Made by a program: the position numbers and the translations under genes. The notes beneath the pieces are model-generated. The model saw only the letters and a program-made list of their open reading frames with translations, ran no database searches and was not told the origin of the DNA. 64,000 bases of DNA, taken from assembly GCA_027038555.1 (NCBI GenBank), contig JALVVX010000017.1, positions 27,834 to 91,833 of the forward strand, given 5' to 3'. This document shows positions 1 through 64,000 of this stretch, one piece after another (the first letter of the stretch is position 1; each line of letters begins with the position of its first letter). The stretch comes from Nautiliaceae bacterium. GTDB taxonomy: Bacteria > Campylobacterota > Campylobacteria > Campylobacterales > Nautiliaceae.

Positions 1-117
1 AACATCGATGAAATACTTAAAACACTTAATACTGCCAAAAAACTTGAAAGAATTACGGATTCTGTTAAAACAATTGCAAAATATCTTCTGTTTGCAAAAG
101 AAGGAATAGATATATAA
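1..117 (+). CDS. phoU: PhoU-like phosphate signalling protein, C-terminal end only
   Basis: The open frame enters from the left edge and stops with TAA at 115-117, giving 38 residues. The peptide contains AKKLERITDSVKTIAKYLLF followed by AKEGID, which matches the last helix of PhoU (usual form LERIADHATNIAE...). PhoU damps phosphate uptake and Pho signalling through the Pst transporter and PhoR. The response regulator and kinase genes directly downstream support the call. Only the tail is visible, so the assignment rests on this motif and on context. Confidence 0.75.
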   Translation, partial: NIDEILKTLNTAKKLERITDSVKTIAKYLLFAKEGIDI

Positions 118-211
118 CAGTAAAAGGTGGATGGGTAGATGGGTGGATGTGGAAGTAGATAGCTAGAAGAGGGAGAAGAAGTTTTGAGTTTTGAGTTGTA
201 ATAAAAAAAAC
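118..211. repeat. G-rich degenerate intergenic repeat, copy A
   Basis: The plus strand of this gap is almost free of C and consists of repeated words such as GGTGGATGGG, TAGATGGGTGGATG and GTTTTGAGTTTTGAG. Similar words recur in gaps near 6941, 14498, 31360 (other strand) and 57605. No reading frame or clear promoter is seen inside it. It separates phoU from the response regulator gene. Confidence 0.6.
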
Positions 212-220
212 GGAGAGAAA

Positions 221-856
221 ATGTTAATAGCGATTATTGAAGATGAAGAGGATTTATTAGAACTTCTGGAATTTAACCTTTCACAAGAAGGTTATGATGT
301 TGTGGGATTTTTGAATACAAAGAAAATTAAAGATTTTATTATTGAAGAATCGCCTGATTTGTTAATTGTTGATAGAAACCTGCCAAATGTGGAAGGTGTA
401 AAATTTATAAAAGAGCTTAAAAGCGAAGGTTTTGATATTCCGGTAATTTTCCTCACTGCCAAAAACAGCGAAGAAGAGATACTAAAAGGTTTTGAAGCGG
501 GGGCGGATGATTATATTACAAAGCCTTTTAGTATGGCTGAGCTTAAAGCAAGAGTTAAAGCCGTATTAAAAAGAAACGGAAAATTTTCACATACACTTTT
601 ATATAAAAATTATAAGCTTGATTTAAATAACAGAATTTTACTCACTCCTGAAAATGAAATAAACCTAACAAAAAACGAATTTAACCTTTTAAAACTTTTC
701 TTTCAAAATCCCAAAAGAGTGGTGACAAGAGAAGAAATAGCGAATATATTGGAAATTAACGAAAAAAGTGTAAATGTCGCTGTCAACAGACTAAACCACA
801 AAATCAATATATTAAAAGCCGTAAGAGGCGTAGGATATAAACTCACGGAGCAGTAA
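221..856 (+). CDS. phoB: OmpR/PhoB-family response regulator
   Basis: A 211-residue transcription regulator. The receiver domain (about 1-115) has the acidic pair E7/D8, the phospho-acceptor D51 in LLIVDRNLPN, and the conserved lysine in the YITKPF motif. The C-terminal winged helix (about 120-211) ends in an OmpR-type RGVGYKL motif. I chose the ATG at 221, preceded by GGAGAG, over an in-frame TTG at 191 that would add ten unlikely residues. It overlaps the kinase gene by one base (TAATG), so the pair is translationally coupled. Lying just after phoU, it probably controls the phosphate starvation response. The family is certain; the PhoB identity is inferred from context. Confidence 0.85.
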   Translation: MLIAIIEDEEDLLELLEFNLSQEGYDVVGFLNTKKIKDFIIEESPDLLIVDRNLPNVEGVKFIKELKSEGFDIPVIFLTAKNSEEEILKGFEAGADDYITKPFSMAELKARVKAVLKRNGKFSHTLLYKNYKLDLNNRILLTPENEINLTKNEFNLLKLFFQNPKRVVTREEIANILEINEKSVNVAVNRLNHKINILKAVRGVGYKLTEQ

Positions 857-1635
857 TGAAAAAAACTTTTAAAAACTTTATAAAACAAAAAATTTGTAAA
901 AACGAACAAAGTAAAATTAAAAAACTCAAAAAAGAGCTTAAATTATTAAAAAAAGAAAATAAAAAACTCAAAATTCAAAACTCTTTTAAAGATGATGTAA
1001 TATCGGCTATATCACATGAATTTAAGAACCCCATTTCGATTATAAACGGTTATATCGAAACAATTTTAAATTCAAACCTTCCATATGAACTCCAAAAAAA
1101 ATTTCTTACAAAAATTCATAAAAACACTTTAAGATTATCAGAGCTTATCGACAGGCTTTATTTGATTACCAAAATAGAAAATAAAAAATTAAAAATCAAT
1201 AAAGAACATTTCAGACTTGATAAAGCTATAAAAGAAGTCGCAGAAAGTTTTGACGAAAAAAGAATAAAACTAAATTTAATCCCCTTAAATGTAAAAGCGG
1301 ATAAAAATTTAATACAAATTGTCATTTATAACCTTATATCAAATGCATTGAAATATTCAAAAAACGAGATAAATGTAAATCTTAATGAAAAATATTTTGA
1401 AGTTATTGACAAAGGTATAGGAATAGATAAAAAAAATCTTGCATTGATAAAAGAAAAATTTTTCAGAGTTGCAAAAAACGACTGGGACAATTCACTTGGT
1501 CTTGGACTTTATATTGTCGAGAAAATTCTAAAACTCCATAACACACATTTGGAAATTGAAAGTGAAATAAAAAAAGGAAGTAAGTTTTATTTTGATATTA
1601 CTTCGATAAAAGATAAGGAATTCCTACAACAATAG
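856..1635 (+). CDS. Sensor histidine kinase, PhoR-like, no membrane segment
   Basis: A 259-residue kinase. Residues 1-45 are a lysine-rich coiled coil. The HisKA H-box ISHEFKNPI follows with H54, then the HATPase domain with N-box (NLISNALKYS), G1 (DKGIGID) and G2 (GLGLYIV). It should autophosphorylate at H54 and pass the phosphate to the regulator encoded upstream. Unlike the usual PhoR there is no transmembrane or PAS segment, so it is probably cytoplasmic and must sense through a partner, plausibly PhoU/Pst. Its 3' end overlaps a small gene on the opposite strand by 38 bp. Confidence 0.85.
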   Translation: MKKTFKNFIKQKICKNEQSKIKKLKKELKLLKKENKKLKIQNSFKDDVISAISHEFKNPISIINGYIETILNSNLPYELQKKFLTKIHKNTLRLSELIDRLYLITKIENKKLKINKEHFRLDKAIKEVAESFDEKRIKLNLIPLNVKADKNLIQIVIYNLISNALKYSKNEINVNLNEKYFEVIDKGIGIDKKNLALIKEKFFRVAKNDWDNSLGLGLYIVEKILKLHNTHLEIESEIKKGSKFYFDITSIKDKEFLQQ

Positions 1636-1735
1636 AAGTAAGAGCAATTAATGCTATAAACATCAAAAGCATAAATCTCCAAAAAGGAAATGGTTTTTGT
1701 TTTTCATTTTCCATTTTCAATTTTCCATTTTCCAT
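1598..1735 (-). CDS. Small single-span membrane protein, unknown
   Basis: A 45-residue frame that begins at the stop codon of the 88-residue gene upstream (TAATG overlap). An AAGGAG sequence lies ten bases before the ATG, inside the end of that gene. The N-terminus (MENGKLKMENEKQKP) is hydrophilic and is encoded by a run of short ATGGAAAATGGAAAAT-type repeats. The rest (about residues 19-42) is one hydrophobic helix. The last 38 bases are antisense to the histidine kinase 3' end. I do not recognise the family. Coupling, the ribosome site and the membrane helix together suggest a real gene. Confidence 0.55.
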   Translation of the reverse strand: MENGKLKMENEKQKPFPFWRFMLLMFIALIALTSIVVGIPYLLSK

Positions 1736-2001
1736 TAGCATATCTCCTTTGCATTTGCAAAACTTGCTTTAATTAATTTAGTGTCTTCTGGTGTGCAAAG
1801 ATATATCTCATCATTAGCTTCTAAAAGATTAAACAAATCAACCAGTGCATCCACATTCATGGCTTTTATTCCGTATTTATCCCTTAAATATACGATTGAT
1901 TCGATATCGTTAACACAAAAAACCGCATCTTTAATCTCGCTTGCCTTATTTAGCCTATCAAACTTTTTATCATCAGCCGTATAAACATACACATATTTCA
2001 T
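1735..2001 (-). CDS. Conserved-looking small hypothetical protein
   Basis: 88 residues starting MKYVYVYTADDKKFDRL, with AAAAGGTAAGAA just upstream of the ATG. It looks like a small soluble alpha/beta protein with alternating strands and helices (YVYVYTA, AVFCVND, DALVDLFNLL, EIYLCTPED). No catalytic motif is visible and I do not recognise the family. It lies 105 bp after the nucleotidyltransferase-fold gene and is coupled to the small membrane protein that follows. Confidence 0.6.
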   Translation of the reverse strand: MKYVYVYTADDKKFDRLNKASEIKDAVFCVNDIESIVYLRDKYGIKAMNVDALVDLFNLLEANDEIYLCTPEDTKLIKASFANAKEIC

Positions 2002-2106
2002 TTCTTACCTTTTTTCTTTTTATAACAAACTTTTATTTGTTTAATATTAAATTTTTAATTTTACATTTTAAATTTACAATTTGTCTCATAAACTACTCTT
2101 TTTTCT

Positions 2107-2376
2107 TTATTTATATATATAAGGTAAAATATATTTGCTAATTCCATTTTTCGTTAGTAAATCAATTTTTTTTCCAGTCAACTCTTCTAAATTTAATTGA
2201 TACCCAATAAAATCAAGTAATGAAATATTTTTATCAAACTCCACATTCACATCGATATCGTTACATTCCTCCCCTTTTGCATATGAGCCGAAAAACTCAA
2301 TTCTTTTAGCACCTTTATCAGCCAGATAATCTATTATCTTTTTTTCAAGAGCCCTGTTTCTTATGTAATTTATCAT
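2107..2376 (-). CDS. MNT-type minimal nucleotidyltransferase-fold protein
   Basis: 89 residues. The core [19 protein letters not shown] matches the GSxAxGE...DxD motif of minimal nucleotidyltransferases (MntA/MNT family), where the two aspartates bind metal. These proteins usually act as antitoxins that AMPylate a HEPN RNase partner encoded next door. No HEPN-like gene (Rx4-6H motif) is seen beside it. The start overlaps the mnmG stop as ATGA, so it is translated from the flagellar/mnmG operon. It could be a solitary domesticated copy or act on a target encoded elsewhere. Confidence 0.75.
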
Positions 2377-4244
2377 TTCCTGTTTTTCCTCATATTGATA
2401 TAAAGATGAATAATATCAATAGCCGCAGGTGTAACTCCGCTAATTTCACTTGCCTGAAATAGAGTTTTTGGTCTAATTTTTTCAAGTTTTTCGACAACTT
2501 CTCTGCTAAGACCAGGTATTCCTTTATATTCGAAATCATCAGGAATTTTTACATTTAGCATCTCTTTCATTCTGTCAATCTGAGATTTTTGCTTCTGAAT
2601 ATAATGATGATATCTTGCCTCAATCAAAACCTGTTCAAGCGCATCTTCACTTAAATTTTTAAGTTCTGGTGCAATTTTTAGAAGTTTTTCTTTATCAAAA
2701 GTGTGCCTGCTTGCTATTTTTCTAAGTTCCATTTTGTTTTGGATTTTATCTTCTCCCATTGCTTCAAGTATGGCATTTATTTCTTTATTAGGAGTTACAA
2801 ATGTTTCATTGAGATATTTCATTCCTTTATCAATCTCTTCTTTTAATTTTTCAACTCTTTTATATGTCTCTTCATCAAGAAGTCCAAGTTCATATCCGTA
2901 TTTTCCAAGCCTAAGTATTGCATTGTCTTCTCTTAGTAAGAGTCTATATTCAGACCTGCTTGTAAACATTCTGTATGGCTCATTTGTTCCTTTTGTAACT
3001 AAATCATCAATGAGCACCCCAATATAAGCCTCATCTCTTCTAAAAATCAGAGGCTCTTTTTCATCAAGTTTAAGTGCGGCGTTGATTCCTGCCATTATAC
3101 CCTGTGCCGCCGCTTCTTCGTATCCGGTTGTTCCGTTTATCTGACCTGCAAAGAAAAGACCTTCAATCTCTTTTGTTTCAAGTGAATGTTTAAGATTGGT
3201 AGGCTGAATAAAATCATATTCAATAGCATAACCGAATCTCACAATCTTAGCGTTTTCCAGCCCCGGGATTGAATGTATAAAATCTTCCTGAACATCCATC
3301 GGTAAAGAAGTTGAAAGACCGTTTAAATAATATTCGGTCGCTTCCATTGTCTGAGGCTCTACAAATACATGATGACGCTCTTTATCAGGAAATTTATTTA
3401 GTTTATCTTCAATGCTTGGACAGTATCTTGGACCTATCCCTTCTATCTGTCCCGTAAAAAGAGGGGCTCTGTGGAAATTTCCTTTGATAATGTCATGCGT
3501 TTTTTCATTTGTATATGTCACATAGCAAGGCAGTTGTTTAGGGTTAAATGTTTTTTTATCAGTCCTGAATGAAAAAGGTTTAGGATTTTCATCTCCGGGC
3601 TGTATTTCCATTTTGGAAAAATCAATACTTCTTGCATCAATTCTGGCAGTTGTCCCTGTTTTAAGTCTTTCAAGTTTAAATCCTAAATTTTCCAAAGATT
3701 TGCTTATTTTTTTAGCCGGAAGTTCATGAAATCTTCCGCCTTCTATTTTTACTGGACCAAAATGCATAAGCCCTCTCATAAATGTACCTGTTGTAAGTAT
3801 TAAAGCCTTACATTCATACTCATTTAAAAGATTTGTTTTAACTCCCGTAATTTTTCCGTTTTTAACAAGAATTTCATCAACTATCTCCTGAGCTACTGTC
3901 AGATTCGGAGTATTTAATATTTTATCTCTCATCCAGATTCTGTATCTGTCCATATCTATTTGAGCCCTGCTTCCCCTAACAGCCGGACCTCTGTTTTCGT
4001 TAAGGACTCTGAATTGAAGACCAGCATTATCAGTAGCAAGTGCCATAAGCCCGCCAAGAGCGTCTATTTCTTTAACCAAATGCCCTTTTGCAAGCCCTCC
4101 TATTGCCGGATTACAGCTTGCGGCTCCTATTTGTTCGACAAGCATTGTTAAAAGAAGGGTTTTTTTACCCATTTTAGCAGCGGCATGTGCGGCTTCGATA
4201 CCTGCATGTCCTCCGCCTACAACTATAACATCAAATTTTTTCAT
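2373..4244 (-). CDS. mnmG: tRNA uridine-5-carboxymethylaminomethyl synthase subunit MnmG
   Basis: About 623 residues, normal family length. The N-terminus has the FAD-binding motif [16 protein letters not shown]. Further along come the family sequence [12 protein letters not shown], the [17 protein letters not shown] region, and a C-terminal helical tRNA-binding domain. With MnmE it installs the cmnm5 group on wobble U34 of certain tRNAs. I use the ATG at 4244, which has AAAGGAG just upstream; the TTG at 4247 is too close to that site. The 5' end overlaps the fliO-like gene, so this housekeeping gene is cotranscribed with flagellar genes. Confidence 0.95.
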
Positions 4245-4983
4245 CAAACTCCTTTAATTTTTCCGCATTTTTTATATATTTTTGTAAATTATCAAGTTTT
4301 TCACTCATTTCTGTTTTTAAAAAATTATCAAATTCTGCCTTTGTAGATATATTTACCATATTCTCATCAAAAATATCAAGCAATATATTGCTGCTTCCTA
4401 CAAGCACAAGATATTTTCTGCCGTTAAATTCCATTAAAACTACTCTATTTTTTGTATCAAGAGGTTTTTGAAAAAGTATATTCATTCCGCTTTTAACAGG
4501 AAATTTTTTAACCGTTTTTTTTCTAATTATCCAAAGAACAATAGCAAGAATTATTAATATTGCAAGTGCAATTATATAACTGAAATAATCCAAACTATTC
4601 TGAGGATTTACAAAAGTAGTTATGTTTTCAGATGTATTCGTTGCAGTATTCATTATTCTAAATCTAAGCCCGTATCCGTCAGGTGTGAGAGCTACTGATA
4701 TTTTATATTTGGCTTTTGTATCAAAATGTATTAAAACCTCATTATTTTGAGGTAATATTTTTATTTTTTTAATAAAAAAATCACCAAATTCTTTATTGTA
4801 TTCTCGATTTGCATTTATATTGGTTATTATATAAGTATTTTCCCCGCTTTTTAATACTTTGCCTGAAAATTTAGAATCGAGTGACAACAACACATCAAGC
4901 TTATTTTTTGCAGGAAAAAAATTCACATTGACAAGATTACTTCCAAAAAGCATTACCGCTAAAAAAATAATTATTTTTTTCAT
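4231..4983 (-). CDS. fliO: FliO-like flagellar export protein
   Basis: 250 residues with a signal peptide (about 1-19), a periplasmic beta-rich region (about 25-120), one transmembrane helix (about 135-155) and a cytoplasmic C-terminus. That C-terminus carries the FliO-like core [20 protein letters not shown] and a lysine-rich tail. FliO helps assemble the FliP ring of the flagellar export gate. It follows fliN with an ATGA overlap and overlaps mnmG by about 14 bp. FliO is poorly conserved, so the call leans on topology, the [17 protein letters not shown] core and neighbours. Confidence 0.7.
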
Positions 4984-5303
4984 ATTTCCTCTCTTGTAAG
5001 ATAATAAATTAAAGAATTAGCATCAAGCACTTCATTAAGTCTAATAGCAAGATTTTTTTCATAAACCATAACTTCGCCTTTTCCTACAATTCTACCATTA
5101 ACATATACTTCGGCACTTTCGCCTGCCGGTTTATGCAAATCAATCACACTTCCTCTTTGAAGTTTAAGAATATCTCTAAGGCTCATTTCTATCCTTCCAA
5201 GGTCACTTTCAAATAGCACTTCCGTATCAAGAAGCTCTTCATAATCGGGAATAACTTCTTCTAATATTTTTTCAAGTTCTTCCAAATTAATCTCTTTTTC
5301 CAT
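4980..5303 (-). CDS. fliN: Flagellar motor switch protein FliN
   Basis: A 107-residue protein whose C-terminal 75 residues form a SpoA/FliN domain: MSLRDILKLQRGSVIDL, then AGESAEVYVNGRIVGKGEV and a final strand-helix. FliN forms the lower C-ring of the flagellar motor and docks FliH and CheY. The ATG at 5303 overlaps the preceding TGA (TGATG) and has AAGGAA upstream; the TTG at 5306 is less likely. The acidic N-terminus (about 1-25) is short. Position between a CheX-like gene and fliO supports the call. Confidence 0.9.
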   Translation of the reverse strand: MEKEINLEELEKILEEVIPDYEELLDTEVLFESDLGRIEMSLRDILKLQRGSVIDLHKPAGESAEVYVNGRIVGKGEVMVYEKNLAIRLNEVLDANSLIYYLTREEI

Positions 5304-5695
5304 CAAATTTCCTTAAAAAGAATAGAAAAACATTTACCTTGAATACTTAAATCTATTTTTTTATCATAATCCATATTAATATGTTTATAGAATTTAGGTG
5401 TTGTGATATCAAAATGGATATCTTCATCACTTGCAAGAACCTTGGCATTTCCGACAATCAGATTCGCTATTTCTTTTGAAAGGTCCTCAATATCATAATC
5501 CGTATCTCCAAATAAAAGCTCGCTTACAATATCCAACACATCTTTTGGCAATACAAGAAAAATGTCAATATTTTCATCTCCTCTTATATCGATTTCACTT
5601 ATAAATCCCTCTTTAACCTCACTTTCACAGTGATTTATTTCAGCGCCTATACTTTGAGCAAAATTTTCCGCCGCAGTTACAAAAAACTTTTCCAT
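5303..5695 (-). CDS. CheX/CheC-like phosphatase-fold protein of the flagellar switch
   Basis: 130 residues resembling the CheC/CheX/FliY phosphatase fold. The segment DLSKEIANLIVGNAKVLASD matches the conserved helix with E and N (E..N...G) that defines CheX-type active sites, and TPKFYKH fits the following strand. These proteins dephosphorylate CheY-P or form part of FliY. In many Campylobacterota FliY combines such a domain with a SpoA domain; here the domain lies in a separate gene directly upstream of fliN with a one-base overlap. Its first codon follows AAGGAG. Confidence 0.7.
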   Translation of the reverse strand: MEKFFVTAAENFAQSIGAEINHCESEVKEGFISEIDIRGDENIDIFLVLPKDVLDIVSELLFGDTDYDIEDLSKEIANLIVGNAKVLASDEDIHFDITTPKFYKHINMDYDKKIDLSIQGKCFSILFKEI

Positions 5696-5744
5696 TCATT
5701 CTCCTTGACATTATTATATAATTTTACCAAAAAAAAGGCTTAAT

Positions 5745-6476
5745 TTGATTAGTGCAATAATAGTAGGAATTATAACAGGTTTTTTCAGCGGATTTTTAGG
5801 AGTCGGCGGAGGAACTATACTTGTACCTATGCTTTTATTTTTAGGATTTCCTTTAAAAGAAGCAATAGGTATAAGTGTTACACAAATGATGATGAGTTCA
5901 ATTTACGGTTCATATTTAAATTATAAAAAAGGACTTCTGAAAATTAAAAACGGCCTCTCTCTTGCCATAGGCGGTGCTGTGGGAGCGGCTTTTAGCGGTT
6001 TTATAATAAAGCATGCAAGCAAAGAAGTTTTAGGAGCAATTTTTTTAACACTCGTATTTATTGCAATAATCAGATTTTTCATAACCGTAAAAGAACCTCA
6101 CGACGAACCTCCGATTGATAATAAAAAACTTTTTTTTATAGGACTTTTTGTAGGTGCAATCGCCATAAGCGTGGGAGTGGGAGGCGCAATACTCATAACT
6201 CCTATTCTTGTAGGATTTTTAAAATACAAACTAAAAACCACAGTCAGTCTCTCTTTGTTTTTTGTAGTGTTTTCATCAGTATCGGGATTTATCTCACAAA
6301 GTATAGCAGGTCATATAAATTATTTAGAAGGTTTTACGATTGGTCTTGCAAGCCTTGTCGGGACATATTTCGGAATAAAACTTTATCACAGTATCGATAC
6401 CAAAAACCATAAAAAAATACTTCTTGCCTGGTATATTTTTATTTTCTTTGCTATGATATATAAATTATACTTTTAA
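5745..6476 (+). CDS. TauE/SafE-family sulfur-compound permease
   Basis: 243 residues, a normal length for the family, with about eight membrane helices in two repeats. Each repeat carries a glycine-rich signature: FFSGFLGVGGGTILVPMLL near the start and AISVGVGGAILITP in the middle. TSUP-family proteins move sulfite, sulfoacetate, thiosulfate or related anions across the inner membrane; the substrate cannot be read here. The start is a TTG at 5745 with AAAAGG eight bases upstream and no better ATG. It is divergent from the flagellar operon. Confidence 0.85.
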   Translation: MISAIIVGIITGFFSGFLGVGGGTILVPMLLFLGFPLKEAIGISVTQMMMSSIYGSYLNYKKGLLKIKNGLSLAIGGAVGAAFSGFIIKHASKEVLGAIFLTLVFIAIIRFFITVKEPHDEPPIDNKKLFFIGLFVGAIAISVGVGGAILITPILVGFLKYKLKTTVSLSLFFVVFSSVSGFISQSIAGHINYLEGFTIGLASLVGTYFGIKLYHSIDTKNHKKILLAWYIFIFFAMIYKLYF

Positions 6477-6484
6477 GGAAAGAT

Positions 6485-6940
6485 ATGGATTATAAATTGG
6501 CGGTTGAAATTTTTGTGATTTTACTTATAGGTTTTAGAATTTACACACTGCAAAAATTCAACATAAAATCCGCCGCCGATAAACTGTTTGCACTTTATTA
6601 TCTTAGAAACCATTATCCCCTGCTTGGGGCTGTTATTATTTTTTATATATTTGAAATTGTAGCAGCAGAGCTGATTGTGCTCGAAAAAGTAGATATTCCT
6701 TTGATTTTTTTTGGAATGATTGAGCTTTTTATGATATATAGACACATATATATCCCTCTAAAAACTGACGACAGGGACGATTATATAGATACAGTTATAA
6801 AAAGGATGTTTTCAACTCTTACATATTCCGAATATATGGAAATAAAAGGAGAACTTTACAAACCTCAGCCGGTTTGGAAATTATATCTGACTGAGATGAT
6901 AGTGCTTTTTTTTGCAATATGGTCTATTGAAATGACGTAA
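6485..6940 (+). CDS. Hypothetical inner-membrane protein
   Basis: 151 residues with hydrophobic stretches at about 5-20, 48-70, 72-92 and 132-149, so probably four membrane helices. It starts nine bases after the TauE/SafE stop, with AAGGAAAGAT as ribosome site, and is likely cotranscribed with that gene. I do not recognise the family and no catalytic motif is visible. A role with the permease is possible but is only inferred from position. Confidence 0.75.
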   Translation: MDYKLAVEIFVILLIGFRIYTLQKFNIKSAADKLFALYYLRNHYPLLGAVIIFYIFEIVAAELIVLEKVDIPLIFFGMIELFMIYRHIYIPLKTDDRDDYIDTVIKRMFSTLTYSEYMEIKGELYKPQPVWKLYLTEMIVLFFAIWSIEMT

Positions 6941-7041
6941 GGGTAATGGGTAGATGGGTGAATGAGTTAATGAGTTAATGTGGGATATGTTATACATTTT
7001 ACTTATTCACCCATTCACCCTTACACTCATATACACAAAAA
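6941..7041. repeat. Degenerate intergenic repeat with hairpin, copy B
   Basis: The left half reads GGGTAATGGGTAGATGGG then GTGAATGAGTTAATGAG, and the right half TTATTCACCCATTCACCC. GGGTGAATGAG can pair with CTTATTCACCC, with one G-T pair, across a 30-40 base loop. The words match those of the other G-rich intergenic islands. It sits just before uvrA; no U-run follows the hairpin, so it is not an ordinary intrinsic terminator. Confidence 0.55.
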
Positions 7042-7053
7042 AAAGGAGTTTAT

Positions 7054-9867
7054 TTGGATAAAATCAAAATCACAGGTGCAAGAGAAAATAATTTAAAAAA
7101 TATAAATCTTGAAATTCCTAAAAACAGGCTTATTGTATTTACAGGTCTGAGTGGGAGCGGAAAAAGTACGCTTGCCTTTGATACACTTTACGCAGAAGGT
7201 CAAAGAAGATATATTGAATCTCTAAGCTCATACGCAAGACAGTTTTTACAGCGCACGGGAAAACCCGAAGTTGATAAAATTGACGGTTTAACTCCGGCTA
7301 TTGCAATAGACCAAAAAACCACATCAAAAAACCCGCGCTCAACTGTCGGGACTGTAACTGAAATATACGATTACCTTAGACTGCTTTATGCAAGAATAGG
7401 AATACAGCACTGTCATCTGTGCGGAAAAGAGATTACTCAAATGACTCCTCAGGATATTATCAACGAAGTTTTAAAACTGCCTGAGGGTGCCAAAATTATT
7501 ATATATGCTCCTTTAATTAAAGAAAAAAAAGGAGAATTTCACGATTTAATTGAAAAGTTACGCAAAGAAGGGATTATCAGAGCCTACATAAACGGAACAA
7601 TTATAAGACTTGATGAAGAAATTGAACTTAAAAAAACCAAAAAACACACTATAAAAGCGGTAATTGACAGGGTAATTGTTAAAGAAGAAAATAAATCCCG
7701 TATTGCAGAAGCAGTTGAAAGGGCTTTGAATAAAAGTTTTGGTGAGGTTGAAATAGAGATTTTAAACGCAAAAGAGCTTGGACTTGATAGGGATTTTATC
7801 CATTACAGCGAACACAATGCGTGTTTTGATTGTAAAGTCAGCTTTGAAGAACTTGAACCTACCACTTTTTCATTCAACTCCCCAAAAGGCGCATGTCCTA
7901 AATGCGACGGTCTTGGCGTAACATACACGCTTGATATGGAAAAAGTTATAAAAGACAAGCCCTTAAACAAAGGGGCAATTCCATTAATTTGGGGATTTAA
8001 TAAAAAATATTATCAGGAGTTTTTCAAAGCATTGTGCAGTGAGCTTGATATAGATATGAATAAAAGTTTTTATGATTTACAAGATTATCAGAAAAAATCG
8101 ATTCTTAATGGAACGGCTTATGAGATTGAATTTAATTACGGCAAACATAAAATTTCAAAAAGATGGCCGGGGCTGAGACAAATAGCTCTTGATATGTATA
8201 AAGATGATGATTTGAGTGAGATTATGAGCGAGAGTATCTGTCCTACATGTAAAGGTTTCAGACTCAAACAAGAAGCCCTTGCGGTAAAAGTCGCAGGTAA
8301 AACAATAGCTGATATTATCTCTATGCCAATTGATGAGGCCTACAAATTTTTCAGTGATGAAAGGAATTTTGAATATTTATCTAACCAGGAAAAAATGATA
8401 GCAGAGCCTATTTTAAAAGAAATTAGAGAAAGATTATTTTTCTTGGTAGATGTAGGTTTGGGATATCTAACACTCCACAGAGACGCAAGGACCATAAGCG
8501 GCGGTGAATCTCAAAGAATAAGAATCGCAAGCCAGATAGGAAGCGGGCTTACCGGCGTTATGTATGTTTTGGATGAACCGAGTATCGGACTTCATGAAAG
8601 AGATACGCTAAAACTTATAAACACACTTAAAAACCTTAAAAACAAAGGCAATACCGTAATAGTAGTAGAACACGACAGGGAAACGATTCTAAACGCCGAC
8701 CATATCGTAGATATCGGACCGGGTGCAGGGAAATTCGGAGGTGAAGTGATTTTCAGCGGAGATGTTGAAAAATTAATGAAAAGCGATACAACAACAGCTA
8801 AATACCTTAGACGCGAACTTGATATAAATTACAGAAAAAACAGGCCTCAAAACGAATGGATAGAGATTAAAAACGTAAATATTCACAATATCAAAAACCT
8901 TGATGTAAAAATACCTTTAAGAAACCTTGTATGCGTTACAGGTGTAAGTGGAAGCGGAAAAAGTTCGCTCATTCTTCAAACACTTCTTCCGGTTGCAAGA
9001 GAAATTCTTAATCACGCACACAAAATACAAAAAGTAAAAGGCGTGGAAATAAAAGGGCTTGAAAAACTTGATAAAGTTATCTACCTTGATCAAAGCCCGA
9101 TAGGAAGAACGCCTCGCTCAAACCCGGCGACATATACAGGCGTATTTGATGATATAAGAGCTATTTTTGCAGGACTTCCAGAAGCTCAGCTTAGAGGCTA
9201 TACACCGGGAAGATTTAGTTTTAACGTCAAAGGTGGTAGATGTGAAGTGTGTAAGGGTGAGGGTCAAATAAAAATAGAAATGCACTTTTTACCTGATGTA
9301 ATGGTAACATGTGAAGCGTGCGGAGGTAAAAGATATAACGAACAGACCTTGGAGATTAAATACAGGAGCAAATCAATTGCAGACGTTTTGGAAATGAGCG
9401 TAGATGAAACGTATGAGTTTTTTGAAAAAATCCCGAAAATCAAAAATAAACTTAAAACCCTAAAAGATGTGGGACTTGGATATATAACTCTCGGTCAAAA
9501 TGCTGTTACTCTAAGCGGCGGCGAAGCTCAAAGAATAAAACTTGCAAAAGAGCTCAGCAGAAGAGATACAGGTAATACGCTTTATATTTTAGATGAGCCG
9601 ACAACCGGGCTTCATTTTAAAGATATTGATAATTTAATGAAAGTATTACAACATTTGGTTGATTTAGGAAACAGCGTTATTGTAATTGAACATAACCTGG
9701 ATTTTATCAAAAACGCCGATTACATAATCGATATGGGACCAGAAGGCGGAAGTGGAGGCGGAAAAGTGATAGCCACAGGAAGCGTTGAAGAAATTGTCAA
9801 AAAATATGCTAATATTAGCTATACGGCAAAATATTTGAAAAAGGAACTTGAAAATTTTAAAACTTGA
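7054..9867 (+). CDS. uvrA: Excinuclease ABC subunit A
   Basis: 937 residues, full family length. There are two ABC modules, each with Walker A (GLSGSGKSTLA near 30; GVSGSGKSSLI near 630) and signature motifs (ISGGESQRIRIA; LSGGEAQRIKLA). Zinc modules CFDC...CPKC and CEVC...CEAC are present. UvrA recognises damaged DNA and loads UvrB in nucleotide excision repair. The start is a TTG at 7054 with AAAAGGAG upstream. It overlaps the ClC gene by 20 bp. Confidence 0.97.
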   Translation: MDKIKITGARENNLKNINLEIPKNRLIVFTGLSGSGKSTLAFDTLYAEGQRRYIESLSSYARQFLQRTGKPEVDKIDGLTPAIAIDQKTTSKNPRSTVGTVTEIYDYLRLLYARIGIQHCHLCGKEITQMTPQDIINEVLKLPEGAKIIIYAPLIKEKKGEFHDLIEKLRKEGIIRAYINGTIIRLDEEIELKKTKKHTIKAVIDRVIVKEENKSRIAEAVERALNKSFGEVEIEILNAKELGLDRDFIHYSEHNACFDCKVSFEELEPTTFSFNSPKGACPKCDGLGVTYTLDMEKVIKDKPLNKGAIPLIWGFNKKYYQEFFKALCSELDIDMNKSFYDLQDYQKKSILNGTAYEIEFNYGKHKISKRWPGLRQIALDMYKDDDLSEIMSESICPTCKGFRLKQEALAVKVAGKTIADIISMPIDEAYKFFSDERNFEYLSNQEKMIAEPILKEIRERLFFLVDVGLGYLTLHRDARTISGGESQRIRIASQIGSGLTGVMYVLDEPSIGLHERDTLKLINTLKNLKNKGNTVIVVEHDRETILNADHIVDIGPGAGKFGGEVIFSGDVEKLMKSDTTTAKYLRRELDINYRKNRPQNEWIEIKNVNIHNIKNLDVKIPLRNLVCVTGVSGSGKSSLILQTLLPVAREILNHAHKIQKVKGVEIKGLEKLDKVIYLDQSPIGRTPRSNPATYTGVFDDIRAIFAGLPEAQLRGYTPGRFSFNVKGGRCEVCKGEGQIKIEMHFLPDVMVTCEACGGKRYNEQTLEIKYRSKSIADVLEMSVDETYEFFEKIPKIKNKLKTLKDVGLGYITLGQNAVTLSGGEAQRIKLAKELSRRDTGNTLYILDEPTTGLHFKDIDNLMKVLQHLVDLGNSVIVIEHNLDFIKNADYIIDMGPEGGSGGGKVIATGSVEEIVKKYANISYTAKYLKKELENFKT

Positions 9868-11494
9868 TGAAATTAAACATTTTTTTATAATCCCGATAAT
9901 AATAGGTATTATAGGTGGGTTTTCCGCTTTTTTGTTTAGAGATTTTATTAAATTTTTCACTTCTGTTTACAACGATTTAAATCTATTTCATTCAAATCTT
10001 TTTTATCTCATATCCACCCCGCTTATTTTTCTTTTTTCGTATTATGTAATTAAAAATTTCCCGATAAATCCAAACAATGTCTCAATTGATGAAATTACCA
10101 AAAAAATTTCACTTGCAATGGGTCATTTTTCCCCTTTAAAAGGGTTGATTGTATTGTTTTTAACTTCTCTTAGCTTAGGATTCGGTGTACCGGTAGGAAG
10201 AGAAGGTCCTATTGCAAAACTTGGAGGCGTGGGGACTGAAATTTTTATAAAACTTATTAAAATTCCAAGAGTAGATGTACCTATTTATTTAAGTGCCGGG
10301 ATTTCAAGTGCGATTGCCGCTACATTCAACGCCCCGCTTGCTGGTATAATATTCGGAATTGAAATAATAATAGGCAAAATCAATTCATATATTTTAATTC
10401 CTTTGATTGTTTCAACATTTACCGCAACGCTAATATCAAGGGAATTTATAGGTAACTTTGCCGCATTTTATGTACCGCATCTAAATTATTCCCATTCATA
10501 TCTTTTTTTATCTCCTTTTGAAGCTTTGTTTTTTGGCTTTTTGGCAATTGGATTTTTAAAATCCGTAATTCATCTCAAACATCTCAAAGAAAAAAGTAAA
10601 CGATGGGATAAAACGATACTGATTTTTGGATTTATTGTAGGCTTATTGATAGTTATAAGACCTGAAATAAGAGGAGTAGGATATGAATTCGTAGAAGAGA
10701 TTTTTCAAAATAAAACGACTTTTTTTTCAGCCTTAATTATTATGCTTTTTAAATACATAGGAACGATTTTAAGCATTGGAAGCGGGCTTTTTGGCGGAAT
10801 TTTATCACCAAGTATTTTTATCGGAGCATTTGGCGGATATTTTTTCGGAAGTTTTTTTCATTTTTTGGGACTTGATCCGAGAGTATTTGCTCTAATTGGA
10901 ACAGCGGCAATGCTAAGCGGTGTTACAAAATCCCCTCTTAGAAGTTCGGTAATTATTATTGAGCTTACTCATTCTTATCAATTTATTCTTCCAATTCTTA
11001 TAACGTCTGCTATTACGAATTATCTTATTTCTATGATGGAACCGGGAAGTTATTTCAAACGCGCCCTGCTTCAAAGAGGCATTGATATTGACGATGAAAA
11101 TCTGATAAATTTTTTCACTGTTGATAATTTAAAAAAATATATTTTAAATACAAAACCCCTAAAAGAAGACGATGATTTAAAAACAATAAAAGAAAGATTT
11201 CATTTTACCTGTGTTCCTTATCTTCCCGTAACAAACAATGAAAACGAATTAATAGGTATAGTATCGCTAAGAGACATTAAAAAACACAAATTTATAAATA
11301 AAGACAAAATTCATGCAAAAGATATTATGGCAAAAAATCCTTTTGCAATTAATCCGAATTCTTCAAAAAAAGATATTTTCAAAGCATTAAGTGTTCTAAA
11401 TTCAAACTACATTCCTTACATAGATGAAAACAACAAATACAAAGGTATGATAGATTTAAATCAGTTTTTAAGAGATATCTCCCTTAAAGCATAA
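9848..11494 (+). CDS. ClC-family chloride channel/antiporter with CBS domains
   Basis: 548 residues. The membrane part (about 10-410) has the ClC motifs GFGVPVGREGP, with gating glutamate E119, and GSGLFGGILSPSIFIGAFGG. The C-terminal region (about 430-548) holds two CBS domains that may bind adenine nucleotides. It should move chloride, possibly in exchange for protons. The only plausible start is a TTG at 9848 inside the end of uvrA; its spacing to AAGGA is very short, so the exact first codon is uncertain. Confidence 0.9.
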   Translation: MKILKLDEIKHFFIIPIIIGIIGGFSAFLFRDFIKFFTSVYNDLNLFHSNLFYLISTPLIFLFSYYVIKNFPINPNNVSIDEITKKISLAMGHFSPLKGLIVLFLTSLSLGFGVPVGREGPIAKLGGVGTEIFIKLIKIPRVDVPIYLSAGISSAIAATFNAPLAGIIFGIEIIIGKINSYILIPLIVSTFTATLISREFIGNFAAFYVPHLNYSHSYLFLSPFEALFFGFLAIGFLKSVIHLKHLKEKSKRWDKTILIFGFIVGLLIVIRPEIRGVGYEFVEEIFQNKTTFFSALIIMLFKYIGTILSIGSGLFGGILSPSIFIGAFGGYFFGSFFHFLGLDPRVFALIGTAAMLSGVTKSPLRSSVIIIELTHSYQFILPILITSAITNYLISMMEPGSYFKRALLQRGIDIDDENLINFFTVDNLKKYILNTKPLKEDDDLKTIKERFHFTCVPYLPVTNNENELIGIVSLRDIKKHKFINKDKIHAKDIMAKNPFAINPNSSKKDIFKALSVLNSNYIPYIDENNKYKGMIDLNQFLRDISLKA

Positions 11495-11502
11495 ATTTTA
11501 TA

Positions 11503-11532
11503 TTGACAAAATAAGCTGTTTTGTTTTATAAT
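11503..11532 (+). promoter_or_regulatory. Sigma-70 promoter of the tetR-efflux operon
   Basis: A TTGACA -35 box (11503-11508) is followed by an 18-bp spacer and a perfect TATAAT -10 box (11527-11532). Transcription should start near 11539, inside the palindromic operator that follows. Confidence 0.8.
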
Positions 11533-11534
11533 TC

Positions 11535-11552
11535 ACTTACCGAACGGTAAGT
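11535..11552. promoter_or_regulatory. TetR operator palindrome
   Basis: ACTTACCG, two bases, then CGGTAAGT: perfect 8-bp arms lying three bases after the -10 box and 12 bases before the regulator's start codon. This is a typical place and form for a TetR-family operator, so the regulator probably represses itself and the downstream efflux genes. Binding is inferred. Confidence 0.8.
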
Positions 11553-11563
11553 AAGGAGGTCAG

Positions 11564-12154
11564 TTGAATAAAAAAGAAGAAATCTTAAAAATCGCAAGCC
11601 GTGAATTTGCAAAATACGGCTATACAGGTGTAAGTATGGATGCAATAGCCAAAAAAGCCGATATAAGCAAAGCGGCGATTTATTACCATTTTAAGAATAA
11701 AGCCTCACTTTTTGAAGAAGTTGTAATGCCAAAAGTTCAAAAATTAATAGATGAAATTTATTCTTTCGAAGATAAAGACCCAAAAGAAGAATTGAAACAT
11801 TATATCGCCTCATATGCCAAAATATTTAGAAAATATCCCTGCTTTGCAGCAGTTTTAGCTCACGAATTTGTGGATGGTGGAAGAGATTTGAGTGATGAAA
11901 TTATCAAAAATCTCTCAAAAGTTTTTAAAAAACTGATAACAATCCTAAAAAAAGGACAGGAAAAAAATAATTTTCAAATAGACAATCCTTTTTCCATTCA
12001 GCTGATGATAGTAAGTTCGCTTATTATGCATCAGACAACAAAAAATTTAAGAAAAAGAATTTCAAAATACATAGAAATTGAATTAAATCCCGGCATTGAA
12101 GATATTGCAAACGCAATATATCAAAAAATCTTAAAAGCCATTTTAAAGGAATAA
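11564..12154 (+). CDS. TetR/AcrR-family transcriptional repressor
   Basis: 196 residues. The N-terminal helix-turn-helix (about 1-50) is typical: ILKIASREFAKYGYTGVSMD, then AIAKKADISKAAIYYHFKNK. The C-terminal helical domain (about 60-196) would bind an inducer. The start is TTG at 11564 with a strong AAGGAGGT site. It is the first gene of an efflux operon (the outer-membrane protein gene starts two bases after its stop) and sits behind a palindromic operator at its own promoter. Likely ligands are substrates of the RND pump; the inducer is unknown. Confidence 0.92.
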   Translation: MNKKEEILKIASREFAKYGYTGVSMDAIAKKADISKAAIYYHFKNKASLFEEVVMPKVQKLIDEIYSFEDKDPKEELKHYIASYAKIFRKYPCFAAVLAHEFVDGGRDLSDEIIKNLSKVFKKLITILKKGQEKNNFQIDNPFSIQLMIVSSLIMHQTTKNLRKRISKYIEIELNPGIEDIANAIYQKILKAILKE

Positions 12155-12155
12155 A

Positions 12156-13424
12156 ATGAAAAAGCTGATTATTTTAAGTTCGGCCCTGATTGCCATAAAC
12201 GCTACGGAAATATCCACACTTTTTGAAGCCATTAAAAAAATACCCGAATCAAAAATTGACAATATTGCAATAAAAGAGATGCAAATCAATAAAAATAAAA
12301 TTTCTTCTTCTCTTTATCCAAAGCTGAATATATTCGGCAGTTTTGAGCATTTCAGCTCACCTGCAAACATAAAACCGCAGCCTCCTACAACCGCAACCAA
12401 ACTGGCAACAAAAGGAAAAGGTTTTTGGTTTTCACAAAACATTACAAAAATAGGATTCAGCGTATCGATGCCGCTTTTTGTAAAAGAGATATTTGATAAT
12501 TCCAAAAAATTAAAACATATCGTTAATATAAAAAAATATCAGGCAAAAATAAACCTGCTAAAAAGAGAAGCACTTCTTGTCACATATTTAAGTAAACTGA
12601 ATTATCTTTATTCTTTAAAAGATGCCTTAAATCAAAAAGAAAAATCAATAAAAACTACACTTAAAGCTATAAAAACCGGTGTTGAAGTCGGAAGAATTCC
12701 TGAATTTAAACTTTTAAGATTAAAAGATGCTTTAAATTCCATTCAAATTAAGAAATCTCAAATCAATATGGCAATAGACGATACAAAAAGTAAAATTTAC
12801 GAACTGACTAAAAAAGAGATAAATTCACCTGTTAATTTTGAAACACTCTCAAACATTGAAAAAAAAGAATTTTTAGCATTAAAGCCTCTAAAAGAAAACT
12901 TAAAAGCGCAACAGATTAATTTAAATGTATCAAAAGATTCATATTATCCGAAATTTATGATTGAAGCAAAAGGTTACAGAGCATTTGCAAAAGCATACAA
13001 CAATGACGATAATTTAGCCGAAAACTTCGCAAGTATCGGTGTTTATATGAATTGGAATGTTTTTGATAAAACCAATAATGCAGATATCCAAAAAGCAAAG
13101 ATTTCTCTTTTAAAATCAAATCTTGAAATTAAAAAAACAATCAAAAATTTAAATGCGGAAGTCAAAAAAATAAAAGAATCCTTAAAAGAGATAAACAAAT
13201 CAATAATTCTAGCTCAAAATTCCATAGAATTAAAAGAGGAACTTTTAAAAAGTGCAAAAACGGCATTTGAACTCAATAATATGACTGTTGATGAATATTT
13301 GGATTATGAAAATGATTTGGCAAATGCAAAAGCAAATCTTGCTGATTTAATTGCTACAAAAAACACATTAATAGCAAATTTAGCGTTTATTTACGGAAAT
13401 AATTTAGAAAGGATATTCAAATGA
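12156..13424 (+). CDS. TolC-family outer-membrane efflux protein
   Basis: 422 residues with a signal peptide (about 1-16) and two long helical repeats typical of outer-membrane efflux proteins, such as the heptad-rich stretches around 100-200 and 300-400. It is predicted to form the trimeric outer-membrane channel for the RND pump encoded downstream. It starts just after the regulator stop with AAAGGAATAAA upstream and overlaps the adaptor gene by 4 bp (ATGA). Confidence 0.88.
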   Translation: MKKLIILSSALIAINATEISTLFEAIKKIPESKIDNIAIKEMQINKNKISSSLYPKLNIFGSFEHFSSPANIKPQPPTTATKLATKGKGFWFSQNITKIGFSVSMPLFVKEIFDNSKKLKHIVNIKKYQAKINLLKREALLVTYLSKLNYLYSLKDALNQKEKSIKTTLKAIKTGVEVGRIPEFKLLRLKDALNSIQIKKSQINMAIDDTKSKIYELTKKEINSPVNFETLSNIEKKEFLALKPLKENLKAQQINLNVSKDSYYPKFMIEAKGYRAFAKAYNNDDNLAENFASIGVYMNWNVFDKTNNADIQKAKISLLKSNLEIKKTIKNLNAEVKKIKESLKEINKSIILAQNSIELKEELLKSAKTAFELNNMTVDEYLDYENDLANAKANLADLIATKNTLIANLAFIYGNNLERIFK

Positions 13425-14497
13425 AAAAGATAATTAAAATTTCAATTGCATTAATTGTTGTTATTGTAATAGTTTTAGGTGCTGTAACACTTGTTAAAAA
13501 AAGAAAATCCGAAGATGCCCATACTCCTACTGCAAAAATTTATCCTATTGCCGTTGAAGTCATCAAACCCAAAACAGGTCATATTAAAACCACACTTGAT
13601 TATTTGGCAATTGTTAAAAACAGTAAAAACACCACAATTACATCAAAATTTGCCGGAAAGATAAAATATATAGCAAATCTTGGAGGATATGTAAAAAAAG
13701 GACAAACAGTAGTAAAAATTGACGATTCAAATTTAAAAGCGGAACTTGATTCTATTAATTCTCAAATCCAATCGGTTAAAAACCTGATTGAAGCCGATAA
13801 AATTAATCTTCAAACATTAATTGACACACACAAAAGAACTGAAAAACTACTAAAAGTTAAAATGGCAAGTGTAGAACAGTTCAATGCAGAAAAAGCGAAA
13901 ATAGCATCATTAAAAGCAAAATTAAATGCCGATGAAAATAAATTAAAAAGCCTAAACGCAAATAAACAAGCCGTTTTGGAAAATATTACATATACAGAAA
14001 TCAAATCACCGCTAAATGGAATTGTAAGTGCAAAATTTTTAAATAAAGGCGATAACGCATTTCCTGGAAAACCGATATTAAAAATTTCAGCTGAAAACGG
14101 AAATTATCTCTTTATGCCACTTGCAAAACCTTATAAAGAAATTGTTTATAAAAACAAAACTTACAAATTAATTCCTTTAAACTCAACATTTAACGGAGTA
14201 CCAGCATATAAAGCGGATGTAAATGATAAAAGCCTGATAGAAGGTGAAAAAGTAAATGTTAAAGTTATAACATTTGACGGTAATGCAACACTTGTGCCGT
14301 TTAATTCAATACTTACTATAAACGGTCAAAATTATGTGTTTGATACAAATGGTAATCCAATAAAAGTTACTGTTTTGGCTGAGGGAAATGAAGGTGTTGT
14401 AATAAAAGAAAACCTAAATCAGCCTGTTTTAAAAGCAAATCCAGATATATTACTTAAAATAAAAGCAGGATACCCTATAAAGGCAGTAAATGAGTAG
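13421..14497 (+). CDS. RND efflux periplasmic adaptor (MFP/HlyD family)
   Basis: 358 residues. An N-terminal membrane anchor (about 4-26) is followed by a lipoyl/barrel-sandwich half-motif (KFAGKIKYIANLGGYVKKGQ), a coiled-coil hairpin (about 110-185), the second half-motif (SPLNGIVSAKFLNKGDNAFPG) and a beta-barrel. It should bridge the TolC-like channel and the RND pump. There is no lipobox, so it is anchored by its N-terminal helix. The stop is followed directly by a repeat island that separates it from the pump gene. Confidence 0.88.
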   Translation: MKKIIKISIALIVVIVIVLGAVTLVKKRKSEDAHTPTAKIYPIAVEVIKPKTGHIKTTLDYLAIVKNSKNTTITSKFAGKIKYIANLGGYVKKGQTVVKIDDSNLKAELDSINSQIQSVKNLIEADKINLQTLIDTHKRTEKLLKVKMASVEQFNAEKAKIASLKAKLNADENKLKSLNANKQAVLENITYTEIKSPLNGIVSAKFLNKGDNAFPGKPILKISAENGNYLFMPLAKPYKEIVYKNKTYKLIPLNSTFNGVPAYKADVNDKSLIEGEKVNVKVITFDGNATLVPFNSILTINGQNYVFDTNGNPIKVTVLAEGNEGVVIKENLNQPVLKANPDILLKIKAGYPIKAVNE

Positions 14498-14585
14498 ATG
14501 GGATTATGGGTTTATGGGTAATAATTTAAATATAACCCATTCACTCATTCACTCATTCACTCATACACTCATATACCCATTCACA
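14498..14585. repeat. Degenerate intergenic repeat with inverted arms, copy C
   Basis: The left part reads ATGGGATTATGGGTTTATGG and the right part is built from ACCCATTCACTCATTCACTC and similar words. ATGGGT on the left can pair with ACCCAT on the right. The words resemble the islands near 6941 and 57605. It lies inside an operon, between the adaptor and pump genes, and contains no coding frame. Confidence 0.55.
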
Positions 14586-14598
14586 AAAAGGATACAAT

Positions 14599-17500
14599 AT
14601 GTTTGAATATTTTTTTAGAAGAAGCCACTTATTATGGGCTATTATTTTGGCAATGTTTGTATTTGGGATACTTGGACTTATTAAAATGCCAAAAAATCTT
14701 TTTCCAGATGCAAACCGCCCAGAAGTTGTAATATTCACAACTGTGCCAGGAGCAAGTGCCGATGTGGTGGCAAATACAGTATCAAAAACAATAGAAAAAG
14801 AGATGGGAACGCTAAGTAATGTTTATGAAATAAAATCAACAAACGTTCCAAACTTCTCAATCGTTCACGTTGTTTTTAATTACAAAAAATCTCTTCAAGG
14901 GGCGGCTGTTGATGTTAGTAATGCACTAAACAGAGTTAAAGCAAAACTCCCTAAAAATGCAGTACCGGCAATCTATCTTGTAGGTGATTTTACACTGCCT
15001 GTTGATGTGTTTGCACTTAGTCCTAAAAACAATAAAATATCTTTACCTGAAATTAGAAAAATAGCTGACAGTTTTATAAAACCAAAGTTACTTACAAATC
15101 CTAATATCGGTAATGTAGAAATTTTCGGAGGATATAAAAGTTCTATTATGATTAAAATTGATCCGAAAATACTAAAAAAATACAATTTATCGCTTGATAA
15201 AGTAATAAAAGTAATTGAAACAACTGTTAAAAATACTCCGATTGGATTTGTTAAAACAAAAAATAATTTTTATACCCTGAACTATTACGGAGAGAAAAAA
15301 GAGATTGAAAAACTAAAAAACATTTTTATCGCTCCAAATATAAGACTTGGCGATATAGCAAAAATAAAATGGTCTTATCAGACGAATAACACTTCATATA
15401 TAGGTGATAATTCACCGGCTATTGCCGTGTCTGTTGAGAGGGCTCCCGGTGGAAATGTTTTGGCTACGAGTAATGCGGCAAGAGAAGTTATGAAAAAAAT
15501 AGCCAAAATGTATCCAAATATTAAAATAAAAATTTCCAATACACAAAGAAATTTAATTGAAACTTCAAACGTTAATATGCTTGAAGCACTTAGAGATGCA
15601 GTGATTTACACACTTTTGGTAATTTTGATTTTCCTTGCAAACATAAGAGCACTTGTTGCGGCGGGGCTTTCTATTCCAATGGTGTTTTTTGGAACTATCG
15701 CATTTCTTTACTTGACAGGACAAGGTCTAAATATCGTAATTTATACCGCAATTATCCTTGCTCTTGGAATGCTGACAGACGACGCAGTTGTTGTACTTGA
15801 AAACATAGAAAGACACCTTGAAGAAGGCGACCCAAAAGCAATATACAACGGGACAAAAGAAGTTTTAAAACCTGTATTTGCAGGAACAATTTCAACTATC
15901 GCCATTCTTTTTCCTTTAATGTTTGTAGGCGGATTCCCTCAAAAAATATTTAGACCGTTGATTGAAACAGTAATTGTGGCGTTGCTTATTTCATACTTTT
16001 TATCAATTACATTTATTCCATGGCTTGCAAAATTTTTATATAAAGACGGAAAAGTTACAAAAACAAAATTGGAAAAATTTTTCGAGCGTCTTTATCAAAA
16101 CACAATTGCAAAATTAATTCCGGCATATCTTGGAGTTATTAAATTTTCAAACGGTAAATTTTGGCCTCTTAGAAGATTCGTAATTATGTTTGCGGCTATG
16201 TTTACTCTGATTATGACACTTAAAAATGTAATGCCGACAATTGGTAGAGACGTTATGCCTCCAATGGATACAGGTATTATGAAAGCTCAAATTGAATTTT
16301 CTTCAAACTTAAATGCAAACGAATCAATAAATAGACTTAAACCGTTTATTACCTGGCTAAAAAAACAGCCTTGGCTTGTTAAAGATTCAATTGCAATAGG
16401 TACTGAAAAAGGAGTATTGTCAATAGGTGGCGGTGGTAGTGGAAATAGTATAACTATGACAATTATTGCCGTTGACAGATTCCACAGAAAAAAAACAATT
16501 TGGCAACTTGAAGAAGAAATTAGAAACGAACTTGCAAAACTTCAAGGTGTTAAAAAAATGGCAGTATTTGATTTTGGTGCAACCGCTCTTTCCACTATCA
16601 GTGCGCCTCTTGATGTTCAGTTTAGAAGCGATACTTATGCTAATTTACCTGCCCTTGCACACAAAGCGGAAAAACTGCTTTATGGCGTAAAAGGACTTAC
16701 AACAATAAAAACAAGCTGGGATAAAGATTTTCTTGAAGCAAGAGTTGAAATTGACAAAAATAAAGCTCTAAGCTATGGAATCACACCTCTTGGAATTTTA
16801 AGTCAAATTGCTCTTAAAGACCAACCGGCAAGCATAATTGCATCATTACAGTCAATGGACCCGCAAATTATCAGAATCAGATTTAATAAAAATTACGACA
16901 AAAACTTGGAAAACTTAAAAATGCTGTTAATCAATACACCAAAAGGTGTAGTACCGCTTAATGCGTTAGCAAAAATAAAAACAGGATTTACTTACAATAA
17001 AATTGACAGATATGATTTGGAATACGCTATTGACGTAGAAGGTTACAGAGCCACAAGACCTGTTAGCAAAATTACAGCTGATGCTGATAATATTTTACAC
17101 TCTCACGGAATTACAAACTATTATCAAACAGGTGATATAAGCGAAATGAAAGATTCATTCAAAAGAATGATAAAAGCTATTGCCATTGGTATTGTTGTTT
17201 TAATTTTAACTTTAATGGTTGTTTACCAATCCCTAAGACTTGCGCTTATTATGATTTTGGTATTGCCTCTTTCAATGATAGGTGCAGGATGGGGTATGAT
17301 AATAGCTCATAAACCTTCATGTATGCCAAGTATGGTAGGTATTTTACTCTTGTTTGGTATTATTATTAAAAATGCCGTTTTATTAATCGACTTTTATAAA
17401 GAATACGAAAAAGAAGGTAAAACACCATTTGAAGCGGCACTTGAATCTATTCGTGTTAGATTTAGACCGGTTATGATGACAGCATTTGGGACAATAGCAG

Positions 17501-17688
17501 GTATGATTCCTATTGCACTCGAACAGGCTATCGGACTTGAAAGACTTTCACCTCTTGCTGACGTGGCAATTGGTGGGCTTTTAATCGGTACATTATTAAC
17601 TTTAATTTATGTGCCAATGCTTGCATATGTAACAGACCCAAGAAATAAACAAACAAATCCTATTGAAAAAATAGAAGAGGAACTTTAA
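14599..17688 (+). CDS. RND-family multidrug/solute efflux pump
   Basis: 1029 residues with 12 predicted membrane helices: one at the N-terminus, groups around 330-520 and 850-1010, and two large periplasmic loops. Proton-relay residues are visible: D394/D395 in GMLTDDAVVVLEN (helix 4) and K924 in GIIIKNAVLLIDF (helix 10), as in AcrB-type HAE1 pumps. It lacks the pattern of charged residues I would expect of a CusA-type metal pump, though the substrate is uncertain. The ATG has AAAAGGATACA upstream, and the next gene starts one base after its stop. Confidence 0.9.
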   Translation: MFEYFFRRSHLLWAIILAMFVFGILGLIKMPKNLFPDANRPEVVIFTTVPGASADVVANTVSKTIEKEMGTLSNVYEIKSTNVPNFSIVHVVFNYKKSLQGAAVDVSNALNRVKAKLPKNAVPAIYLVGDFTLPVDVFALSPKNNKISLPEIRKIADSFIKPKLLTNPNIGNVEIFGGYKSSIMIKIDPKILKKYNLSLDKVIKVIETTVKNTPIGFVKTKNNFYTLNYYGEKKEIEKLKNIFIAPNIRLGDIAKIKWSYQTNNTSYIGDNSPAIAVSVERAPGGNVLATSNAAREVMKKIAKMYPNIKIKISNTQRNLIETSNVNMLEALRDAVIYTLLVILIFLANIRALVAAGLSIPMVFFGTIAFLYLTGQGLNIVIYTAIILALGMLTDDAVVVLENIERHLEEGDPKAIYNGTKEVLKPVFAGTISTIAILFPLMFVGGFPQKIFRPLIETVIVALLISYFLSITFIPWLAKFLYKDGKVTKTKLEKFFERLYQNTIAKLIPAYLGVIKFSNGKFWPLRRFVIMFAAMFTLIMTLKNVMPTIGRDVMPPMDTGIMKAQIEFSSNLNANESINRLKPFITWLKKQPWLVKDSIAIGTEKGVLSIGGGGSGNSITMTIIAVDRFHRKKTIWQLEEEIRNELAKLQGVKKMAVFDFGATALSTISAPLDVQFRSDTYANLPALAHKAEKLLYGVKGLTTIKTSWDKDFLEARVEIDKNKALSYGITPLGILSQIALKDQPASIIASLQSMDPQIIRIRFNKNYDKNLENLKMLLINTPKGVVPLNALAKIKTGFTYNKIDRYDLEYAIDVEGYRATRPVSKITADADNILHSHGITNYYQTGDISEMKDSFKRMIKAIAIGIVVLILTLMVVYQSLRLALIMILVLPLSMIGAGWGMIIAHKPSCMPSMVGILLLFGIIIKNAVLLIDFYKEYEKEGKTPFEAALESIRVRFRPVMMTAFGTIAGMIPIALEQAIGLERLSPLADVAIGGLLIGTLLTLIYVPMLAYVTDPRNKQTNPIEKIEEEL

Positions 17689-18360
17689 ATGAAATATGAT
17701 TTTTGTTATGCACTAAATGAAGGAGAAATTCTAAACGAAGACCACCCTGAGTGGCCTCTCTTTGTGCTTACAATTTGTGGTAGTAAAGTTGAAACGCTAA
17801 AAATGTCAAAAAGAGTTATGTGCACTCTAAAACATCTGCCGTTAAGACTCCAGGTTTTCTATGAAAACAATGCAGAAAAGTGCATAAAAATGGGAGGAGG
17901 CGGAGACCCAAGCGTATTTTTAGATGAAAATCTTTTGTTTGAAGGGCTTATCCAAGCAGAAGAGATTAAACAAATTTTTGAAAAATTCTTAAAAGGAGAT
18001 ACAATGAAAAAATATGCAACACCAAAATTTCAAAAAGAAATTAGAATTGGTTTAGATGATTTTATTAAATTATTTAATGAAGATAAAGCTGTTTTATTAG
18101 ATGTAAGAATGCCATTTGAGAAAAAAGTTTGGAATTTACCTTTTGCTCTTGATATTAATCCTGAAAATGTAGATGAAAAACTTAATGAAATTCCAAAAGA
18201 TAAAGTAATAGTATGTGCATGCCCTACAAATAATAGAAGCCCATTTATGGCAACTTATTTAAAAGAAAAAGGGTATGATGCTAAATATTTAGTAGAAGGA
18301 CTTTTAAAACTTATGGAAAGATTAAAAGGTGGAAAAGCAAAAGATATTAAGGTAGACTAA
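17689..18360 (+). CDS. Thioredoxin-like/rhodanese fusion protein
   Basis: 223 residues. The first half (about 1-100) looks like a thioredoxin fold: strand FVLTICG, a helix, strand LRLQVFYEN, then GGGGDPSVFLDENLLFEGLI and a helix. It lacks a CxxC pair. The second half (about 106-223) is a rhodanese domain, with VLLDVRMPFE and the sulfur-carrying loop CACPTNNRSP. A strong ribosome site (AAAAGGAGAT) precedes an in-frame ATG at 18004, exactly at the domain border, so the rhodanese half (118 residues) may also be made alone. A related stand-alone rhodanese lies at 19256. Confidence 0.75.
   Translation: MKYDFCYALNEGEILNEDHPEWPLFVLTICGSKVETLKMSKRVMCTLKHLPLRLQVFYENNAEKCIKMGGGGDPSVFLDENLLFEGLIQAEEIKQIFEKFLKGDTMKKYATPKFQKEIRIGLDDFIKLFNEDKAVLLDVRMPFEKKVWNLPFALDINPENVDEKLNEIPKDKVIVCACPTNNRSPFMATYLKEKGYDAKYLVEGLLKLMERLKGGKAKDIKVD
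17991..18006 (+). promoter_or_regulatory. Internal ribosome-binding site and ATG for the rhodanese domain
   Basis: AAAAGGAGAT (17991-18000) stands three bases before an in-frame ATG (18004-18006) within the fusion gene. It is one of the stronger ribosome sites in the window and coincides with the domain boundary, so it is probably used for internal initiation. Confidence 0.6.
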
Positions 18361-19259
18361 TGGCACATCATCACCATCCGGTTAGCGGAACAAAACTTTT
18401 TATAACAATAATTTTAAATTTAATTATTACTATTGCTGAAATTATAGGGGGAATTTTTTCTAATTCCCTAGCTCTTCTTAGTGATGCTTTACATAATTTT
18501 AGTGATGTAATGGCTTTAATTATTGCATATATTGCAAACAGACTATCAGGTAAAGAGGCAAATGAAAAAAACACTTTTGGATTAAAAAGAGCAGAAATAA
18601 TAGCGGCTCTTTTTAATGCATCAGTATTAATTGGAATTGGTGTTTTTTTAATAGTTGAATCAGTCCATAAAATTATACACCCGGAACACATTAAATCATT
18701 ATGGGTTATTGGATTTGGTCTGCTTAGTGTAATTTTAAATGGAATTAGTGTTTTACTTATTAAAGATGATTCACATGATAATTTAAATATTAAAGCCGCT
18801 TATTTACATCTTTTAACAGATGTGTCAACAAGTATTGCGGTAATTATCGGCGGTATTTTAATTTATTATTTTAAAATATACTCAGTTGATGGGATAATTT
18901 CACTTTTAATTGCGATTTATCTAATTTATTCGGCTTTTGATATTGTAAAAGAGAGCACCAAAATTTTGATGCAATATTCACCTGAGAATATCAATTTAGA
19001 TGAAGTAATTAAAAAAATTGAGCAATATCCTGAAATTAAAAACATACATCACATACATATCTGGCAATTAAATGAACACGATATTTTTTTAGAAGCCCAT
19101 ATTGATTTGAATGAAAATTTAAGTGCTGAGGAAATTTCAAAATTGATTGATAAGTTAGAAAAAGATTTAGAAGATAAATTTCATATAACTCACACAACTT
19201 TACAAGTAGAATACAATAGAAATGACAATAAACAAAAAATTATAAGGAGTGAAAAATGA
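18360..19259 (+). CDS. Cation diffusion facilitator (CDF) metal exporter
   Basis: 299 residues with six membrane helices. Metal-site signatures are SDALHNFSD in helix 2 and HLLTDVSTS in helix 5 (HxxxD type), plus a short histidine run MAHHHH at the N-terminus. The cytoplasmic C-terminal domain (about 205-299) has HHIHIWQL, typical of zinc-transporting CDF proteins of the CzcD/ZitB group. It likely exports Zn2+ or a similar divalent metal in exchange for protons. It overlaps its neighbours by one base (TAATG) and by four bases. Confidence 0.9.
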   Translation: MAHHHHPVSGTKLFITIILNLIITIAEIIGGIFSNSLALLSDALHNFSDVMALIIAYIANRLSGKEANEKNTFGLKRAEIIAALFNASVLIGIGVFLIVESVHKIIHPEHIKSLWVIGFGLLSVILNGISVLLIKDDSHDNLNIKAAYLHLLTDVSTSIAVIIGGILIYYFKIYSVDGIISLLIAIYLIYSAFDIVKESTKILMQYSPENINLDEVIKKIEQYPEIKNIHHIHIWQLNEHDIFLEAHIDLNENLSAEEISKLIDKLEKDLEDKFHITHTTLQVEYNRNDNKQKIIRSEK

Positions 19260-19639
19260 TTAGTTTTGACGAATATCTAAAAGGTTTTGATTACGATGAA
19301 AGAAAAGAGATGAAAATTTCTTTACCTAAACTTCTTGAAGGTTATAAAAACGGAGAAATTGAACTAATTGATATTAGATTTAATGAAGAATATGAAGCTT
19401 GGCATGTAGGAATTGGAAAACATATCCCACTAAATGAACTTCCTGATAGACTTGATGAAATTGACAAAAACAAAATTGTAGTTACAATGTGTCCTCATTA
19501 TGACAGAGCTTCAATAGCAAGACACTATTTAAAATTAAAAGGTTTCAGGGCAAAATATTTAGTAGAAGGAATGCTTGGACTTGTTGATTACCTAAGAGGC
19601 GATAAGGCAAGAGATTATATAAAAGAGGTTAAAAAATGA
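19256..19639 (+). CDS. Stand-alone rhodanese-like protein
   Basis: 127 residues. The rhodanese fold is visible in IELIDIRFNEEYEAWHVG (substrate-side helix) and VVTMCPHYDRASIARHYLK, with cysteine in the active loop. The C-terminus (AKYLVEGMLGLVDYLRG) resembles the second half of the fusion protein encoded at 17689, so the two are probably paralogues. Rhodaneses carry sulfane sulfur as a cysteine persulfide. It overlaps both neighbours by four bases, so CDF, rhodanese and permease are translated as a unit. Confidence 0.85.
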   Translation: MISFDEYLKGFDYDERKEMKISLPKLLEGYKNGEIELIDIRFNEEYEAWHVGIGKHIPLNELPDRLDEIDKNKIVVTMCPHYDRASIARHYLKLKGFRAKYLVEGMLGLVDYLRGDKARDYIKEVKK

Positions 19640-20370
19640 TGTTTTATATAGAAGTTTTTTTCGTAACTTTAATCCTCTCCACTTTCTTTGCCCTTGGAGG
19701 AGTTGGAAGTGCTGTGGCACTCGTTCCTGTTTTACACTTTATGGGGCTTGAATTTAATTTTGCAAAAGCAATAGGACTTTTTGTAAATACCTCAACAACC
19801 GTTACAGCTACAATTATGAATATAAAAAGAAAAGTTTTAGATATGAGATTTGCTTTTCCTCTTGCAATTTCTCTTGCATTTGCTGCGCCTATTGGGGCAT
19901 ACATTTCAAAATTTATACCTGAGATTTATGTAAAATATCTATTTGTTGCTTTTTTATTTTTTGCTGGTAGTATGATTCTTTTTGGCAAAAAAGAGCAAAA
20001 ATTTCACTACAATAAACCTTGGGTAATGGTTGTTCTTGGTGGAATGGTAGGAGTTTTAAGCGGACTTTTAGGAATTGGAGGAGGAAGTTTATTAATGCCT
20101 ATTTTAATTTTGCTTGGATTTGATGCAAAAAAAGTGGCAATTGCTATGAGTTTTGTAATTCCTTTTTCTACATTTACAGCATTTTTGACATATGCGAGTA
20201 TGATTCATATAGATTGGATACTTCTTGGAAGTGCGACAGTTGCGGCGATTTTAGGAGGATATATAGGAAATTATATAATGCATTTTCACCTAAATCAAAA
20301 ACAAATCAAAAAAATTATCGGGGTATTACTCTATTTAATCGCTGTTAAAATGCTTATATCTCTTCTTTAA
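19636..20370 (+). CDS. TauE/SafE-family permease, second copy
   Basis: 244 residues with about eight membrane helices. Family repeats are FALGGVGSAVALVPVLHF near the start and GVLSGLLGIGGGSLLMPILI in the middle. It is the last gene of the TetR-controlled run and directly follows a rhodanese gene with an ATGA overlap. This pairing suggests transport of a sulfur anion such as thiosulfate or sulfite, which is an inference. Its 3' end overlaps the arsC gene on the other strand by 17 bp. Confidence 0.85.
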   Translation: MMFYIEVFFVTLILSTFFALGGVGSAVALVPVLHFMGLEFNFAKAIGLFVNTSTTVTATIMNIKRKVLDMRFAFPLAISLAFAAPIGAYISKFIPEIYVKYLFVAFLFFAGSMILFGKKEQKFHYNKPWVMVVLGGMVGVLSGLLGIGGGSLLMPILILLGFDAKKVAIAMSFVIPFSTFTAFLTYASMIHIDWILLGSATVAAILGGYIGNYIMHFHLNQKQIKKIIGVLLYLIAVKMLISLL

Positions 20371-20749
20371 TTTTAGAAAGTAATCTCTCTTTCATCTCTT
20401 CTACTAATTTTTTAAACTCTTCATACCCTTTTCCGTCTGGGTCAACAAAACCTATATGAATAGTTTTTACTTTTTTAGGAAAAGTTGGGCAAGTCTCTTT
20501 GGCATTGTCACATACGGTTACAACCAAATCAAAATCTATATCCATAACCTTATCAATATCTTTTGAGTGATATTCATCTCTCCATGCATTTTCTCTCATT
20601 AAAACTTTTTTAGCATTCTCATTTACTCTCCCACTTGGATTAACCCCTGCACTGTAAGCTTTTACTCCATCAAGATATTTATTAATAAGTCCTTCTGCAA
20701 TTATGCTTCTACAACTGTTTCCAGTGCAAAGAACTAAAACTTTTTTCAT
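20354..20749 (-). CDS. arsC: Arsenate reductase, thioredoxin-coupled type
   Basis: 131 residues of the low-molecular-weight phosphatase fold. The P-loop is C8-TGNSC-R14, the second and third redox cysteines are C80 and C87 in VCDNAKETCP, and the catalytic aspartate lies in DPDG (about 103-106). These features mark the thioredoxin-dependent arsenate reductase. It reduces As(V) to As(III) for export by the ArsB-like protein. I chose the ATG at 20749, with TTGGAGG upstream and an ATGA overlap with arsB. Confidence 0.93.
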   Translation of the reverse strand: MKKVLVLCTGNSCRSIIAEGLINKYLDGVKAYSAGVNPSGRVNENAKKVLMRENAWRDEYHSKDIDKVMDIDFDLVVTVCDNAKETCPTFPKKVKTIHIGFVDPDGKGYEEFKKLVEEMKERLLSKIKEEI

Positions 20750-21969
20750 ATTACCTCCAATGTAAAAAATAAAACTATTGGCGTTACAATCATACCAAAT
20801 TTTATATACTGCCAAAAAGTTATTTCAATTCCCTTTTTTCTTAAAACATCAAACCAAAGTAGAGTTGCAAGCGCTCCTATGGGAGTTAGTTTAGGTCCTA
20901 TGTTTGTTCCTATTATATTTGCAAAAATAAATGCTTCTTTTGCTCCTTTTAGCGCTAAATCCATAATCATTACAGCTGGAAGATTATTTAAAACTCCGCT
21001 AAGTCCTGCACTTAAAAATCCAACCTTTAAAATATTTGAATTTTGAATAAATTCTTTTAAATATTTCATAATCCCTGCATCTTTTAACCCAAAAACCACC
21101 ACATAAAGCCCAATACTTAAAAACAAAATCTGCCATGGAGCATCAAAAACTATTTTAAAAGAAATATTTCCAAAAATACAAGCTATAATCAAAAATAAAA
21201 TTGCCCCACCAAGTGCAAAAACACTAACAGGTATATGATAAAAATCCCCTGCTATAAACCCAGCAAATAAAAGAGCTAAAAAAAACCAGCTAAAATAAAA
21301 AAGTTTTTTATCTTTTATTACTTCATCGCATTCAGGAAGTAAATCTATATCAATTTGTTTAGGAATACTATTTTTAAAATATAAAAATAAAATCATAACA
21401 GAAATAAAAACAGCCACTATTGAAGGCAAAACCATATTTTTGAAATACTCAATAAACCCTATATGAAAAAAATCAGCAGTAATAATATTTGGAAGGTTTG
21501 AAAAAACAAAAAGAAAAGAGCCTGTATTTGCCATAAATCCTCCGGCTAACACAAAAGCAAAAAGAGTTTTTTTATTTAAGTTTAACATTTTCATTTTAGC
21601 AATTAAGACAGGAGTTAAAATCATTACAGAGCTGTCACTTGAAAAAAGAGCACTGACAACTGCACCAAGTAGCATTGAATAAATAAACATCAAAATTCCA
21701 TTGCCTTTTGAAAACTTTGCAATCTTTATAGCCGCCCAGTCAAAAAAACATATTTCATCAAGTATGAGTGAGAGGATAATAATCCCTATAAAAGTTAAAG
21801 TCGCATCCCAGACAATATCAATTACTTCAATAACATCTTTTAAACTCACTACCTTTAAAGCAACAGCCACTAACGCCATAAAAACGGCACTATATCCCAT
21901 ATACTGAGGTTTAATAAAAATTAAAAAAAGAGTTATAAAAAGTAAAATTAAAGCTAATTCCATAATCAT
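20746..21969 (-). CDS. arsB: ArsB/NhaD-superfamily arsenite permease
   Basis: 407 residues with about eleven membrane helices. The segments FSSDSSVMILTPVL and GVLNNLPAVMIMDLAL followed by NIIGTNIGPKLTPIGALATLLW are typical of the ArsB family. It probably exports arsenite. The gene overlaps arsC as ATGA, forming a two-gene arsenic resistance unit. No ArsR-like regulator is visible next to it. Start choice between the ATGs at 21969 and 21963 is uncertain; neither has a strong ribosome site. Confidence 0.88.
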   Translation of the reverse strand: MIMELALILLFITLFLIFIKPQYMGYSAVFMALVAVALKVVSLKDVIEVIDIVWDATLTFIGIIILSLILDEICFFDWAAIKIAKFSKGNGILMFIYSMLLGAVVSALFSSDSSVMILTPVLIAKMKMLNLNKKTLFAFVLAGGFMANTGSFLFVFSNLPNIITADFFHIGFIEYFKNMVLPSIVAVFISVMILFLYFKNSIPKQIDIDLLPECDEVIKDKKLFYFSWFFLALLFAGFIAGDFYHIPVSVFALGGAILFLIIACIFGNISFKIVFDAPWQILFLSIGLYVVVFGLKDAGIMKYLKEFIQNSNILKVGFLSAGLSGVLNNLPAVMIMDLALKGAKEAFIFANIIGTNIGPKLTPIGALATLLWFDVLRKKGIEITFWQYIKFGMIVTPIVLFFTLEVI

Positions 21970-21970
21970 T

Positions 21971-21998
21971 TTGCTTTTTCAGAAAGTTTAACTATAAT
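21971..21998 (+). promoter_or_regulatory. Candidate promoter of the beta-rich protein/GT51 cassette
   Basis: TTGCTT (21971-21976), a 16-bp spacer and TATAAT (21993-21998), 40 bases before the start codon of the gene at 22039. The -10 box is perfect and the -35 box imperfect. Confidence 0.5.
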
Positions 21999-22038
21999 AA
22001 TCTTAAATCTTAAATAATTATATCATATAAGGAAGAAA

Positions 22039-22545
22039 ATGGATATTAATTTAGATTATTCTCAAATTTTTAATGATGTTATAGCTGCACTGATAAGCGG
22101 TATTCTTTTAACTTTCTTATTTTTCTTCATTAAAGAAAAATTATTTCCTATTCCTAATATAACAGGGAAATGGACATTAGAAATTAAAATTAAAAAAACA
22201 AATTATAAACCTTATAAAGACATGATTTTAAAATATTCAATCATAATATACAATATAGAAAAAAATATTAAAGGTAGCGCAGAAAAAATATACGAAAAAT
22301 CTACAAAGGAAGAAAAAGAATACATTGGAAAAAAACGTACTAGAGCTAAAATAGAAGGTTACATTGAAAAAAAATATTTTGGGAAAGATAAAATATATTT
22401 ACATATAATTGAAAAAGGAGAAGAAAGAGAATCAACTACTTTTTATGAATTAATTTATAATTCTCATATTAAATTATCAGGAACATTTACTTCTACAATT
22501 GCAGACCAAAGTGGTACAGCAATTTGCAAAAAAGAAACTTATTGA
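22039..22545 (+). CDS. Membrane-anchored beta-rich protein, unknown
   Basis: 168 residues. One hydrophobic helix (about 12-32) is followed by a small beta-rich domain that opens with ITGKWTLEI and ends with LSGTFTSTIADQSGTAICKK. The G-x-W opening and alternating strands look like a lipocalin-type or other small beta-barrel. I do not recognise the family. It overlaps the GT51 gene that follows, so the two are probably one unit. AAGGAAGAAA precedes the ATG. Confidence 0.65.
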   Translation: MDINLDYSQIFNDVIAALISGILLTFLFFFIKEKLFPIPNITGKWTLEIKIKKTNYKPYKDMILKYSIIIYNIEKNIKGSAEKIYEKSTKEEKEYIGKKRTRAKIEGYIEKKYFGKDKIYLHIIEKGEERESTTFYELIYNSHIKLSGTFTSTIADQSGTAICKKETY

Positions 22546-23252
22546 AAAACATAACCTTAAGAATATTTTATATAATATCAACATTTCCTCTGCTTCTTAT
22601 AAGTAAAATATTAATATATTTTAATTTATTTAATTTAAAAACAGATTTTAATAAATGTATAAAAGTAATTCAATCTAAATTTAAAGAAATTCCAGACACT
22701 TACATAAAGTATCTTATTATTGCAGAAGATCATAGATATTATTATCATTGTGGTATAGATCAAATAGCAATTTTAAGAGCTCTTTTTAAAAATACAATAT
22801 TCAAATCTTTAGAAGGAGCTAGTACAATAGAACAACAATTTGTCAGAACTGTTACCAATAATTACAAAATCTCTTTATGGAGAAAAATAAAAGAGCAAAT
22901 TTTAGCAATTGCAATTAGTTCTAAAAAAGATAAAAATAATATTGCAAAAGCATATTTAGCAATTGCTTACTATGGATATAATTATATTGGCGCTAATGGT
23001 ATACAACAAATCTTAAACAAAGAAAATTTATATTTAGTAACAGAAAATGAAATCATTTCAATTATTGCAAGATTAAAGTATCCACAACCCAAAAAATTCT
23101 CAATACAATGGCAAAAAAGACATATTAATAGAAAAAAATATATATATTATAGGTTTAAAAAATTAAAAAAAACACTAAAACTTTTTCAAATCCACAACTC
23201 TCCCAAAAACCAAAATTGCAGGCTTCTCAGCCTTTTTAGCATGTTGCACTAA
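22542..23252 (+). CDS. Stand-alone GT51 peptidoglycan glycosyltransferase-like protein
   Basis: About 236 residues: an N-terminal membrane helix (about 8-28) and then a GT51 domain. Motif 1 is IAEDHRYYYHCGID, with catalytic E62; motif 2 is GASTIEQQFVRTVT; motif 3 is RKIKEQILA. There is no transpeptidase domain, as in MtgA. It should polymerise lipid II. The start is probably the TTG at 22542 overlapping the upstream TGA; the TTG at 22524 is an alternative. The last 26 codons run antisense into the siroheme synthase gene, which suggests a lost native stop. Confidence 0.75.
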   Translation: MKNITLRIFYIISTFPLLLISKILIYFNLFNLKTDFNKCIKVIQSKFKEIPDTYIKYLIIAEDHRYYYHCGIDQIAILRALFKNTIFKSLEGASTIEQQFVRTVTNNYKISLWRKIKEQILAIAISSKKDKNNIAKAYLAIAYYGYNYIGANGIQQILNKENLYLVTENEIISIIARLKYPQPKKFSIQWQKRHINRKKYIYYRFKKLKKTLKLFQIHNSPKNQNCRLLSLFSMLH

Positions 23253-24380
23253 ATTTTTAATATCAGTTTTTATTATTTTTTGATTTTTACGAGTAATATT
23301 TGAAATAATTGCTACTGGATAATTTTCATCAATTCCTATCTCAAGTGCTTTTTTAGCAATATGCCCTGCTCTGCTTAACCCCATCAAAACTACAACTGTA
23401 TGATTTTCTTTTTTTAGCTCCTCAATCCAATCAAGATTTACCCTATTTCCTCTTAAATGAGCCGAATGGACACTAAAAGATTTACTAACTCCTCTTGAAG
23501 TAATAGGTAAATTAAGATGACTAATCGCCGTAGCCGAGCTAATCCCTGGAATTAACTCCACATTAAAGCCTTCTTTTGTAATAGCTTCAAGTTCTTCATA
23601 GCCTCTACCAAAAATAAAAGGGTCGCCTGATTTTAGTCTTCCTACAACTTTACCTTTTTTTAAATAGTCTAAAATAATCTCATTTATCTCTTCTTGTTTT
23701 TTAGAGTGTTTGCCTTTTTCTTTTCCTACATAAACTTTTTCACACTCTACAAGCTCTAAAATCTCTTCACTTATTAAGTGGTCATACAAAATCACATCAC
23801 ATTTTTTAATTGTCTTTAAAGCCTTAATAGTCAAAAGCTCAGCATCTCCCGGACCTGCTCCTATTAAAAAAAGTTTTGATTTTAGTTTTGTTAAATTTTT
23901 ATCAATTATGCCTTTTTGCCTTAATTCTTTTTTTTCTTTTAAAACCTCTTCAATATTCTCTGGCAAAATCTTTTTAATTTCATCTCTAATAAACTGAGCC
24001 ACACTTGGAGAAGCCCCATTACTTGAAACTCCTATTTTTAAATCGCCTCTATTTATCAAAGCCATAAAATAAAAATCACAAAATTTTGGCTTATCAACTA
24101 CATTTAATAAAAAATTTTTAGTTTTTTTAAGTTCAAGGAGTTTTTTAGTTATTTCCTCATTTCCAGTTGCATCAATTACAATACTCTCTTTTAAATCATT
24201 CTCTTCAAACTCTTTAACGATAATATCATCACAAAACTCGCTAATATTTGCTAAAATCTCTTTTGCTACTACTCTAAATTCAATTTTATTCTCTTTTAAA
24301 ACTTTTGCTTTTTGAAGTGCTACTTTTCCACCACCAATTAGTAAAACTTTTTGATTTTTAATTAAAATTGGCAAACTCAT
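23175..24380 (-). CDS. cysG: Siroheme synthase (precorrin-2 dehydrogenase/ferrochelatase + uroporphyrinogen methyltransferase)
   Basis: 401 residues. The N-terminal half has the NAD-binding loop LLIGGGKVALQKA (about 13-25) and the SSNGASPSVAQ active loop (about 119-129) of the dehydrogenase/chelatase. The C-terminal half (about 170-401) is a SUMT domain with LIGAGPGDAELLT, GDPFIFGRG and an EL-PGISSA region. It makes siroheme, the cofactor of the nitrite reductase encoded two genes upstream. The start overlaps the nitrate reductase stop by four bases. Confidence 0.93.
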   Translation of the reverse strand: MSLPILIKNQKVLLIGGGKVALQKAKVLKENKIEFRVVAKEILANISEFCDDIIVKEFEENDLKESIVIDATGNEEITKKLLELKKTKNFLLNVVDKPKFCDFYFMALINRGDLKIGVSSNGASPSVAQFIRDEIKKILPENIEEVLKEKKELRQKGIIDKNLTKLKSKLFLIGAGPGDAELLTIKALKTIKKCDVILYDHLISEEILELVECEKVYVGKEKGKHSKKQEEINEIILDYLKKGKVVGRLKSGDPFIFGRGYEELEAITKEGFNVELIPGISSATAISHLNLPITSRGVSKSFSVHSAHLRGNRVNLDWIEELKKENHTVVVLMGLSRAGHIAKKALEIGIDENYPVAIISNITRKNQKIIKTDIKNLVQHAKKAEKPAILVFGRVVDLKKF

Positions 24381-26317
24381 TTTACTACCTTTACTGCTGT
24401 GTGATTATAATCTGGCTCTTTGCTTATTGGGTCTATTTTTGGATTTGTTAGAAAATTTACTCTCCTTTCACTTATTGGGATAAAGACTGAGCCTTTTTTT
24501 ATATTAGTAATTTTTACTTTTGTTTTTAACTCTCCATATCTTGAAATAATTTTAACCTCATCTCCTTGTTGTATTCCTAAATTTTTAGCATCAACTTCAT
24601 TTATTTCTACAAAACTTAAAGGCTTATATTTTTTAAGACTCTTTACAAAAGCTGTCTTACTTCCGCTATGCCACTGGTCGCGAGTTCTACCGGTTAGCAG
24701 AATAAAAGAATACTCTTTATTTGGCATTTCATGAAGATTTTTATTTTCTACAAAATAGACTTTTGCTCTTTTATTCTCAGTTAAAAAGCCATCTTTAAGT
24801 GCATATTCTCCCCAAACAAAAGGCTTGGTTTCAAGCTCTTTATAATCAGCCTTATAGATATCAATATCTGGACTAAGTCTTGTCATTTCTTTATATTCAT
24901 TAAAAACTTCTTCACTGGAAGAAAAATCAAACCCCCTAAATCCAAGGGCTTTTCCTAAATCGGCAAAAATCTCCCAATCCTGTTTTGCTCTTTTTTCTCT
25001 AAACTTAATAGCCCTTGTTAAAGTCCTATCCATATTTGTTTGAGTCCCGTCTTTTTCACCAAAAGGAGCGGCAGGCAACCTTATATGAGCAAATTTAGAA
25101 GTTTCACTTCCATTATATGCATTTATCTCAACTACTAAATCAATTTTACTAAAAGCCTCTTCTACAAATGTTCTATTTGGAAGATGATAAATTGGGTCTG
25201 TATGGCAAACTATTAAAACATCAACTTTATCTATCATCTCAAAAGCGGTAAGTCCAGGACCATTACACACTTCATCTACTTCCCAAAATTTAGCAACTTT
25301 AATTTTATTTTCTTCATTATAATCTAAATGAACGGCTAAGGTTGTAGCAAGCCCTCCAACCTCCCTGCCTCCCATTGCATTTGGTTGACCTGTTAGGCTA
25401 AACGGACCTGAACCTTTTTTTCTAATTTGTCCTGTAATTAAGTGCAAATTCATAATTGCTAAATTTTTATCAACTCCTTGGACTGATTGATTTATCCCCA
25501 TCGTCCAAGCTGTTATAAATTTTTTAGCATCTTTTAACATTTCCATAAATTTTTCAAAATCTTTTTTACTTATTCCACTTCTTTTTAGCAACTCATTTTC
25601 ATCAAGTTTTAAAAGATTTTCTCTTAACTCATCAAACCCGTCAACCCAGGTTTTAATAAACTCTTTATCAATTAAATCTTCTTTTATAAGTCTAATAGCA
25701 ACTAAATTTAAAAAATCTATATCACTTCCTGGCGTTATAGGTAAATATAAATCAGCAATTTTTGCCGTGTCTGTAAATCTTGGGTCAATTACAATAACTT
25801 TCATTCCATTTTTTTTAGCTTTTTTAATTTTATTAAACAAAACTACATGGCTTTCAGCCGGATTTGCCCCTATTAAGATAAGCAAATCCGTATGATTTAT
25901 ATCTTCCATTCTAACCGGCACATAATCACTGCCTATTGCTTTTTTATACCCAACAACTGCACTTGCCATACAAGTCCTTGAATTTGTATCAATATTTGGT
26001 GTTTTAATAAAACCTTTTGCAAGCTTATTTGCCACATAATAATCCTCATTTAACATCTGACCTGAGAGATAAAAGCCTATTCTTTCAGGCTTTGTATTTC
26101 TAATTTTTTTAGCAATTAAGTTTATAGCATCTTCATAATTTCCAATTTTTCCGTTTATATAAGTATTTAAAAGTCTATTTTTATCAATACTTTCAAGCTG
26201 ACTAATTCCCTTAGAACAACTCATTCCCTCATTAACCGGGTAACTTTTATCGCCTTTTAGCCTCTCCCCTACTTCAAAACTACACCCAACTCCACAATAT
26301 GCACAAACTGTCCTCAT
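24377..26317 (-). CDS. narB: Assimilatory nitrate reductase, molybdopterin catalytic subunit
   Basis: 646 residues of the DMSO-reductase superfamily. A [4Fe-4S] cluster motif is formed by C5, C8, C12 and C34 (CAYCGVGC...MSCSKG). C116 in NSRTCMASAV is the probable molybdenum ligand. The C-terminal dinucleotide-binding domain has LTGRTRDQWHSGSKT. No Tat signal is present, so it is cytoplasmic. The neighbouring siroheme synthase, nitrite reductase and nitrate transporter genes point to nitrate assimilation (NarB/NasA type) rather than to formate dehydrogenase, the closest alternative family. AAGGAA precedes the ATG. Confidence 0.9.
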   Translation of the reverse strand: MRTVCAYCGVGCSFEVGERLKGDKSYPVNEGMSCSKGISQLESIDKNRLLNTYINGKIGNYEDAINLIAKKIRNTKPERIGFYLSGQMLNEDYYVANKLAKGFIKTPNIDTNSRTCMASAVVGYKKAIGSDYVPVRMEDINHTDLLILIGANPAESHVVLFNKIKKAKKNGMKVIVIDPRFTDTAKIADLYLPITPGSDIDFLNLVAIRLIKEDLIDKEFIKTWVDGFDELRENLLKLDENELLKRSGISKKDFEKFMEMLKDAKKFITAWTMGINQSVQGVDKNLAIMNLHLITGQIRKKGSGPFSLTGQPNAMGGREVGGLATTLAVHLDYNEENKIKVAKFWEVDEVCNGPGLTAFEMIDKVDVLIVCHTDPIYHLPNRTFVEEAFSKIDLVVEINAYNGSETSKFAHIRLPAAPFGEKDGTQTNMDRTLTRAIKFREKRAKQDWEIFADLGKALGFRGFDFSSSEEVFNEYKEMTRLSPDIDIYKADYKELETKPFVWGEYALKDGFLTENKRAKVYFVENKNLHEMPNKEYSFILLTGRTRDQWHSGSKTAFVKSLKKYKPLSFVEINEVDAKNLGIQQGDEVKIISRYGELKTKVKITNIKKGSVFIPISERRVNFLTNPKIDPISKEPDYNHTAVKVVK

Positions 26318-26342
26318 TTATTTCCTTTTTATTAAAATAAAA

Positions 26343-26491
26343 AAACACTGACTAAATAAAACGAAACAATTGCAAATTTTAGTAAAGTAAAAGCGTTAAA
26401 AAAATGCTCCAACCCTGCAAGGGCAGCATTTTTATCTTTTACGAAAGCTCAAAAAATTTGCACTCTTGCCCAGTGCTTTTAGTCAGTGTTT
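26343..26491 (-). ncRNA. Multi-stem structured element between nirA and the nitrate reductase gene
   Basis: Read on the transcribed minus strand, this 149-base segment is closed by a perfect 14-bp stem (AAACACTGACTAAA, 26343-26356, with 26478-26491). Inside it are a hairpin GCACT/AGTGC (26460-26464 with 26472-26476), a 10-bp stem TGCAAATTTT (26371-26380 with 26453-26462), GTAAAAG (26387-26393 with 26436-26442), a 9-bp stem (26400-26408 with 26425-26433) and an apical CCCT/AGGG. The hairpin and the 10-bp stem share three bases and compete. The closing stem begins at the nirA stop codon and is followed by a U-rich run before the nitrate reductase ribosome site. A riboswitch, attenuator, processing element or MITE-like insertion are all possible. 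The pairing is seen; the function is unknown. Confidence 0.65.
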
Positions 26492-28334
26492 AATCAATAC
26501 TTATTAAATCAACTATTTCAGAAAATACAATCGCTTTTTCTTCTAAAACCAAATCTATCATTTGAGATAAATTTTCATCTACATCTTTATTTAATTTTTT
26601 AATTCTTTTATACCCCTTGACTTCCCCAAAAGGTCTAATCCCAGTTAATTTAAAATATAATTTTTCAGCCAATGATTTAATTTCAATTTCTTCAAGTTTT
26701 GGAGTTCTAAACTCTTCAAAACTCAAATCAATTTCAATATTTTTCTCTTTCAAATAAGTTTTAAGTTTTAAAAAAAATCCTATAAACTCTTTTGTAAAAT
26801 TATTTAAAACCTTATTATGAAACTCCTCAAAACTATTTGACTTATCTTTTTTAAATTCAATCATAAGCTCTTTAATATAAAGTTTAGCAAGCACCAGCGG
26901 GACATTTCTTAAAATTGTATATCCTTCCCTCTCCATTCCTCCACCAATATATATATGTACTCCACTAACATTCTTACCACCAAACTTTGCCTTACACCCT
27001 TCAAAGCCAATATTGGCAATTCCGTGCGTTCCGCATCCCTTAGGACAGGCAGACCAGTGCATTACCACTCTTTTATTTAAAGACACCTCTTTTTCAAGGT
27101 ATTCAGCCATCTCTATTGCATCGTGTTTATTTTCTATCACTCCAAAAGGACAAAACTTAGTCCCGGCACAAGCAACTAAATGAGTTTTATAAGGACTGTC
27201 TATGTTTTTATATTTTTCAAAAAATTTCTCTTTAAGCAGTTTATCAACCTTTTCAACATCTAAAATAAAAAGGCTTTGTTCAACTGTCAGTCTAATTCTA
27301 CCTTCTCCATATTCTTCTGATAATCTTGCAGCTTCAATCAAGTCACTCCCACTAAAAAGCCCGCTTGGGACATTTGCATAAACGACAAAATTTCCGTTTT
27401 TTTGAAGCACTTTTCCCATCTCTTTTTCATAAAATCCAAGATTTGTAAGAGTTTGCCCAGCCCTTGCAAAATCAATACCGGCAATTTCTCTAATGGCTTT
27501 ACTTATCTCATTCATCCCCACAGCTTCTATTAAAAATTGAAGTCTATTTTTATTTCTATTGTCTCTAAATCCAAATTCTCTAAAAAGCTTTGCCGTTGCT
27601 TCAAAACAGGCAACCACCTCATCAGGCTTTACAAAAATATCAGCAGGCTTTGCAATATTCCCTACTCTTCCGCCAAGATAAACATTAAAACCATAAACTC
27701 CATCTTTCATAGCCAAAACAAAAGCTAAATCATGAGTGAAGATATTGCTTCTATTTGCAAAACTTCCATTTAGTGCAGTATTAAATTTTCTTGGCACTTT
27801 ATCAATCCATTCAGGATTTTTTAAAAATATCTTTTGCATCTCTAAAAGCAGATTTTGAGAAGACAAAATATTATCCATTGCAACACCATCAAGAGGGTCA
27901 TTTACAATTCCTCGGATATTATCAACCCCTGTTTGAAACGATGTGATTCCAACACTATTTAGTCTTTCTAAAATTTCAGGAATATCCTCAATTCTTATAT
28001 ATCTAAGCTCAATTTGAGCCCTTGTAGTCAAATCCATATAATCTCTTCCAAACTTTTTAGAAATTTCTCCAATAACTCTGGCTTGTCTTGAATTTAACTG
28101 ACCTCCCGGTATCCTTAGCTTTATCATAAAAAGTCCTGGAGTTTTAGGTCTGTCATAAATTCCAAAACACTTTAAAAAGTATTTTTTATCCTCTTCTGGT
28201 ATCGAATCATATCCGTTTTCTGCATACTCTTTAATTTTTTCAATAGCTTCAAGAGCATTTCTTTCTTGTTTCATTTTTTCTGTTTTATTAAGTTTTTTAT
28301 TTTTTTTTTCATATGCCTGTTTTAATTTTTCCAT
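26490..28334 (-). CDS. nirA: Ferredoxin-type nitrite reductase (siroheme, 4Fe-4S)
   Basis: 614 residues with the two-fold repeated nitrite/sulfite reductase architecture. The siroheme/[4Fe-4S] ligands are C389 and C395 (CAGTKFC) and C430 and C434 (CPKGC). The repeat segment GGQLNSRQARVIGEISKKFG and NDPLDGVA also fit the family. It should reduce nitrite to ammonium with electrons from ferredoxin. Sulfite reductase is the main alternative, but the nitrate reductase and nitrate transporter neighbours favour NirA. The gene is divergent from the transporter, and its stop lies within the base of a large inverted repeat. Confidence 0.88.
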   Translation of the reverse strand: MEKLKQAYEKKNKKLNKTEKMKQERNALEAIEKIKEYAENGYDSIPEEDKKYFLKCFGIYDRPKTPGLFMIKLRIPGGQLNSRQARVIGEISKKFGRDYMDLTTRAQIELRYIRIEDIPEILERLNSVGITSFQTGVDNIRGIVNDPLDGVAMDNILSSQNLLLEMQKIFLKNPEWIDKVPRKFNTALNGSFANRSNIFTHDLAFVLAMKDGVYGFNVYLGGRVGNIAKPADIFVKPDEVVACFEATAKLFREFGFRDNRNKNRLQFLIEAVGMNEISKAIREIAGIDFARAGQTLTNLGFYEKEMGKVLQKNGNFVVYANVPSGLFSGSDLIEAARLSEEYGEGRIRLTVEQSLFILDVEKVDKLLKEKFFEKYKNIDSPYKTHLVACAGTKFCPFGVIENKHDAIEMAEYLEKEVSLNKRVVMHWSACPKGCGTHGIANIGFEGCKAKFGGKNVSGVHIYIGGGMEREGYTILRNVPLVLAKLYIKELMIEFKKDKSNSFEEFHNKVLNNFTKEFIGFFLKLKTYLKEKNIEIDLSFEEFRTPKLEEIEIKSLAEKLYFKLTGIRPFGEVKGYKRIKKLNKDVDENLSQMIDLVLEEKAIVFSEIVDLISID

Positions 28335-28398
28335 TTAAAACCTTTTTTATGTAGTTGTGAAATTATATATTTTTTTGACAAAATTATTTTTACATAAT

Positions 28399-28415
28399 TG
28401 ATTAAAATTTAATCA
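28399..28415. promoter_or_regulatory. 17-bp palindrome in the divergent nirA/narK promoter region
   Basis: TGATTAAAATTTAATCA is a perfect palindrome around one central base (8+1+8). It lies 65 bases before both start codons. A second, looser inverted repeat (ACTTAA/TTAAGT) follows at about 28416-28437. The site is a good candidate operator for a regulator of nitrate assimilation. Arm spacing differs from the FNR/CRP consensus TTGATNNNNATCAA. Confidence 0.5.
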
Positions 28416-28479
28416 CTTAACTGGAAATAAATTAAGTTATTCAATATTACAATTTTGCAACAAATTTCAAGGAGAAAAA

Positions 28480-29760
28480 ATGGTAGATTTTAAAGCCTTA
28501 AAAGGAAAAGGACATTTTCCAACACTGCTTATGGCGTTTTTGTATTTTGATATCAGTTTTATGGTGTGGACTATGCTTGGACCTCTCGGTCCGGAAATTA
28601 GAGATTCATTAGCAGCTCATGGAATAATTATCAATCAAAACCAGCTTGCAACGCTTTTATCCCTTCCTATTTTAGTAGGTGCACTTTTAAGAATAGTTCT
28701 AGGATTTATCGTAGATAAAATTGGACCTAAAAAAACAGCACTTATTGCACAGTCAATTGTAATAACTGCTCTTTTTTATACATACTTTAAAGGTGAAAAT
28801 ATAACTTATAATGAATTACTACTAGTTGCATTTGCACTTGGTTTTGCCGGGGCTTCTTTTGCAGTAGCGCTTCCTCAGGCAGGGCAATGGTATCCTCCAA
28901 AACTTCAAGGTGTGGTACTTGGAATTGCAGGTGCCGGAAATATCGGGGTAGTGCTTGATTTTATTTTTGCTCCTAAAATCGCCGAACTTTGGGGATGGCC
29001 GGCAGTTTTTGGAATTGGCGGAGTTTTAAACTTAATAGTTTTTATCCTTTATATAATTTTGGCAAAAGATGCACCAAGAGAAATTTACACTCCAAGACCT
29101 AAAAAAATAAAAGATTATGTAAAATTACTTAAAGATAAAGATACTTGGTGGTTTAGCCTTTTTTATGCAATAAGTTTCGGAGGATTTGTAGGATTTGCCT
29201 CTTATATGAAGGTATACCTGATGGATACATATGAAAATGATTTAATGATACTTGGAAAAAACTTCTTACACGAATCAAACGTAAAAGTTGTTGCCGGATA
29301 TATCGGGGCGGTTTTAATTTTTGCAGGAGCGGTACTTAGAGCTGTAGGAGGAGGAATCGCAGATAAAATAGGAGGTGTTAAAGCCCTTTATCTTTTTTAT
29401 ACATCTGCCGGAATTTTTACACTTGTACTTGCTTTTGGTGAGCTTCCGTTTTATTTTGCACTTGTTGCAATTGCTTTTATAATGGCAAGTCTCGGTATGG
29501 CAAACGGTGCAGTGTTTCAGCTTGTACCACAAAGATTTGGCAAAGATATGGGGATTATGACAGGAATTGTCGGAGCGGCTGGAGGACTTGGAGGAACCTC
29601 TCTTATTAAAACACTTGGTTGGAGTAAAGCCACATTTGGAAGTTATTCAGCCGGGTTTATGATATTCGCCGGTGTTATAATTATTGCTATAACAGGTCTT
29701 AACAGTGTAAAAACGAGATGGAGAACCACTTGGGGAGCAGTTGCAGGAGGGAGGATTTGA
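28480..29760 (+). CDS. narK: MFS nitrate/nitrite transporter (NarK/NasA type)
   Basis: 426 residues with 12 membrane helices. NNP-family features include the glycine-rich signature AGAGNIGVVLDFIFAP and GIVGAAGGLGGTSL, and arginines in helices 2 and 8 (ALLRIVLGF, AVLRAVGGGIADKIGG) that bind nitrate in this family. It imports nitrate for the divergently encoded reductases. AAGGAG precedes the ATG. The end overlaps the phosphatase/kinase gene by four bases. Confidence 0.92.
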   Translation: MVDFKALKGKGHFPTLLMAFLYFDISFMVWTMLGPLGPEIRDSLAAHGIIINQNQLATLLSLPILVGALLRIVLGFIVDKIGPKKTALIAQSIVITALFYTYFKGENITYNELLLVAFALGFAGASFAVALPQAGQWYPPKLQGVVLGIAGAGNIGVVLDFIFAPKIAELWGWPAVFGIGGVLNLIVFILYIILAKDAPREIYTPRPKKIKDYVKLLKDKDTWWFSLFYAISFGGFVGFASYMKVYLMDTYENDLMILGKNFLHESNVKVVAGYIGAVLIFAGAVLRAVGGGIADKIGGVKALYLFYTSAGIFTLVLAFGELPFYFALVAIAFIMASLGMANGAVFQLVPQRFGKDMGIMTGIVGAAGGLGGTSLIKTLGWSKATFGSYSAGFMIFAGVIIIAITGLNSVKTRWRTTWGAVAGGRI

Positions 29761-31352
29761 TTACTTCTTTTTCTCTTGCTAAAGACAAAGATTTAACTGG
29801 TGAGGACTATTTGGAAGTTAAAAAATTAGATGATTTAATTGTTGCTGTTTTGTGCGATGGAGTCGGAAGTGCCGAAGGAGGCAAAGAAGCGGCAAAAAGA
29901 ACTACAAAATATTTAATAAACAATTTCAAAAACAGAATAAAATCATGGGATATGGAAAAAAGCATAAAAACATTCATAACTTCAATAAATAAAATACTCT
30001 ATAACGAAAGTTTAGCCCTTTACGAAAGAGAAGAGCTTTTAACAACTTTAGCTCTTGTTGTAATCGATAACGACAGACTTTACGGGGCAAATATAGGTGA
30101 CAGCAGAATTTATCTAAAAAGAAATAATGATTTAATTCTTTTATCAAAAGACCACAGCGAAGATAATATACTTCTTGAAGCTATTGGAATTAAAAAAGAA
30201 GTAAATATTCATTACTTTGAAAATAATCTTCAAAAAGATGATGCAATTTTATTATGTTCTGATGGACTTTATAATGTTTTAAATGAAGATGAAATAAAAA
30301 GGCTAATGGATTTAGGAGCTTACAATTTAGTAAAAGCCGCTTCAAAAAAAGTTGATGACAATCTGCCGGATGATACAAGCGCTATTGTTATAAAACTAAA
30401 AGACATTAATCCAATAAATAAACTCAAAAAATTAGAACTTGAAATTCCGGAAAATCTAAAAAAAGACCAGATTATTGACGGATATAAACTTATAAAGCCT
30501 CTTATTCAAAATAATCGTACCTGGCTGGTTGAGAAGAAAAATCAAAAGTATGTTATGAAATTTCCACTAATGGAAGCAAAATATGATGAAACTTTGCTTG
30601 ATCAATACATAAAAGAGGCATGGAATGCAGTAAGACTTAAAGCCGGATTTTTCCCAAAAGCTGTAATTCCTAAAAAAAGGTCTTTAAGATATTACATCCA
30701 AGAATACATTGATGGAGTAAATTTAAAAGAATATAAAAAACCGCTCCATATTGATGATGCAATAAACCTGGCAAAAACTTTGCTTAATGCTTCGCAGTAT
30801 CTATTAAAATTTGATTTAGTTCATGGAGATATAAAACCCGAAAATATAATAGTAACAAAAAGAAAAGATAAATTAATATTTAAAATAATTGATTTTGGAA
30901 ATATAACTGAAATCTATTCTATAAATACAAAAGCCGGAACTCCAAGTTATCTTGCACCTGAGAGATTTAACGACTCTTTAATCAATGAAAGTACAGAAAT
31001 TTTTTCTATTGGAGTTACTTTATACGAAGCCCTAAGCGGAAAACTTCCATATGGAGAGATTGAGCCTTTTTCAACTCCCACATTTAAAACACTAAAAGCT
31101 CCAAATAAAATCAATCCCAAAATTCCTGATTGGCTAAACAGCATTATAATGTGTTCTATTGAAACAGACCCGGATAAAAGATACAAACACTATTCTGAAA
31201 TGCTGTTTGATCTTAATAATCCACAAAAAGTAAAACCATATTTTGACAAAACAAAACCGTTAATTGAAAGAGACCCGGCAAAAGCCTATAAAATTGCTTT
31301 TTTTATTTCACTTTTTTTAAATTTTCTGTTTTTATACTTTTTACTTAAATAA
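29757..31352 (+). CDS. PP2C-type phosphatase fused to a Ser/Thr protein kinase, C-terminal membrane anchor
   Basis: 531 residues. The N-terminal PP2C domain (about 1-220) has CDGVGSAEGGKEAAKR, GDSRIYL and CSDGLYN metal-site motifs. The kinase domain (about 240-490) has HGDIKPENI (catalytic loop) and DFGN (DFG motif), while the glycine-rich loop is poorly formed. A final hydrophobic helix (about 508-530) should anchor it to the inner membrane. I chose TTG at 29757, with GGAGGGAGGA just upstream, overlapping the transporter stop. Similar fusions accompany nitrate assimilation genes in other proteobacteria, so it may adjust nitrate uptake or reduction. Confidence 0.88.
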   Translation: MITSFSLAKDKDLTGEDYLEVKKLDDLIVAVLCDGVGSAEGGKEAAKRTTKYLINNFKNRIKSWDMEKSIKTFITSINKILYNESLALYEREELLTTLALVVIDNDRLYGANIGDSRIYLKRNNDLILLSKDHSEDNILLEAIGIKKEVNIHYFENNLQKDDAILLCSDGLYNVLNEDEIKRLMDLGAYNLVKAASKKVDDNLPDDTSAIVIKLKDINPINKLKKLELEIPENLKKDQIIDGYKLIKPLIQNNRTWLVEKKNQKYVMKFPLMEAKYDETLLDQYIKEAWNAVRLKAGFFPKAVIPKKRSLRYYIQEYIDGVNLKEYKKPLHIDDAINLAKTLLNASQYLLKFDLVHGDIKPENIIVTKRKDKLIFKIIDFGNITEIYSINTKAGTPSYLAPERFNDSLINESTEIFSIGVTLYEALSGKLPYGEIEPFSTPTFKTLKAPNKINPKIPDWLNSIIMCSIETDPDKRYKHYSEMLFDLNNPQKVKPYFDKTKPLIERDPAKAYKIAFFISLFLNFLFLYFLLK

Positions 31353-31510
31353 GTTTTTCTCATTTAATTAAAATTTCGCACTTCTTCTCTTTAATTCTAG
31401 CATCTTAAAATCAACTCTACACACTACACATTTTCCATTCCTCATCTCTCCTCCCTCCTTCCTTCTCACTACTCCCTCTTTCCTCATCCACCCATCCACC
31501 CATTCACTCT
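31353..31510. repeat. Degenerate intergenic repeat, copy D (reverse orientation)
   Basis: From about 31380 the plus strand is pyrimidine-rich with CTCCCTCCTTCCTTCTCACT and CATCCACCCATCCACCCATT. The reverse complement contains GGGTGGATGGGTGGATGAGG, nearly the same word as in the island near 57605. No coding frame or promoter is seen before 31516. Confidence 0.6.
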
Positions 31511-31515
31511 ATATC

Positions 31516-31544
31516 TTGACATATGTTCAAAAAAATTGTAAAAT
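31516..31544 (+). promoter_or_regulatory. Promoter of the DUF134 gene, -35 box embedded in an operator-like half copy
   Basis: TTGACA (31516-31521), a 17-bp spacer and TAAAAT (31539-31544). The -35 box is part of TTGACATATGTTCAA (31516-31530), which is the downstream palindrome with one base missing, so a repressor could cover both promoter elements. Confidence 0.75.
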
Positions 31545-31548
31545 TCTA

Positions 31549-31564
31549 TTGAACATATGTTCAA
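31549..31564. promoter_or_regulatory. Perfect 16-bp operator palindrome
   Basis: TTGAACATATGTTCAA is self-complementary and lies four bases after the -10 box, at the expected transcription start. A near-copy overlaps the -35 box 33 bases upstream. The spacing of about three helical turns suits two dimers binding one face. The likely binder is the DUF134 protein encoded directly downstream. Confidence 0.75.
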
Positions 31565-31575
31565 AAGGAGCTTAA

Positions 31576-31851
31576 ATGCCAAGACGTATAAGAAGAAGAA
31601 TAAGAGGAAAATTTCATTACAACTGTTTTAAACCGTGTGGAATACCCGCTCATAATTTAGATTATGAAGTTTTAACAAAAGATGAAATTGAAGCAATCAG
31701 ACTTGCCGATTTTGAAGGTCTTTATCAAGAAGATGCGGCAAATCAGATGGAAATTTCCAGACCAACTTTTAGCAGAATATTAAATTCTGCAAGAAAAAAA
31801 ATTGCAAATGCCTTAATTTTAGGCAAAGGATTAGAAATACAAAACTTTTAA
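31576..31851 (+). CDS. DUF134 (UPF0251) family DNA-binding protein
   Basis: 91 residues: an arginine-rich start (MPRRIRRRIRG), a cysteine pair region (YNCFKPCGIP) and a sigma-70 region-4-like helix-turn-helix (EAIRLADFEGLYQEDAANQM, EISRPTFSRILNSARKKIA). The family often occurs with NifX/NifB-type proteins, as here. It is probably an autoregulator acting at the palindromes in its own promoter. AAAAGGAG precedes the ATG. The signal it senses is unknown. Confidence 0.85.
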   Translation: MPRRIRRRIRGKFHYNCFKPCGIPAHNLDYEVLTKDEIEAIRLADFEGLYQEDAANQMEISRPTFSRILNSARKKIANALILGKGLEIQNF

Positions 31852-31861
31852 GGAGGAGAAG

Positions 31862-32401
31862 ATGAAAGTAACATTTCCAACTAACAATCAAAAAACAATT
31901 GCAAATCACATTGGACTTGCAAAAGGATTTTTGATAGTAGACACTGATACAGGTGAGAGATTTTATATAGAAAATCCTGTTTTACAAAAAATTCATGAAG
32001 AAGGAATTGACCTTAAAAACACAAGAGAAGGTGAAAGAGGACTTGGGACAGGTAGAGTAATTCCACCTCTTTTAGCAGAAGCCGGTGTAGATGTATTAGT
32101 AGCAAAAGATTTTGGAGAAGGTATGATAAGAAATCTAACAATAGAAGGAATTAAAACTATTCAAACTGAAAATAAAGATATTGAAGAAGTTTTAAATCAA
32201 ATTGAGGAGGAAGATATGAGAGAAATTAAATTTAATGAAAGTGAATTTGGTTATGGATATGGCAAAAGATTTAGAAGAGAATTAGGTTACGGCAGAGGTT
32301 TAGGCTATGGCAAAGGACGCAGATATAACAAAAGAATGGGCAGAGGTTACGGTAAATGCATAGGCTTCGACCTCAGATTTGGAAAAAGATGGGAGGATTA
32401 A
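31862..32401 (+). CDS. NifX/NafY-type dinitrogenase iron-molybdenum cofactor family protein with Gly/Arg/Tyr-rich tail
   Basis: 179 residues. The first about 115 residues form the NifX-like fold (MKVTFPTNNQKTIANHIGLA at the start, LLAEAGVDVLVAKDFGEGM, GIKTIQTENKDIEEVL). The last about 60 residues are a low-complexity tail of GYG and KGR units. The family binds metal clusters; stand-alone members are widespread outside nitrogen fixation, and no nif genes are visible here. It follows the DUF134 gene by ten bases with AAGGAGGAGAAG upstream and is certainly in the same operon. Confidence 0.85.
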   Translation: MKVTFPTNNQKTIANHIGLAKGFLIVDTDTGERFYIENPVLQKIHEEGIDLKNTREGERGLGTGRVIPPLLAEAGVDVLVAKDFGEGMIRNLTIEGIKTIQTENKDIEEVLNQIEEEDMREIKFNESEFGYGYGKRFRRELGYGRGLGYGKGRRYNKRMGRGYGKCIGFDLRFGKRWED

Positions 32402-32408
32402 TTTCCTC

Positions 32409-33722
32409 TCACAACATATTTGAAGTTTCTTTTTTTTCCAAATCTTTATCAAGATATCTTTTTAAAGTATGATTTTCAAGTTTTAAATAAAGATAAGTAA
32501 ATAAAATGACACCCAATATTGCAATTACCGCATTTGCAAGATTTGACGGATTATGAACGAAATTGTAACCTACTAAAATAATCGCTGAAATAAAAGTAAG
32601 TATAAATCCAATTAATGGAATAATTCTATTTGAATTTGTTTCTTTATACAACTTAAAATTGGCAAGATTTACAAGACTAAAAACTATCAAAAACCCAAGA
32701 CTACCGGCAACTGAAATATTTTCTACATTAAAACTTATAGCAAAAATAACTCCAAGAAGTCCAATTATTATCATTCCCTCATAACCGTTTTTTATTTTTT
32801 CTTCAAAAGTTTCGGGAATTTCTCCAAGTTTTGCAACCAAATACCCTACTCTTCCAGCTCCATAAATAGTCGCATTGATAGCACTTGCGGTAGAAAGAAG
32901 TGCGGCAATACCTATTAAAACAAATCCGAATACTCCTAAACTTGGTTTTGCAGCAATTGCTAAAACATAATCACTTGCTTTCTTTGCTACTTCAAAAGAG
33001 ACATTTCCAAGAGTTACAATTGCAATACTCACATATAAAAAAATTACAAAAATTACACTGGCATAAAAAGCTTTTGGCAAAACTTTCGGGTCTTCAACAT
33101 CTTTTGCGGCATTAGCAATAAGCTCAAATCCTTCATATGCCAAAAATATAATAAGTCCTCCTGTAATAATTGAAATAGGAGAAGTCCAATACTCAGGTTT
33201 TAACTGCTCACCATGAAAAGTTTTAAGTCCAACTACAATAAAAAATAATAAAATTGCAACTTTAACAAAAACCATAATATCCTCAGCTTTACCGCTCAAA
33301 TATGCACCCAATAAATTAATAAAAACAAAAAAAATTATAACACTTCCTGCTAATAATTTATGAAGCCAAGCAATTTCATGACCAGTAATTAAAGCACTTC
33401 CATAACTTCCAAATGCAAAAGCATATAAACTTAGCATAACAACATAACTCATAAGAAGTAAATTATTTATAATTGAAGAAAAAAGATTATTTCCAAACGC
33501 CCTTACTATAAATTCAATAGTCCCGCCTTCACTTGGAAAACGGACTGAAAGTTTAGCGTAAGAATAAGCAGTAATAAGCGCTATAAGACCGGCAATTAAA
33601 AAAGCAATTGGAGCGGCTCCCCTTGCCAAATCAATGGTAAGTCCAAGAACGGCGAAAATACCGCCCCCTACCATTCCGCCTACACCTATACTAAACGCTT
33701 CTAAAAAACCGATTTTTTTCAT
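32409..33722 (-). CDS. APC-family amino-acid permease
   Basis: 437 residues with about 12 membrane helices. The N-terminal motif SIGVGGMVGGGIFAVLGLT is the APC substrate-backbone site in helix 1, and FLAYEGFELIANAAKDVEDP matches the helix 6 region. It should import an amino acid or related amine with protons; the substrate cannot be read. It lies seven bases from the convergent NifX-like gene and 24 bases after the histone-fold gene, so it may share that gene's promoter. Confidence 0.85.
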   Translation of the reverse strand: MKKIGFLEAFSIGVGGMVGGGIFAVLGLTIDLARGAAPIAFLIAGLIALITAYSYAKLSVRFPSEGGTIEFIVRAFGNNLFSSIINNLLLMSYVVMLSLYAFAFGSYGSALITGHEIAWLHKLLAGSVIIFFVFINLLGAYLSGKAEDIMVFVKVAILLFFIVVGLKTFHGEQLKPEYWTSPISIITGGLIIFLAYEGFELIANAAKDVEDPKVLPKAFYASVIFVIFLYVSIAIVTLGNVSFEVAKKASDYVLAIAAKPSLGVFGFVLIGIAALLSTASAINATIYGAGRVGYLVAKLGEIPETFEEKIKNGYEGMIIIGLLGVIFAISFNVENISVAGSLGFLIVFSLVNLANFKLYKETNSNRIIPLIGFILTFISAIILVGYNFVHNPSNLANAVIAILGVILFTYLYLKLENHTLKRYLDKDLEKKETSNML

Positions 33723-33746
33723 TTGAAGCCTTTAAAAAAGAAAGAA

Positions 33747-34196
33747 TTAAAGAGTTAAATCTAAAATTCTTTCACATCTATCAATTTCATCAGCAGAAGG
33801 TTTTCTTCCTGCTCCAAGTTCTTTTAACACTCTCGCAATAATAAGCATTAATGCACCGATATATTCAGGAAGTTTTGCTTCAAGTTCTGCTGAAATTGGA
33901 TATTTAAGCGGTGGAATTTTTTCCAAGAATGTTAATACATCTTGAATATCAACCTCTTCTTCAAGTTTTTTAAATTCTCTTATTGATTCTTCAAAACCTT
34001 TTGTTAAAGGCATATCAGCTTCCATAATTATATCTCTTCCGTTATATCCGGCTTTTTCAACTGCTACAAGAAGCAAATCATGAAATTTTTTTTCAACAAT
34101 ATCAGTAATTCTATCCGCTTTTGATTTATCCAAATCAATTCCCGCCGCTTTTCTAAATACAGCTTCAAGTTTTTTAAATCCTACTACTCTTGCCAT
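33747..34196 (-). CDS. DUF1931 bacterial histone-fold protein
   Basis: 149 residues resembling the DUF1931 family, whose Aquifex member (AQ_328) has two histone folds in one chain. Recognisable parts are KKLEAVFRKAAGIDLDKSKA, DLLLVAVEKAGYNGRDIIME, ADMPLTKGFEESIREFKKLE and a second helical repeat ending RCERILDLTL. A role in DNA binding or nucleoid structure is inferred from the fold; function is not established for the family. GGAGAGG precedes the ATG, and a consensus promoter lies 34 bases further up. Confidence 0.88.
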   Translation of the reverse strand: MARVVGFKKLEAVFRKAAGIDLDKSKADRITDIVEKKFHDLLLVAVEKAGYNGRDIIMEADMPLTKGFEESIREFKKLEEEVDIQDVLTFLEKIPPLKYPISAELEAKLPEYIGALMLIIARVLKELGAGRKPSADEIDRCERILDLTL

Positions 34197-34229
34197 TTCC
34201 TCTCCTTTTGAATTTATTAAATCATTAAA

Positions 34230-34259
34230 ATTATATTACTTTTAGTGAGTAATTGTCAA
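34230..34259 (-). promoter_or_regulatory. Consensus promoter of the histone-fold gene
   Basis: On the minus strand, TTGACA (34259-34254) and TATAAT (34235-34230) are both perfect matches with an 18-bp spacer. The start codon is at 34196, so the leader would be about 27 bases. It suggests strong constitutive expression. Confidence 0.75.
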
Positions 34260-34288
34260 GTCAGTTAAAGAGAGGAGGCTAAAAAATA

Positions 34289-34822
34289 TTAAAAATTATA
34301 GCCTAAACCAACATAAAATGCGCTGTTGTAGTTATGATTGAAACTTAATGTTCTATATCCAGCAAAAATTTCCGCATTTGTTATAGGAGAATATCCGATA
34401 TTTGCATCTATTCTGCTAAATCTATCTGCATCATCAAAGCTTAAAACTTTCGGTGCATATTCAGCTTCTGCTCTTATAAATACAGGAACTGATATATTCG
34501 GAATATACGTAAATACACCGAACCCAAGAGGTATTGCACTATTATTTTTAGTATGAACAAAATCTGCTATTAATGAAAATTTAAGGTTTTGAATATCAAC
34601 TCCTATTAAATTTCCTTCTGCTTTTAAACCGGCCAAATAAAAATTGTATTTGTTTGAATTATCGTTAAAAAGGAAAAAACCTCTGGCTTTAATATCGTTT
34701 TGAGTTATTCCGCTTTCAGCGTAAACTCCGATTGTAGAATTCGTAATTTGTAAATTTATATTTGTATTTGAAGCAAAACTTAAAGTTCCTAAAAATGCAA
34801 ATGCTGTTAATAATTTTTTCAT
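34289..34822 (-). CDS. YfaZ-like outer-membrane beta-barrel protein
   Basis: 177 residues: a signal peptide (MKKLLTAFAFLGTLSFAS) and then alternating amphipathic strands that end in aromatic YVGLGYNF, the usual C-terminal signal of outer-membrane barrels. Features such as INLQITNSTIGVYAESG and AEIFAGYRTLSF fit YfaZ-type proteins of unknown role. I chose the ATG at 34822 with AAGGAGATATAT upstream; a longer start at 34846 would spoil the signal peptide. It follows accA by about ten bases. Confidence 0.75.
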   Translation of the reverse strand: MKKLLTAFAFLGTLSFASNTNINLQITNSTIGVYAESGITQNDIKARGFFLFNDNSNKYNFYLAGLKAEGNLIGVDIQNLKFSLIADFVHTKNNSAIPLGFGVFTYIPNISVPVFIRAEAEYAPKVLSFDDADRFSRIDANIGYSPITNAEIFAGYRTLSFNHNYNSAFYVGLGYNF

Positions 34823-34832
34823 ATATATCTCC

Positions 34833-35768
34833 TTATTTTTCTTCATAAGAGCCGTAATTAAGATATTTTTGAAATCTTTTTTGAAGAAGTGTTTCTTTAT
34901 CTAATTTTTTTAGCTCGTCAATTTGTTCAATAAAATATTTTTTGATATTTTCGGCTGTCTTGTCGTAATCTCTATGAGCGCCTTCTTTCGGTTCGTCGAT
35001 TATATCATCTATAAGTCCAAGTTCTTTAAGTTCTTCTGCTGATATTTTAAGTGCTTTTGTAGCTGTTTCCGCTTTTGAGTTATCGCCCCATAAAATACTT
35101 GCACATCCCTCAGGCGAAATTACGCTAAATACGGAATATTTCAGCATTGCAAACTTATCTGCAACACCTATTGCAAGTGCACCTCCACTTCCGCCTTCTC
35201 CAATTACAATACTAACGGTTGGAGTTTTTATACGTGAGAGTTCAAATAAATTTCTTGCAATTGCTTCGCTCTGTCCTCTCTCTTCCGCACCTATTCCCGG
35301 ATACGCACCAGGAGTATCTACCAAAAAGAGTATCGGCATATCAAATTTTTCGGCAAGTTTGGCCACACGCAAGGCTTTTCTGTAACCTTCCGGATGAGGC
35401 ATACCGAAATTTCTTTTAATTTTTTCTTTTGTATTTCTACCTTTTTCTTCACCTATAACTACACATTTTTCACCTTCAATTTTACCTATATAACAGACAA
35501 TTGAAGTATCATCCCTAAATTCCCTATCCCCATGAAGTTCATACTTTTCGTCCATAATTCTTTCAATTATATCTATTGCATGAGGTCTGTCAGGATGTCT
35601 TGCAAGTTGAAGTTTTTGGTAAGGAGTAAGGTTTTTAAATGTTTTGTCGATTTCTTTTTCAAGGTCTTTTTGCAAAGAAGAGACAGCGTGAGTATCTCCT
35701 CTTATTTTTGCAACTTCTATTTGTTCTTTAAGCTCTTCTATTTTCTTTTCAAAATCAAGGACTGCCAA
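34833..35768 (-). CDS. accA: Acetyl-CoA carboxylase carboxyltransferase subunit alpha
   Basis: 311 residues, typical family length. Conserved segments include [40 protein letters not shown], and [17 protein letters not shown]. With AccD it transfers the carboxyl group from biotin to acetyl-CoA to make malonyl-CoA for fatty-acid synthesis. It lies ten bases after fabF on the same strand, in the fabG-acpP-fabF-accA order known from Campylobacter. Confidence 0.96.
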
Positions 35769-35778
35769 TTTAAGCCTT

Positions 35779-36999
35779 TTATTTTACTTTTTTAAATATT
35801 ACAACGCCGTTTGTTCCGCCAAATCCAAAAGAGTTGCTCATTGCAACATCTATCTGGGCTTCTCTTGCTTTATTTGGAACATAATCCAAATCACACTCAG
35901 GATCCGGTTCTTCATAATTGATTGTAGGAGGTAAAATATTATTTTGCATAGCCATAAGCGTAATTACCGCTTCAATAGTTCCCGCTGCACCAAGACAGTG
36001 ACCTGTCGCACCTTTTGTGGAACTTACAGGAGGACAGTTTTCTTTGCCTCCAAAAAGTGCTTTAATTGCCATTGTTTCATAAAGGTCATTATATTTAGTT
36101 GATGTACCGTGGGCATTGATATAATCAATTTTTGGTCTTCCGGCCATCTCATAAGCCATTTTCATAGCTCTAAGAGCGCCTTCACCACCAGGTGCTGGTG
36201 TAGTGATGTGATTAGCATCTCCGCTCTCACCGATTCCTATGATTTCTCCATATATTTTAGCGCCTCTTGCAACTGCGTCTTCATATTTTTCTAAAATTAA
36301 ACATGCTCCGCCTTCACCCATTACAAATCCATCTCTTTTTGCATCAAACGGTCTGCTTGCATGAGCTGGGTCGTCATTTCTCGTAGAAAGTGCTTTCATT
36401 GCCGCAAATCCACCTACACCCACAGGACAGATACATGCTTCTCCGGCTACCACCATCATTTTATCAGCCATTCCGGCTTTAATTGTTTTAACGGCTTCTG
36501 TTATAGCATGAGTACCAGCCGCACATGCTGTAACGCTTGCAAGGTTTGGTCCTTTTAATTTATACTGAATTGAAACAAATCCACCAAGCATATTTACAAG
36601 TGCACTCGGAATAAAAAATGGAGAAATTCTTCTTGGTCCTCTTGTTTCTACAATAACACTCGCTTTTTCGATTACCGGAAGTCCTCCGATACCACTTGCC
36701 GCACTTATTCCGAATCTTTCTGAATCATATTCTTCTAAGCCGCTATCTTCCATAGCTTCTTTTGCCGCTGCAAGTCCAAGCTGAATAAATCTGTCTGCTT
36801 TTTTAACTTCTTTAGCATCCATTATTGTTTTTGGATCAAATCCTTTAATTTCGCCTGCAATTTGAGATGCAAATCCTTCTGGGTCAAAATGCGTTATCTT
36901 ATCGATTCCTGTTTTACCGTCAATTATATTTTTAAAACTTTCATCTTTGTTTAAACCCACTGAATTTATCATACCTATACCAGTTACAACAACTCTCAT
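35779..36999 (-). CDS. fabF: 3-oxoacyl-[acyl-carrier-protein] synthase II
   Basis: 406 residues. The catalytic triad is visible: cysteine in [12 protein letters not shown], histidine in [11 protein letters not shown] and histidine in [12 protein letters not shown], plus the C-terminal [11 protein letters not shown] motif. It elongates acyl-ACP with malonyl-ACP. AAAAGGAAATCA precedes the ATG. It is separated from acpP by 75 bases containing two hairpins. Confidence 0.97.
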
Positions 37000-37019
37000 T
37001 GATTTCCTTTTTTAAGAAG

Positions 37020-37069
37020 TAATAAAAGCATACTTTCAAATATACTTTTATTACCTCTCAAAGAGAGGT
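37020..37069 (-). promoter_or_regulatory. Two hairpins between acpP and fabF
   Basis: ACCTCTC, three bases, GAGAGGT (37053-37069) and a longer AU-rich hairpin TAATAAAAG/CTTTTATTA (37020-37028 with 37045-37053) lie directly after the acpP stop on the transcribed minus strand. They share one base, so they abut. Neither is followed by a U-run. They may shield or process the acpP part of the message, which usually needs much higher expression than fabF. Confidence 0.55.
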
Positions 37070-37074
37070 TAAAA

Positions 37075-37308
37075 TTATGATTTTGCTTTTTCGATATAAT
37101 CTACTACATCTTGAACAGTTTGGATTTTTTCCGCTTCACTGTCAGGAATTTCGATTTCGAATTTTTCTTCAAGAGCCATAATCATTTCAACAACGTCAAG
37201 ACTATCAGCTCCAAGGTCTTCTACAAATTTTGCTTCTGGTTTTACCTCATCAGGACTTACATTTAATTGCTCAACAATCACTTCTTTTACTTCATCAAAT
37301 AATGCCAT
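37075..37308 (-). CDS. acpP: Acyl carrier protein
   Basis: 77 residues, strongly acidic. The phosphopantetheine attachment serine is in the conserved [17 protein letters not shown] motif, and the helix pattern is standard. It carries growing acyl chains for FabG, FabF and related enzymes encoded here. AAAGGAGATAAT precedes the ATG. Confidence 0.98.
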
Positions 37309-37392
37309 ATTATCTCCTTTGAATTTTTTTATAATCGCATTTTATCATAAAATCGTTTTATTTTACAAATCACGGTTTTTACCTCTTTTGTC

Positions 37393-38136
37393 TTACATAT
37401 ACATTCCACCATTAACTTTAAGTGTTTCACCCGTAATATAACTTGCTTCATCGCTTAAAAGAAAAGCAACCGCATTTGCGACTTCTTTTGGGTCGGCAAG
37501 TCTTTTTAGAGGAATTTTATTTAATATTTCTTCTTTAACCTTTTCAGGAAGATTTTTTGTCATATCGGTATCGATAAATCCGGGAGTTACTGTATTAAAT
37601 CTAATATTTCTCGCAGCGCCTTCAAGTGCGAATGTTTTAGTCACAGCTATTACTCCGCCTTTGCTTGCGACATAATTCGCCTGCCCTACATTACCTGATT
37701 CAGCCACTACACTTGCCACGTTTACAACGCTTCCGAACCTTTTTTTGCTCATTACTTTAAGCGCTTCCCTGCATCCTATAAAAGTCGAAGTTAAATTCGC
37801 ATCGATTACTTTTTTGAAATCCTCCACACTCATACGCATAGCAAGTTTATCGTTTGTAATTCCGGCATTGTTTACAAGATAACTAAGCTCTCCGTCAGAA
37901 TCGATTATAGTTTTTATGGCATCAATAAAAGCTTTTTCATCACTAACATCAAACCCGATAACAGCCGCACTTCCTCCGTTTTGTTCGATTTCTTCTTTTA
38001 ATCTCTCAGCAAGTTCGGCATTGCTTCTGTAATTTATCCAAACTTTTACACCATATTTCGCCAAAACTTTTGCAATTTCAGCACCTATTCCTCTGCTTGC
38101 ACCCGTTATTAATGCATTTTTACCGCTAAATGTCAT
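37393..38136 (-). CDS. fabG: 3-oxoacyl-[acyl-carrier-protein] reductase
   Basis: 247 residues of the short-chain dehydrogenase family. The NADPH-binding motif is TGASRGIG, the catalytic YxxxK is in YVASKGG preceded by the serine in NVASVVAESG, and NNAG is present. The C-terminus GETLKVNGGMYM is typical FabG. I chose the ATG at 38136 with AAAGGGG upstream; an ATG at 38175 would add 13 residues that do not fit the family. It lies divergent from mraY. Confidence 0.95.
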   Translation of the reverse strand: MTFSGKNALITGASRGIGAEIAKVLAKYGVKVWINYRSNAELAERLKEEIEQNGGSAAVIGFDVSDEKAFIDAIKTIIDSDGELSYLVNNAGITNDKLAMRMSVEDFKKVIDANLTSTFIGCREALKVMSKKRFGSVVNVASVVAESGNVGQANYVASKGGVIAVTKTFALEGAARNIRFNTVTPGFIDTDMTKNLPEKVKEEILNKIPLKRLADPKEVANAVAFLLSDEASYITGETLKVNGGMYM

Positions 38137-38167
38137 ATTTACCCCTTTAATTTCTAAAATTTTTTTA

Positions 38168-38176
38168 TGATACAAT
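38168..38176 (+). promoter_or_regulatory. Extended -10 box for mraY
   Basis: TGATACAAT, an extended -10 element (TGnTAnAAT-like), ends 21 bases before the mraY start codon. No good -35 box accompanies it. Confidence 0.45.
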
Positions 38177-38197
38177 TTTATCCAAAAAAGGGATTTA

Positions 38198-39253
38198 ATG
38201 TTACATTTTTTATATTCCCATTTCGGAATAAATATTTTTCATTATATTTCCGTAAGGGCGATAATAGCATTTTTTATGTCATTTTTTGTTACTCTTTATT
38301 TAATGCCTAAATTTATAAAATGGGCTAAAAACAAAGCAACCCAACCGATATACGATTTAGCACCCGAAAATCACAAATCAAAATCGAAAACACCTACAAT
38401 GGGTGGAATTGTATTTATTACAAGTGCGGTAATTGCAATAATTTTCAGTGCAAAACTGAACTTTTACGTAATACTTTCTTTATTTACTTTAATATCTTTT
38501 ATGCTAATAGGTATGAGTGACGACTTTGGGAAAATAACCGGCAAAGACAATCAAGCCGGCCTCAGTGCCAAAAAAAAATTTTTATTACAGTCTTTTGTAG
38601 CATTTGTTATTTCTTTAATTCTTTATATATATCATTTCGATACAAATCTTTATATCCCTTTTTATAAATATCCGGTTTTTGATATGAAATTTTTTGCAGT
38701 GTTTTTCTGGGCTTTTGTGATTGTAGGTATGAGCAATGCCGTAAATCTTACGGACGGTCTTGACGGACTTGCAACTGTTCCAAGTATTTTTTCTCTTTTT
38801 ACGCTTGCTATATTTTTATATTTTACAGGAAATGCAGTTTTTAGCAAATACCTGTTTTTGCCTTTTGAAAACGGAGTAGGAGAAGTGGTTATCGTATCAA
38901 CGGCTTTAATAGGTGCGCTTCTCGGGTTTTTGTGGTACAACTCAAATCCGGCGGAAATTTTTATGGGGGACAGCGGAAGTTTAAGTCTTGGCGCAATTAT
39001 AGGGCTTTTGGCGATATTCGTAAAAGCGGAACTGCTGCTTGTTTTTATCGGTTTTATTTTCATTTTAGAGACTGTTTCTGTCATTTTACAAGTCGGCTCA
39101 TACAAAACAAGAGGAAAAAGAATTTTTCTTATGGCACCGATTCATCATCATTTTGAACAATTAGGCTGGAAAGAAAATAAAGTAACAATAAGATTTTGGA
39201 TAATTGCGTTTATTATGAATTTAATTGCAATACTCAGCATTAAAATAAGATAA
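38198..39253 (+). CDS. mraY: Phospho-N-acetylmuramoyl-pentapeptide transferase
   Basis: 351 residues with about ten membrane helices. Active-site motifs are GMSDDFGKI (aspartate pair), [10 protein letters not shown], and [11 protein letters not shown] near the C-terminus. It makes lipid I in peptidoglycan synthesis. AAAAAAGGG precedes the ATG. The neighbouring order (fabG divergent, murD downstream) resembles that of Campylobacter, with sppA inserted here between mraY and murD. Confidence 0.97.
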
Positions 39254-39352
39254 AGATTAATAAAAAAACAAAATTTATAAATTTCAGTTCGAAATTAAGA
39301 TTTATTTAATTTGAATATTAATTTTAGTTAAAATAACAAAAAAAGGAAATAA

Positions 39353-40267
39353 ATGCAAAACAGTGAAATAAAAATAGAAAATGAAAAATTAAAAAGCGAA
39401 CTTAAAATATTTAAATTAAAAGCCCTGAAAGAAAAAATAGTAATAATAGGTGTTACACTGCTTTTAATAGCAGAAGTTTTTTTACTGTTTGCCTTTTTTA
39501 AAAAAACCATACTTCCATCAAAACCTATTACAAAACCATATATCGCTGTAATTAATATAAACAAAACAATTACGGTTCCGTATATCGATAAACTGATGGC
39601 AAAAATGGACGCTTTGAAAAAAGACAAAAACTGTAAAGAATTTCTTCTTATTTTCAACACTCCCGGCGGAAGTCCGAGTGCAAGTGACGAATTTAACGCA
39701 TATCTTAAATACATAAACAAAACAAAAAAAGTAAATGTATATGTCGAAAGTATGGCGGCAAGCGGAGGGTATTATATAATAAGCGCAATTAAGCCGATTA
39801 TTGCCAATAAAAATGCGGTTGTAGGAAGTATAGGTGTTATTATGCCTCACTTTGTACTTAAAAAACTTGCCGATAAAATAGGAATTGAAGAAGATTCGCT
39901 TACAATAGGTAAATATAAAGAACCTGTAAGCTGGTTTAGAAAATTCAGCGATGAGGATAAAAAATATCTAAAAGACCATCTTCTTTTACCTACATATGAT
40001 AATTTTCTTAAAACAGTGGCACAAGGCAGAGGAATTCCTCTTGAAAAACTCAAAAAATATGCAGACGGCAAAATATACACCGCCACACTTGTAAAAGGGA
40101 TTTTGGTTGATAAAATATCCGATTTGATTACGGTAAAAGAAAATTTAAGAAAAAAATATAAAAATATTGAGTTTATAAATATACCGCTTGAAAGAAAAAG
40201 AATACCGTTTTTTAATATTAAACTTTCAAGTGATATCGGAGAAGCGTTAAAGGAAATTGTTAAATGA
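39353..40267 (+). CDS. sppA: Signal peptide peptidase SppA, 36-kDa type
   Basis: 304 residues. An N-terminal coiled coil (about 1-24) and a membrane helix (about 27-48) precede the peptidase S49 domain. The catalytic serine is in ESMAASGGYY and the probable catalytic lysine in TIGKYKEPVSWFRKFSDED. It degrades leftover signal peptides at the inner membrane. AAAAAGGAAATAA precedes the ATG. The end overlaps murD by four bases. Confidence 0.92.
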   Translation: MQNSEIKIENEKLKSELKIFKLKALKEKIVIIGVTLLLIAEVFLLFAFFKKTILPSKPITKPYIAVININKTITVPYIDKLMAKMDALKKDKNCKEFLLIFNTPGGSPSASDEFNAYLKYINKTKKVNVYVESMAASGGYYIISAIKPIIANKNAVVGSIGVIMPHFVLKKLADKIGIEEDSLTIGKYKEPVSWFRKFSDEDKKYLKDHLLLPTYDNFLKTVAQGRGIPLEKLKKYADGKIYTATLVKGILVDKISDLITVKENLRKKYKNIEFINIPLERKRIPFFNIKLSSDIGEALKEIVK

Positions 40268-41430
40268 AATCGCTTTTTGGATACGGCATTACCACCAAAG
40301 AGATAGCAAAAGAAGGCGGATGGCAAATTTATGACGATAAATTTAAAGAAGTTTCGTTTGACAAATACGGCAACAGACTTCTGCCAAGCTTCCTTTTTGA
40401 CGAAACAAAATCAAAACTTGAAATAACATCTCCCGGAATACCTCCACATCATCCGTTAATAAAAAAAGCAAAAAATTTAATAAGCGAACTTGATTATTAC
40501 TATAATCCTGATATTTTCCAAATATGGATAACTGGAACAAACGGAAAAACCACAACTACCCAAATGATTCATTTTTTACTTGAAAACAGTGAAATAGGCG
40601 GCAATATAGGTATTCCTCTTGGCAAATTGAATCCCGAAAAAAAATGGGTTATTGAAGTAAGCTCGTTTCAGCTTTATTACACGAAAACGGCAAAACCAGA
40701 TATTTTTGTTATTTTACCTCTTGAAGAAGACCATATTTCATGGCATGGAAGTTTTGAAGAATATAAAAAAGCAAAACTCTCACCTCTAAAAAGAATGAGT
40801 AAAAGAGATATAGTAATAATGCCGCAAAATTTAGATACCAAAACAGACGCTTTTAAAATACTTTATAAAAATGAAGAAGATTTGATAAAATATTTTAATA
40901 TTAAATCAAAAGATTTCGAAGTTCCTTTTTTACTTGACGAATTATTGGCAAAAGCGGTTTATAAAATTCTTACCTTTAAAGAGAAATCTTTAAAAAATTT
41001 TAAAATCGATTCACATAAACTTGAAGAAATTAAAGATTCTAAAAATAGAATATGGGTAGATGATAGTAAAGCCACAAATGTAGATGCCACTTTTAATGCA
41101 CTCAAAAGATATAAAAACAGAAAAATTCATCTAATTATCGGTGGAGTCGATAAAGGGCAAAATTTTGAAAAACTTTTTGAATATATGAAAAATCTTGATA
41201 TCAGGCTTTATATGATAGGAGAAAAAAGAGATGTTTTTAAAAATCTTGCAAAAAAACACAATATAGATTTTATAGAATCTGTTACAATACAAAACGCAGT
41301 AAGTGAAATATCACGGATTTTAAAAGAAAATGAAATTGCACTTTTAAGCCCGGCGTGCGCCAGTTTTGACCAGTTTGAAAGTTATAAGCATAGAGGAGAA
41401 GAATTTAAAAAATGTATAAATTCATTATAA
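40264..41430 (+). CDS. murD: UDP-N-acetylmuramoyl-alanine--D-glutamate ligase
   Basis: 388 residues, shorter than the E. coli enzyme (about 438), mostly through a smaller N-terminal domain. The ATP-binding loop WITGTNGKTTTTQM lies near 90-103. VIEVSSFQLYYT and the C-terminal WVDDSKATNVDATFNAL are typical MurD motifs, as is LLSPACASFDQFESYKHRG. It adds D-glutamate to the peptidoglycan precursor. It overlaps sppA by four bases and the lipoprotein gene by 19 bases. Confidence 0.96.
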   Translation: MKSLFGYGITTKEIAKEGGWQIYDDKFKEVSFDKYGNRLLPSFLFDETKSKLEITSPGIPPHHPLIKKAKNLISELDYYYNPDIFQIWITGTNGKTTTTQMIHFLLENSEIGGNIGIPLGKLNPEKKWVIEVSSFQLYYTKTAKPDIFVILPLEEDHISWHGSFEEYKKAKLSPLKRMSKRDIVIMPQNLDTKTDAFKILYKNEEDLIKYFNIKSKDFEVPFLLDELLAKAVYKILTFKEKSLKNFKIDSHKLEEIKDSKNRIWVDDSKATNVDATFNALKRYKNRKIHLIIGGVDKGQNFEKLFEYMKNLDIRLYMIGEKRDVFKNLAKKHNIDFIESVTIQNAVSEISRILKENEIALLSPACASFDQFESYKHRGEEFKKCINSL

Positions 41431-42338
41431 GTTTAATTATATTCATATTATTTGCAGGTTGTGCAGAAAAGATTAATCCGAATGAATTTCATCCTGTAAT
41501 AAGCCAAAAAGCTATTATTCAACCCACACCAAGAGAAATAAAACATAAACCAAATGTTATAATTTTTACAAAAGATAATAATTATTATGAAAAAAATGCA
41601 AAAAATTATTTAGAGACTAAATTAATAAATTCCAAATACGTTAATATACTAAATAGAAAATCAAATATCCAAGATGAAATAAAACTTGCAGAAAACGCAA
41701 AAGCGACAAACAGTGATTTAAATCAGGCCGATTTTATAATTATTGAAAATATTACCCCAAAAACATACAATGCAAAATATATTCCTCCACAATATTATAA
41801 AGATAAAAAAGGCAGAATTCACAAAATTCCCGGGTATTACCAATATGAAGGGTGCAGTAGCGGGTATATCAATGTTTATTCGGTTTTACCTTACAGACTT
41901 ATAAACTCTATATATGCATCCGGATGTTATTACACAACCACATCCAACTATCAAAATATTAAAAATTATGTTTTACTAAACAGTGTTTATTCGGCTGTGG
42001 ATAATGCAAAATATTCTCTTTATAAGACATTTACACCAAAAGGATATATTTTTGAAATAAGAAAAAAAGATGATGAATTAATTTTGCATACAACACTGGG
42101 TAAAAAAAACGGTGCGAAAGAATATGAAAGAGTGAATATTTATGAAAAACGTATAAAAAAACTTCCTTTTAGCAATGAAAAAATAATAGAAGAAGTAAAA
42201 ATAGGAGAAGGAATAATAAGCAATGTCGTAAATGAAAACGATTCATGGGTAATCGTAAAAAAATTAAAACAAAAACCGAAAATAGGAGATTACATAAAAA
42301 TGAATTATAAACATACATTTTGGGATATATTCAGATGA
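41412..42338 (+). CDS. Putative lipoprotein, LPP20-neighbour type
   Basis: 308 residues with a lipobox signal peptide (FILFAGCAE, lipidated cysteine about 17). The middle has an alpha/beta region (about 45-120) that may be CsgG-like. The C-terminus (IGEGIISNVVNENDSWVIVK, then KPKIGDYIKM) resembles the end domain of FlgT-type flagellar proteins. It starts inside the end of murD and overlaps the next lipoprotein gene as ATGA. A flagellar or outer-membrane role is only inferred. Confidence 0.65.
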   Translation: MYKFIISLIIFILFAGCAEKINPNEFHPVISQKAIIQPTPREIKHKPNVIIFTKDNNYYEKNAKNYLETKLINSKYVNILNRKSNIQDEIKLAENAKATNSDLNQADFIIIENITPKTYNAKYIPPQYYKDKKGRIHKIPGYYQYEGCSSGYINVYSVLPYRLINSIYASGCYYTTTSNYQNIKNYVLLNSVYSAVDNAKYSLYKTFTPKGYIFEIRKKDDELILHTTLGKKNGAKEYERVNIYEKRIKKLPFSNEKIIEEVKIGEGIISNVVNENDSWVIVKKLKQKPKIGDYIKMNYKHTFWDIFR

Positions 42339-43210
42339 AAAAATTAATAGGAATTTTGGTTTTTATATTTTTTGTATCCTGTGCTTCAAACCCTCCGAAA
42401 TGGTATGAAAAAATATATACTGACAATTCTTATTTTATTTATTCCACAGGAGCAGGCAAAACAAAACAAGAAGCCATAAATACAGCTCTTGCAAATGCTT
42501 CTTCCAAAGTTGCCGTTATAGTAAGGAGTACTTATAATTCTTTAAAATACAGCTATAAAGGCAATGACACTTCCGCTTATTCAAACACTTCCGTTTTCGA
42601 TATACAAACCAAGACAAATCCTTTGACTTTTACCGATTATAAAATATTAAAACTTGAAAAAAAAGATAAATATTATGTTTTACTTAAAATAAACAGATAC
42701 AAAAACGCAAAATTTATGTGTGATAATACAGAAATTGAAAATATTGACACTGAGAATTTAAATATATTGTTTAATTATAAAAAAATTATAAATCAATTAA
42801 ATAAAAAAGTCGAAAAATTAAAAAATATAAACGCACTTTATCCTCTGTGCAAAGATAAACTAAAAAATGCCCTTTTATTAAAACAGAAAATAGAAAAAAA
42901 ATATCACAATCTCAGTTTAAATATAATTTCAAATGATGAAAGGTTAAAAGAGATTATTGAATCGTCTTTAAATATAAAATCATTTAATAATGCAAAAATA
43001 CAAATTTATGCAAATTCAAAGACAACATTTAAAAATGTAGGAAATTATAAAATTGCAATAATAAAATTGAATATAAAAATACAATCCCAAAACAAATCAA
43101 GAAATTTTTCCGTTGAATGCGCAGGAAGTTCGATTCAGGATTATTCCGTTGCAAAATCTTTGGCATATAATGTATGTAAAGAGAAAATAAAAAGAATTTT
43201 TAATAATTAA
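42335..43210 (+). CDS. LPP20-family-like lipoprotein
   Basis: 291 residues. Signal peptide and lipobox are at the start (FFVSCAS). Residues about 22-130 carry the LPP20-type sequence PPKWYEK, FIYSTGAGKTKQEAINTALA, NASSKVAVIV, and YYVLLKINRYK. A coiled coil (about 140-200) and a second alpha/beta domain (about 205-291) follow. The family includes H. pylori Lpp20 and the flagellar protein FlgP. The ATG at 42335 overlaps the upstream stop. Its 3' end overlaps another LPP20-type gene on the opposite strand by 11 bases. Confidence 0.75.
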   Translation: MKKLIGILVFIFFVSCASNPPKWYEKIYTDNSYFIYSTGAGKTKQEAINTALANASSKVAVIVRSTYNSLKYSYKGNDTSAYSNTSVFDIQTKTNPLTFTDYKILKLEKKDKYYVLLKINRYKNAKFMCDNTEIENIDTENLNILFNYKKIINQLNKKVEKLKNINALYPLCKDKLKNALLLKQKIEKKYHNLSLNIISNDERLKEIIESSLNIKSFNNAKIQIYANSKTTFKNVGNYKIAIIKLNIKIQSQNKSRNFSVECAGSSIQDYSVAKSLAYNVCKEKIKRIFNN

Positions 43211-43760
43211 ATTCTTTATCTATCTCTTTATCCAAATCCTCCCATGATTTTTTAGCAAGAAATTTTTGATAAAGTGCTTCTTTGTTGTGCAGTGAAGTTT
43301 TAATACCTTCTATGGCATCTTCTTTTGGCATACCCACTAAAACATAAAGTGTTCCTTTTGGACTTTTCCAGAGCTTTAAAAGTTTTGAATTTCTGAGTGT
43401 TTCATATGCAAGCTGTTTTGAAACGTTTTCAGTGGCTTTTTCTACCGTTACATCTTTACCTGCTCCTGTACTTGCTTCAAATCTTTTGAAAATATTTTTA
43501 ACTCTTATACTGATTTTCCTTGCAATTTCATCTCTTGCCGCTGAAATGGCTTCTGTTCTTTGATAATTAAATCCAAGAGGCGTTGGCTCTGCACTTCCCA
43601 CACCTGTAATCATATCTTTAACATTACCTCCATTACATATCCATTCAGGTGCATTTACATTATCAATTTGGCATATTTGTTCTTTTTGAACTTCGTTTTT
43701 TGAAGAGCAACCGCTAAAAATAATAACACCTGCTCCAATCAATCCTAACAATCTTTTCAT
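43200..43760 (-). CDS. LPP20-family outer-membrane lipoprotein
   Basis: 186 residues with a lipobox signal peptide (VIIFSGCSS). The mature part has APEWICNGG, MITGVGSAEPTPLG, AISAARDEIARKI, and YVLVGMPKEDAIEGI, which follow the H. pylori Lpp20 pattern closely. The family includes FlgP, which builds flagellar disks. AAAGGAGATATA precedes the ATG. It is convergent with another LPP20-type gene and lies next to tRNA-Phe. Confidence 0.8.
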   Translation of the reverse strand: MKRLLGLIGAGVIIFSGCSSKNEVQKEQICQIDNVNAPEWICNGGNVKDMITGVGSAEPTPLGFNYQRTEAISAARDEIARKISIRVKNIFKRFEASTGAGKDVTVEKATENVSKQLAYETLRNSKLLKLWKSPKGTLYVLVGMPKEDAIEGIKTSLHNKEALYQKFLAKKSWEDLDKEIDKEFNY

Positions 43761-43791
43761 TATATCTCCTTTAAGCTTAATTTAAGAATCG

Positions 43792-43797
43792 TATAAT
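43792..43797 (+). promoter_or_regulatory. -10 box of the tRNA-Phe gene
   Basis: A perfect TATAAT ends 15 bases before the mature tRNA 5' end. No convincing -35 box is seen at the expected distance. Confidence 0.5.
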
Positions 43798-43812
43798 ATA
43801 ATTTCACTCCGA

Positions 43813-43888
43813 GCCTCGGTAGCTCAGTCGGTAGAGCAAGGGACTGAAAATCCCTGTGTCGGCGGTTCGATTCCGTCCCGAGGCACCA
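43813..43888 (+). tRNA. tRNA-Phe (GAA)
   Basis: A complete 76-base cloverleaf with encoded CCA. The acceptor stem GCCTCGG pairs with CCGAGGC, the D arm is GCTCAGTCGGTAGAGC, the anticodon stem GGGAC/TCCC surrounds the loop with anticodon GAA, and the T arm has GTTCGATTC. The stop codon of the convergent gene on the other strand starts at the very next base. Confidence 0.98.
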
Positions 43889-46033
43889 TCAGAACTTCAA
43901 TAAATTCTTAATAGCACCCCCAACTGAACTTTTCTGTTTAGATTTAATTATATCCAATGTTTTTTTATTTACCAATTTTTTAATCTTTTCAAGTGAATTT
44001 AATTCCGTTATTTTTGAATCGAATATATCAATATTTATTCCTTTAAGACTTGAATTAATTTTTTCATCAAGCAGTTTTTGTGCTTTAACTTTTTGTTTTT
44101 TAATTAAGCCGTTTATTTTTGATTTAAGCATTTTGGAAATAATTTTATCCAAATCACTGTTTATTTTAATTTCAGGTTTTTTAATACTGCCTTTTATAAT
44201 TATGATAAGTTTAAATTTTTTAATAAAATCCAAATTTTTAATTACATTTGAAAGTTCTTTATTTAAATCATAAAATTTCACTTTGTTAAAATAGGCTGAT
44301 ATTTTAGAAAAAATATCCTCTTTTTGTAAATAACCTTTTATTTTCACATTTGCCAAAGTATCCATCTTAGCAAAATCCAAATTCATTTTTTTAACGTTTA
44401 TATTATTCCCATATCCGTTAAAATCAACTCTTTTTAAATAAGACACATTCATTCCGACATCAAAAAATTTACTTTTTCCTTTGATATCAATTACTCCTTT
44501 TTTGTTAAGAAGTGATTGATTATCAGAAATATTTTCCGCTCTCAAATTCCATTTTGCAATGGAAGTTTGAAGTTTTGCATTTGATTTTACAAGAACAAAA
44601 TCCGGGTATTTTACTTTATCTTTAAATTTTATATAAACTCCTCTGCTTCTGACATACTCTTCTTTTTCTCTATTTTCAGAGTGAAGATAAGGTTCGATTT
44701 TTTTATAAACATCATATGCTTTTTGCAAATACTCTGCAATCTGAGGTTTTAAAATACTCTCTGTAAATTTCACATACTCTTTATTTTTAATCATTTTATA
44801 TTTTGAAGCAATATTTTGTTTATCTTCATTAAGTGCAATTTTTAAATTTTTCAAATCATTTTCAAGAATCTTTTTATCATTAATAAGTAAATTTTTATTA
44901 TTTTTAATTTCTTTTGAAATATTTTGGGTTTCTTTTTTAATTTTATTAATTTCAGTTATAAGTTTTTGCAAATCAGCGGGATTTTTTATTTTTGATTTAT
45001 TAAGGGTTTCAAGTTGATTTTGGATTGATTGAAATTCATTTTTGTATTTTTGTATATTTAAATTCTGCAAATCTTTTTTTGCTGTTTCATAATCTTTTTT
45101 TAACTTTTCAAGGGATTTTATGGATTTTAAATCTTGTTTAGCCAAAAATTCTTTTGGACTTGGAAATTTTATGTCTATATGTGAAATTTTATTCAGAGTA
45201 TTAGTAACACTGTTTGTTCTGTTTTTTATGATTAAATCATAAATATTTTTATTACTTTGTGCAAAAATCTGCAAATCATCAATTTTATATTTTCTCCAAA
45301 TAAGTTTATTCCAATCAAGTTTTGTATATGTTTTTTTAAATAAAATATCCCCTATTTGCATATCTACAATATTAACAGATAAATTTTTCAGTGAAGTGTC
45401 GACTTTTTCAATAGCAACTTTTTTATGAAGAATTTTTGATAAAGAAATTTCAAGTGTGTATTTTACAATAGGGTCTAACAAAAAAGTAAAAAATAAACCT
45501 ACAATAACAAAAACACCCAAAATAAATGCGATACCAGATAATCTTAAAAGAGCTTTTTTTTCATTTGGAAGAAGCCATTTTAAATATTTTATTTTTTTAA
45601 GTCTTTCAAATACTGTTTTTCTGTAAAATTCAATTGATTTATTAAGTATAAAATATAAAACGACTCCAAAAACTATCCCCCATATTAATCCGCCCATTAC
45701 AATTGTATTATTAAATCCGCTCCATCTAAAAAGTGGCAGGTTATAAAAAAAAGTCCATAAAGGTTTTAAAAATGAAGCTGTTAATAACCAAAATCCGGTT
45801 TTATGTAGCAATGGTTCAATTAAAAATCCAACAAAATCAAAAAATATATATGAAGCTATAAATAATGCTATCGGTATTCTAAAAATTAAAACAATTATAA
45901 AAATCAAAAAAGTAAAAAAATTAAATCCCGGCAATAAACCAGCAATAACTCCTAAAATAATAGCAATAATTACTGATTTTGAAGAAGATGCGGAATTTAA
46001 TTCCTTTAAAAATTTAAAAATAAAACGGCCCAT
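43889..46033 (-). CDS. Large membrane protein, TIGR03546/TIGR03545-like (AsmA-related) fusion
   Basis: 714 residues. The N-terminal about 150 residues carry several hydrophobic helices (LGVIAGLLPGFNFFTFLIF and others) like the small TIGR03546 family. After another helix (about 165-190) comes a long AsmA-like part: beta-strands (IEKVDTSLKNLSVNIVDMQI), a lysine-rich coiled coil (about 295-410) and a C-terminal beta region, like TIGR03545. Elsewhere these are usually two adjacent genes, so this looks like a fusion. AsmA-like proteins act at the envelope, possibly in lipid traffic. Family naming is from memory of sequence style. Confidence 0.65.
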   Translation of the reverse strand: MGRFIFKFLKELNSASSSKSVIIAIILGVIAGLLPGFNFFTFLIFIIVLIFRIPIALFIASYIFFDFVGFLIEPLLHKTGFWLLTASFLKPLWTFFYNLPLFRWSGFNNTIVMGGLIWGIVFGVVLYFILNKSIEFYRKTVFERLKKIKYLKWLLPNEKKALLRLSGIAFILGVFVIVGLFFTFLLDPIVKYTLEISLSKILHKKVAIEKVDTSLKNLSVNIVDMQIGDILFKKTYTKLDWNKLIWRKYKIDDLQIFAQSNKNIYDLIIKNRTNSVTNTLNKISHIDIKFPSPKEFLAKQDLKSIKSLEKLKKDYETAKKDLQNLNIQKYKNEFQSIQNQLETLNKSKIKNPADLQKLITEINKIKKETQNISKEIKNNKNLLINDKKILENDLKNLKIALNEDKQNIASKYKMIKNKEYVKFTESILKPQIAEYLQKAYDVYKKIEPYLHSENREKEEYVRSRGVYIKFKDKVKYPDFVLVKSNAKLQTSIAKWNLRAENISDNQSLLNKKGVIDIKGKSKFFDVGMNVSYLKRVDFNGYGNNINVKKMNLDFAKMDTLANVKIKGYLQKEDIFSKISAYFNKVKFYDLNKELSNVIKNLDFIKKFKLIIIIKGSIKKPEIKINSDLDKIISKMLKSKINGLIKKQKVKAQKLLDEKINSSLKGINIDIFDSKITELNSLEKIKKLVNKKTLDIIKSKQKSSVGGAIKNLLKF

Positions 46034-46080
46034 TTTCTTCCTTATAAAAACATAATATAATTATATCTAAAAGGATTAGT

Positions 46081-46503
46081 ATGAGAGATTATACCTACGG
46101 CGATTTTCAAAAAGACCTTCAAAATCTGCAAATTCAAAAACCAGATGCTATTGTGGCAATAGCAAGAGGAGGACTTACTCTTTCACACCATTTGGCAGAA
46201 ATTTTCGATATAAGAGAAGTTTTTACAATTAACGCAATATCTTACAATAAAACACAAAAAAAAGAAAAAATTGATATATTTAATATACCTAATCTTCACG
46301 GATATAAAAATGTTTTAATAGTAGACGATATAAGTGATAGCGGTGATACTTTTATTAAAACACTTAAAATTTTAAAAGAAAAATACAACGATATTAATTT
46401 CAAAACATTTGCTATTTTTTATAAACCCTCTTCAAAATTTAAACCCGATTATTATTGTCATGAAACAGATGAATGGATAAGATTTTTTTGGGAAAGGTAT
46501 TAA
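46081..46503 (+). CDS. Purine-type phosphoribosyltransferase
   Basis: 140 residues. The PRPP-binding loop is VLIVDDISDSGDTFIKTLKI (about 78-97), with AIARGGLTLSHHLAE as the pyrophosphate loop. It ends WIRFFWERY, typical of small xanthine/hypoxanthine or guanine phosphoribosyltransferases. It should salvage purines; the base specificity cannot be read. AAAGGATT precedes the ATG. The stop overlaps the DUF309 gene on the other strand. Confidence 0.85.
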   Translation: MRDYTYGDFQKDLQNLQIQKPDAIVAIARGGLTLSHHLAEIFDIREVFTINAISYNKTQKKEKIDIFNIPNLHGYKNVLIVDDISDSGDTFIKTLKILKEKYNDINFKTFAIFYKPSSKFKPDYYCHETDEWIRFFWERY

Positions 46504-46784
46504 AAAGGTCTTTTTGAATCAAGAAAATTCATAACCTCACTAAACTCTTCTTTTTGAATATAAAGTGTTTTGTATTTCTCATAGGTAGCCCATACTTTTT
46601 TATAATTTTTTCTTCCTCTTTTTTTAAGTTCCATTGCCACAGCGGCATTAATAAAACCTCTATATACGTTTTTATATGGATTATCTGTTTTTCTGATTGT
46701 ATGCCAATATTCTTCCAATATTTCATGAGCTTTATAAAATTCGTTATTATTTATATAATGTTTGAAAATTTCAAAAAGAGACAA
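46500..46784 (-). CDS. DUF309-family protein
   Basis: 94 residues, all helical. The family motif is YKAHEILEEYWHT, followed by YRGFINAAVAMELKKRG. No function is established for the family. I prefer a TTG start at 46784, six bases after AAAAAGGA, to the ATG at 46805, which lacks a ribosome site. It is convergent with the phosphoribosyltransferase gene and overlaps it by four bases. Confidence 0.8.
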   Translation of the reverse strand: MSLFEIFKHYINNNEFYKAHEILEEYWHTIRKTDNPYKNVYRGFINAAVAMELKKRGRKNYKKVWATYEKYKTLYIQKEEFSEVMNFLDSKRPF

Positions 46785-46833
46785 ATTAAATCCTTTTTGT
46801 CTCATTATAAAGAAAAAGGGAGAAAAGTCAAGG

Positions 46834-49800
46834 TTACCAGTTTAATTTTCTAAGGGTATTTTTATTTGTATTGATTTTTTTCAAAGAAGGAATTATATTA
46901 CCAGTTCTATTATTTTCATTATATTTATTATTTTTATTACTTACACCACCCCATCCTAATGATTCATTTAAAAATGAAACTCCAATACAAGGGTGAGTTA
47001 GACAATTTTGATTAAAAATGGACGGGTCTTGATAACCCTCAGCCAAAGGATGATACCAAAGCCAGCTTGGAATTGATAAATGCACTTTTGATTTAAAAGG
47101 TATACTATGGTTGGTAATAAATTTTATCTTCAATATCCCATTATTAACAATGCTTTTTTGAATAGAGATATCTTTTCCAAAACTTTTTGAAATATTTACA
47201 TCTCCGAATATACCGAAATTATGATATTTATTTAAAATCCATACTTTATTGTTTTTAAAATAATAAATCTTATAATTGAAATCCAATTGATAAGAATTGC
47301 CAAAAATTTTCGGATATGCAGCTATGTCATAAGGTTTAAAATAACCATATACAAAATGTGCTCTTCCCGGTACATTTGACATGGTACCGTTAATTTCACC
47401 GTCGTTTCCTTCAATTTTATTTACTGTAAAATTAAAATCTCCGGTTGGAGTTCTATAATTTTTTTCAAAATTAATTTTTATATTCAGTTGTGCAGTTGAA
47501 TTGTTCTCAAACACGTTTTTTTGCAAAGACTGCTCAATATATCCGATTATAGGATCGGTATTTATTTCATTATAACCGTCGATTTTCATTAGCAGTTTTC
47601 TTATTGGCTGATTGTTATTAAATTCAATCTTTAATGTAGTGTTTTTTGCATAACAGTTTTTAGTGTAATTATTTATATTTGAATCGTTAAAACCTACCGC
47701 TTTAACACTCACATTCAGCTCTGCTGACATATTTAAATCGTTTGAAATGTAAGTAAAGTTTTTATTTTTAAAATTATTTAATTGCCCGGAAATTAAGAAT
47801 TTATAAGGTTTTATTATAATAGTTTTAGAATCCGAAATTATCTTTCTATCATTCCATGGAGTATCCGAATTATCGGTTTTTGCAAATTCAGAGCCTTGAA
47901 TCTCTTTTATTTTTAAAATTAAATTTCCTATATCGCTATATCTGGCATTTGTATTTAAAACTCCGTTGTGAAAATTAAAATTGCTAAAAGTAATATTTCC
48001 ACGCTTACATCCCGGTTTAGTTTCGTTATATTCAATTTTTGGTGAAGAAACAAAACTTACTGTTTCATTATAATTATTCAAAACATTATTATTAAAATCA
48101 ACCGCTTTAACCGTTAAATTAAACTCTTTATTTGCCGTTGCTTTTATCGGGGTGCTCAAAACAAATTTATAAGGTCTTATCGCAAAAGAATCACTGCTAA
48201 AACTGTAATCATAAGTGTATCCCGGTGTATGATTATCACATAACTGTGTAGGATAAATCATTCCAAGCGAAGAATTTTTTGTACAGTATTTAAACCTTAC
48301 TTTTACATTTTTATAAGCTTTATCCACATTAAACGATTTGTTAATCATCATTCTTACCAATGAAAAAGGCTCAAAGTTTGTTATAGGATTATTCGTATTG
48401 CTATCATATAGCTGAAAGAATACATTTGTTCCGTTTACTAAATTTGCAGCATTTTGAGGAGAAATAAATACAATTTTTAAAACGAAAGGTTTTCCTGCAA
48501 TTTTTGTTTTTATTATTCTGTGGGCAGAAGTTTCATCAGCATCAAAAGCATCAAAATTTCCTATTATATTTGAAGGCGGAGTTTTATCGTCAACACATTT
48601 TGCCAATAACCCACTGTAATTAGCATTTGTAAAATAATAATCACCGTAAATAGCCGTATCATATTTACTGTTAAAAAGTCCCATTGTCTGATACTTGATT
48701 TTTGCATAATTGTTTTTTTCTTTATCAAACGGCATTAAGTAATTATCTTTATCTTTTATTTTTCCTATTTTAAGTGTTTTATCTGAATATAAAACTTTTA
48801 AGTCATTCAATGACGCATTGTCGTCTATATGATTGAGATTTTGCTGATTTGCATTTTTTACATAAGTGGAATTTTTTATATAAGAAAGTGAGTTAAACTG
48901 ATTAACTACATAAAAATCTTCAATAGGAAAATTTTCTTCGTTTTTAATATTGTACTCAATGAAATATTTTTGTCCTTTTTTAATATCATCAATATTTACA
49001 GTATTATTGTTTTCATCATATATTCTCATATTATAATAACAGATTTTAGGAATATCGAGTTCTACGCAAAACCCTACCATTGATAAAAGATACCTGTCAT
49101 TATCGGTTTTAAATTTTATATTTGCGTTAGTTTCAGAATTATTTATATAATCGCTTAAATCTATTTTATCAATATTTATACCAAGATTGTTTACAAAATT
49201 CGGATATCTCTCACTTACATTTTTACCATTAGTTGAAACAGTTGAATTCATTATATCATTGCTTGGATTAAGTTTATCACTTAATGTTTTATTATTAAAC
49301 TTAATATCATCTGCCATATTTAAATCTGTTTCATTTGCAAAAAAGACCAATGAAGAATCTACTTTCCCTTTTGATTTAGCTTTAAAACCATCTACATTAA
49401 TTGAAAGTTCTTTATCAAATCCATCTTTATCCCATAAAGGTTTAAATCCCTGATAAACAACTACTTTTTTAAATGTATAATTTCTGTTTTTAACAACAAC
49501 AGCTAATGCCCAACCTCCGGATGAGTCTTTACCTTCGCTTAATTGTAAATCTTTTAGATAATATTTTCCCCCGCCTGCATTTCTGATTATATCCGTTATA
49601 TCTCTAAACCCTGCATAATCAAAAATATTGTATTTATCGCTATAATACCAGTTAAAAGAGTCACTATTCGCTTCTATTTCTCTGTATTCAGATTCATTTG
49701 GCAATTTAAATTTAACTATTTTTGCTTTTTTTACTTTTTCAGATTCGTTTGGATTTTCAGTTTTTATCCTGCCTTGCCAAAAAAGTCCGGCCCAAACAAT

Positions 49801-50826
49801 CTCATCACCGTTTTTTAAATCTAATTTTGCATACGAAACATCAGATTCATTATTGATTTTTACATATTTTAAATTGACGTTATCGTTATTATCGCTTTTT
49901 GAAGGATTAATACACTTGCCTTCATTATCTGACTTACATAGGTTTGTGTTTCCAGTAACCAACAATTTTCCGTTTATTTTTTCATCAAAAATTTTTCTAA
50001 AATCCAAAAGATTTGCTTTTGTATAATCATCACATTGATTTAATCTTCCTATATGCAGATAACCATTTTTAATATATCTTACATAAGTATTTTCCGAACT
50101 GAAAAGCTCTAAATTAACGATACTTTTAACCCAAATTGAAAGATTATCATCACTGCTTAAATTGTTTAAATTATATTCAAGGGACTTATCAAGAAAACCG
50201 AATTTCCACAAATCAATTCTATTGGCAATTTCACATGTTTTATCCGTACTTTGAGGATTTATGCCGCAGCTTTTAAAGGCATTCCCTTGAAATAAGGTCG
50301 GGTCTACATGATCAATTATAACATTTTCAAGACTTCCAAAAACATCAATATCATAAGTATATTTACAATTAATTCCCCCGCTAACAGGAATACCAAGAGG
50401 ATCTTTAAAACAGAAAAAACCATCTTCTGTTTTTTGTCGGTAACAAATATCGTGAGTATCTTCAATTATTTCCGGAGTAAAAGTTATTTTACCTACAACT
50501 TGTGACGATTTTTTTTCGATTTTTATAAAAACTTTATCATCTGGATTCACATATAAATTAAAATTTACATTTTTAGCCGAAATATTTTCACCTGTTACAC
50601 AACTGTTTTTGCCGGCTTTAAAAATAAAATTTTTATTTGAAGTAAGATTAATATCCACTTTACCTTTTATTTTTACATTAAAAGTATATACAACCGAAGT
50701 ATCACTTTGCATAACTGAATAGGACGATTTATTTATCACATTATTCAATTTTTCGATTAATAAGGGATTGTTGCAGTCATATGCATTTAAGAGGAGAAAA
50801 AAAAGAAAAAAGATGATTTTTTTCAA
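46834..50826 (-). CDS. Very large secreted surface protein, MshQ-like C-terminus
   Basis: 1330 residues. A signal peptide (about 1-16) is followed by beta-rich domains. A region around 590-690 (CYYNMRIYDENNNTVNIDDI, FFIEYNIKNEENFP-like) resembles DUF11-type adhesin domains. The C-terminal about 450 residues contain DFNNNVLNNYNETVSFV and PSWLWYHPLAEGYQDPSIFN, shared with the protein encoded upstream and with MshQ-type proteins. Cysteines are frequent (for example NQNCLTHPC). It starts with TTG at 50826 after AAGGAA. It is probably an exported adhesin or pilus-associated factor; no pilin gene is seen here. Confidence 0.7.
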   Translation of the reverse strand: MKKIIFFLFFLLLNAYDCNNPLLIEKLNNVINKSSYSVMQSDTSVVYTFNVKIKGKVDINLTSNKNFIFKAGKNSCVTGENISAKNVNFNLYVNPDDKVFIKIEKKSSQVVGKITFTPEIIEDTHDICYRQKTEDGFFCFKDPLGIPVSGGINCKYTYDIDVFGSLENVIIDHVDPTLFQGNAFKSCGINPQSTDKTCEIANRIDLWKFGFLDKSLEYNLNNLSSDDNLSIWVKSIVNLELFSSENTYVRYIKNGYLHIGRLNQCDDYTKANLLDFRKIFDEKINGKLLVTGNTNLCKSDNEGKCINPSKSDNNDNVNLKYVKINNESDVSYAKLDLKNGDEIVWAGLFWQGRIKTENPNESEKVKKAKIVKFKLPNESEYREIEANSDSFNWYYSDKYNIFDYAGFRDITDIIRNAGGGKYYLKDLQLSEGKDSSGGWALAVVVKNRNYTFKKVVVYQGFKPLWDKDGFDKELSINVDGFKAKSKGKVDSSLVFFANETDLNMADDIKFNNKTLSDKLNPSNDIMNSTVSTNGKNVSERYPNFVNNLGINIDKIDLSDYINNSETNANIKFKTDNDRYLLSMVGFCVELDIPKICYYNMRIYDENNNTVNIDDIKKGQKYFIEYNIKNEENFPIEDFYVVNQFNSLSYIKNSTYVKNANQQNLNHIDDNASLNDLKVLYSDKTLKIGKIKDKDNYLMPFDKEKNNYAKIKYQTMGLFNSKYDTAIYGDYYFTNANYSGLLAKCVDDKTPPSNIIGNFDAFDADETSAHRIIKTKIAGKPFVLKIVFISPQNAANLVNGTNVFFQLYDSNTNNPITNFEPFSLVRMMINKSFNVDKAYKNVKVRFKYCTKNSSLGMIYPTQLCDNHTPGYTYDYSFSSDSFAIRPYKFVLSTPIKATANKEFNLTVKAVDFNNNVLNNYNETVSFVSSPKIEYNETKPGCKRGNITFSNFNFHNGVLNTNARYSDIGNLILKIKEIQGSEFAKTDNSDTPWNDRKIISDSKTIIIKPYKFLISGQLNNFKNKNFTYISNDLNMSAELNVSVKAVGFNDSNINNYTKNCYAKNTTLKIEFNNNQPIRKLLMKIDGYNEINTDPIIGYIEQSLQKNVFENNSTAQLNIKINFEKNYRTPTGDFNFTVNKIEGNDGEINGTMSNVPGRAHFVYGYFKPYDIAAYPKIFGNSYQLDFNYKIYYFKNNKVWILNKYHNFGIFGDVNISKSFGKDISIQKSIVNNGILKIKFITNHSIPFKSKVHLSIPSWLWYHPLAEGYQDPSIFNQNCLTHPCIGVSFLNESLGWGGVSNKNNKYNENNRTGNIIPSLKKINTNKNTLRKLNW

Positions 50827-50851
50827 CTATTATTCCTTATTTATTAAGACA

Positions 50852-53800
50852 TTACCAATTTAATTTTTTAACTGATTTTTTATTTACATTAATTTTATCC
50901 AAAGATGAATTCATTTCGGATGTTCGGTTTGTTTCTTTATATTTTTTAGTATTAATTCCTACACCACCCCATCCTTTTGAATCTTTTTCAAAAAACGCAT
51001 TAAAACAAGGATGAGTTAAACAGTCTTGATTGCTTGCAGATGGGTCTTGATAATTTTTTGCTAACGGATGATACCAAAGCCAACTTGGAACTGCGACATG
51101 AACTTTTACTTTATAAGGAAGTGCATGTGTAGTGCTTAATGTAACTTTTTGTAAACCATTACTCAAACTATCTTTTGAATAATTAACATCGCTGGAATTA
51201 ATGTAAAGGGATTTTATTTCACCAAAAGAATTATTAATATGATTGGTATTTAAAACCCAGTCGTTATTATTCCAATATTGATATTTTGCTGTGTCGCTTA
51301 ATGTTGAATTATATCCGGCAACATTATCGATAAATATTCTTCCATAATAAAACTGAGCCGATTGATTTAGAGTTTGAGAACCGTTTGCATCATTATCTGT
51401 TACATTTATATCATTTATCGTAAAATTAAAATTATTTACCGGTTTTCTGCTGTTTCTTGGAAAGTTTATCTTAATATGAATATAGGCTTCTCCTTTGTGA
51501 GATGTAGTAAAATAATTTTTATTTAAACTCAATTGAATAGGATTGTTTATATTGGTATTTTGAATAATATTTTGAGAAGTTTCCATATATCTGACACTGT
51601 TAATATTACTCGGTACCGAATGAGTGATTGTTAATGTAATGTTTTTAGCATACATAGTGTTATTATAATATTCGGTAACATTACCATCTTTATTAATTGC
51701 TGTTATATTTATATCAAGATTTGATGACATATTCAAATCATTGGATAAATAAGTAAAAGAAGAATTGTTAAAATTTGAATATTTTGCATCTATTCTAAAT
51801 GCAAAAGGAATAAATTTTATACTTCTTCTTGCACTTTGTATAAATCTTGCAGAAACGTTGGTATCATTAGCATCAACAAGCGCAAATTCACTGCCGTTAA
51901 CTTCATCAATAGTAATATTTCCTTCTCCTACATCAGGATATCTTAAAGTTAATGTAACCACTCCGTTAGAAAATTTTCTGTTTGTAGAAGTTATATCAAT
52001 TAACTTCGTTGCGTTTGCATCATTATCAATATATTTAATTCTAGGCGAATTAACAACAGATACAATTTCATTGTAATTTTGTGCTGGATTGTTTTGATAA
52101 TCAAGTGCTTTTACAGTAATATTAAATTCTTCTCCGGCTTTTACCACAGTTGGAGCGTTTTGGATTACAAATTTATATGGTCTTATTGCAAAGTCATCAC
52201 TTGAAAAACATTTTCTCCATGCTACTGTTCCAGGATTTTCTCTACATTGATATACCGCATTTGAACATTGACTTGAATCTTTTATAATCAAACTTCCATT
52301 AGAATCCACATCCGCACATATTTTAAATTCAACTTTTACATCTTTTACGCTTTTACTTATATTAAACTTATGCTCGATTGAAGCGTTTGAAGTGTTAAAA
52401 TCATAAAAAGGAGTAATTTCCGTTTGATTAAATACATCATATAATGCAAACTTAACATTACCTTTATTAAGTGAGGTTTCTTGATTATTTTCAATTCCTG
52501 CAATTGTTAAGTTAAATTCTTTATTTACTATTTTGGTTTTGATAACTCTATGAGTTATATTTTCATCTGCATCCCAAGCATCAATTAAAGCAATAGTATC
52601 AGAAGGATTACTTAAAGATGTCGCAGGAACATTTCCACAATAATCCAATTTAATATTTTTATAATATCTTCCATATTCATCGATATAATCTGCAAAAAAG
52701 TTATTTAAGTTACTACCTTGTATAGTTGTATCAATTCCAAAAGTTGTCTCCAAAGCATTATAATGCTCAAATCCCGTTGCGTTATATTCTCCCAAATATG
52801 CAGTGGTTTCAGAAATTGTTTGTATATCACTCGCCCCAACAGGAGGTTGAATATCTCCTCTTGGAGGAGCAGTAACAACTCCTTTACCTTTTTTAATAAT
52901 TGGTGGTAAACTAATTGTTGTATCTAACAAATCATTATGATATTGATAAGTCGTATTGTTTTCCAAGTCTTTAAATACAGTATTGTTATTTTCATCAATT
53001 AATCTATAGAGTTGAGGAGTTGTACCTGTAAACCAACTCGGGTCAGTTTCTTTTAATGTTACATTCAAATCTTTTAATGTTTGATTTGATTCGTTTATGA
53101 TTGCCGACCTTTTTGGCATTTTAAAAGTCATTTTCAAAAAGTCCATAATACTTATCCAATGCCCGTTTATCTGGTCTGCATAACATAAAGGACAATCACC
53201 ATACCCAAGTTTGTCATTTGTCCCTCTATATATAAAATGTGCATAATCAGAATCTATTGTGATATCACCTTCGGCTGTTATTCCCCCATACCAGTAAAAA
53301 TCATCTGAGCTTGATTTAAATTCAACGTTTCCTTTGACATAACTAAATGCATATATATGCAATGGAGTATTTTCGGTATCTTTAAACTCCATATTACCGC
53401 CGACATATATAAAAAGATTGTTTTCATCCCCATTATCATTTATATAAACATTGTTTTTATCAAACTTTAAATTTTCTTTAACAAATATTCTTACAGGTCC
53501 ACCATCGAGTATATTTATATGAATATTATCACCATTAAAAGTCAAATCATCAAAATAATAATCACCCGGTTTAAAATTGAGCGTTATATTATTCTCTTTA
53601 AAAGTCCAAGAACCAAAAGTAGAATAATTGGTATCACTATCGGAATAACGTGTTCGAGGATAAAAATTCAAAACTAAATTTGGTGAATCAAAATCGTAAT
53701 TTTCATAATCGGTTTCAGTAAAATACAAATTTTCTGGTATAGGTGTTGTTTGGTTACTTTCCAATAAATTAGGATTATATCTATTATCAGGAGGATTTTT

Positions 53801-55333
53801 TACGTTACAATTAGTAGCATTATCACAACTTTGACTTAAACTACATTTTATATAATCAATATTATTGACTTTATTGGCAAAAAGATTCTCACTTCCACAT
53901 ACTTTCGGTTTGGTTCCGTTACCTTGAATAGTATCATAAGTAATTAAAGGACCCTTAAAAAGACCGCACACATAATAGTTATCCTTTTCAGATGAAACCA
54001 CCTGAGCAAGACAAGCCTGAGACTCAGGAAGAGATTCAATACTTTTATCCCAATAAAATTGACTTTCATTTCCTATTGTAATAGTTTTATAACTTGATAT
54101 AGCTCCTCTAACGTATGTATATTTTCCTAAATTAGTTTCTCCTTCTAAATAAATTAGAGCATTAACAGTTGTACCATCATTAGCAGAGTCGGCATCACCA
54201 ACTTCAAAATCGCCATTTACAAAAATTCTAAAATTAGCCGGAGGATTATTACCAAATTGACCACCGGAACCTTCGCTATTTATCCCGAAATTTTTTCCTA
54301 CTTCAAAATCATGATTTTGACTTAAAGGGTCTAAATATAAATTTATTATTTCGTTTTCACTACTTGCATTTACAAAAGATTTACCGCTACCACTAATAGG
54401 AATATCAATATCTTTAATATAATAATCACCACTATCCCAAATCATTTGAGAACTTGAAGATATATTCGTTTGTCTGTTATAAAATTTAACTTTTTTCCCA
54501 GGAGTATAAGGATGTATATTAAGAGTACTTTGTTCTCCAAAATCAATCTCATCAATATCAATTTCATCTGCATAAATAGTAATATGATTATTACCACCCG
54601 TTAAATCCAACTTTCTTATAATTATTTTAGGAGCTTTTAAAGTTATATTAGTCTCTGCATTGCTATCAAGTAAAAAAGTATCAATTTCAATATTATCTTT
54701 TGCTTCCATGCCTTCATTTCCAGCTGTTAAAAAAGACAAAACATTGCTTCCAGTCGATTCAATTTTGTAAATTTTAATATTATTTGGAATTTGTTTTAAG
54801 TTTAAAGTAGTTCTATCATTTGAATCAGTGATAAATTTACCTATTTTTAAATCTTTATTCTCAATGTTATCAATTGTTACGGTATTAAGCATCTTATCAA
54901 ATTTATTTACACCTATATCATCACCACTCGGAGCCCAAGTAAAATTATAATGATTGTCATTTTGAGTAATATTATTATATTTGTCATTATTTAAAGTTTC
55001 ATTATCTTCTGTAATTTCATAACTATCGCCTCCCCCTGGATATTCAGAAACATTTGGTGTTAAAAGAGTGAAACTATAATTTATATCCAAACTTTTAGCA
55101 TAAATGCCTGATGCCGTTGCAAATCCATCTTTACATTTTAAGCCATAATCACCATCTCTATATACACTACCAGTATTCAAAACACAACCTGGTGAGTCAT
55201 AGATATAAGCTACACTGTTACTATTTACATCTATCGACGAAGGATCTTTTCTTGTTTGCAATACATTTGTAAATACACCACACTCTGCAAGTAAAAAGTT
55301 AAAAGAAATTATCATTAAAATTAGCTTTTTCAT
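50852..55333 (-). CDS. Very large secreted surface protein, MshQ-like, paralogue
   Basis: 1493 residues. The signal peptide is MKKLILMIISFNFLLAECG, and the ATG at 55333 has AAAAAGGATTG upstream. Two regions (about 200-320 and 590-720) look like beta-helices of repeated short strands (IIIRKLDLTGGNNHITIYAD). The C-terminal about 560 residues (from about 940) have YQNNPAQNYNEIVSVVNSPR and PSWLWYHPLAKNYQDPSASN, parallel to the downstream protein and to MshQ/DUF6701. It lies 25 bases upstream of its paralogue, so they form one unit. Likely an outer-surface adhesin; the function is inferred. Confidence 0.7.
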   Translation of the reverse strand: MKKLILMIISFNFLLAECGVFTNVLQTRKDPSSIDVNSNSVAYIYDSPGCVLNTGSVYRDGDYGLKCKDGFATASGIYAKSLDINYSFTLLTPNVSEYPGGGDSYEITEDNETLNNDKYNNITQNDNHYNFTWAPSGDDIGVNKFDKMLNTVTIDNIENKDLKIGKFITDSNDRTTLNLKQIPNNIKIYKIESTGSNVLSFLTAGNEGMEAKDNIEIDTFLLDSNAETNITLKAPKIIIRKLDLTGGNNHITIYADEIDIDEIDFGEQSTLNIHPYTPGKKVKFYNRQTNISSSSQMIWDSGDYYIKDIDIPISGSGKSFVNASSENEIINLYLDPLSQNHDFEVGKNFGINSEGSGGQFGNNPPANFRIFVNGDFEVGDADSANDGTTVNALIYLEGETNLGKYTYVRGAISSYKTITIGNESQFYWDKSIESLPESQACLAQVVSSEKDNYYVCGLFKGPLITYDTIQGNGTKPKVCGSENLFANKVNNIDYIKCSLSQSCDNATNCNVKNPPDNRYNPNLLESNQTTPIPENLYFTETDYENYDFDSPNLVLNFYPRTRYSDSDTNYSTFGSWTFKENNITLNFKPGDYYFDDLTFNGDNIHINILDGGPVRIFVKENLKFDKNNVYINDNGDENNLFIYVGGNMEFKDTENTPLHIYAFSYVKGNVEFKSSSDDFYWYGGITAEGDITIDSDYAHFIYRGTNDKLGYGDCPLCYADQINGHWISIMDFLKMTFKMPKRSAIINESNQTLKDLNVTLKETDPSWFTGTTPQLYRLIDENNNTVFKDLENNTTYQYHNDLLDTTISLPPIIKKGKGVVTAPPRGDIQPPVGASDIQTISETTAYLGEYNATGFEHYNALETTFGIDTTIQGSNLNNFFADYIDEYGRYYKNIKLDYCGNVPATSLSNPSDTIALIDAWDADENITHRVIKTKIVNKEFNLTIAGIENNQETSLNKGNVKFALYDVFNQTEITPFYDFNTSNASIEHKFNISKSVKDVKVEFKICADVDSNGSLIIKDSSQCSNAVYQCRENPGTVAWRKCFSSDDFAIRPYKFVIQNAPTVVKAGEEFNITVKALDYQNNPAQNYNEIVSVVNSPRIKYIDNDANATKLIDITSTNRKFSNGVVTLTLRYPDVGEGNITIDEVNGSEFALVDANDTNVSARFIQSARRSIKFIPFAFRIDAKYSNFNNSSFTYLSNDLNMSSNLDINITAINKDGNVTEYYNNTMYAKNITLTITHSVPSNINSVRYMETSQNIIQNTNINNPIQLSLNKNYFTTSHKGEAYIHIKINFPRNSRKPVNNFNFTINDINVTDNDANGSQTLNQSAQFYYGRIFIDNVAGYNSTLSDTAKYQYWNNNDWVLNTNHINNSFGEIKSLYINSSDVNYSKDSLSNGLQKVTLSTTHALPYKVKVHVAVPSWLWYHPLAKNYQDPSASNQDCLTHPCFNAFFEKDSKGWGGVGINTKKYKETNRTSEMNSSLDKINVNKKSVKKLNW

Positions 55334-55394
55334 TTTCAATCCTTTTTTCAATTTCTTCATTATAACATAATTTTACATAAATTTTACTTCGAGT

Positions 55395-56144
55395 TTAAAA
55401 ATTAACTTCTTCAAGGCACTTTTTTGCCACTTTTTTAAATTCTTCCGGATTATCACTTGAAAAAAGTTTTATTGAAGTTTTGTTTTTTTGAATAAAATTA
55501 AAATTATCTCGAATCATTTTTACTATTGCCTGTCCTGAATGGATAAGTTTTGCATTTGGGAAATGTTTTTTAAAAGTTTTACTTAAAAAAGGATAATGGG
55601 TACAGCCTAATATTACGATATCTATTTTTTCTTTATCGATACCTTCAAAATACATATCAAAAATTTTATCCGTAATTTCTCCTTCAATAAGACCTTCTTC
55701 CACAAGAGGTACAAAAAGGGGAGTGGCTATTGAAGTAATATTTTTAAATCCGTTTTTTTGAAGCAATTTTTGATATTTGCCTGATTTTATCGTCCTTTTT
55801 GTACCGACAAGCAAAATATTAGAGTTTTTATCTTCGTTTTTAAGCGCTTCAACCCCTGCTTCAATTACTCCTAAAACCGGGAAATCAGCTTCACGCCTAA
55901 GCTCTTCAACAGCCACAGCACTTGCCGTATTACACGCTACAACTAAAAAATCAATATCAAAATTTTTAAGAAATTCAAGTGCTTCGAGAGAATATCTGAT
56001 AATTGTACTTTCGTTTTTATTTCCATACGGAACCCTTGCAGTATCCCCGTAATATATTATTTCATCAAAAATATTTGCTTTTAAAATCTCTCTTGCTACG
56101 CTAATACCGCCGATTCCACTGTCAAAAATACCACATCTATTCAT
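55395..56144 (-). CDS. murI: Glutamate racemase
   Basis: 249 residues. Both catalytic cysteines are in conserved motifs: [14 protein letters not shown] and LGCTHYPFL. The N-terminal [14 protein letters not shown] is typical. It makes D-glutamate for MurD. It overlaps the end of rho by eight bases on the same strand and is probably cotranscribed with it. Confidence 0.96.
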
Positions 56145-57522
56145 TAATAACGCTTAAAAATTCCTGATTGTTTTTTGTTTTTAACATTTTTGAATAAAGA
56201 AGTTTAAGAGCTTCAATCTCATCCATTTCACTTATAATATTTCTAATAGCCCAAACTTTTGCAAGTTCTTCCGGGGTTAATAAAAGCTCTTCTTTTCTTG
56301 TTCCGGATTTAAGCAAATCAATTGCAGGATAAATTCTTCTATCGGCAATTCTTCTGCTAAGTACCGCTTCCATATTACCGGTACCTTTGAATTCTTCGAA
56401 AATAACCTCATCCATTTTTGAACCGGTATCAATAAGAGCTGTCGCTATAATTGTTAAACTTCCACCCTCTTCAATATTTCTTGCCGCTCCGAAAAATCTT
56501 TTTGGTTTATGTAGAGCATTTGCATCAACACCACCGCTTAGCACTTTTCCGCTTGCAGGTGTTACAGTATTATAAGCCCTTGCAAGACGAGTTATTGAAT
56601 CAAGTAAAATAACTACATCTTTTCCCATTTCAACCATTCTTTTGGCTTTTTCTATTACAAGTTCGGCTACCCTTACGTGATTTTGCGCCGGTTTATCAAA
56701 AGTCGAGCTGAAAACTTCGCCTTTTACGCTTCTTTGCATATCCGTAACTTCTTCTGGTCTTTCATCAACCAAAAGAACCATAAGTTCCACTTCCGGATGG
56801 TTTTTGGTAATTCCGTGTGCTATTTCTTTCAAAAACACTGTTTTACCGCTTCTTGGAGGTGCTACTACAAGCCCTCTTTGACCTTTTCCGATAGGCGCAA
56901 ACAAATCAAGGACTCTTCCTGTTAATTTTGTAGGTTCATATTCAAGTTTTAATTTCTCCTGAGGATAAAGAGGTGTTAAGTTATCAAAAAGAGGTCTTTT
57001 TTTCGCTTCTTCGGGAGGGAGGTAATTTACCGCTTCAATTTTTAAAAGTGCGTAATATTTTTCCTGATCTTTTGGGGGTCTTATCTGGCCTGTAACAATA
57101 TCCCCGGTACGAAGTGCAAATCTTTTAATTTGAGTTTGTGAAACATACACGTCATTTACCGAATTTTCAAAATTCCCCCCGATACTTCTTAAAAATCCGT
57201 ATCCATCAGGCATTATTTCAAGTATACCTGTAAATAAAAGATATCCGCCCTGCTGAACCTGAGTTTTAAGTATTTCAAACATTAAATCCTGTCTTTTGTA
57301 TTCCTGAGGATTTTCAACACCTAATTTTTTGGCTATTTCAATAAGTTCGTCTGTTGGCATATTTCTAAGTGTTTCGATAGTGTAACCCTCTACCGGAATA
57401 TGCGTTCTTTGCTTTTTAGTATTTGAATTAGATTCATTTGTGCTTTTTTGAGCGGAATTCTCTTTTTGGGCTTGTTGGGACTCTGTGCTTTGTGTATTAT
57501 TTTCCATATTTTGATTTTCCAT
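56137..57522 (-). CDS. rho: Transcription termination factor Rho
   Basis: 461 residues. A Gln/Asn/Ser-rich N-terminal extension (about 1-40) precedes the Rho N-domain ([20 protein letters not shown]), the cold-shock RNA-binding domain (GYGFLRS) and the ATPase domain with Walker [10 protein letters not shown] and [14 protein letters not shown]. It terminates transcription as a hexameric helicase. The ATG at 57522 has AAGGA upstream, and a consensus-like promoter lies 50-80 bases before it. Confidence 0.97.
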
Positions 57523-57575
57523 ATGATTTAATCCTTGTAGATAAATTTGAAGTTTTCAGCAGTAAATTTTCTGCG

Positions 57576-57604
57576 ATTTTAGTGAAATTAAAAAATTTTG
57601 TCAA
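57576..57604 (-). promoter_or_regulatory. Promoter of rho-murI
   Basis: On the minus strand TTGACA (57604-57599), a 17-bp spacer and TAAAAT (57581-57576). The start codon of rho is at 57522, giving a leader of about 45 bases. Confidence 0.7.
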
Positions 57605-57760
57605 GACGGGGATGGTGGATGGGTGGATGAGGAAGTGGGAAGTAGGAAGAAGAATGCATAAGTTGTTGGTGGTATAAGTGGATGGGAAGAGTTTTAGTTT
57701 TGAGTTTAACTAAACAATAAGCACTTATACTCAACTCTACCTACTACCCACTGTTTAAGC
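57605..57760. repeat. Degenerate intergenic repeat, copy E
   Basis: The plus strand begins with GGATGGTGGATGGGTGGATG, then AGGAAGTGGGAAGTAGGAAG, later GTTTTAGTTTTGAGTTT, and ends with pyrimidine-rich CTCAACTCTACCTACTACCC. The first part matches the reverse complement of copy D; the GTTTTGAG words match copy A. No coding frame is seen in this 270-base gap between rho and rluD. Confidence 0.6.
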
Positions 57761-57765
57761 ATTTT

Positions 57766-57774
57766 TGATATAAT
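57766..57774 (+). promoter_or_regulatory. Extended -10 promoter of the rluD-pyrH operon
   Basis: TGATATAAT, a perfect extended -10 element (TGnTATAAT), ends 18 bases before the rluD start codon. No clear -35 box is present, as is common for extended -10 promoters. Confidence 0.6.
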
Positions 57775-57792
57775 AAACTAAAAAAGGAAAAA

Positions 57793-58725
57793 ATGAAATT
57801 AGCTGCCAATAAGAGTGAAAGACTTGATAAATTTTTATCTGGAATGCTTGACATAGCAAGAAACCAAATAGAACAGCTCATAAAAAAAGGCTTTGTTAAA
57901 ATAAACGGTAAAACCGTCAAAAAAGGCGGTGTAAAATTAAAACCGGGGGATATTGTAGAATATGAAATACCCGAATCTGAAAAAAGTGAAAAAAAAGAAG
58001 TGAATTTCGACATACCCGTTCTTTATGAAGATGAAGACCTGCTGGTAATAAACAAACCAACAGGAATTGTAGTACACCCTGCCCCGAGCGTAAAAGAACC
58101 AACTGTCGTAGACTGGCTCAAATCAAAAGGATATTCGCTTTCAAACCTGGCAGGAGAAGAAAGATTTGGAATAGTCCACAGAATAGACAAAGATACAAGC
58201 GGAGCGCTTTTGATAGCTAAAAACAATAAAACCCACGCGTTTTTATCTGACCAGCTAAAAGACAAATCAATGGGAAGATATTATATTTTTTTATTAAACC
58301 ATCCTTTAAAAGAAGTTGTATGTGTAAATAAACCAATTGCAAGAAATCCAAAAAACAGACTTAAAATGGCGGTAGTTCCAGGAGGAAGAAATGCCAAAAC
58401 CCTTTTTGTCCCGATTGAAGAAAACCTTGCTGCCGCAAAACTTTTTACCGGCAGGACACATCAGATAAGAGTACATTTAAATTCAATCGGGAGATATATC
58501 TTAGGAGATACAACATACGGTAAAAAAACTCAAAATATACCAAGAACAATGCTTCATGCAAAAGAGTTGTATTTTATCCATCCAAACGGTAAAAAACTTA
58601 GTATAATAGCACCATTATTTGACGATTTTAAATCTTTACTAAAAGGAATTAACGATGAAAAAATTAATAATCTCAGCCGCTACTTTGATAATCATAACGG
58701 GCTGTGCCAATTTGAGTCCAAATAA
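57793..58725 (+). CDS. rluD: RluD-family 23S rRNA pseudouridine synthase
   Basis: 310 residues. An S4 RNA-binding domain (about 1-65, RLDKFLSGMLDIARNQIEQL) is followed by the catalytic domain with HRIDKDTSGALLIA (catalytic aspartate) and LFTGRTHQIRVHLN. It modifies uridines in 23S rRNA. AAAAAAGGAAAAA precedes the ATG. The frame continues 71 bases into the next gene, and the tail KINNLSRYFDNHNGLCQFES does not look like the family, so the overlap is unusual. Confidence 0.93.
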   Translation: MKLAANKSERLDKFLSGMLDIARNQIEQLIKKGFVKINGKTVKKGGVKLKPGDIVEYEIPESEKSEKKEVNFDIPVLYEDEDLLVINKPTGIVVHPAPSVKEPTVVDWLKSKGYSLSNLAGEERFGIVHRIDKDTSGALLIAKNNKTHAFLSDQLKDKSMGRYYIFLLNHPLKEVVCVNKPIARNPKNRLKMAVVPGGRNAKTLFVPIEENLAAAKLFTGRTHQIRVHLNSIGRYILGDTTYGKKTQNIPRTMLHAKELYFIHPNGKKLSIIAPLFDDFKSLLKGINDEKINNLSRYFDNHNGLCQFESK

Positions 58726-59860
58726 ACAGCCTCTTAAATCAAATCCAAATTTACCGACTGTAAAAGAATTCAAAGCATATCCCGATAGAAATGCAATAGC
58801 GCTTTTTTGGTCTCCGATACCTTCGATGAGCGGATATTATATTCAAAGATATGATTTTAAACACAAAAAATGGGAAGCAATCACAACAATTAAAAACCCT
58901 TATAAATCGATTTATGTAGATACAAAACTAAAACCAGCTCATATCTATAAATACAAAATCGCAACTTTCGATAAAAAAGGAATTCCTTCACTTGCAAAAG
59001 AAGTCCAAACTTCAACACTACCAAAACTTGCACCCGTTATAATACTTGAAGCAAAACCGCTTGTGAAAGGAAGCGTAAAACTTATTTTCAGACCTCATCC
59101 TAACGAAAGGGTGGATGAATATATCATTCAAAGATATAACGATGAAAAAGCCAGATGGGAAGATTTGGATACTCTCAAACCAAGACTTAATGTCGAATAT
59201 ATAGACTCCGGACTTAAAGACGGAAAAATTTATAAATACAGAATTTTTGCAAAAAGTTTTGACGGGATAAAATCTCTTCCTTCAAAAACATTTGTTGTTT
59301 CAACTTTTCCAAAACCGCCCGTGGTTATGAATGTTACAGCTACAACAAATCTTCCTAAAAAAATAGTGCTCAAATTCTCACCTGTAAACAACGCTGTTTA
59401 TTATAAAATTTATATTTCAAATTCACCTGATGGATATTTTAAATTTTATAAAAAAACCTCATCCACTACATTTGTGGATAACATAAATAAAGACGGTTTT
59501 ATAAGATATTACAAAGTAACAGCTGTATCTAAACACAATACCGAATCGCTTTTAAGCGACTCGCCGGCTGTAATGGGAGAAACTCTGCCAAAACCGGCAT
59601 CACCAATCGTATCTACAAACAAAATGGGAAATCAGATTGAATTTATTTTCACATCTCCTGATAACAGAGCTACAAAATATCTGATAATAAGAAAAGAAAA
59701 TCTTGGATTTTTCAAATCAAATGAAAAAAAATTCATAACAAACTCCAACAGTTTCACAGATATTATTAATCCGAAACATTCATATGAATACAAAATTTAT
59801 GAGGTTGATAAATACGGTCTTATATCTAAAAAACCTGCTGTTGTGGAGGTGGGAGAGTAA
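58655..59860 (+). CDS. FN3-repeat lipoprotein, FlpA-like
   Basis: 401 residues. The lipobox is in LIIITGCAN (cysteine about 17). Four fibronectin type III-like repeats of about 90-95 residues follow (YIQRYDFKHKKWE, YIIQRYNDEKARWEDL and similar strands recur). In Campylobacter jejuni the FlpA lipoprotein has the same repeats and the same neighbours (pseudouridine synthase upstream, trmB downstream); there it binds host fibronectin. In a free-living vent organism the role must differ. AAAAGGAATTAACG precedes the ATG. Confidence 0.85.
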   Translation: MKKLIISAATLIIITGCANLSPNKQPLKSNPNLPTVKEFKAYPDRNAIALFWSPIPSMSGYYIQRYDFKHKKWEAITTIKNPYKSIYVDTKLKPAHIYKYKIATFDKKGIPSLAKEVQTSTLPKLAPVIILEAKPLVKGSVKLIFRPHPNERVDEYIIQRYNDEKARWEDLDTLKPRLNVEYIDSGLKDGKIYKYRIFAKSFDGIKSLPSKTFVVSTFPKPPVVMNVTATTNLPKKIVLKFSPVNNAVYYKIYISNSPDGYFKFYKKTSSTTFVDNINKDGFIRYYKVTAVSKHNTESLLSDSPAVMGETLPKPASPIVSTNKMGNQIEFIFTSPDNRATKYLIIRKENLGFFKSNEKKFITNSNSFTDIINPKHSYEYKIYEVDKYGLISKKPAVVEVGE

Positions 59861-60963
59861 TGCCTCACATACTAATCGATAAAATAAAAGAATTAAATTT
59901 CCCTTTAAAGGGGGAAAAATGCGAATTTTTATTTAAAGCTGAAAATCTTATAGCCGTAAAAACGGAGAATGCAAAATTTCTTATAAATGTAAAAAAACAC
60001 AAAAACGGATATCTTATAAAATACGATAAAATCACAAGACCAGTTATAAGCGAAATAAAAAAAGCTTATCTTGATTTTGCAAAATTAAACGATGCAAAAA
60101 TCATTTTTGAAAACATAAGCGGAATTAAAGAAAAACTTCCAAATAAAAACCTGCTTGAAATTACATACGATTTAAGTAATATTGACATAGTAGAAGTGGG
60201 GTTTGGAAGCGGAAGACATCTTATTCATCTTGCAAAAAAATATCCTGAAAAAACAATTTTAGGCATTGAAATACACAAACCTTCAATTGAGCAGGTTTTA
60301 AGAAGAATCGTTCACGAAAAAATTAACAACATAAGAATAATAAATCACGACGCAAGACTGATTCTTAGCAGAATTCCTTCAAATTCTCTTCATTCGATTT
60401 ATGTACATTTCCCAGTCCCTTGGGATAAAAAAGAGCACAGAAGAGTAATCAACACCGATTTTATAAATGAAGCAAAAAGAGCCCTTCAAAAAGGCGGATT
60501 TTTACATTTAAGAACAGATTCTGAAAATTATTTTGCATATTCTCTTCAAAAATTTCTTGAACAGGATAAAATAGATATAAATGTAAAAAAAAACATCCCT
60601 TACGAAATTACAAGCAAATATGAAGAAAGATGGATAAAACAAGGGAAAAATATTTATGATATATTTATGAAATCTCTTGAAATTTCACCAGAAATTAATC
60701 AAAATTACGATTTTGTATTTGAAAAAAGACTCGTAGGTCTTGATTTTACACCCAAAGTTTACGATAATTTCGTAATTCATATTGAAAAAGAATATAAAAT
60801 AAATGAAAACGATTCACTAATAAGAGCAACTATTGGTAATTTCAACAGACCGGAACATATATATATAGTAAACAAACAAATACCGTATTATTTCAAAAAA
60901 CCGGCACCAATCAAAGAAAATTATCTGGCACATGAAAAACTAAAAAGGCTTTTTAATGGGTAA
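59860..60963 (+). CDS. trmB: tRNA (guanine-N7-)-methyltransferase
   Basis: 367 residues, longer than E. coli TrmB (about 239) because of an N-terminal extension (about 1-105) and a C-terminal domain (about 290-367), as in other Campylobacterota. The AdoMet site is VEVGFGSGRHLIHLAKKYPE followed by GIEIHKPS, and YVHFPVPWDKKEHRRVI is the catalytic motif. It makes m7G46 in tRNA. The ATG overlaps the upstream stop by one base, and it overlaps ftsE by eight. Confidence 0.93.
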   Translation: MPHILIDKIKELNFPLKGEKCEFLFKAENLIAVKTENAKFLINVKKHKNGYLIKYDKITRPVISEIKKAYLDFAKLNDAKIIFENISGIKEKLPNKNLLEITYDLSNIDIVEVGFGSGRHLIHLAKKYPEKTILGIEIHKPSIEQVLRRIVHEKINNIRIINHDARLILSRIPSNSLHSIYVHFPVPWDKKEHRRVINTDFINEAKRALQKGGFLHLRTDSENYFAYSLQKFLEQDKIDINVKKNIPYEITSKYEERWIKQGKNIYDIFMKSLEISPEINQNYDFVFEKRLVGLDFTPKVYDNFVIHIEKEYKINENDSLIRATIGNFNRPEHIYIVNKQIPYYFKKPAPIKENYLAHEKLKRLFNG

Positions 60964-61621
60964 AATTGTAATAGCGGAAAATCTAAGTTTAAAATACGAA
61001 AATTCAGAAATTATAACACCGTCTTCTTTTACAATAAACAGTGGAGATTTTGTATTTTTAACAGGGGTTTCGGGAAGCGGTAAAACAACAATTATCAAAT
61101 CATTATACGGAGAAATAAAGCCAAATTCAGGTAAGCTTATGATAGGTGAGTTTAATTTAAATAATATAAGCAAATCAAAACTCGCTCTTCTTAGAAAACA
61201 TCTTGGAATTGTGTTTCAGGATTTCAAACTAATACCCGAATGGAATATTTTAAAAAATGTAATGCTTCCTTTGCTTATTGCGGGAGTAAATAAAACAGAT
61301 GCCGAAAATCTCGCAATGGAGTATCTAAGCCGTGTAAAACTTTCACATAAAGCCGACAAATTCCCAGAAGAGCTAAGCGGTGGCGAACAGCAAAGAGCGG
61401 CAATTGCAAGAGCCACAATACATAATCCCGTAATGATTTTAGCGGATGAGCCAATATCAGGTCTTGATGAATATTCGGCTTCACTTGTAATGGACCTTTT
61501 TATTAAAGCAAACAGACTCGGAATTACCATAGTAATAGCCTCACACTCCATTCCAAGTAATTTTTCAATAAATTTCAGACAATTACATATAGAAAAAGGT
61601 AAAGTTTATGAGCTCTCTTAA
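60956..61621 (+). CDS. ftsE: Cell-division ATP-binding protein FtsE
   Basis: 221 residues of the ABC ATPase type: Walker A GVSGSGKTTII (about 38-48), signature LSGGEQQRAAIA and Walker B MILADEP. With FtsX it drives septal peptidoglycan hydrolase activation. It overlaps trmB by eight and ftsX by 14 bases. The downstream ftsX and coiled-coil LytM gene make the assignment firm. Confidence 0.93.
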   Translation: MGKIVIAENLSLKYENSEIITPSSFTINSGDFVFLTGVSGSGKTTIIKSLYGEIKPNSGKLMIGEFNLNNISKSKLALLRKHLGIVFQDFKLIPEWNILKNVMLPLLIAGVNKTDAENLAMEYLSRVKLSHKADKFPEELSGGEQQRAAIARATIHNPVMILADEPISGLDEYSASLVMDLFIKANRLGITIVIASHSIPSNFSINFRQLHIEKGKVYELS

Positions 61622-62390
61622 AAGCCACTTAACACTAATACTTGCACTAATTTCAATACTTTTTAGTATTTTTTTATTTAAAACATTCTCACAGATACTG
61701 GAAAAATACAAACAAAACATTATTGATAATTATTCAATCGTTATAGTCAGCACTTCCACACTTTCAAAAGCAGATATAGATAATTTGGGAGAGCTTGAAG
61801 AAATAGACATTAAAAACGAAATTTCCAAACTGAAAAAAAAATATAAAAATATCGATTTTTCAAATATAACAATGCCGCATTTTTACAAATTAAAATTAAA
61901 TTCACTTCCTTCTCCAAACGAACTTATAAATATAAAAAACGAGCTTCTCAATAAGCCATTCATTAAAAAAGTTATGACAAAATCAAGCTCGCAGACCAAA
62001 ATATACAATCTTTTAATGCTTCTTGAAATAATTTCCAAAACATTTATGTACCTAATAGCGGTTTTGGGATTTTTGCTTATTGTAAAACAGCTTGAAGTAT
62101 GGAAACTCCTTCATAACGAAAGAATGTATATTATGGAACTTTTTGGTGCACCTTTTTGGTTTAGAGGAGCCGCACTTTTTAAAATTGCTTTTATAGATTC
62201 ATTAATATCGTTAATAATCACTTTCGGACTTATTTACATTACGATAAATTCGGCAATTTTTGAAAAAGTCATAAATGATCTTGGTATAAATTTTGAAATA
62301 AATTATTTAAATGATTTCGGAATATTATTTTTAATCAGTTTCTTAATTTCTTTTTTAAGTTCAATTATCGTCGTAATAGGGAAAAAATGA
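61608..62390 (+). CDS. ftsX: Cell-division protein FtsX
   Basis: 260 residues. The N-terminal helix (about 6-26) and three C-terminal helices (about 143-160, 185-215, 235-258) flank an extracytoplasmic domain (about 30-135), the FtsX topology. It is the membrane partner of FtsE and should signal to the EnvC-like protein encoded next, which it overlaps by four bases. Confidence 0.9.
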   Translation: MSSLKSHLTLILALISILFSIFLFKTFSQILEKYKQNIIDNYSIVIVSTSTLSKADIDNLGELEEIDIKNEISKLKKKYKNIDFSNITMPHFYKLKLNSLPSPNELINIKNELLNKPFIKKVMTKSSSQTKIYNLLMLLEIISKTFMYLIAVLGFLLIVKQLEVWKLLHNERMYIMELFGAPFWFRGAALFKIAFIDSLISLIITFGLIYITINSAIFEKVINDLGINFEINYLNDFGILFLISFLISFLSSIIVVIGKK

Positions 62391-63502
62391 GAGTTGTAGT
62401 TTTTATATTTCTTTTCTCTTTTTTATTTGGTGCAAATGTTACCTCAACAAAAAAAGAGATTATTCAAACAAAATATTACATATCTAAAATGAATCAAAAA
62501 CTGGATAAACTCGCAACTGAAATAAATAAAAAAGAAAAATACCTTAAAAATTTAAACAAACAAATCATAAATTTAAACCGACAAATAAATATTTTAAAAA
62601 ATCAGCTTAAAGATTCAAATAAAAAGCTCTCTGAACTTACAGACCTTAAAAAAGGATATGAAACAAAAGCACAAAAAATTCAAAACGAAATAACCGATTT
62701 TATTTCTGAGAATTATTTTGTTAATTCCATAAAATCAGAAAATGTAAATGATTTGATAAATAAAGAAATTTCACAAAAAATACTTGAAAAATATTCAAAA
62801 AAAATCAATACTCTAACTTCACAAAATAAAAAAATACTTCAACAGATAAAAAGCGTAAACGATACCATTGATTTAATTTTGCAAAAACAAAAAGAATTAA
62901 AAAATAAAAAACAAAAACTCTCTCAACTTCTAAAAAAACAGAAAAAAGAGCTATCATTATTAAATTCGCAAAAACTTAAATACAAATCAAAGCTTCAAAA
63001 TTTAATAAAAAAACAAAAAGCTCTGCAAAACAGACTCGTAAAACTAAATATTATAAAACAGAGAAAAACAAATGTGACACAAATAGGAAATGCGTATTTC
63101 AAACCTAAAATCGCAAATTACAAGGGCTCTAAAACAATTGCTCCTATTCAAGGAAGAATAATAAAAAAATTCGGCTCTTATATCGACCCTATTTACAAAA
63201 TAAAAGTTTATAACGATTCAATAACCATAAAACCTTACAGACAAAACAGTGTAGTAAGAAGTATTTTAAGCGGAAAAGTTGTTTACATAGGTGAAAACAA
63301 CGATAAAAAAATCATAGTAATAAAACACAAAAACAATCTTTTTAGCATTTATGCAAACCTTGATAAAATCTCACCTCTACTTAAAAAAGGTTCGTATGTA
63401 AAAAGAGGTCAGATTATCGCAAGAGTTAAAGATGCTTTGGAATTTGAAGTAACATACAAAGAAAAACCAATTAACCCTGTTAAGGTGATTTTATTGAAAT
63501 AA
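62387..63502 (+). CDS. EnvC-like coiled-coil protein with degenerate LytM domain
   Basis: 371 residues: signal peptide (about 1-16), long coiled coil (about 20-225), then an M23/LytM domain (about 240-371). The usual zinc ligands of active LytM enzymes are missing: the HxxxD site reads YNDSITIKP and the final HxH is FEVTYK. It therefore looks like a non-catalytic activator of the EnvC type that FtsEX controls to switch on amidases. It directly follows ftsX. Confidence 0.88.
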   Translation: MRVVVFIFLFSFLFGANVTSTKKEIIQTKYYISKMNQKLDKLATEINKKEKYLKNLNKQIINLNRQINILKNQLKDSNKKLSELTDLKKGYETKAQKIQNEITDFISENYFVNSIKSENVNDLINKEISQKILEKYSKKINTLTSQNKKILQQIKSVNDTIDLILQKQKELKNKKQKLSQLLKKQKKELSLLNSQKLKYKSKLQNLIKKQKALQNRLVKLNIIKQRKTNVTQIGNAYFKPKIANYKGSKTIAPIQGRIIKKFGSYIDPIYKIKVYNDSITIKPYRQNSVVRSILSGKVVYIGENNDKKIIVIKHKNNLFSIYANLDKISPLLKKGSYVKRGQIIARVKDALEFEVTYKEKPINPVKVILLK

Positions 63503-63525
63503 TTTATGGTAAAATTACATTTTAA

Positions 63526-64000
<475 letters not shown>

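What the first reader, a model, noticed from the sequence alone, without database searches (positions are those of the whole stretch)
26343..26491. Undescribed multi-stem RNA element between nitrite and nitrate reductase genes
A 149-base segment is closed by a perfect 14-bp stem that begins at the nirA stop codon and ends before a U-rich run and the nitrate reductase ribosome site. Four further stems nest inside it, and two of them share three bases, so they compete. A GCAAG in one hairpin loop could also pair with CTTGC in the apical arm. This much exact pairing is very unlikely by chance in AT-rich DNA. It could be a riboswitch or attenuator (for example for Moco, ammonium or nitrite), a processing element that sets the nirA to nitrate reductase ratio, or a MITE-like insertion with 14-bp terminal repeats.
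Basis: partly seen in the sequence, partly recalled or inferred. Interest (0 to 1): 0.8.

Follow-up and report, generated by a model that had tools for sequence, protein, structure and literature searches.

The report
IS1-type MITE between nitrite/nitrate-reductase genes
The folded element between the two nitrogen-reduction genes is an old copy of a small jumping DNA element, probably moved by an IS1-type transposase and found at many unrelated places in vent bacteria, not a dedicated nitrate-sensing RNA switch; its terminator-like core may still dampen transcription between the two genes.

Summary
The folded segment is real: 14-bp closing stem, nested stems, and folding energy far below shuffles on both strands. 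It is not a riboswitch. It is one copy of a dispersed, roughly 150-bp miniature inverted-repeat element (MITE). Related copies lie in unrelated intergenic sites in this genome, across Nautiliaceae, and in a few other families of the order. 82 distinct copies or pieces were collected. Ends are GGYACTGAC...GTCAGTRCC with an 8-bp target duplication: 11 perfect of 52 copies, against 0.3 expected. Empty sites occur in same-genus genomes. IS1-family insertion sequences in relatives carry the same terminal repeat, and six in one Nautiliaceae genome have perfect 8-bp duplications. The window genome has no detectable IS1 transposase. At the nir site the insertion is old: three congeners share it and the duplication has decayed. 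Pairing covaries strongly across the family, and the core resembles a bidirectional terminator. A polar or processing effect on the nirA-to-nitrate-reductase operon is plausible but untested. Verdict: a new, undescribed family of a known kind.

The parts
26344..26490 (-). MITE copy, 147 bp, family consensus orientation = minus strand (AACACTGACTAAAAGC...TTTAGTCAGTGTT)
   Evidence: Own-genome and relatives searches; CM hit G000:C17:54178-54323, E 2e-20
26478..26491 (-). Left terminal inverted repeat (AAACACTGACTAAA); intact copies begin GGCACTGACTAAAT
   Evidence: Perfect inverted repeat; alignment of ends
26343..26356 (-). Right terminal inverted repeat (TTTAGTCAGTGTTT); intact copies end ATTTAGTCAGTGCC
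26371..26380 (-). 3' arm of the subterminal 10-bp stem (AAAATTTGCA), partner 26453-26462; conserved across the family
26453..26462 (-). 5' arm of the subterminal 10-bp stem (TGCAAATTTT)
26460..26476 (-). Competing left hairpin GCACTGGGCAAGAGTGC; in relatives RCACTC-AACAA-GAGTGY
   Evidence: 38 of 68 copies fold a mini-hairpin here below -1 kcal/mol
26398..26433 (-). Apical A5-hairpin-T7 module (AAAAATGCTGCCCTTGCAGGGTTGGAGCATTTTTTT), bidirectional-terminator-like; followed by conserved AACG
   Evidence: sequence; the apical hairpin changes between subfamilies while the A/T tracts stay
26491..26498 (-). Position of the upstream 8-bp target duplication, decayed (ATTGATTA)
   Evidence: 3 of 8 match the other flank
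26336..26343 (-). Position of the downstream 8-bp target duplication, decayed (TTTTTATT)
26490..28334 (-). nirA-like ferredoxin-nitrite reductase; its stop codon abuts the element
   Evidence: below the curated cut-off of the best model
24377..26317 (-). Molybdopterin oxidoreductase, assimilatory nitrate reductase-like, downstream of the element
   Evidence: formate dehydrogenase alpha and NasC/NasA models score best, all below curated cut-offs; nitrate reductase inferred from the neighbours
23175..24380 (-). Siroheme synthase CysG-like, overlapping the nitrate reductase gene; probably same operon

Best explanation
The segment is a non-autonomous IS1-type element (MITE). Shown: it belongs to a family of about 150-bp palindromic elements with ends GGYACTGACTAAAT...ATTTAGTCAGTRCC, which insert with an 8-bp duplication of AT-rich, mostly intergenic targets; IS1-type insertion sequences with the same terminal repeat exist in the same family and order. 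Inferred: an IS1-type transposase acted in trans on the terminal repeats. At this locus the insertion most likely predates the split of at least three congeners and is now a fixed relic with a decayed target duplication. Its internal core is an A-tract/hairpin/T-tract inside a long, covarying stem. Inferred and untested: the core acts as a bidirectional intrinsic terminator or RNA-processing hairpin; at this site it may lower read-through from nirA into nitrate reductase and cysG, or stabilise the nirA mRNA 3' end. The stated confidence is for the MITE identity and IS1-type mobilisation; for the terminator function it is about 0.4.
For: Dispersed copies in the own genome at unrelated intergenic sites and in most Nautiliaceae. 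82 distinct copies or pieces. 8-bp target duplication: 11 perfect of 52 against 0.32 expected; mean match 4.7 of 8 against 3.07 +/- 0.20 shuffled; match rate drops sharply outside the 8-bp frame. Empty orthologous site with one AAATTAAA in G000 and on another G004 contig, near-identical empty sites in G001 and G007, against a filled site with two copies in G004:C17. IS1-type parents: the 715-bp element of G032 has the same repeat and two ORFs, both matching NF033558 IS1 transposase in the expected order, with an A8C slippage-like run between them. G008 has six near-identical 684-bp IS1 copies with ends GGCACTGACCTAAAA and perfect 8-bp duplications, plus an IS1 relic with the exact GGCACTGACTAAAT end. 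No IS6 transposase in the Nautiliaceae searched and no IS1595 one in the 13 searched. No orientation bias: 21 copies co-directional with both neighbours, 18 opposite, 18 convergent, 12 divergent. The nir site is also occupied in G001 and G004.
Against: No IS1 transposase was found in the window's own genome, though that genome is about 97% complete in 51 contigs. The nir copy has no intact duplication, and no empty nirA-nitrate reductase junction was found: the G008 homologue of the reductase lies in another gene context, and few relatives have it. NF033558 and PF03400 scores of the G032 proteins are below curated cut-offs. MITEs and IS share only the terminal repeat, so descent from a particular IS is not shown. 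Some subfamilies (G012, G008) keep the core but have a different closing stem without the IS1 repeat, which a pure transposition model does not explain. Terminator function rests on resemblance only; the simple terminator scan did not flag the A/T-tract hairpin.
Confidence: 0.88

Rival explanations
1. A dedicated cis-regulatory RNA (riboswitch or attenuator for Moco, nitrite or ammonium) of the nirA-nitrate reductase operon.
For: Stable multi-stem fold; inter-gene position kept in three congeners; competing hairpins.
Against: About 80 relatives, mostly at unrelated genes and in either orientation; target duplications and empty sites; no Rfam match; in the own genome copies adjoin, among others, an EamA-type transporter, lactate-utilisation-like and aroG-like genes (names by eye).
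Confidence: 0.02
2. An old MITE copy that has been co-opted at this site as an inter-cistronic terminator or processing element setting the nirA to nitrate reductase ratio (compatible with the best explanation).
For: Kept in G000, G001 and G004. Compared with them, the G000 copy has a replaced apical hairpin with the A and T tracts intact, and 2-3 pairs changed on both sides. The hairpin ends in T7 in the direction of transcription.
Against: 8-11 pairs are broken between G000 and the orthologues (on an alignment that misplaces part of the apical hairpin), there are only three species, and retention can be neutral; no expression data.
Confidence: 0.3
3. The family-wide compensatory changes come from palindrome correction (template switching between arms) or recombination between copies, not from selection on a structure.
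For: Long quasi-palindromes are prone to arm-to-arm correction (general knowledge); whole closing stems are replaced at once between subfamilies.
Against: Conserved asymmetric loops and conserved A/T tracts (CTAAAAA...TTTTTTTAACG) persist across subfamilies and in a second and third MITE family; template correction would be expected to erase asymmetric loops.
Confidence: 0.35
4. The core is an independent mobile or functional module that has captured IS1 terminal repeats in some lineages and other ends in others.
For: The apical module recurs in the 203-215-bp family and in the 162-bp G168 family; G012 and G008 subfamilies have other closing stems.
Against: The non-IS1 closing stems could be decayed ends of old copies; no clear target duplications were resolved for G012 or G008 copies.
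Confidence: 0.2

Closest known systems
MITEAba12 (Acinetobacter; PMC6382973)
   Same: Short non-autonomous element with terminal repeats matching a co-resident IS, target duplications, spread across a family, AT-rich targets.
   Different: 113 bp, 9-bp duplication, ends GGCTTTGTTGCA of the ISAba12 group; reported weak secondary structure and no predicted Rho-independent terminator, unlike the strongly folded core here.
SM3A and SMN1 MITEs of Sulfolobus (PMC3718332)
   Same: Small dispersed MITEs, 164 and 320 bp, mobilised in trans by IS transposases.
   Different: Archaeal, mobilised by ISC1058 and ISC1733; sequences were not compared here.
IS1 family insertion sequences
   Same: Terminal repeat starting GG, two-ORF InsA/InsB-like organisation, A8C slippage-like run (G032), 8-bp duplication (G008).
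   Different: The MITE has no ORF and shares only the terminal 11-16 bp with the IS.
Correia and REP/ERIC-type intergenic palindromes
   Same: Dispersed intergenic palindromes able to act as terminators or RNA-processing sites (from general knowledge).
   Different: From general knowledge different in sequence and ends; not compared here.

Membership tests
MITE (non-autonomous DNA transposon) | Short, no coding capacity, terminal inverted repeats | tested here: met
   About 150 bp, 14-bp repeats, no ORF of 60 aa or more
MITE (non-autonomous DNA transposon) | Fixed-length target-site duplication | tested here: met
   8 bp for the family; decayed at the nir copy (3 of 8)
MITE (non-autonomous DNA transposon) | Multiple dispersed copies and empty sites | tested here: met
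   empty sites for one copy; not for the nir copy itself
MITE (non-autonomous DNA transposon) | Autonomous element with matching ends | tested here: met
   In relatives; not in the window's own genome
IS1-family derived | Terminal repeat matches IS1-family elements with the same duplication length | tested here: met
   GGCACTGACTAAAT in G032, G024 and a G008 relic; 8-bp duplications in G008
IS1-family derived | Mobilised by IS1-type transposase | not testable with these tools
   Needs a transposition assay
Riboswitch / known Rfam RNA | Match to a known covariance model | tested here: not met
Riboswitch / known Rfam RNA | Consistent placement upstream of functionally related genes, one strand | tested here: not met
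   Unrelated neighbours, 21 versus 18 orientation counts
Intrinsic transcription terminator (core hairpin) | Stable hairpin followed by a U-tract | tested here: inconclusive
   A5-hairpin-T7, -13.4 kcal/mol for the nir copy, but not flagged by the terminator scan; function untested

The most novel reading that the evidence does not exclude
A mobile, structure-conserved bidirectional terminator module (CTAAAAA-hairpin-TTTTTTNAACG) is carried by at least three MITE families in this order and has been repeatedly placed between genes, so transposition rewires operon read-through, here between nirA and nitrate reductase.
Probability: 0.25. Interest if true: 0.6.

Novelty: new member of a known kind. 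Interest (0 to 1): 0.35.

Why it matters
It stops a false 'nitrate riboswitch' from being recorded and replaces it with a checkable account: an undescribed MITE family of hydrothermal-vent Nautiliaceae linked to IS1-type transposases. The family is strongly folded, with covariation good enough to fool RNA-discovery pipelines, so it is a useful caution that compensatory changes alone do not prove a regulatory RNA. If the conserved core terminates transcription in both directions, it would be a mobile terminator that can retune operons.

Tried and rejected
Rfam at gathering and permissive thresholds: nothing relevant. IS6 and IS1595 as mobilisers, because of GG ends and 8-bp duplications: IS6 absent from the Nautiliaceae genomes searched, IS1595 absent from the 13 searched. 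RNAalifold on the 68-copy alignment gave no structure, so a consensus was built from averaged pair probabilities and then counted against controls. Loop-loop pairing GCAAG/CTTGC: not conserved. Phage or virus origin: the right-end pattern has no match in viral contigs. Literature searches found no description of these repeats in Nautiliales; most subscription papers are not in that library, and ISfinder could not be searched. An empty nirA-nitrate reductase junction was sought through homologues; the G008 homologue lies in another gene context.

Full report
1. Observation. The segment 26343-26491 is as described: a perfect 14-bp closing stem, a 10-bp and a 9-bp nested stem, and a hairpin at 26460-26476 sharing three bases with the 10-bp stem. 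It folds far better than shuffles on both strands. Both neighbours, a nirA-like nitrite reductase (26490-28334) and a nitrate reductase-like molybdopterin enzyme (24377-26317), are on the minus strand and are followed by a siroheme synthase gene. The nirA stop codon abuts the element.

2. It is dispersed. A search of the window's own genome found diverged copies on other contigs, each in a different intergenic place. The covariance model finds six copies in this genome. A consensus query found matches in 21 of 41 genomes: nearly all Nautiliaceae, and two other families of the order. A model-based survey of 200 genomes of the class found 12 with matches, including f18 genomes with up to 9 and one f4 genome with at least 15 copies of a related 162-bp form. 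The named records holding exact right ends are Nautiliaceae or Campylobacterales metagenome bins; viral contigs had none.

3. It is mobile. Aligning the ends of copies showed GGYACTGAC...GTCAGTRCC and an 8-bp duplication. Of 52 copies with both flanks, 11 have perfect 8-bp duplications against 0.32 expected (maximum 3 in 2000 shuffles), and 16 match at 7 or more. The match rate is high only inside the 8-bp frame. For the G004 copy L012, the flanks with the element and one duplication removed were searched: G000 and a second G004 contig hold the uninterrupted site with a single AAATTAAA, and G001 and G007 hold near-identical uninterrupted sites. G004 is a bin with some contamination, so its two contigs may come from two strains.

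4. The likely mobiliser is an IS1-family transposase. Searching for the bare terminal repeat found a 715-bp element in G032 and several in G024 with GGCACTGACTAAAT-type ends. Both ORFs of the G032 element match the NCBIfam IS1 transposase model in the expected order, though below its curated cut-off, and an A8C run resembling the IS1 frameshift site separates them (the comparison with IS1 is from general knowledge). The Nautiliaceae genome G008 holds six near-identical 684-bp IS1 copies with ends GGCACTGACCTAAAA and perfect 8-bp duplications, and an IS1 relic whose end is exactly GGCACTGACTAAAT. The window genome has no detectable IS1 transposase, so its copies are presumably inactive now. The MITE shares only the terminal 11-16 bp with these IS.

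5. The nir copy is old. The same junction carries the element in the same orientation in G001 and G004, whose nitrate reductases are 83-85% identical to this one. The duplication is decayed in all three, and the terminal GG/CC reads AA/TT. The orthologous elements are 76-89% identical; two or three pairs differ on both sides with pairing kept, but 8-11 are broken. Shared position could in principle also arise by repeated insertion, but the shared AA/TT ends and orientation favour one event.

6. Structure. On a MAFFT alignment of 68 copies not fitted to structure, a 57-pair consensus pairs in 84% of cells against 75% for shuffled and at most 54% for slid controls; the covariation score is 0.261 against 0.124 and at most 0.081; 432 cells change on both sides against 171. 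The structure was derived from these same sequences and copies are related, so this overstates significance, but the margin is large. In G012 and G008 subfamilies the closing stem is entirely different in sequence and still largely complementary. Conserved internal features are the tracts CTAAAAA...TTTTTTTAACG flanking a variable apical hairpin. The same module occurs in a second MITE family of 203-215 bp with the same ends and perfect duplications (L139, L140) and, by eye, in the 162-bp G168 family. A-tract, hairpin and T-tract together resemble a bidirectional intrinsic terminator. That is inference; the simple scan did not flag it.

7. Not a strand-specific regulator. In element orientation, 21 copies are co-directional with both neighbours, 18 opposite to both, 18 between convergent and 12 between divergent genes. 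The gene calls behind this count are simple ORF calls, and a few elements with two matched pieces are counted twice.

8. Known versus new. MITEs mobilised in trans by IS transposases are well known, for example MITEAba12 (PMC6382973) and SM3A/SMN1 (PMC3718332). I found no description of this family in the papers searched. I classify it as a new family of a known kind, with an unusually structured core whose function is open.

Noticed in passing
L138-L143 (e.g. L139:574-777, L140:520-734): A second MITE family of 203-215 bp with the same IS1-type ends and perfect 8-bp duplications in L139 and L140; it shares the apical A-tract/hairpin/T-tract module.
   Followed up: partly
L219-L228 (G168, 15 or more copies): A related 162-bp GC-richer palindromic family with ends CTGACCTTACGCAAAATC and the same CTAAAAA...TTTTTTNAACG module; L222 shows TATCCTAA on both sides.
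   Followed up: partly
L147, L152-L156 (G008): Six near-identical 684-bp IS1-family copies with perfect 8-bp duplications, looking recently active.
   Followed up: yes
L158-L161, L018 (G008): The right flank of this subfamily is conserved beyond the element and contains TTTTGTTTTATAAT, which could be an outward -10-like promoter.
   Followed up: no
L171-L185 (G012): Copies sit in intergenic regions with repeated motifs such as TTCACTAATTCACAAACTCACAATTTCAC, a minisatellite-like background.
   Followed up: no
L024 and L047: Longer variants (about 234-245 bp) with internal insertions between intact ends; L047 has a perfect 8-bp duplication, so internal length is flexible.
   Followed up: no
window 29718-31352: A PP2C-type phosphatase fused to a Ser/Thr kinase domain, overlapping the end of a NarK-family nitrate/nitrite transporter gene (28480-29760), near the nitrate genes.
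   Followed up: no

Follow-up and report, generated by a model that had tools for sequence, protein, structure and literature searches.

Tandem MshQ-like proteins of a Nautiliaceae bacterium as probable exchangeable tips of a dispersed MSHA-like type IV pilus

P0001 and P0002, two giant MshQ-like proteins encoded in tandem by a Nautiliaceae bacterium, are probably exchangeable tip proteins of a second, dispersed MSHA-like type IV pilus; the better reading is that of pilus-tip components whose genes lie apart from those of their machine. The initial annotation, finding no pilus locus, had suggested a new kind of surface fibre. That absence holds only within the window (the whole stretch of 64,000 nucleotides that was analysed): the genome carries two MSHA-like pilus machines, A and B, with separate D-O-P sets, and relatives of P0001 and P0002 in other families adjoin minor-pilin genes, which argues against a new fibre.

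The tandem genes and their common C-terminal part

Both genes belong to the B lineage of MshQ-like genes (Q_B, within the Q genes) and lie, like every feature located below, on the minus strand. P0001 (46834..50826, TTG start) encodes 1330 aa with an S-type N-terminus, and P0002 (50852..55360) 1502 aa with an H-type N-terminus. These frames agree with the two secreted giants of about 1330 and 1490 residues first described, the latter having been counted from an in-frame ATG at 55333 that gives 1493 aa and is plausibly the true start. The pair is flanked by ORFs that, from their sequences, we take to be murI (55395..56144) and rho (56137..57522) on one side and a DUF309-type gene (46500..46805) on the opposite one, the conserved flanks of the Q slot discussed below. 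Scans for promoter-like sites (89, versus 67.2, sd 8.8, in shuffles) and terminator-like sites (6, versus 4.4, sd 2.3) were uninformative.

The C-terminal parts, residues 744-1330 of P0001 (46834..48597) and 911-1502 of P0002 (50852..52630), are common to both proteins. BLASTP aligned residues 751-1330 of the former with 919-1502 of the latter (244 identities in 594 columns, 41%, E 2e-113) in a region that contains PSWLWYHPLA and CLTHPC, confirming the shared C-termini and the first of these motifs, as initially noticed. Both proteins end in a B-type tail of five residues, which finishes in LNW in P0001 (46837..46851) and reads KKLNW in P0002 (50855..50869).

Pfam DUF6701 (PF20419) was reported on neither P0001 nor P0002, although it was on relatives (87.5 bits in the P0002 orthologue of genome G003 and 81.7 bits in G008). 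The DUF6701-positive stretch of G003 was missed in one hmmscan run, and HMMER filters may be the cause of the missing calls on the two proteins. A custom profile, made only of DUF6701-positive stretches from three other genera, matched P0002 (E 3e-116), P0001 (5e-92) and a third paralogue, Q3 (2e-95), with no match to the other pilus proteins used as controls. By this transitive profile evidence the common part can be assigned to DUF6701, the MshQ-type domain. The initial annotation had proposed MshQ/DUF6701-like C-termini and named a profile search as the test that could refute them; the relatives' Pfam matches and the custom profile agree in finding the similarity.

Neither protein had a PDB relative by sequence, a match in NCBIfam, a PilY1-type Pfam match at E<=1, a pilin N-terminus or a pilin match in Pfam or NCBIfam, and the C-terminus of Q3 had no match in plasmids. 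The C-terminal part of P0002 is modelled as a row of beta-sandwiches, the matches listed for it being Ig-like arrays. A beta-propeller is missing from this list, an absence that does not exclude the fold. Foldseek matched the models of both proteins to complement and macroglobulin chains; given TM-scores of at most 0.28 and large rmsd, these matches would signify only a row of Ig-like domains.

N-terminal modules and their exchange

The N-terminal halves are not significantly matched to each other by BLASTP. In P0001 (residues 1-743, 48598..50826) Ig-like sandwiches are modelled towards the end, and the model of residues 592-743 shows a structural likeness to Ig-like modules of adhesins and pilins (Z up to 12.5 in VIA-align, 132 aligned, rmsd 3.2). 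No Pfam DUF11 match was obtained for this N-terminus, and a V-set_2 match on P0001 (17 bits, Pfam cut-off 28) was taken as chance. P0002 has a first module (residues 25-459, 53984..55288), which the orthologues in G003 and G004 lack and which is matched in G018 and G025, and a second one (residues 460-910, 52631..53983) with DUF7305 at 590-663 (31.9 bits, Pfam cut-off 27). No match between the two modules is obtained at E 1e-4, so no internal repeat is claimed. The original contrast between a DUF11-like and a beta-helix N-terminus stands as to the unrelatedness of the halves and the beta-helix, with which DUF7305 is consistent, whereas 'DUF11-like' is fair for the fold in view of the structural likeness but does not denote membership of the Pfam family. 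Structure prediction, recommended in the initial annotation, gave Ig-like sandwiches both at the end of the P0001 N-terminal part and in the P0002 C-terminus. N-termini of relatives include lectin-type domains, such as H_lectin (G009) and Laminin_G_3 (G054).

P0001 and P0002 are old paralogues, because each has its own orthologue in G003; a recent duplication is ruled out by these separate orthologues and by a C-terminal identity of a mere 41%. Faster substitution in the exposed part was also considered and rejected, since identity to the G003 orthologue is higher in the N-terminal than in the C-terminal part for both P0001 (65% versus 62%) and P0002 (90% in the second module versus 84%). Change proceeds module by module and not through point mutation. 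Q3 and its G003 counterpart are 64% identical in the C-terminal part, their N-terminal parts (24% over 221) having no clear relation. Exchange of the exposed part, as originally proposed, is upheld: the N-terminal class (S or H) requires five or more changes on the tree of C-termini, each being forced by well-supported branches, with the label weakly clustered (34-37 of 500 shuffles are as low), and an adjacent gene pair in G012 has sister C-termini (100/100) and N-termini that reject this pairing (p-AU 1.6e-5).

Q_B genes in Nautiliaceae occupy one slot, rho-murI-[Q]-DUF309, which holds one to three Q genes of different lineages and differs even within one genus; these differences may reflect transfer or differential loss, both being compatible with them. 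It is conceivable, albeit doubtful, that this slot is a family-wide pilus-tip cassette site, with one to three interchangeable Q_B genes and recombination of their N- and C-terminal parts both inside the array and across strains, and that the terminal residues of Q (L-N-W versus G-V-K-I-F-R type) are an address separating two co-resident MSHA-like pili.

Two MSHA-like machines and the Q lineages

The system A locus lies on the window's contig (C17) and comprises pilins, GspF- and GspE-type genes, an MshL-type secretin and D-O-P pilins, with Q3, system A's own Q, at 3.0 kb. System B is spread over three other contigs, which carry MshI-N-like genes (C11), a second D-O-P minor-pilin operon (C41), and pilins, an ATPase and a platform gene (C13). 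Looking for pilin genes elsewhere in the genome, where the initial annotation had recommended a check upstream, yielded two D-O-P pilin sets and a Q gene beside one of the machines. TIGR02519 MshL is the best model for both secretins, at 227.7 and 232 bits against a cut-off of 250.2 that neither reaches, and NF053729, the MshE-related c-di-GMP domain, is above cut-off in both ATPases; an ATPase match with an apparent TGA turned out to be intact, with a frame of 544 aa. In both systems the pilins and ATPases give scores against T2SS models as well, and in the available part of PMC10191384, on T4F, cargo proteins figure as tip-located effectors of T2SS. Both points would suit an MSHA/T2SS-like secretion system B with Q_B as its cargo and not a pilus part, but this is improbable, as both secretins are best against MshL and not GspD, and in six families the minor-pilin operon includes Q, as expected for tip proteins.

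Six genomes of other families (G022, G025, G029, G037, G041 and G042) have a Q that adjoins a D-O-P set whose O pilin is closer to the O_B than to the O_A of the Nautiliaceae bacterium, the A/B split being recovered at 100/100 in an O-pilin tree of 27 rows, and in G042 both arrangements occur, the A set being accompanied by an A-type Q and the B set by a B-type one. An O-type pilin lies within about 3 kb of Q in nine of ten named loci outside Nautiliaceae; the tenth has none, and its contig stops 4.5 kb beyond Q. When the 16 A-linked Qs and that of G002 are constrained to one clade, the likelihood is slightly above that of the free tree, in which the B-linked Q of G022 falls within the A group on a long branch, so a single clade of A-linked Qs, with Q_B outside it, is compatible with the data. 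The A-type tail is present in 16/16 A-linked Qs, and the B-type tail in 5/6 B-linked Qs, the exception being that of G022, and in 25/30 unlinked ones; either occurs in only 3 of 1476 other complete ORFs, with patterns written after the tails were seen.

P0001 and P0002 themselves are not located with MSHA minor pilins and, because Nautiliaceae Q_B adjoins no pilin, it is by phylogeny and elimination that they are assigned to system B. Among 11 Nautiliaceae genomes (96.98-100% complete), five lack an intact system A secretin (G008, G012, G017 and G018, 98-100% complete, have none, and G015 has only a decayed one) and all five keep Q_B, while Q_A is present in five of the six genomes with system A and in none of the five without it. 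The location of system A on the window's contig and the homology of the C-termini of all three paralogues could suggest that system A, or either machine indiscriminately, uses P0001 and P0002 as spare tips beside Q3, which is unlikely in view of these five genomes, of the probable single clade of A-linked Qs and of the different tail.

Q_B and system B (B-type D-O-P operon and secretin) are both present in 11/11 genomes, so that their co-occurrence is uninformative. Free-standing surface adhesins that kept the DUF6701 stalk and no longer need a pilus would fit the absence of a pilin gene beside Q_B in the 15 Nautiliaceae genomes examined, as well as the large, Ig-like and modular build found in many adhesins; this too seems improbable, because the terminal residues and C-terminal core are conserved with relatives that adjoin D-O-P pilins in other families, and each of the 11 genomes that keep Q_B also retains the B-type D-O-P operon and secretin.

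Proposed function and comparison with known systems

In the favoured reading, that of tips for system B, the common C-terminus, consisting of Ig-like beta-sandwiches in a row and a flexible tail that ends in L-N-W, would after export join the initiation complex of D-O-P minor pilins, whose genes lie on another contig. The tail would presumably serve in docking, and Q_B would be pushed out at the pilus tip. The S-type sandwiches or the H-type DUF7305 beta-solenoids would be the exposed binding ends, which makes P0001 and P0002 likely adhesins. The tandem genes would offer alternative tips for one pilus, and the rho-murI slot would supply others across the family. The model of two MSHA-like pili per cell, each served by a tip-protein lineage and a conserved terminal peptide of its own, is testable. 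It adds a chromosomal slot whose tip proteins differ among close relatives and would explain how vent bacteria alter the binding target of a pilus, the pilus itself being unchanged; the comparison also offers a route from an orphan MshQ-like gene to its partner machine.

Literature searches found nothing on DUF6701 by name; the sole match for MSHA and type IV pili in Campylobacterota concerned Leptospira, that for Sulfurimonas and MSHA concerned sinking particles, and in a combined search on Nautiliaceae, pili and MSHA none of the matches listed held this family. MshQ counts among MSHA components of unknown function in the accessible text of PMC9815625, and in Vibrio cholerae, where it is called a 'putative adhesin', surface pili become fewer when it is lost (PMC7096442, in part). 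No experiment placing MshQ at the pilus tip was found in the portions of the literature consulted.

The modular minor pilins PilB and PilC of Streptococcus sanguinis, with adhesive modules borne on a conserved pilus part (PMC10191384, same part), resemble Q_B, but they are pilins and P0001 and P0002 are not. The PilY1/PilC tips of type IVa pili, of which Myxococcus xanthus has three PilY1, share with Q_B a conserved priming C-terminus, different N-terminal modules and several copies (PMC13190605, PMC9109919, both in excerpt). The C-terminus of PilY1 is a beta-propeller, whereas that of Q_B is predicted to consist of Ig-like sandwiches, and each M. xanthus PilY1 lies in its own minor-pilin cluster (excerpt of PMC13190605), unlike Nautiliaceae Q_B, which has no adjoining minor pilins. 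MshQ of the MSHA pilus (Vibrio, Shewanella, Aeromonas) has, like P0001 and P0002, a DUF6701-type C-terminal part, is encoded with MSHA-type minor pilins and a secretin, as are the Q genes of the order and system A, and varies in length between strains in Shewanella (PMC7439477, in extract), as do the Q proteins here. In contrast to MshQ, P0001 and P0002 belong to a separate B lineage that has a terminal peptide of its own, and their genes stand in tandem, away from the pilus operons, at a fixed site between housekeeping genes.

Two MshQ-type proteins and the site that they occupy

P0001 (46834-50826) and P0002 (50852-55360), open frames positioned as in the initial annotation, belong to a tight minus-strand series composed of rho (56137-57522), murI (55395-56144), P0002, P0001 and a DUF309-type gene (46500-46805), with an 8-base overlap and gaps of 34, 25 and 28 bases in that order; the names of the flanking genes are presumptive, taken from their sequences. 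The two proteins match at 41% over 594 aligned columns (E 2e-113), entirely within the C-terminal part, and are real paralogues, as had been annotated. Pfam reported DUF7305 in P0002 (residues 590-663), nothing above cut-off in P0001, and DUF6701 in neither. A six-frame search gave 87.5 bits for DUF6701 on the P0002 orthologue of G003, whose C part is 84% identical to that of P0002; hmmscan of the same stretch missed the domain. A profile built exclusively on seven stretches that carry DUF6701, taken from three other genera, matched P0002 (3e-116), Q3, a third MshQ-like gene of this genome (2e-95), and P0001 (5e-92), and no other pilus protein of the search set. The similarity of the C-termini to MshQ/DUF6701, for which a profile search had been proposed, holds by homology and fails as a direct Pfam call; on sequence homology, both proteins are of the MshQ/DUF6701 kind.

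The surroundings of unlinked MshQ-like genes were surveyed in 15 genomes of Nautiliaceae, a family of Campylobacterota. In ten of them (the own genome G000, G001, G003, G005, G008, G009, G011, G013, G014 and G015) these genes are bounded by rho-murI on one side and the DUF309-type gene on the other, a slot that sometimes also takes in one gene or two more. Where the contig or stretch ends in G004, G012 and G018, each piece keeps a single flank, which is like those of the slot; G017 shows window neighbours from the murD side, without slot flanks, and G019 the rluD side only. A MurI tree (12 genomes) tracks genus, with g1, g3 and g5 each as one clade (100/99) and g2 not resolved as one. The MshQ-like proteins do not: a single clade of the eight g1 sequences is rejected (log-likelihood 486.6 lower, p-AU 7.6e-94, 21 rows), and the same-genus pairs G009/G013 and G011/G014 carry different lineages. 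Old paralogues arrayed in tandem would by themselves produce part of this conflict, which may reflect transfer or differential loss. Elsewhere in the window (41412-43210), two secreted-looking frames with a murD-type gene on one side and tRNA-Phe on the other are present in G001, G003, G008 and G018, with no match in the corresponding G012 stretch.

Two MSHA-like systems in the genome

The absence of a pilus locus noted in the initial annotation is true of the window alone, which spans C17:27834-91833; the own genome (1.48 Mb, 51 contigs, 96.98% complete) encodes two MSHA-like systems on other stretches. Q3, at C17:150713-153568, encodes 951 aa, and its N-terminus matches a right-handed beta-helix model at 52.3 bits. 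System A starts 3.0 kb from it with D-O-P type pilins, continues with I-, J-, K-, L-, M- and N-like genes and closes with a GspE-type ATPase, a GspF-type platform protein and two pilins. Of these letters, D, O, P, I, J, K, M and N are our assignment by order and size on the pattern of the msh operon, profile support covering the secretin, ATPase and platform genes only. The top model of its secretin is MshL (TIGR02519; 227.7 bits, below the cut-off of 250.2).

System B is dispersed. Contig C11 carries a second MshL-type secretin, 59% identical to the first, within an I-J-K-L-M-N run with no MshQ-like gene, pilins or ATPase adjoining. A second minor-pilin (D-O-P) operon, surrounded by housekeeping genes, lies on C41 and is also present in the four other genomes inspected (G008, G009, G012 and G014), and C13 has genes for three pilins and for a GspE-type ATPase that carries the MshE-related c-di-GMP domain, together with a GspF-type gene. 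At E<=1e-10 the genome has two secretins and no more, a third machine not being evident.

Probable pairing of P0001 and P0002 with system B

P0001 and P0002 are probably tip components of the system B pilus: the C part would dock on the minor pilins of that system, and a surface would be bound by the N part. Their own genes are not encoded with MSHA minor pilins. Among 56 MshQ-like frames gathered from fetched stretches, 16 are linked to A-type pilins and six, all outside Nautiliaceae, directly adjoin a B-type D-O-P operon (G022, G025, G029, G037, G041 and G042, the last with one of each). The G022 B-linked protein (L150, 8213-9931; 572 aa) almost lacks an N-terminal part and has no terminal W. 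Nineteen loci came from a scan of named genomes, and an O-type pilin was found within about 3 kb of the MshQ-like gene in nine of the ten that are not from Nautiliaceae (records of Sulfuricurvum, Campylobacterales and Helicobacteraceae).

The O pilin tree (27 rows) splits A and B clades at 100/100; the A clade has 16 rows, 15 near an MshQ-like gene and secretin-locus genes and one near the former only, and the B clade has six rows near an MshQ-like gene and five Nautiliaceae rows near neither. In the C-terminal tree (53 rows), constraining the 16 A-linked rows and G002 together gave a likelihood 1.29 above the free tree (p-AU 0.53), so that the A-linked proteins are compatible with a single clade without P0001 and P0002. 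Against this split, the free tree places the B-linked G022 protein, on a long branch, within the A group. Two large DUF6701-like proteins of G051 (L146, L147; tail RLGR) stand far apart as an outgroup (branch 2.57) and perhaps belong to a further kind of partner system.

Eleven Nautiliaceae genomes of 96.98-100% completeness were compared (G000, G006, G008, G009, G011-G015, G017 and G018). The B secretin, the B-type O pilin and a B-lineage MshQ-like gene are present in 11/11, counting a stretch of 40 residues at the edge of a contig (G006), a broken gene (G013) and one split over two contigs (G018). The A secretin is intact in 6/11; the A-lineage gene occurs in five of these six, the exception being G006, whose A contig stops short of the MshQ end of the locus, and in none of the other five. 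G015 contains a decaying A secretin with internal stops (L132, 8741-9595; G015:C36:13719-14660), lacks the A-type gene and keeps the B-type; machine and tip protein seem to have been lost jointly. In G013, which has the B secretin, the slot gene (L055, 8735-10135) looks broken: it is a fragment of 466 aa, and another matching piece lies upstream of it (G013:C1:1124821-1125123).

The two groups differ at the extreme C-terminus. The tails were sorted by patterns defined post hoc, from tails already inspected: G-V/I-K/R-x-x-R in 16/16 A-linked proteins, and a hydrophobic residue, N/E/S/D/Y and W in 5/6 B-linked ones. The 30 unlinked tails comprise 25 B, one A and four neither; one unclassed protein has an A tail and three lack a stop. 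Among 1476 other complete frames the A pattern occurs in one and the B pattern in two. The model of the P0002 C-terminus, with a mean pLDDT of 84.0, has a body of beta-sandwiches arranged in a row; its last 40 residues, whose terminal W is invariant in nine relatives, fall below 50. Flexibility combined with a conserved terminus would suit a docking peptide. Sulfuricurvum-type proteins (L163, L164, L168-L175), mostly adjoining D-O-P pilins, share a different conserved terminus, DY[AST]PA, a further tail type.

Exchange of heads and likeness to known pilus tips

The exchange of the exposed part proposed in the initial annotation is real. By BLAST against own-genome N-termini, 53 rows comprise 13 P0001-like, nine P0002-like, five Q3-like and 26 unclassed, and the first two labels need five changes on the C-terminal tree, every one forced by well-supported branches. 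Conflicts were tested on groups picked from trees already inspected, which flatters the p-values: two genes of one G012 array have sister C-termini (100/100), a pairing that their N-termini reject (p-AU 1.6e-5); the C-termini reject the grouping of G029, G012_8561 and G014 that the N-termini give (p 1.7e-5); and G005 joins a P0001-like N-terminus (100/99) to a different C lineage (p 0.02). The first module of P0002 (25-459) is absent from its orthologues in the same-genus genomes G003 and G004, and system A behaves alike, Q3 and its G003 counterpart being 64% identical in the C part with N parts without clear relation. Among the domains at the N-termini of relatives are H-type lectin, LamG-like, beta-helix, Calx-beta and Ig-like ones.

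According to published reports, MshQ of V. cholerae is a putative adhesin whose loss leaves fewer surface pili without stopping retraction (PMC7096442), and changing mshQ between V. fischeri strains changed squid colonisation (PMC4094467). For PilY1, the tip adhesin of type IVa pili, strand complementation with a minor pilin was predicted (PMC13190605). The proposed mechanism is like that of the M. xanthus PilY1 tips, which exist in several copies with one shared C-terminal part and heads that differ (PMC13190605; PMC9109919).
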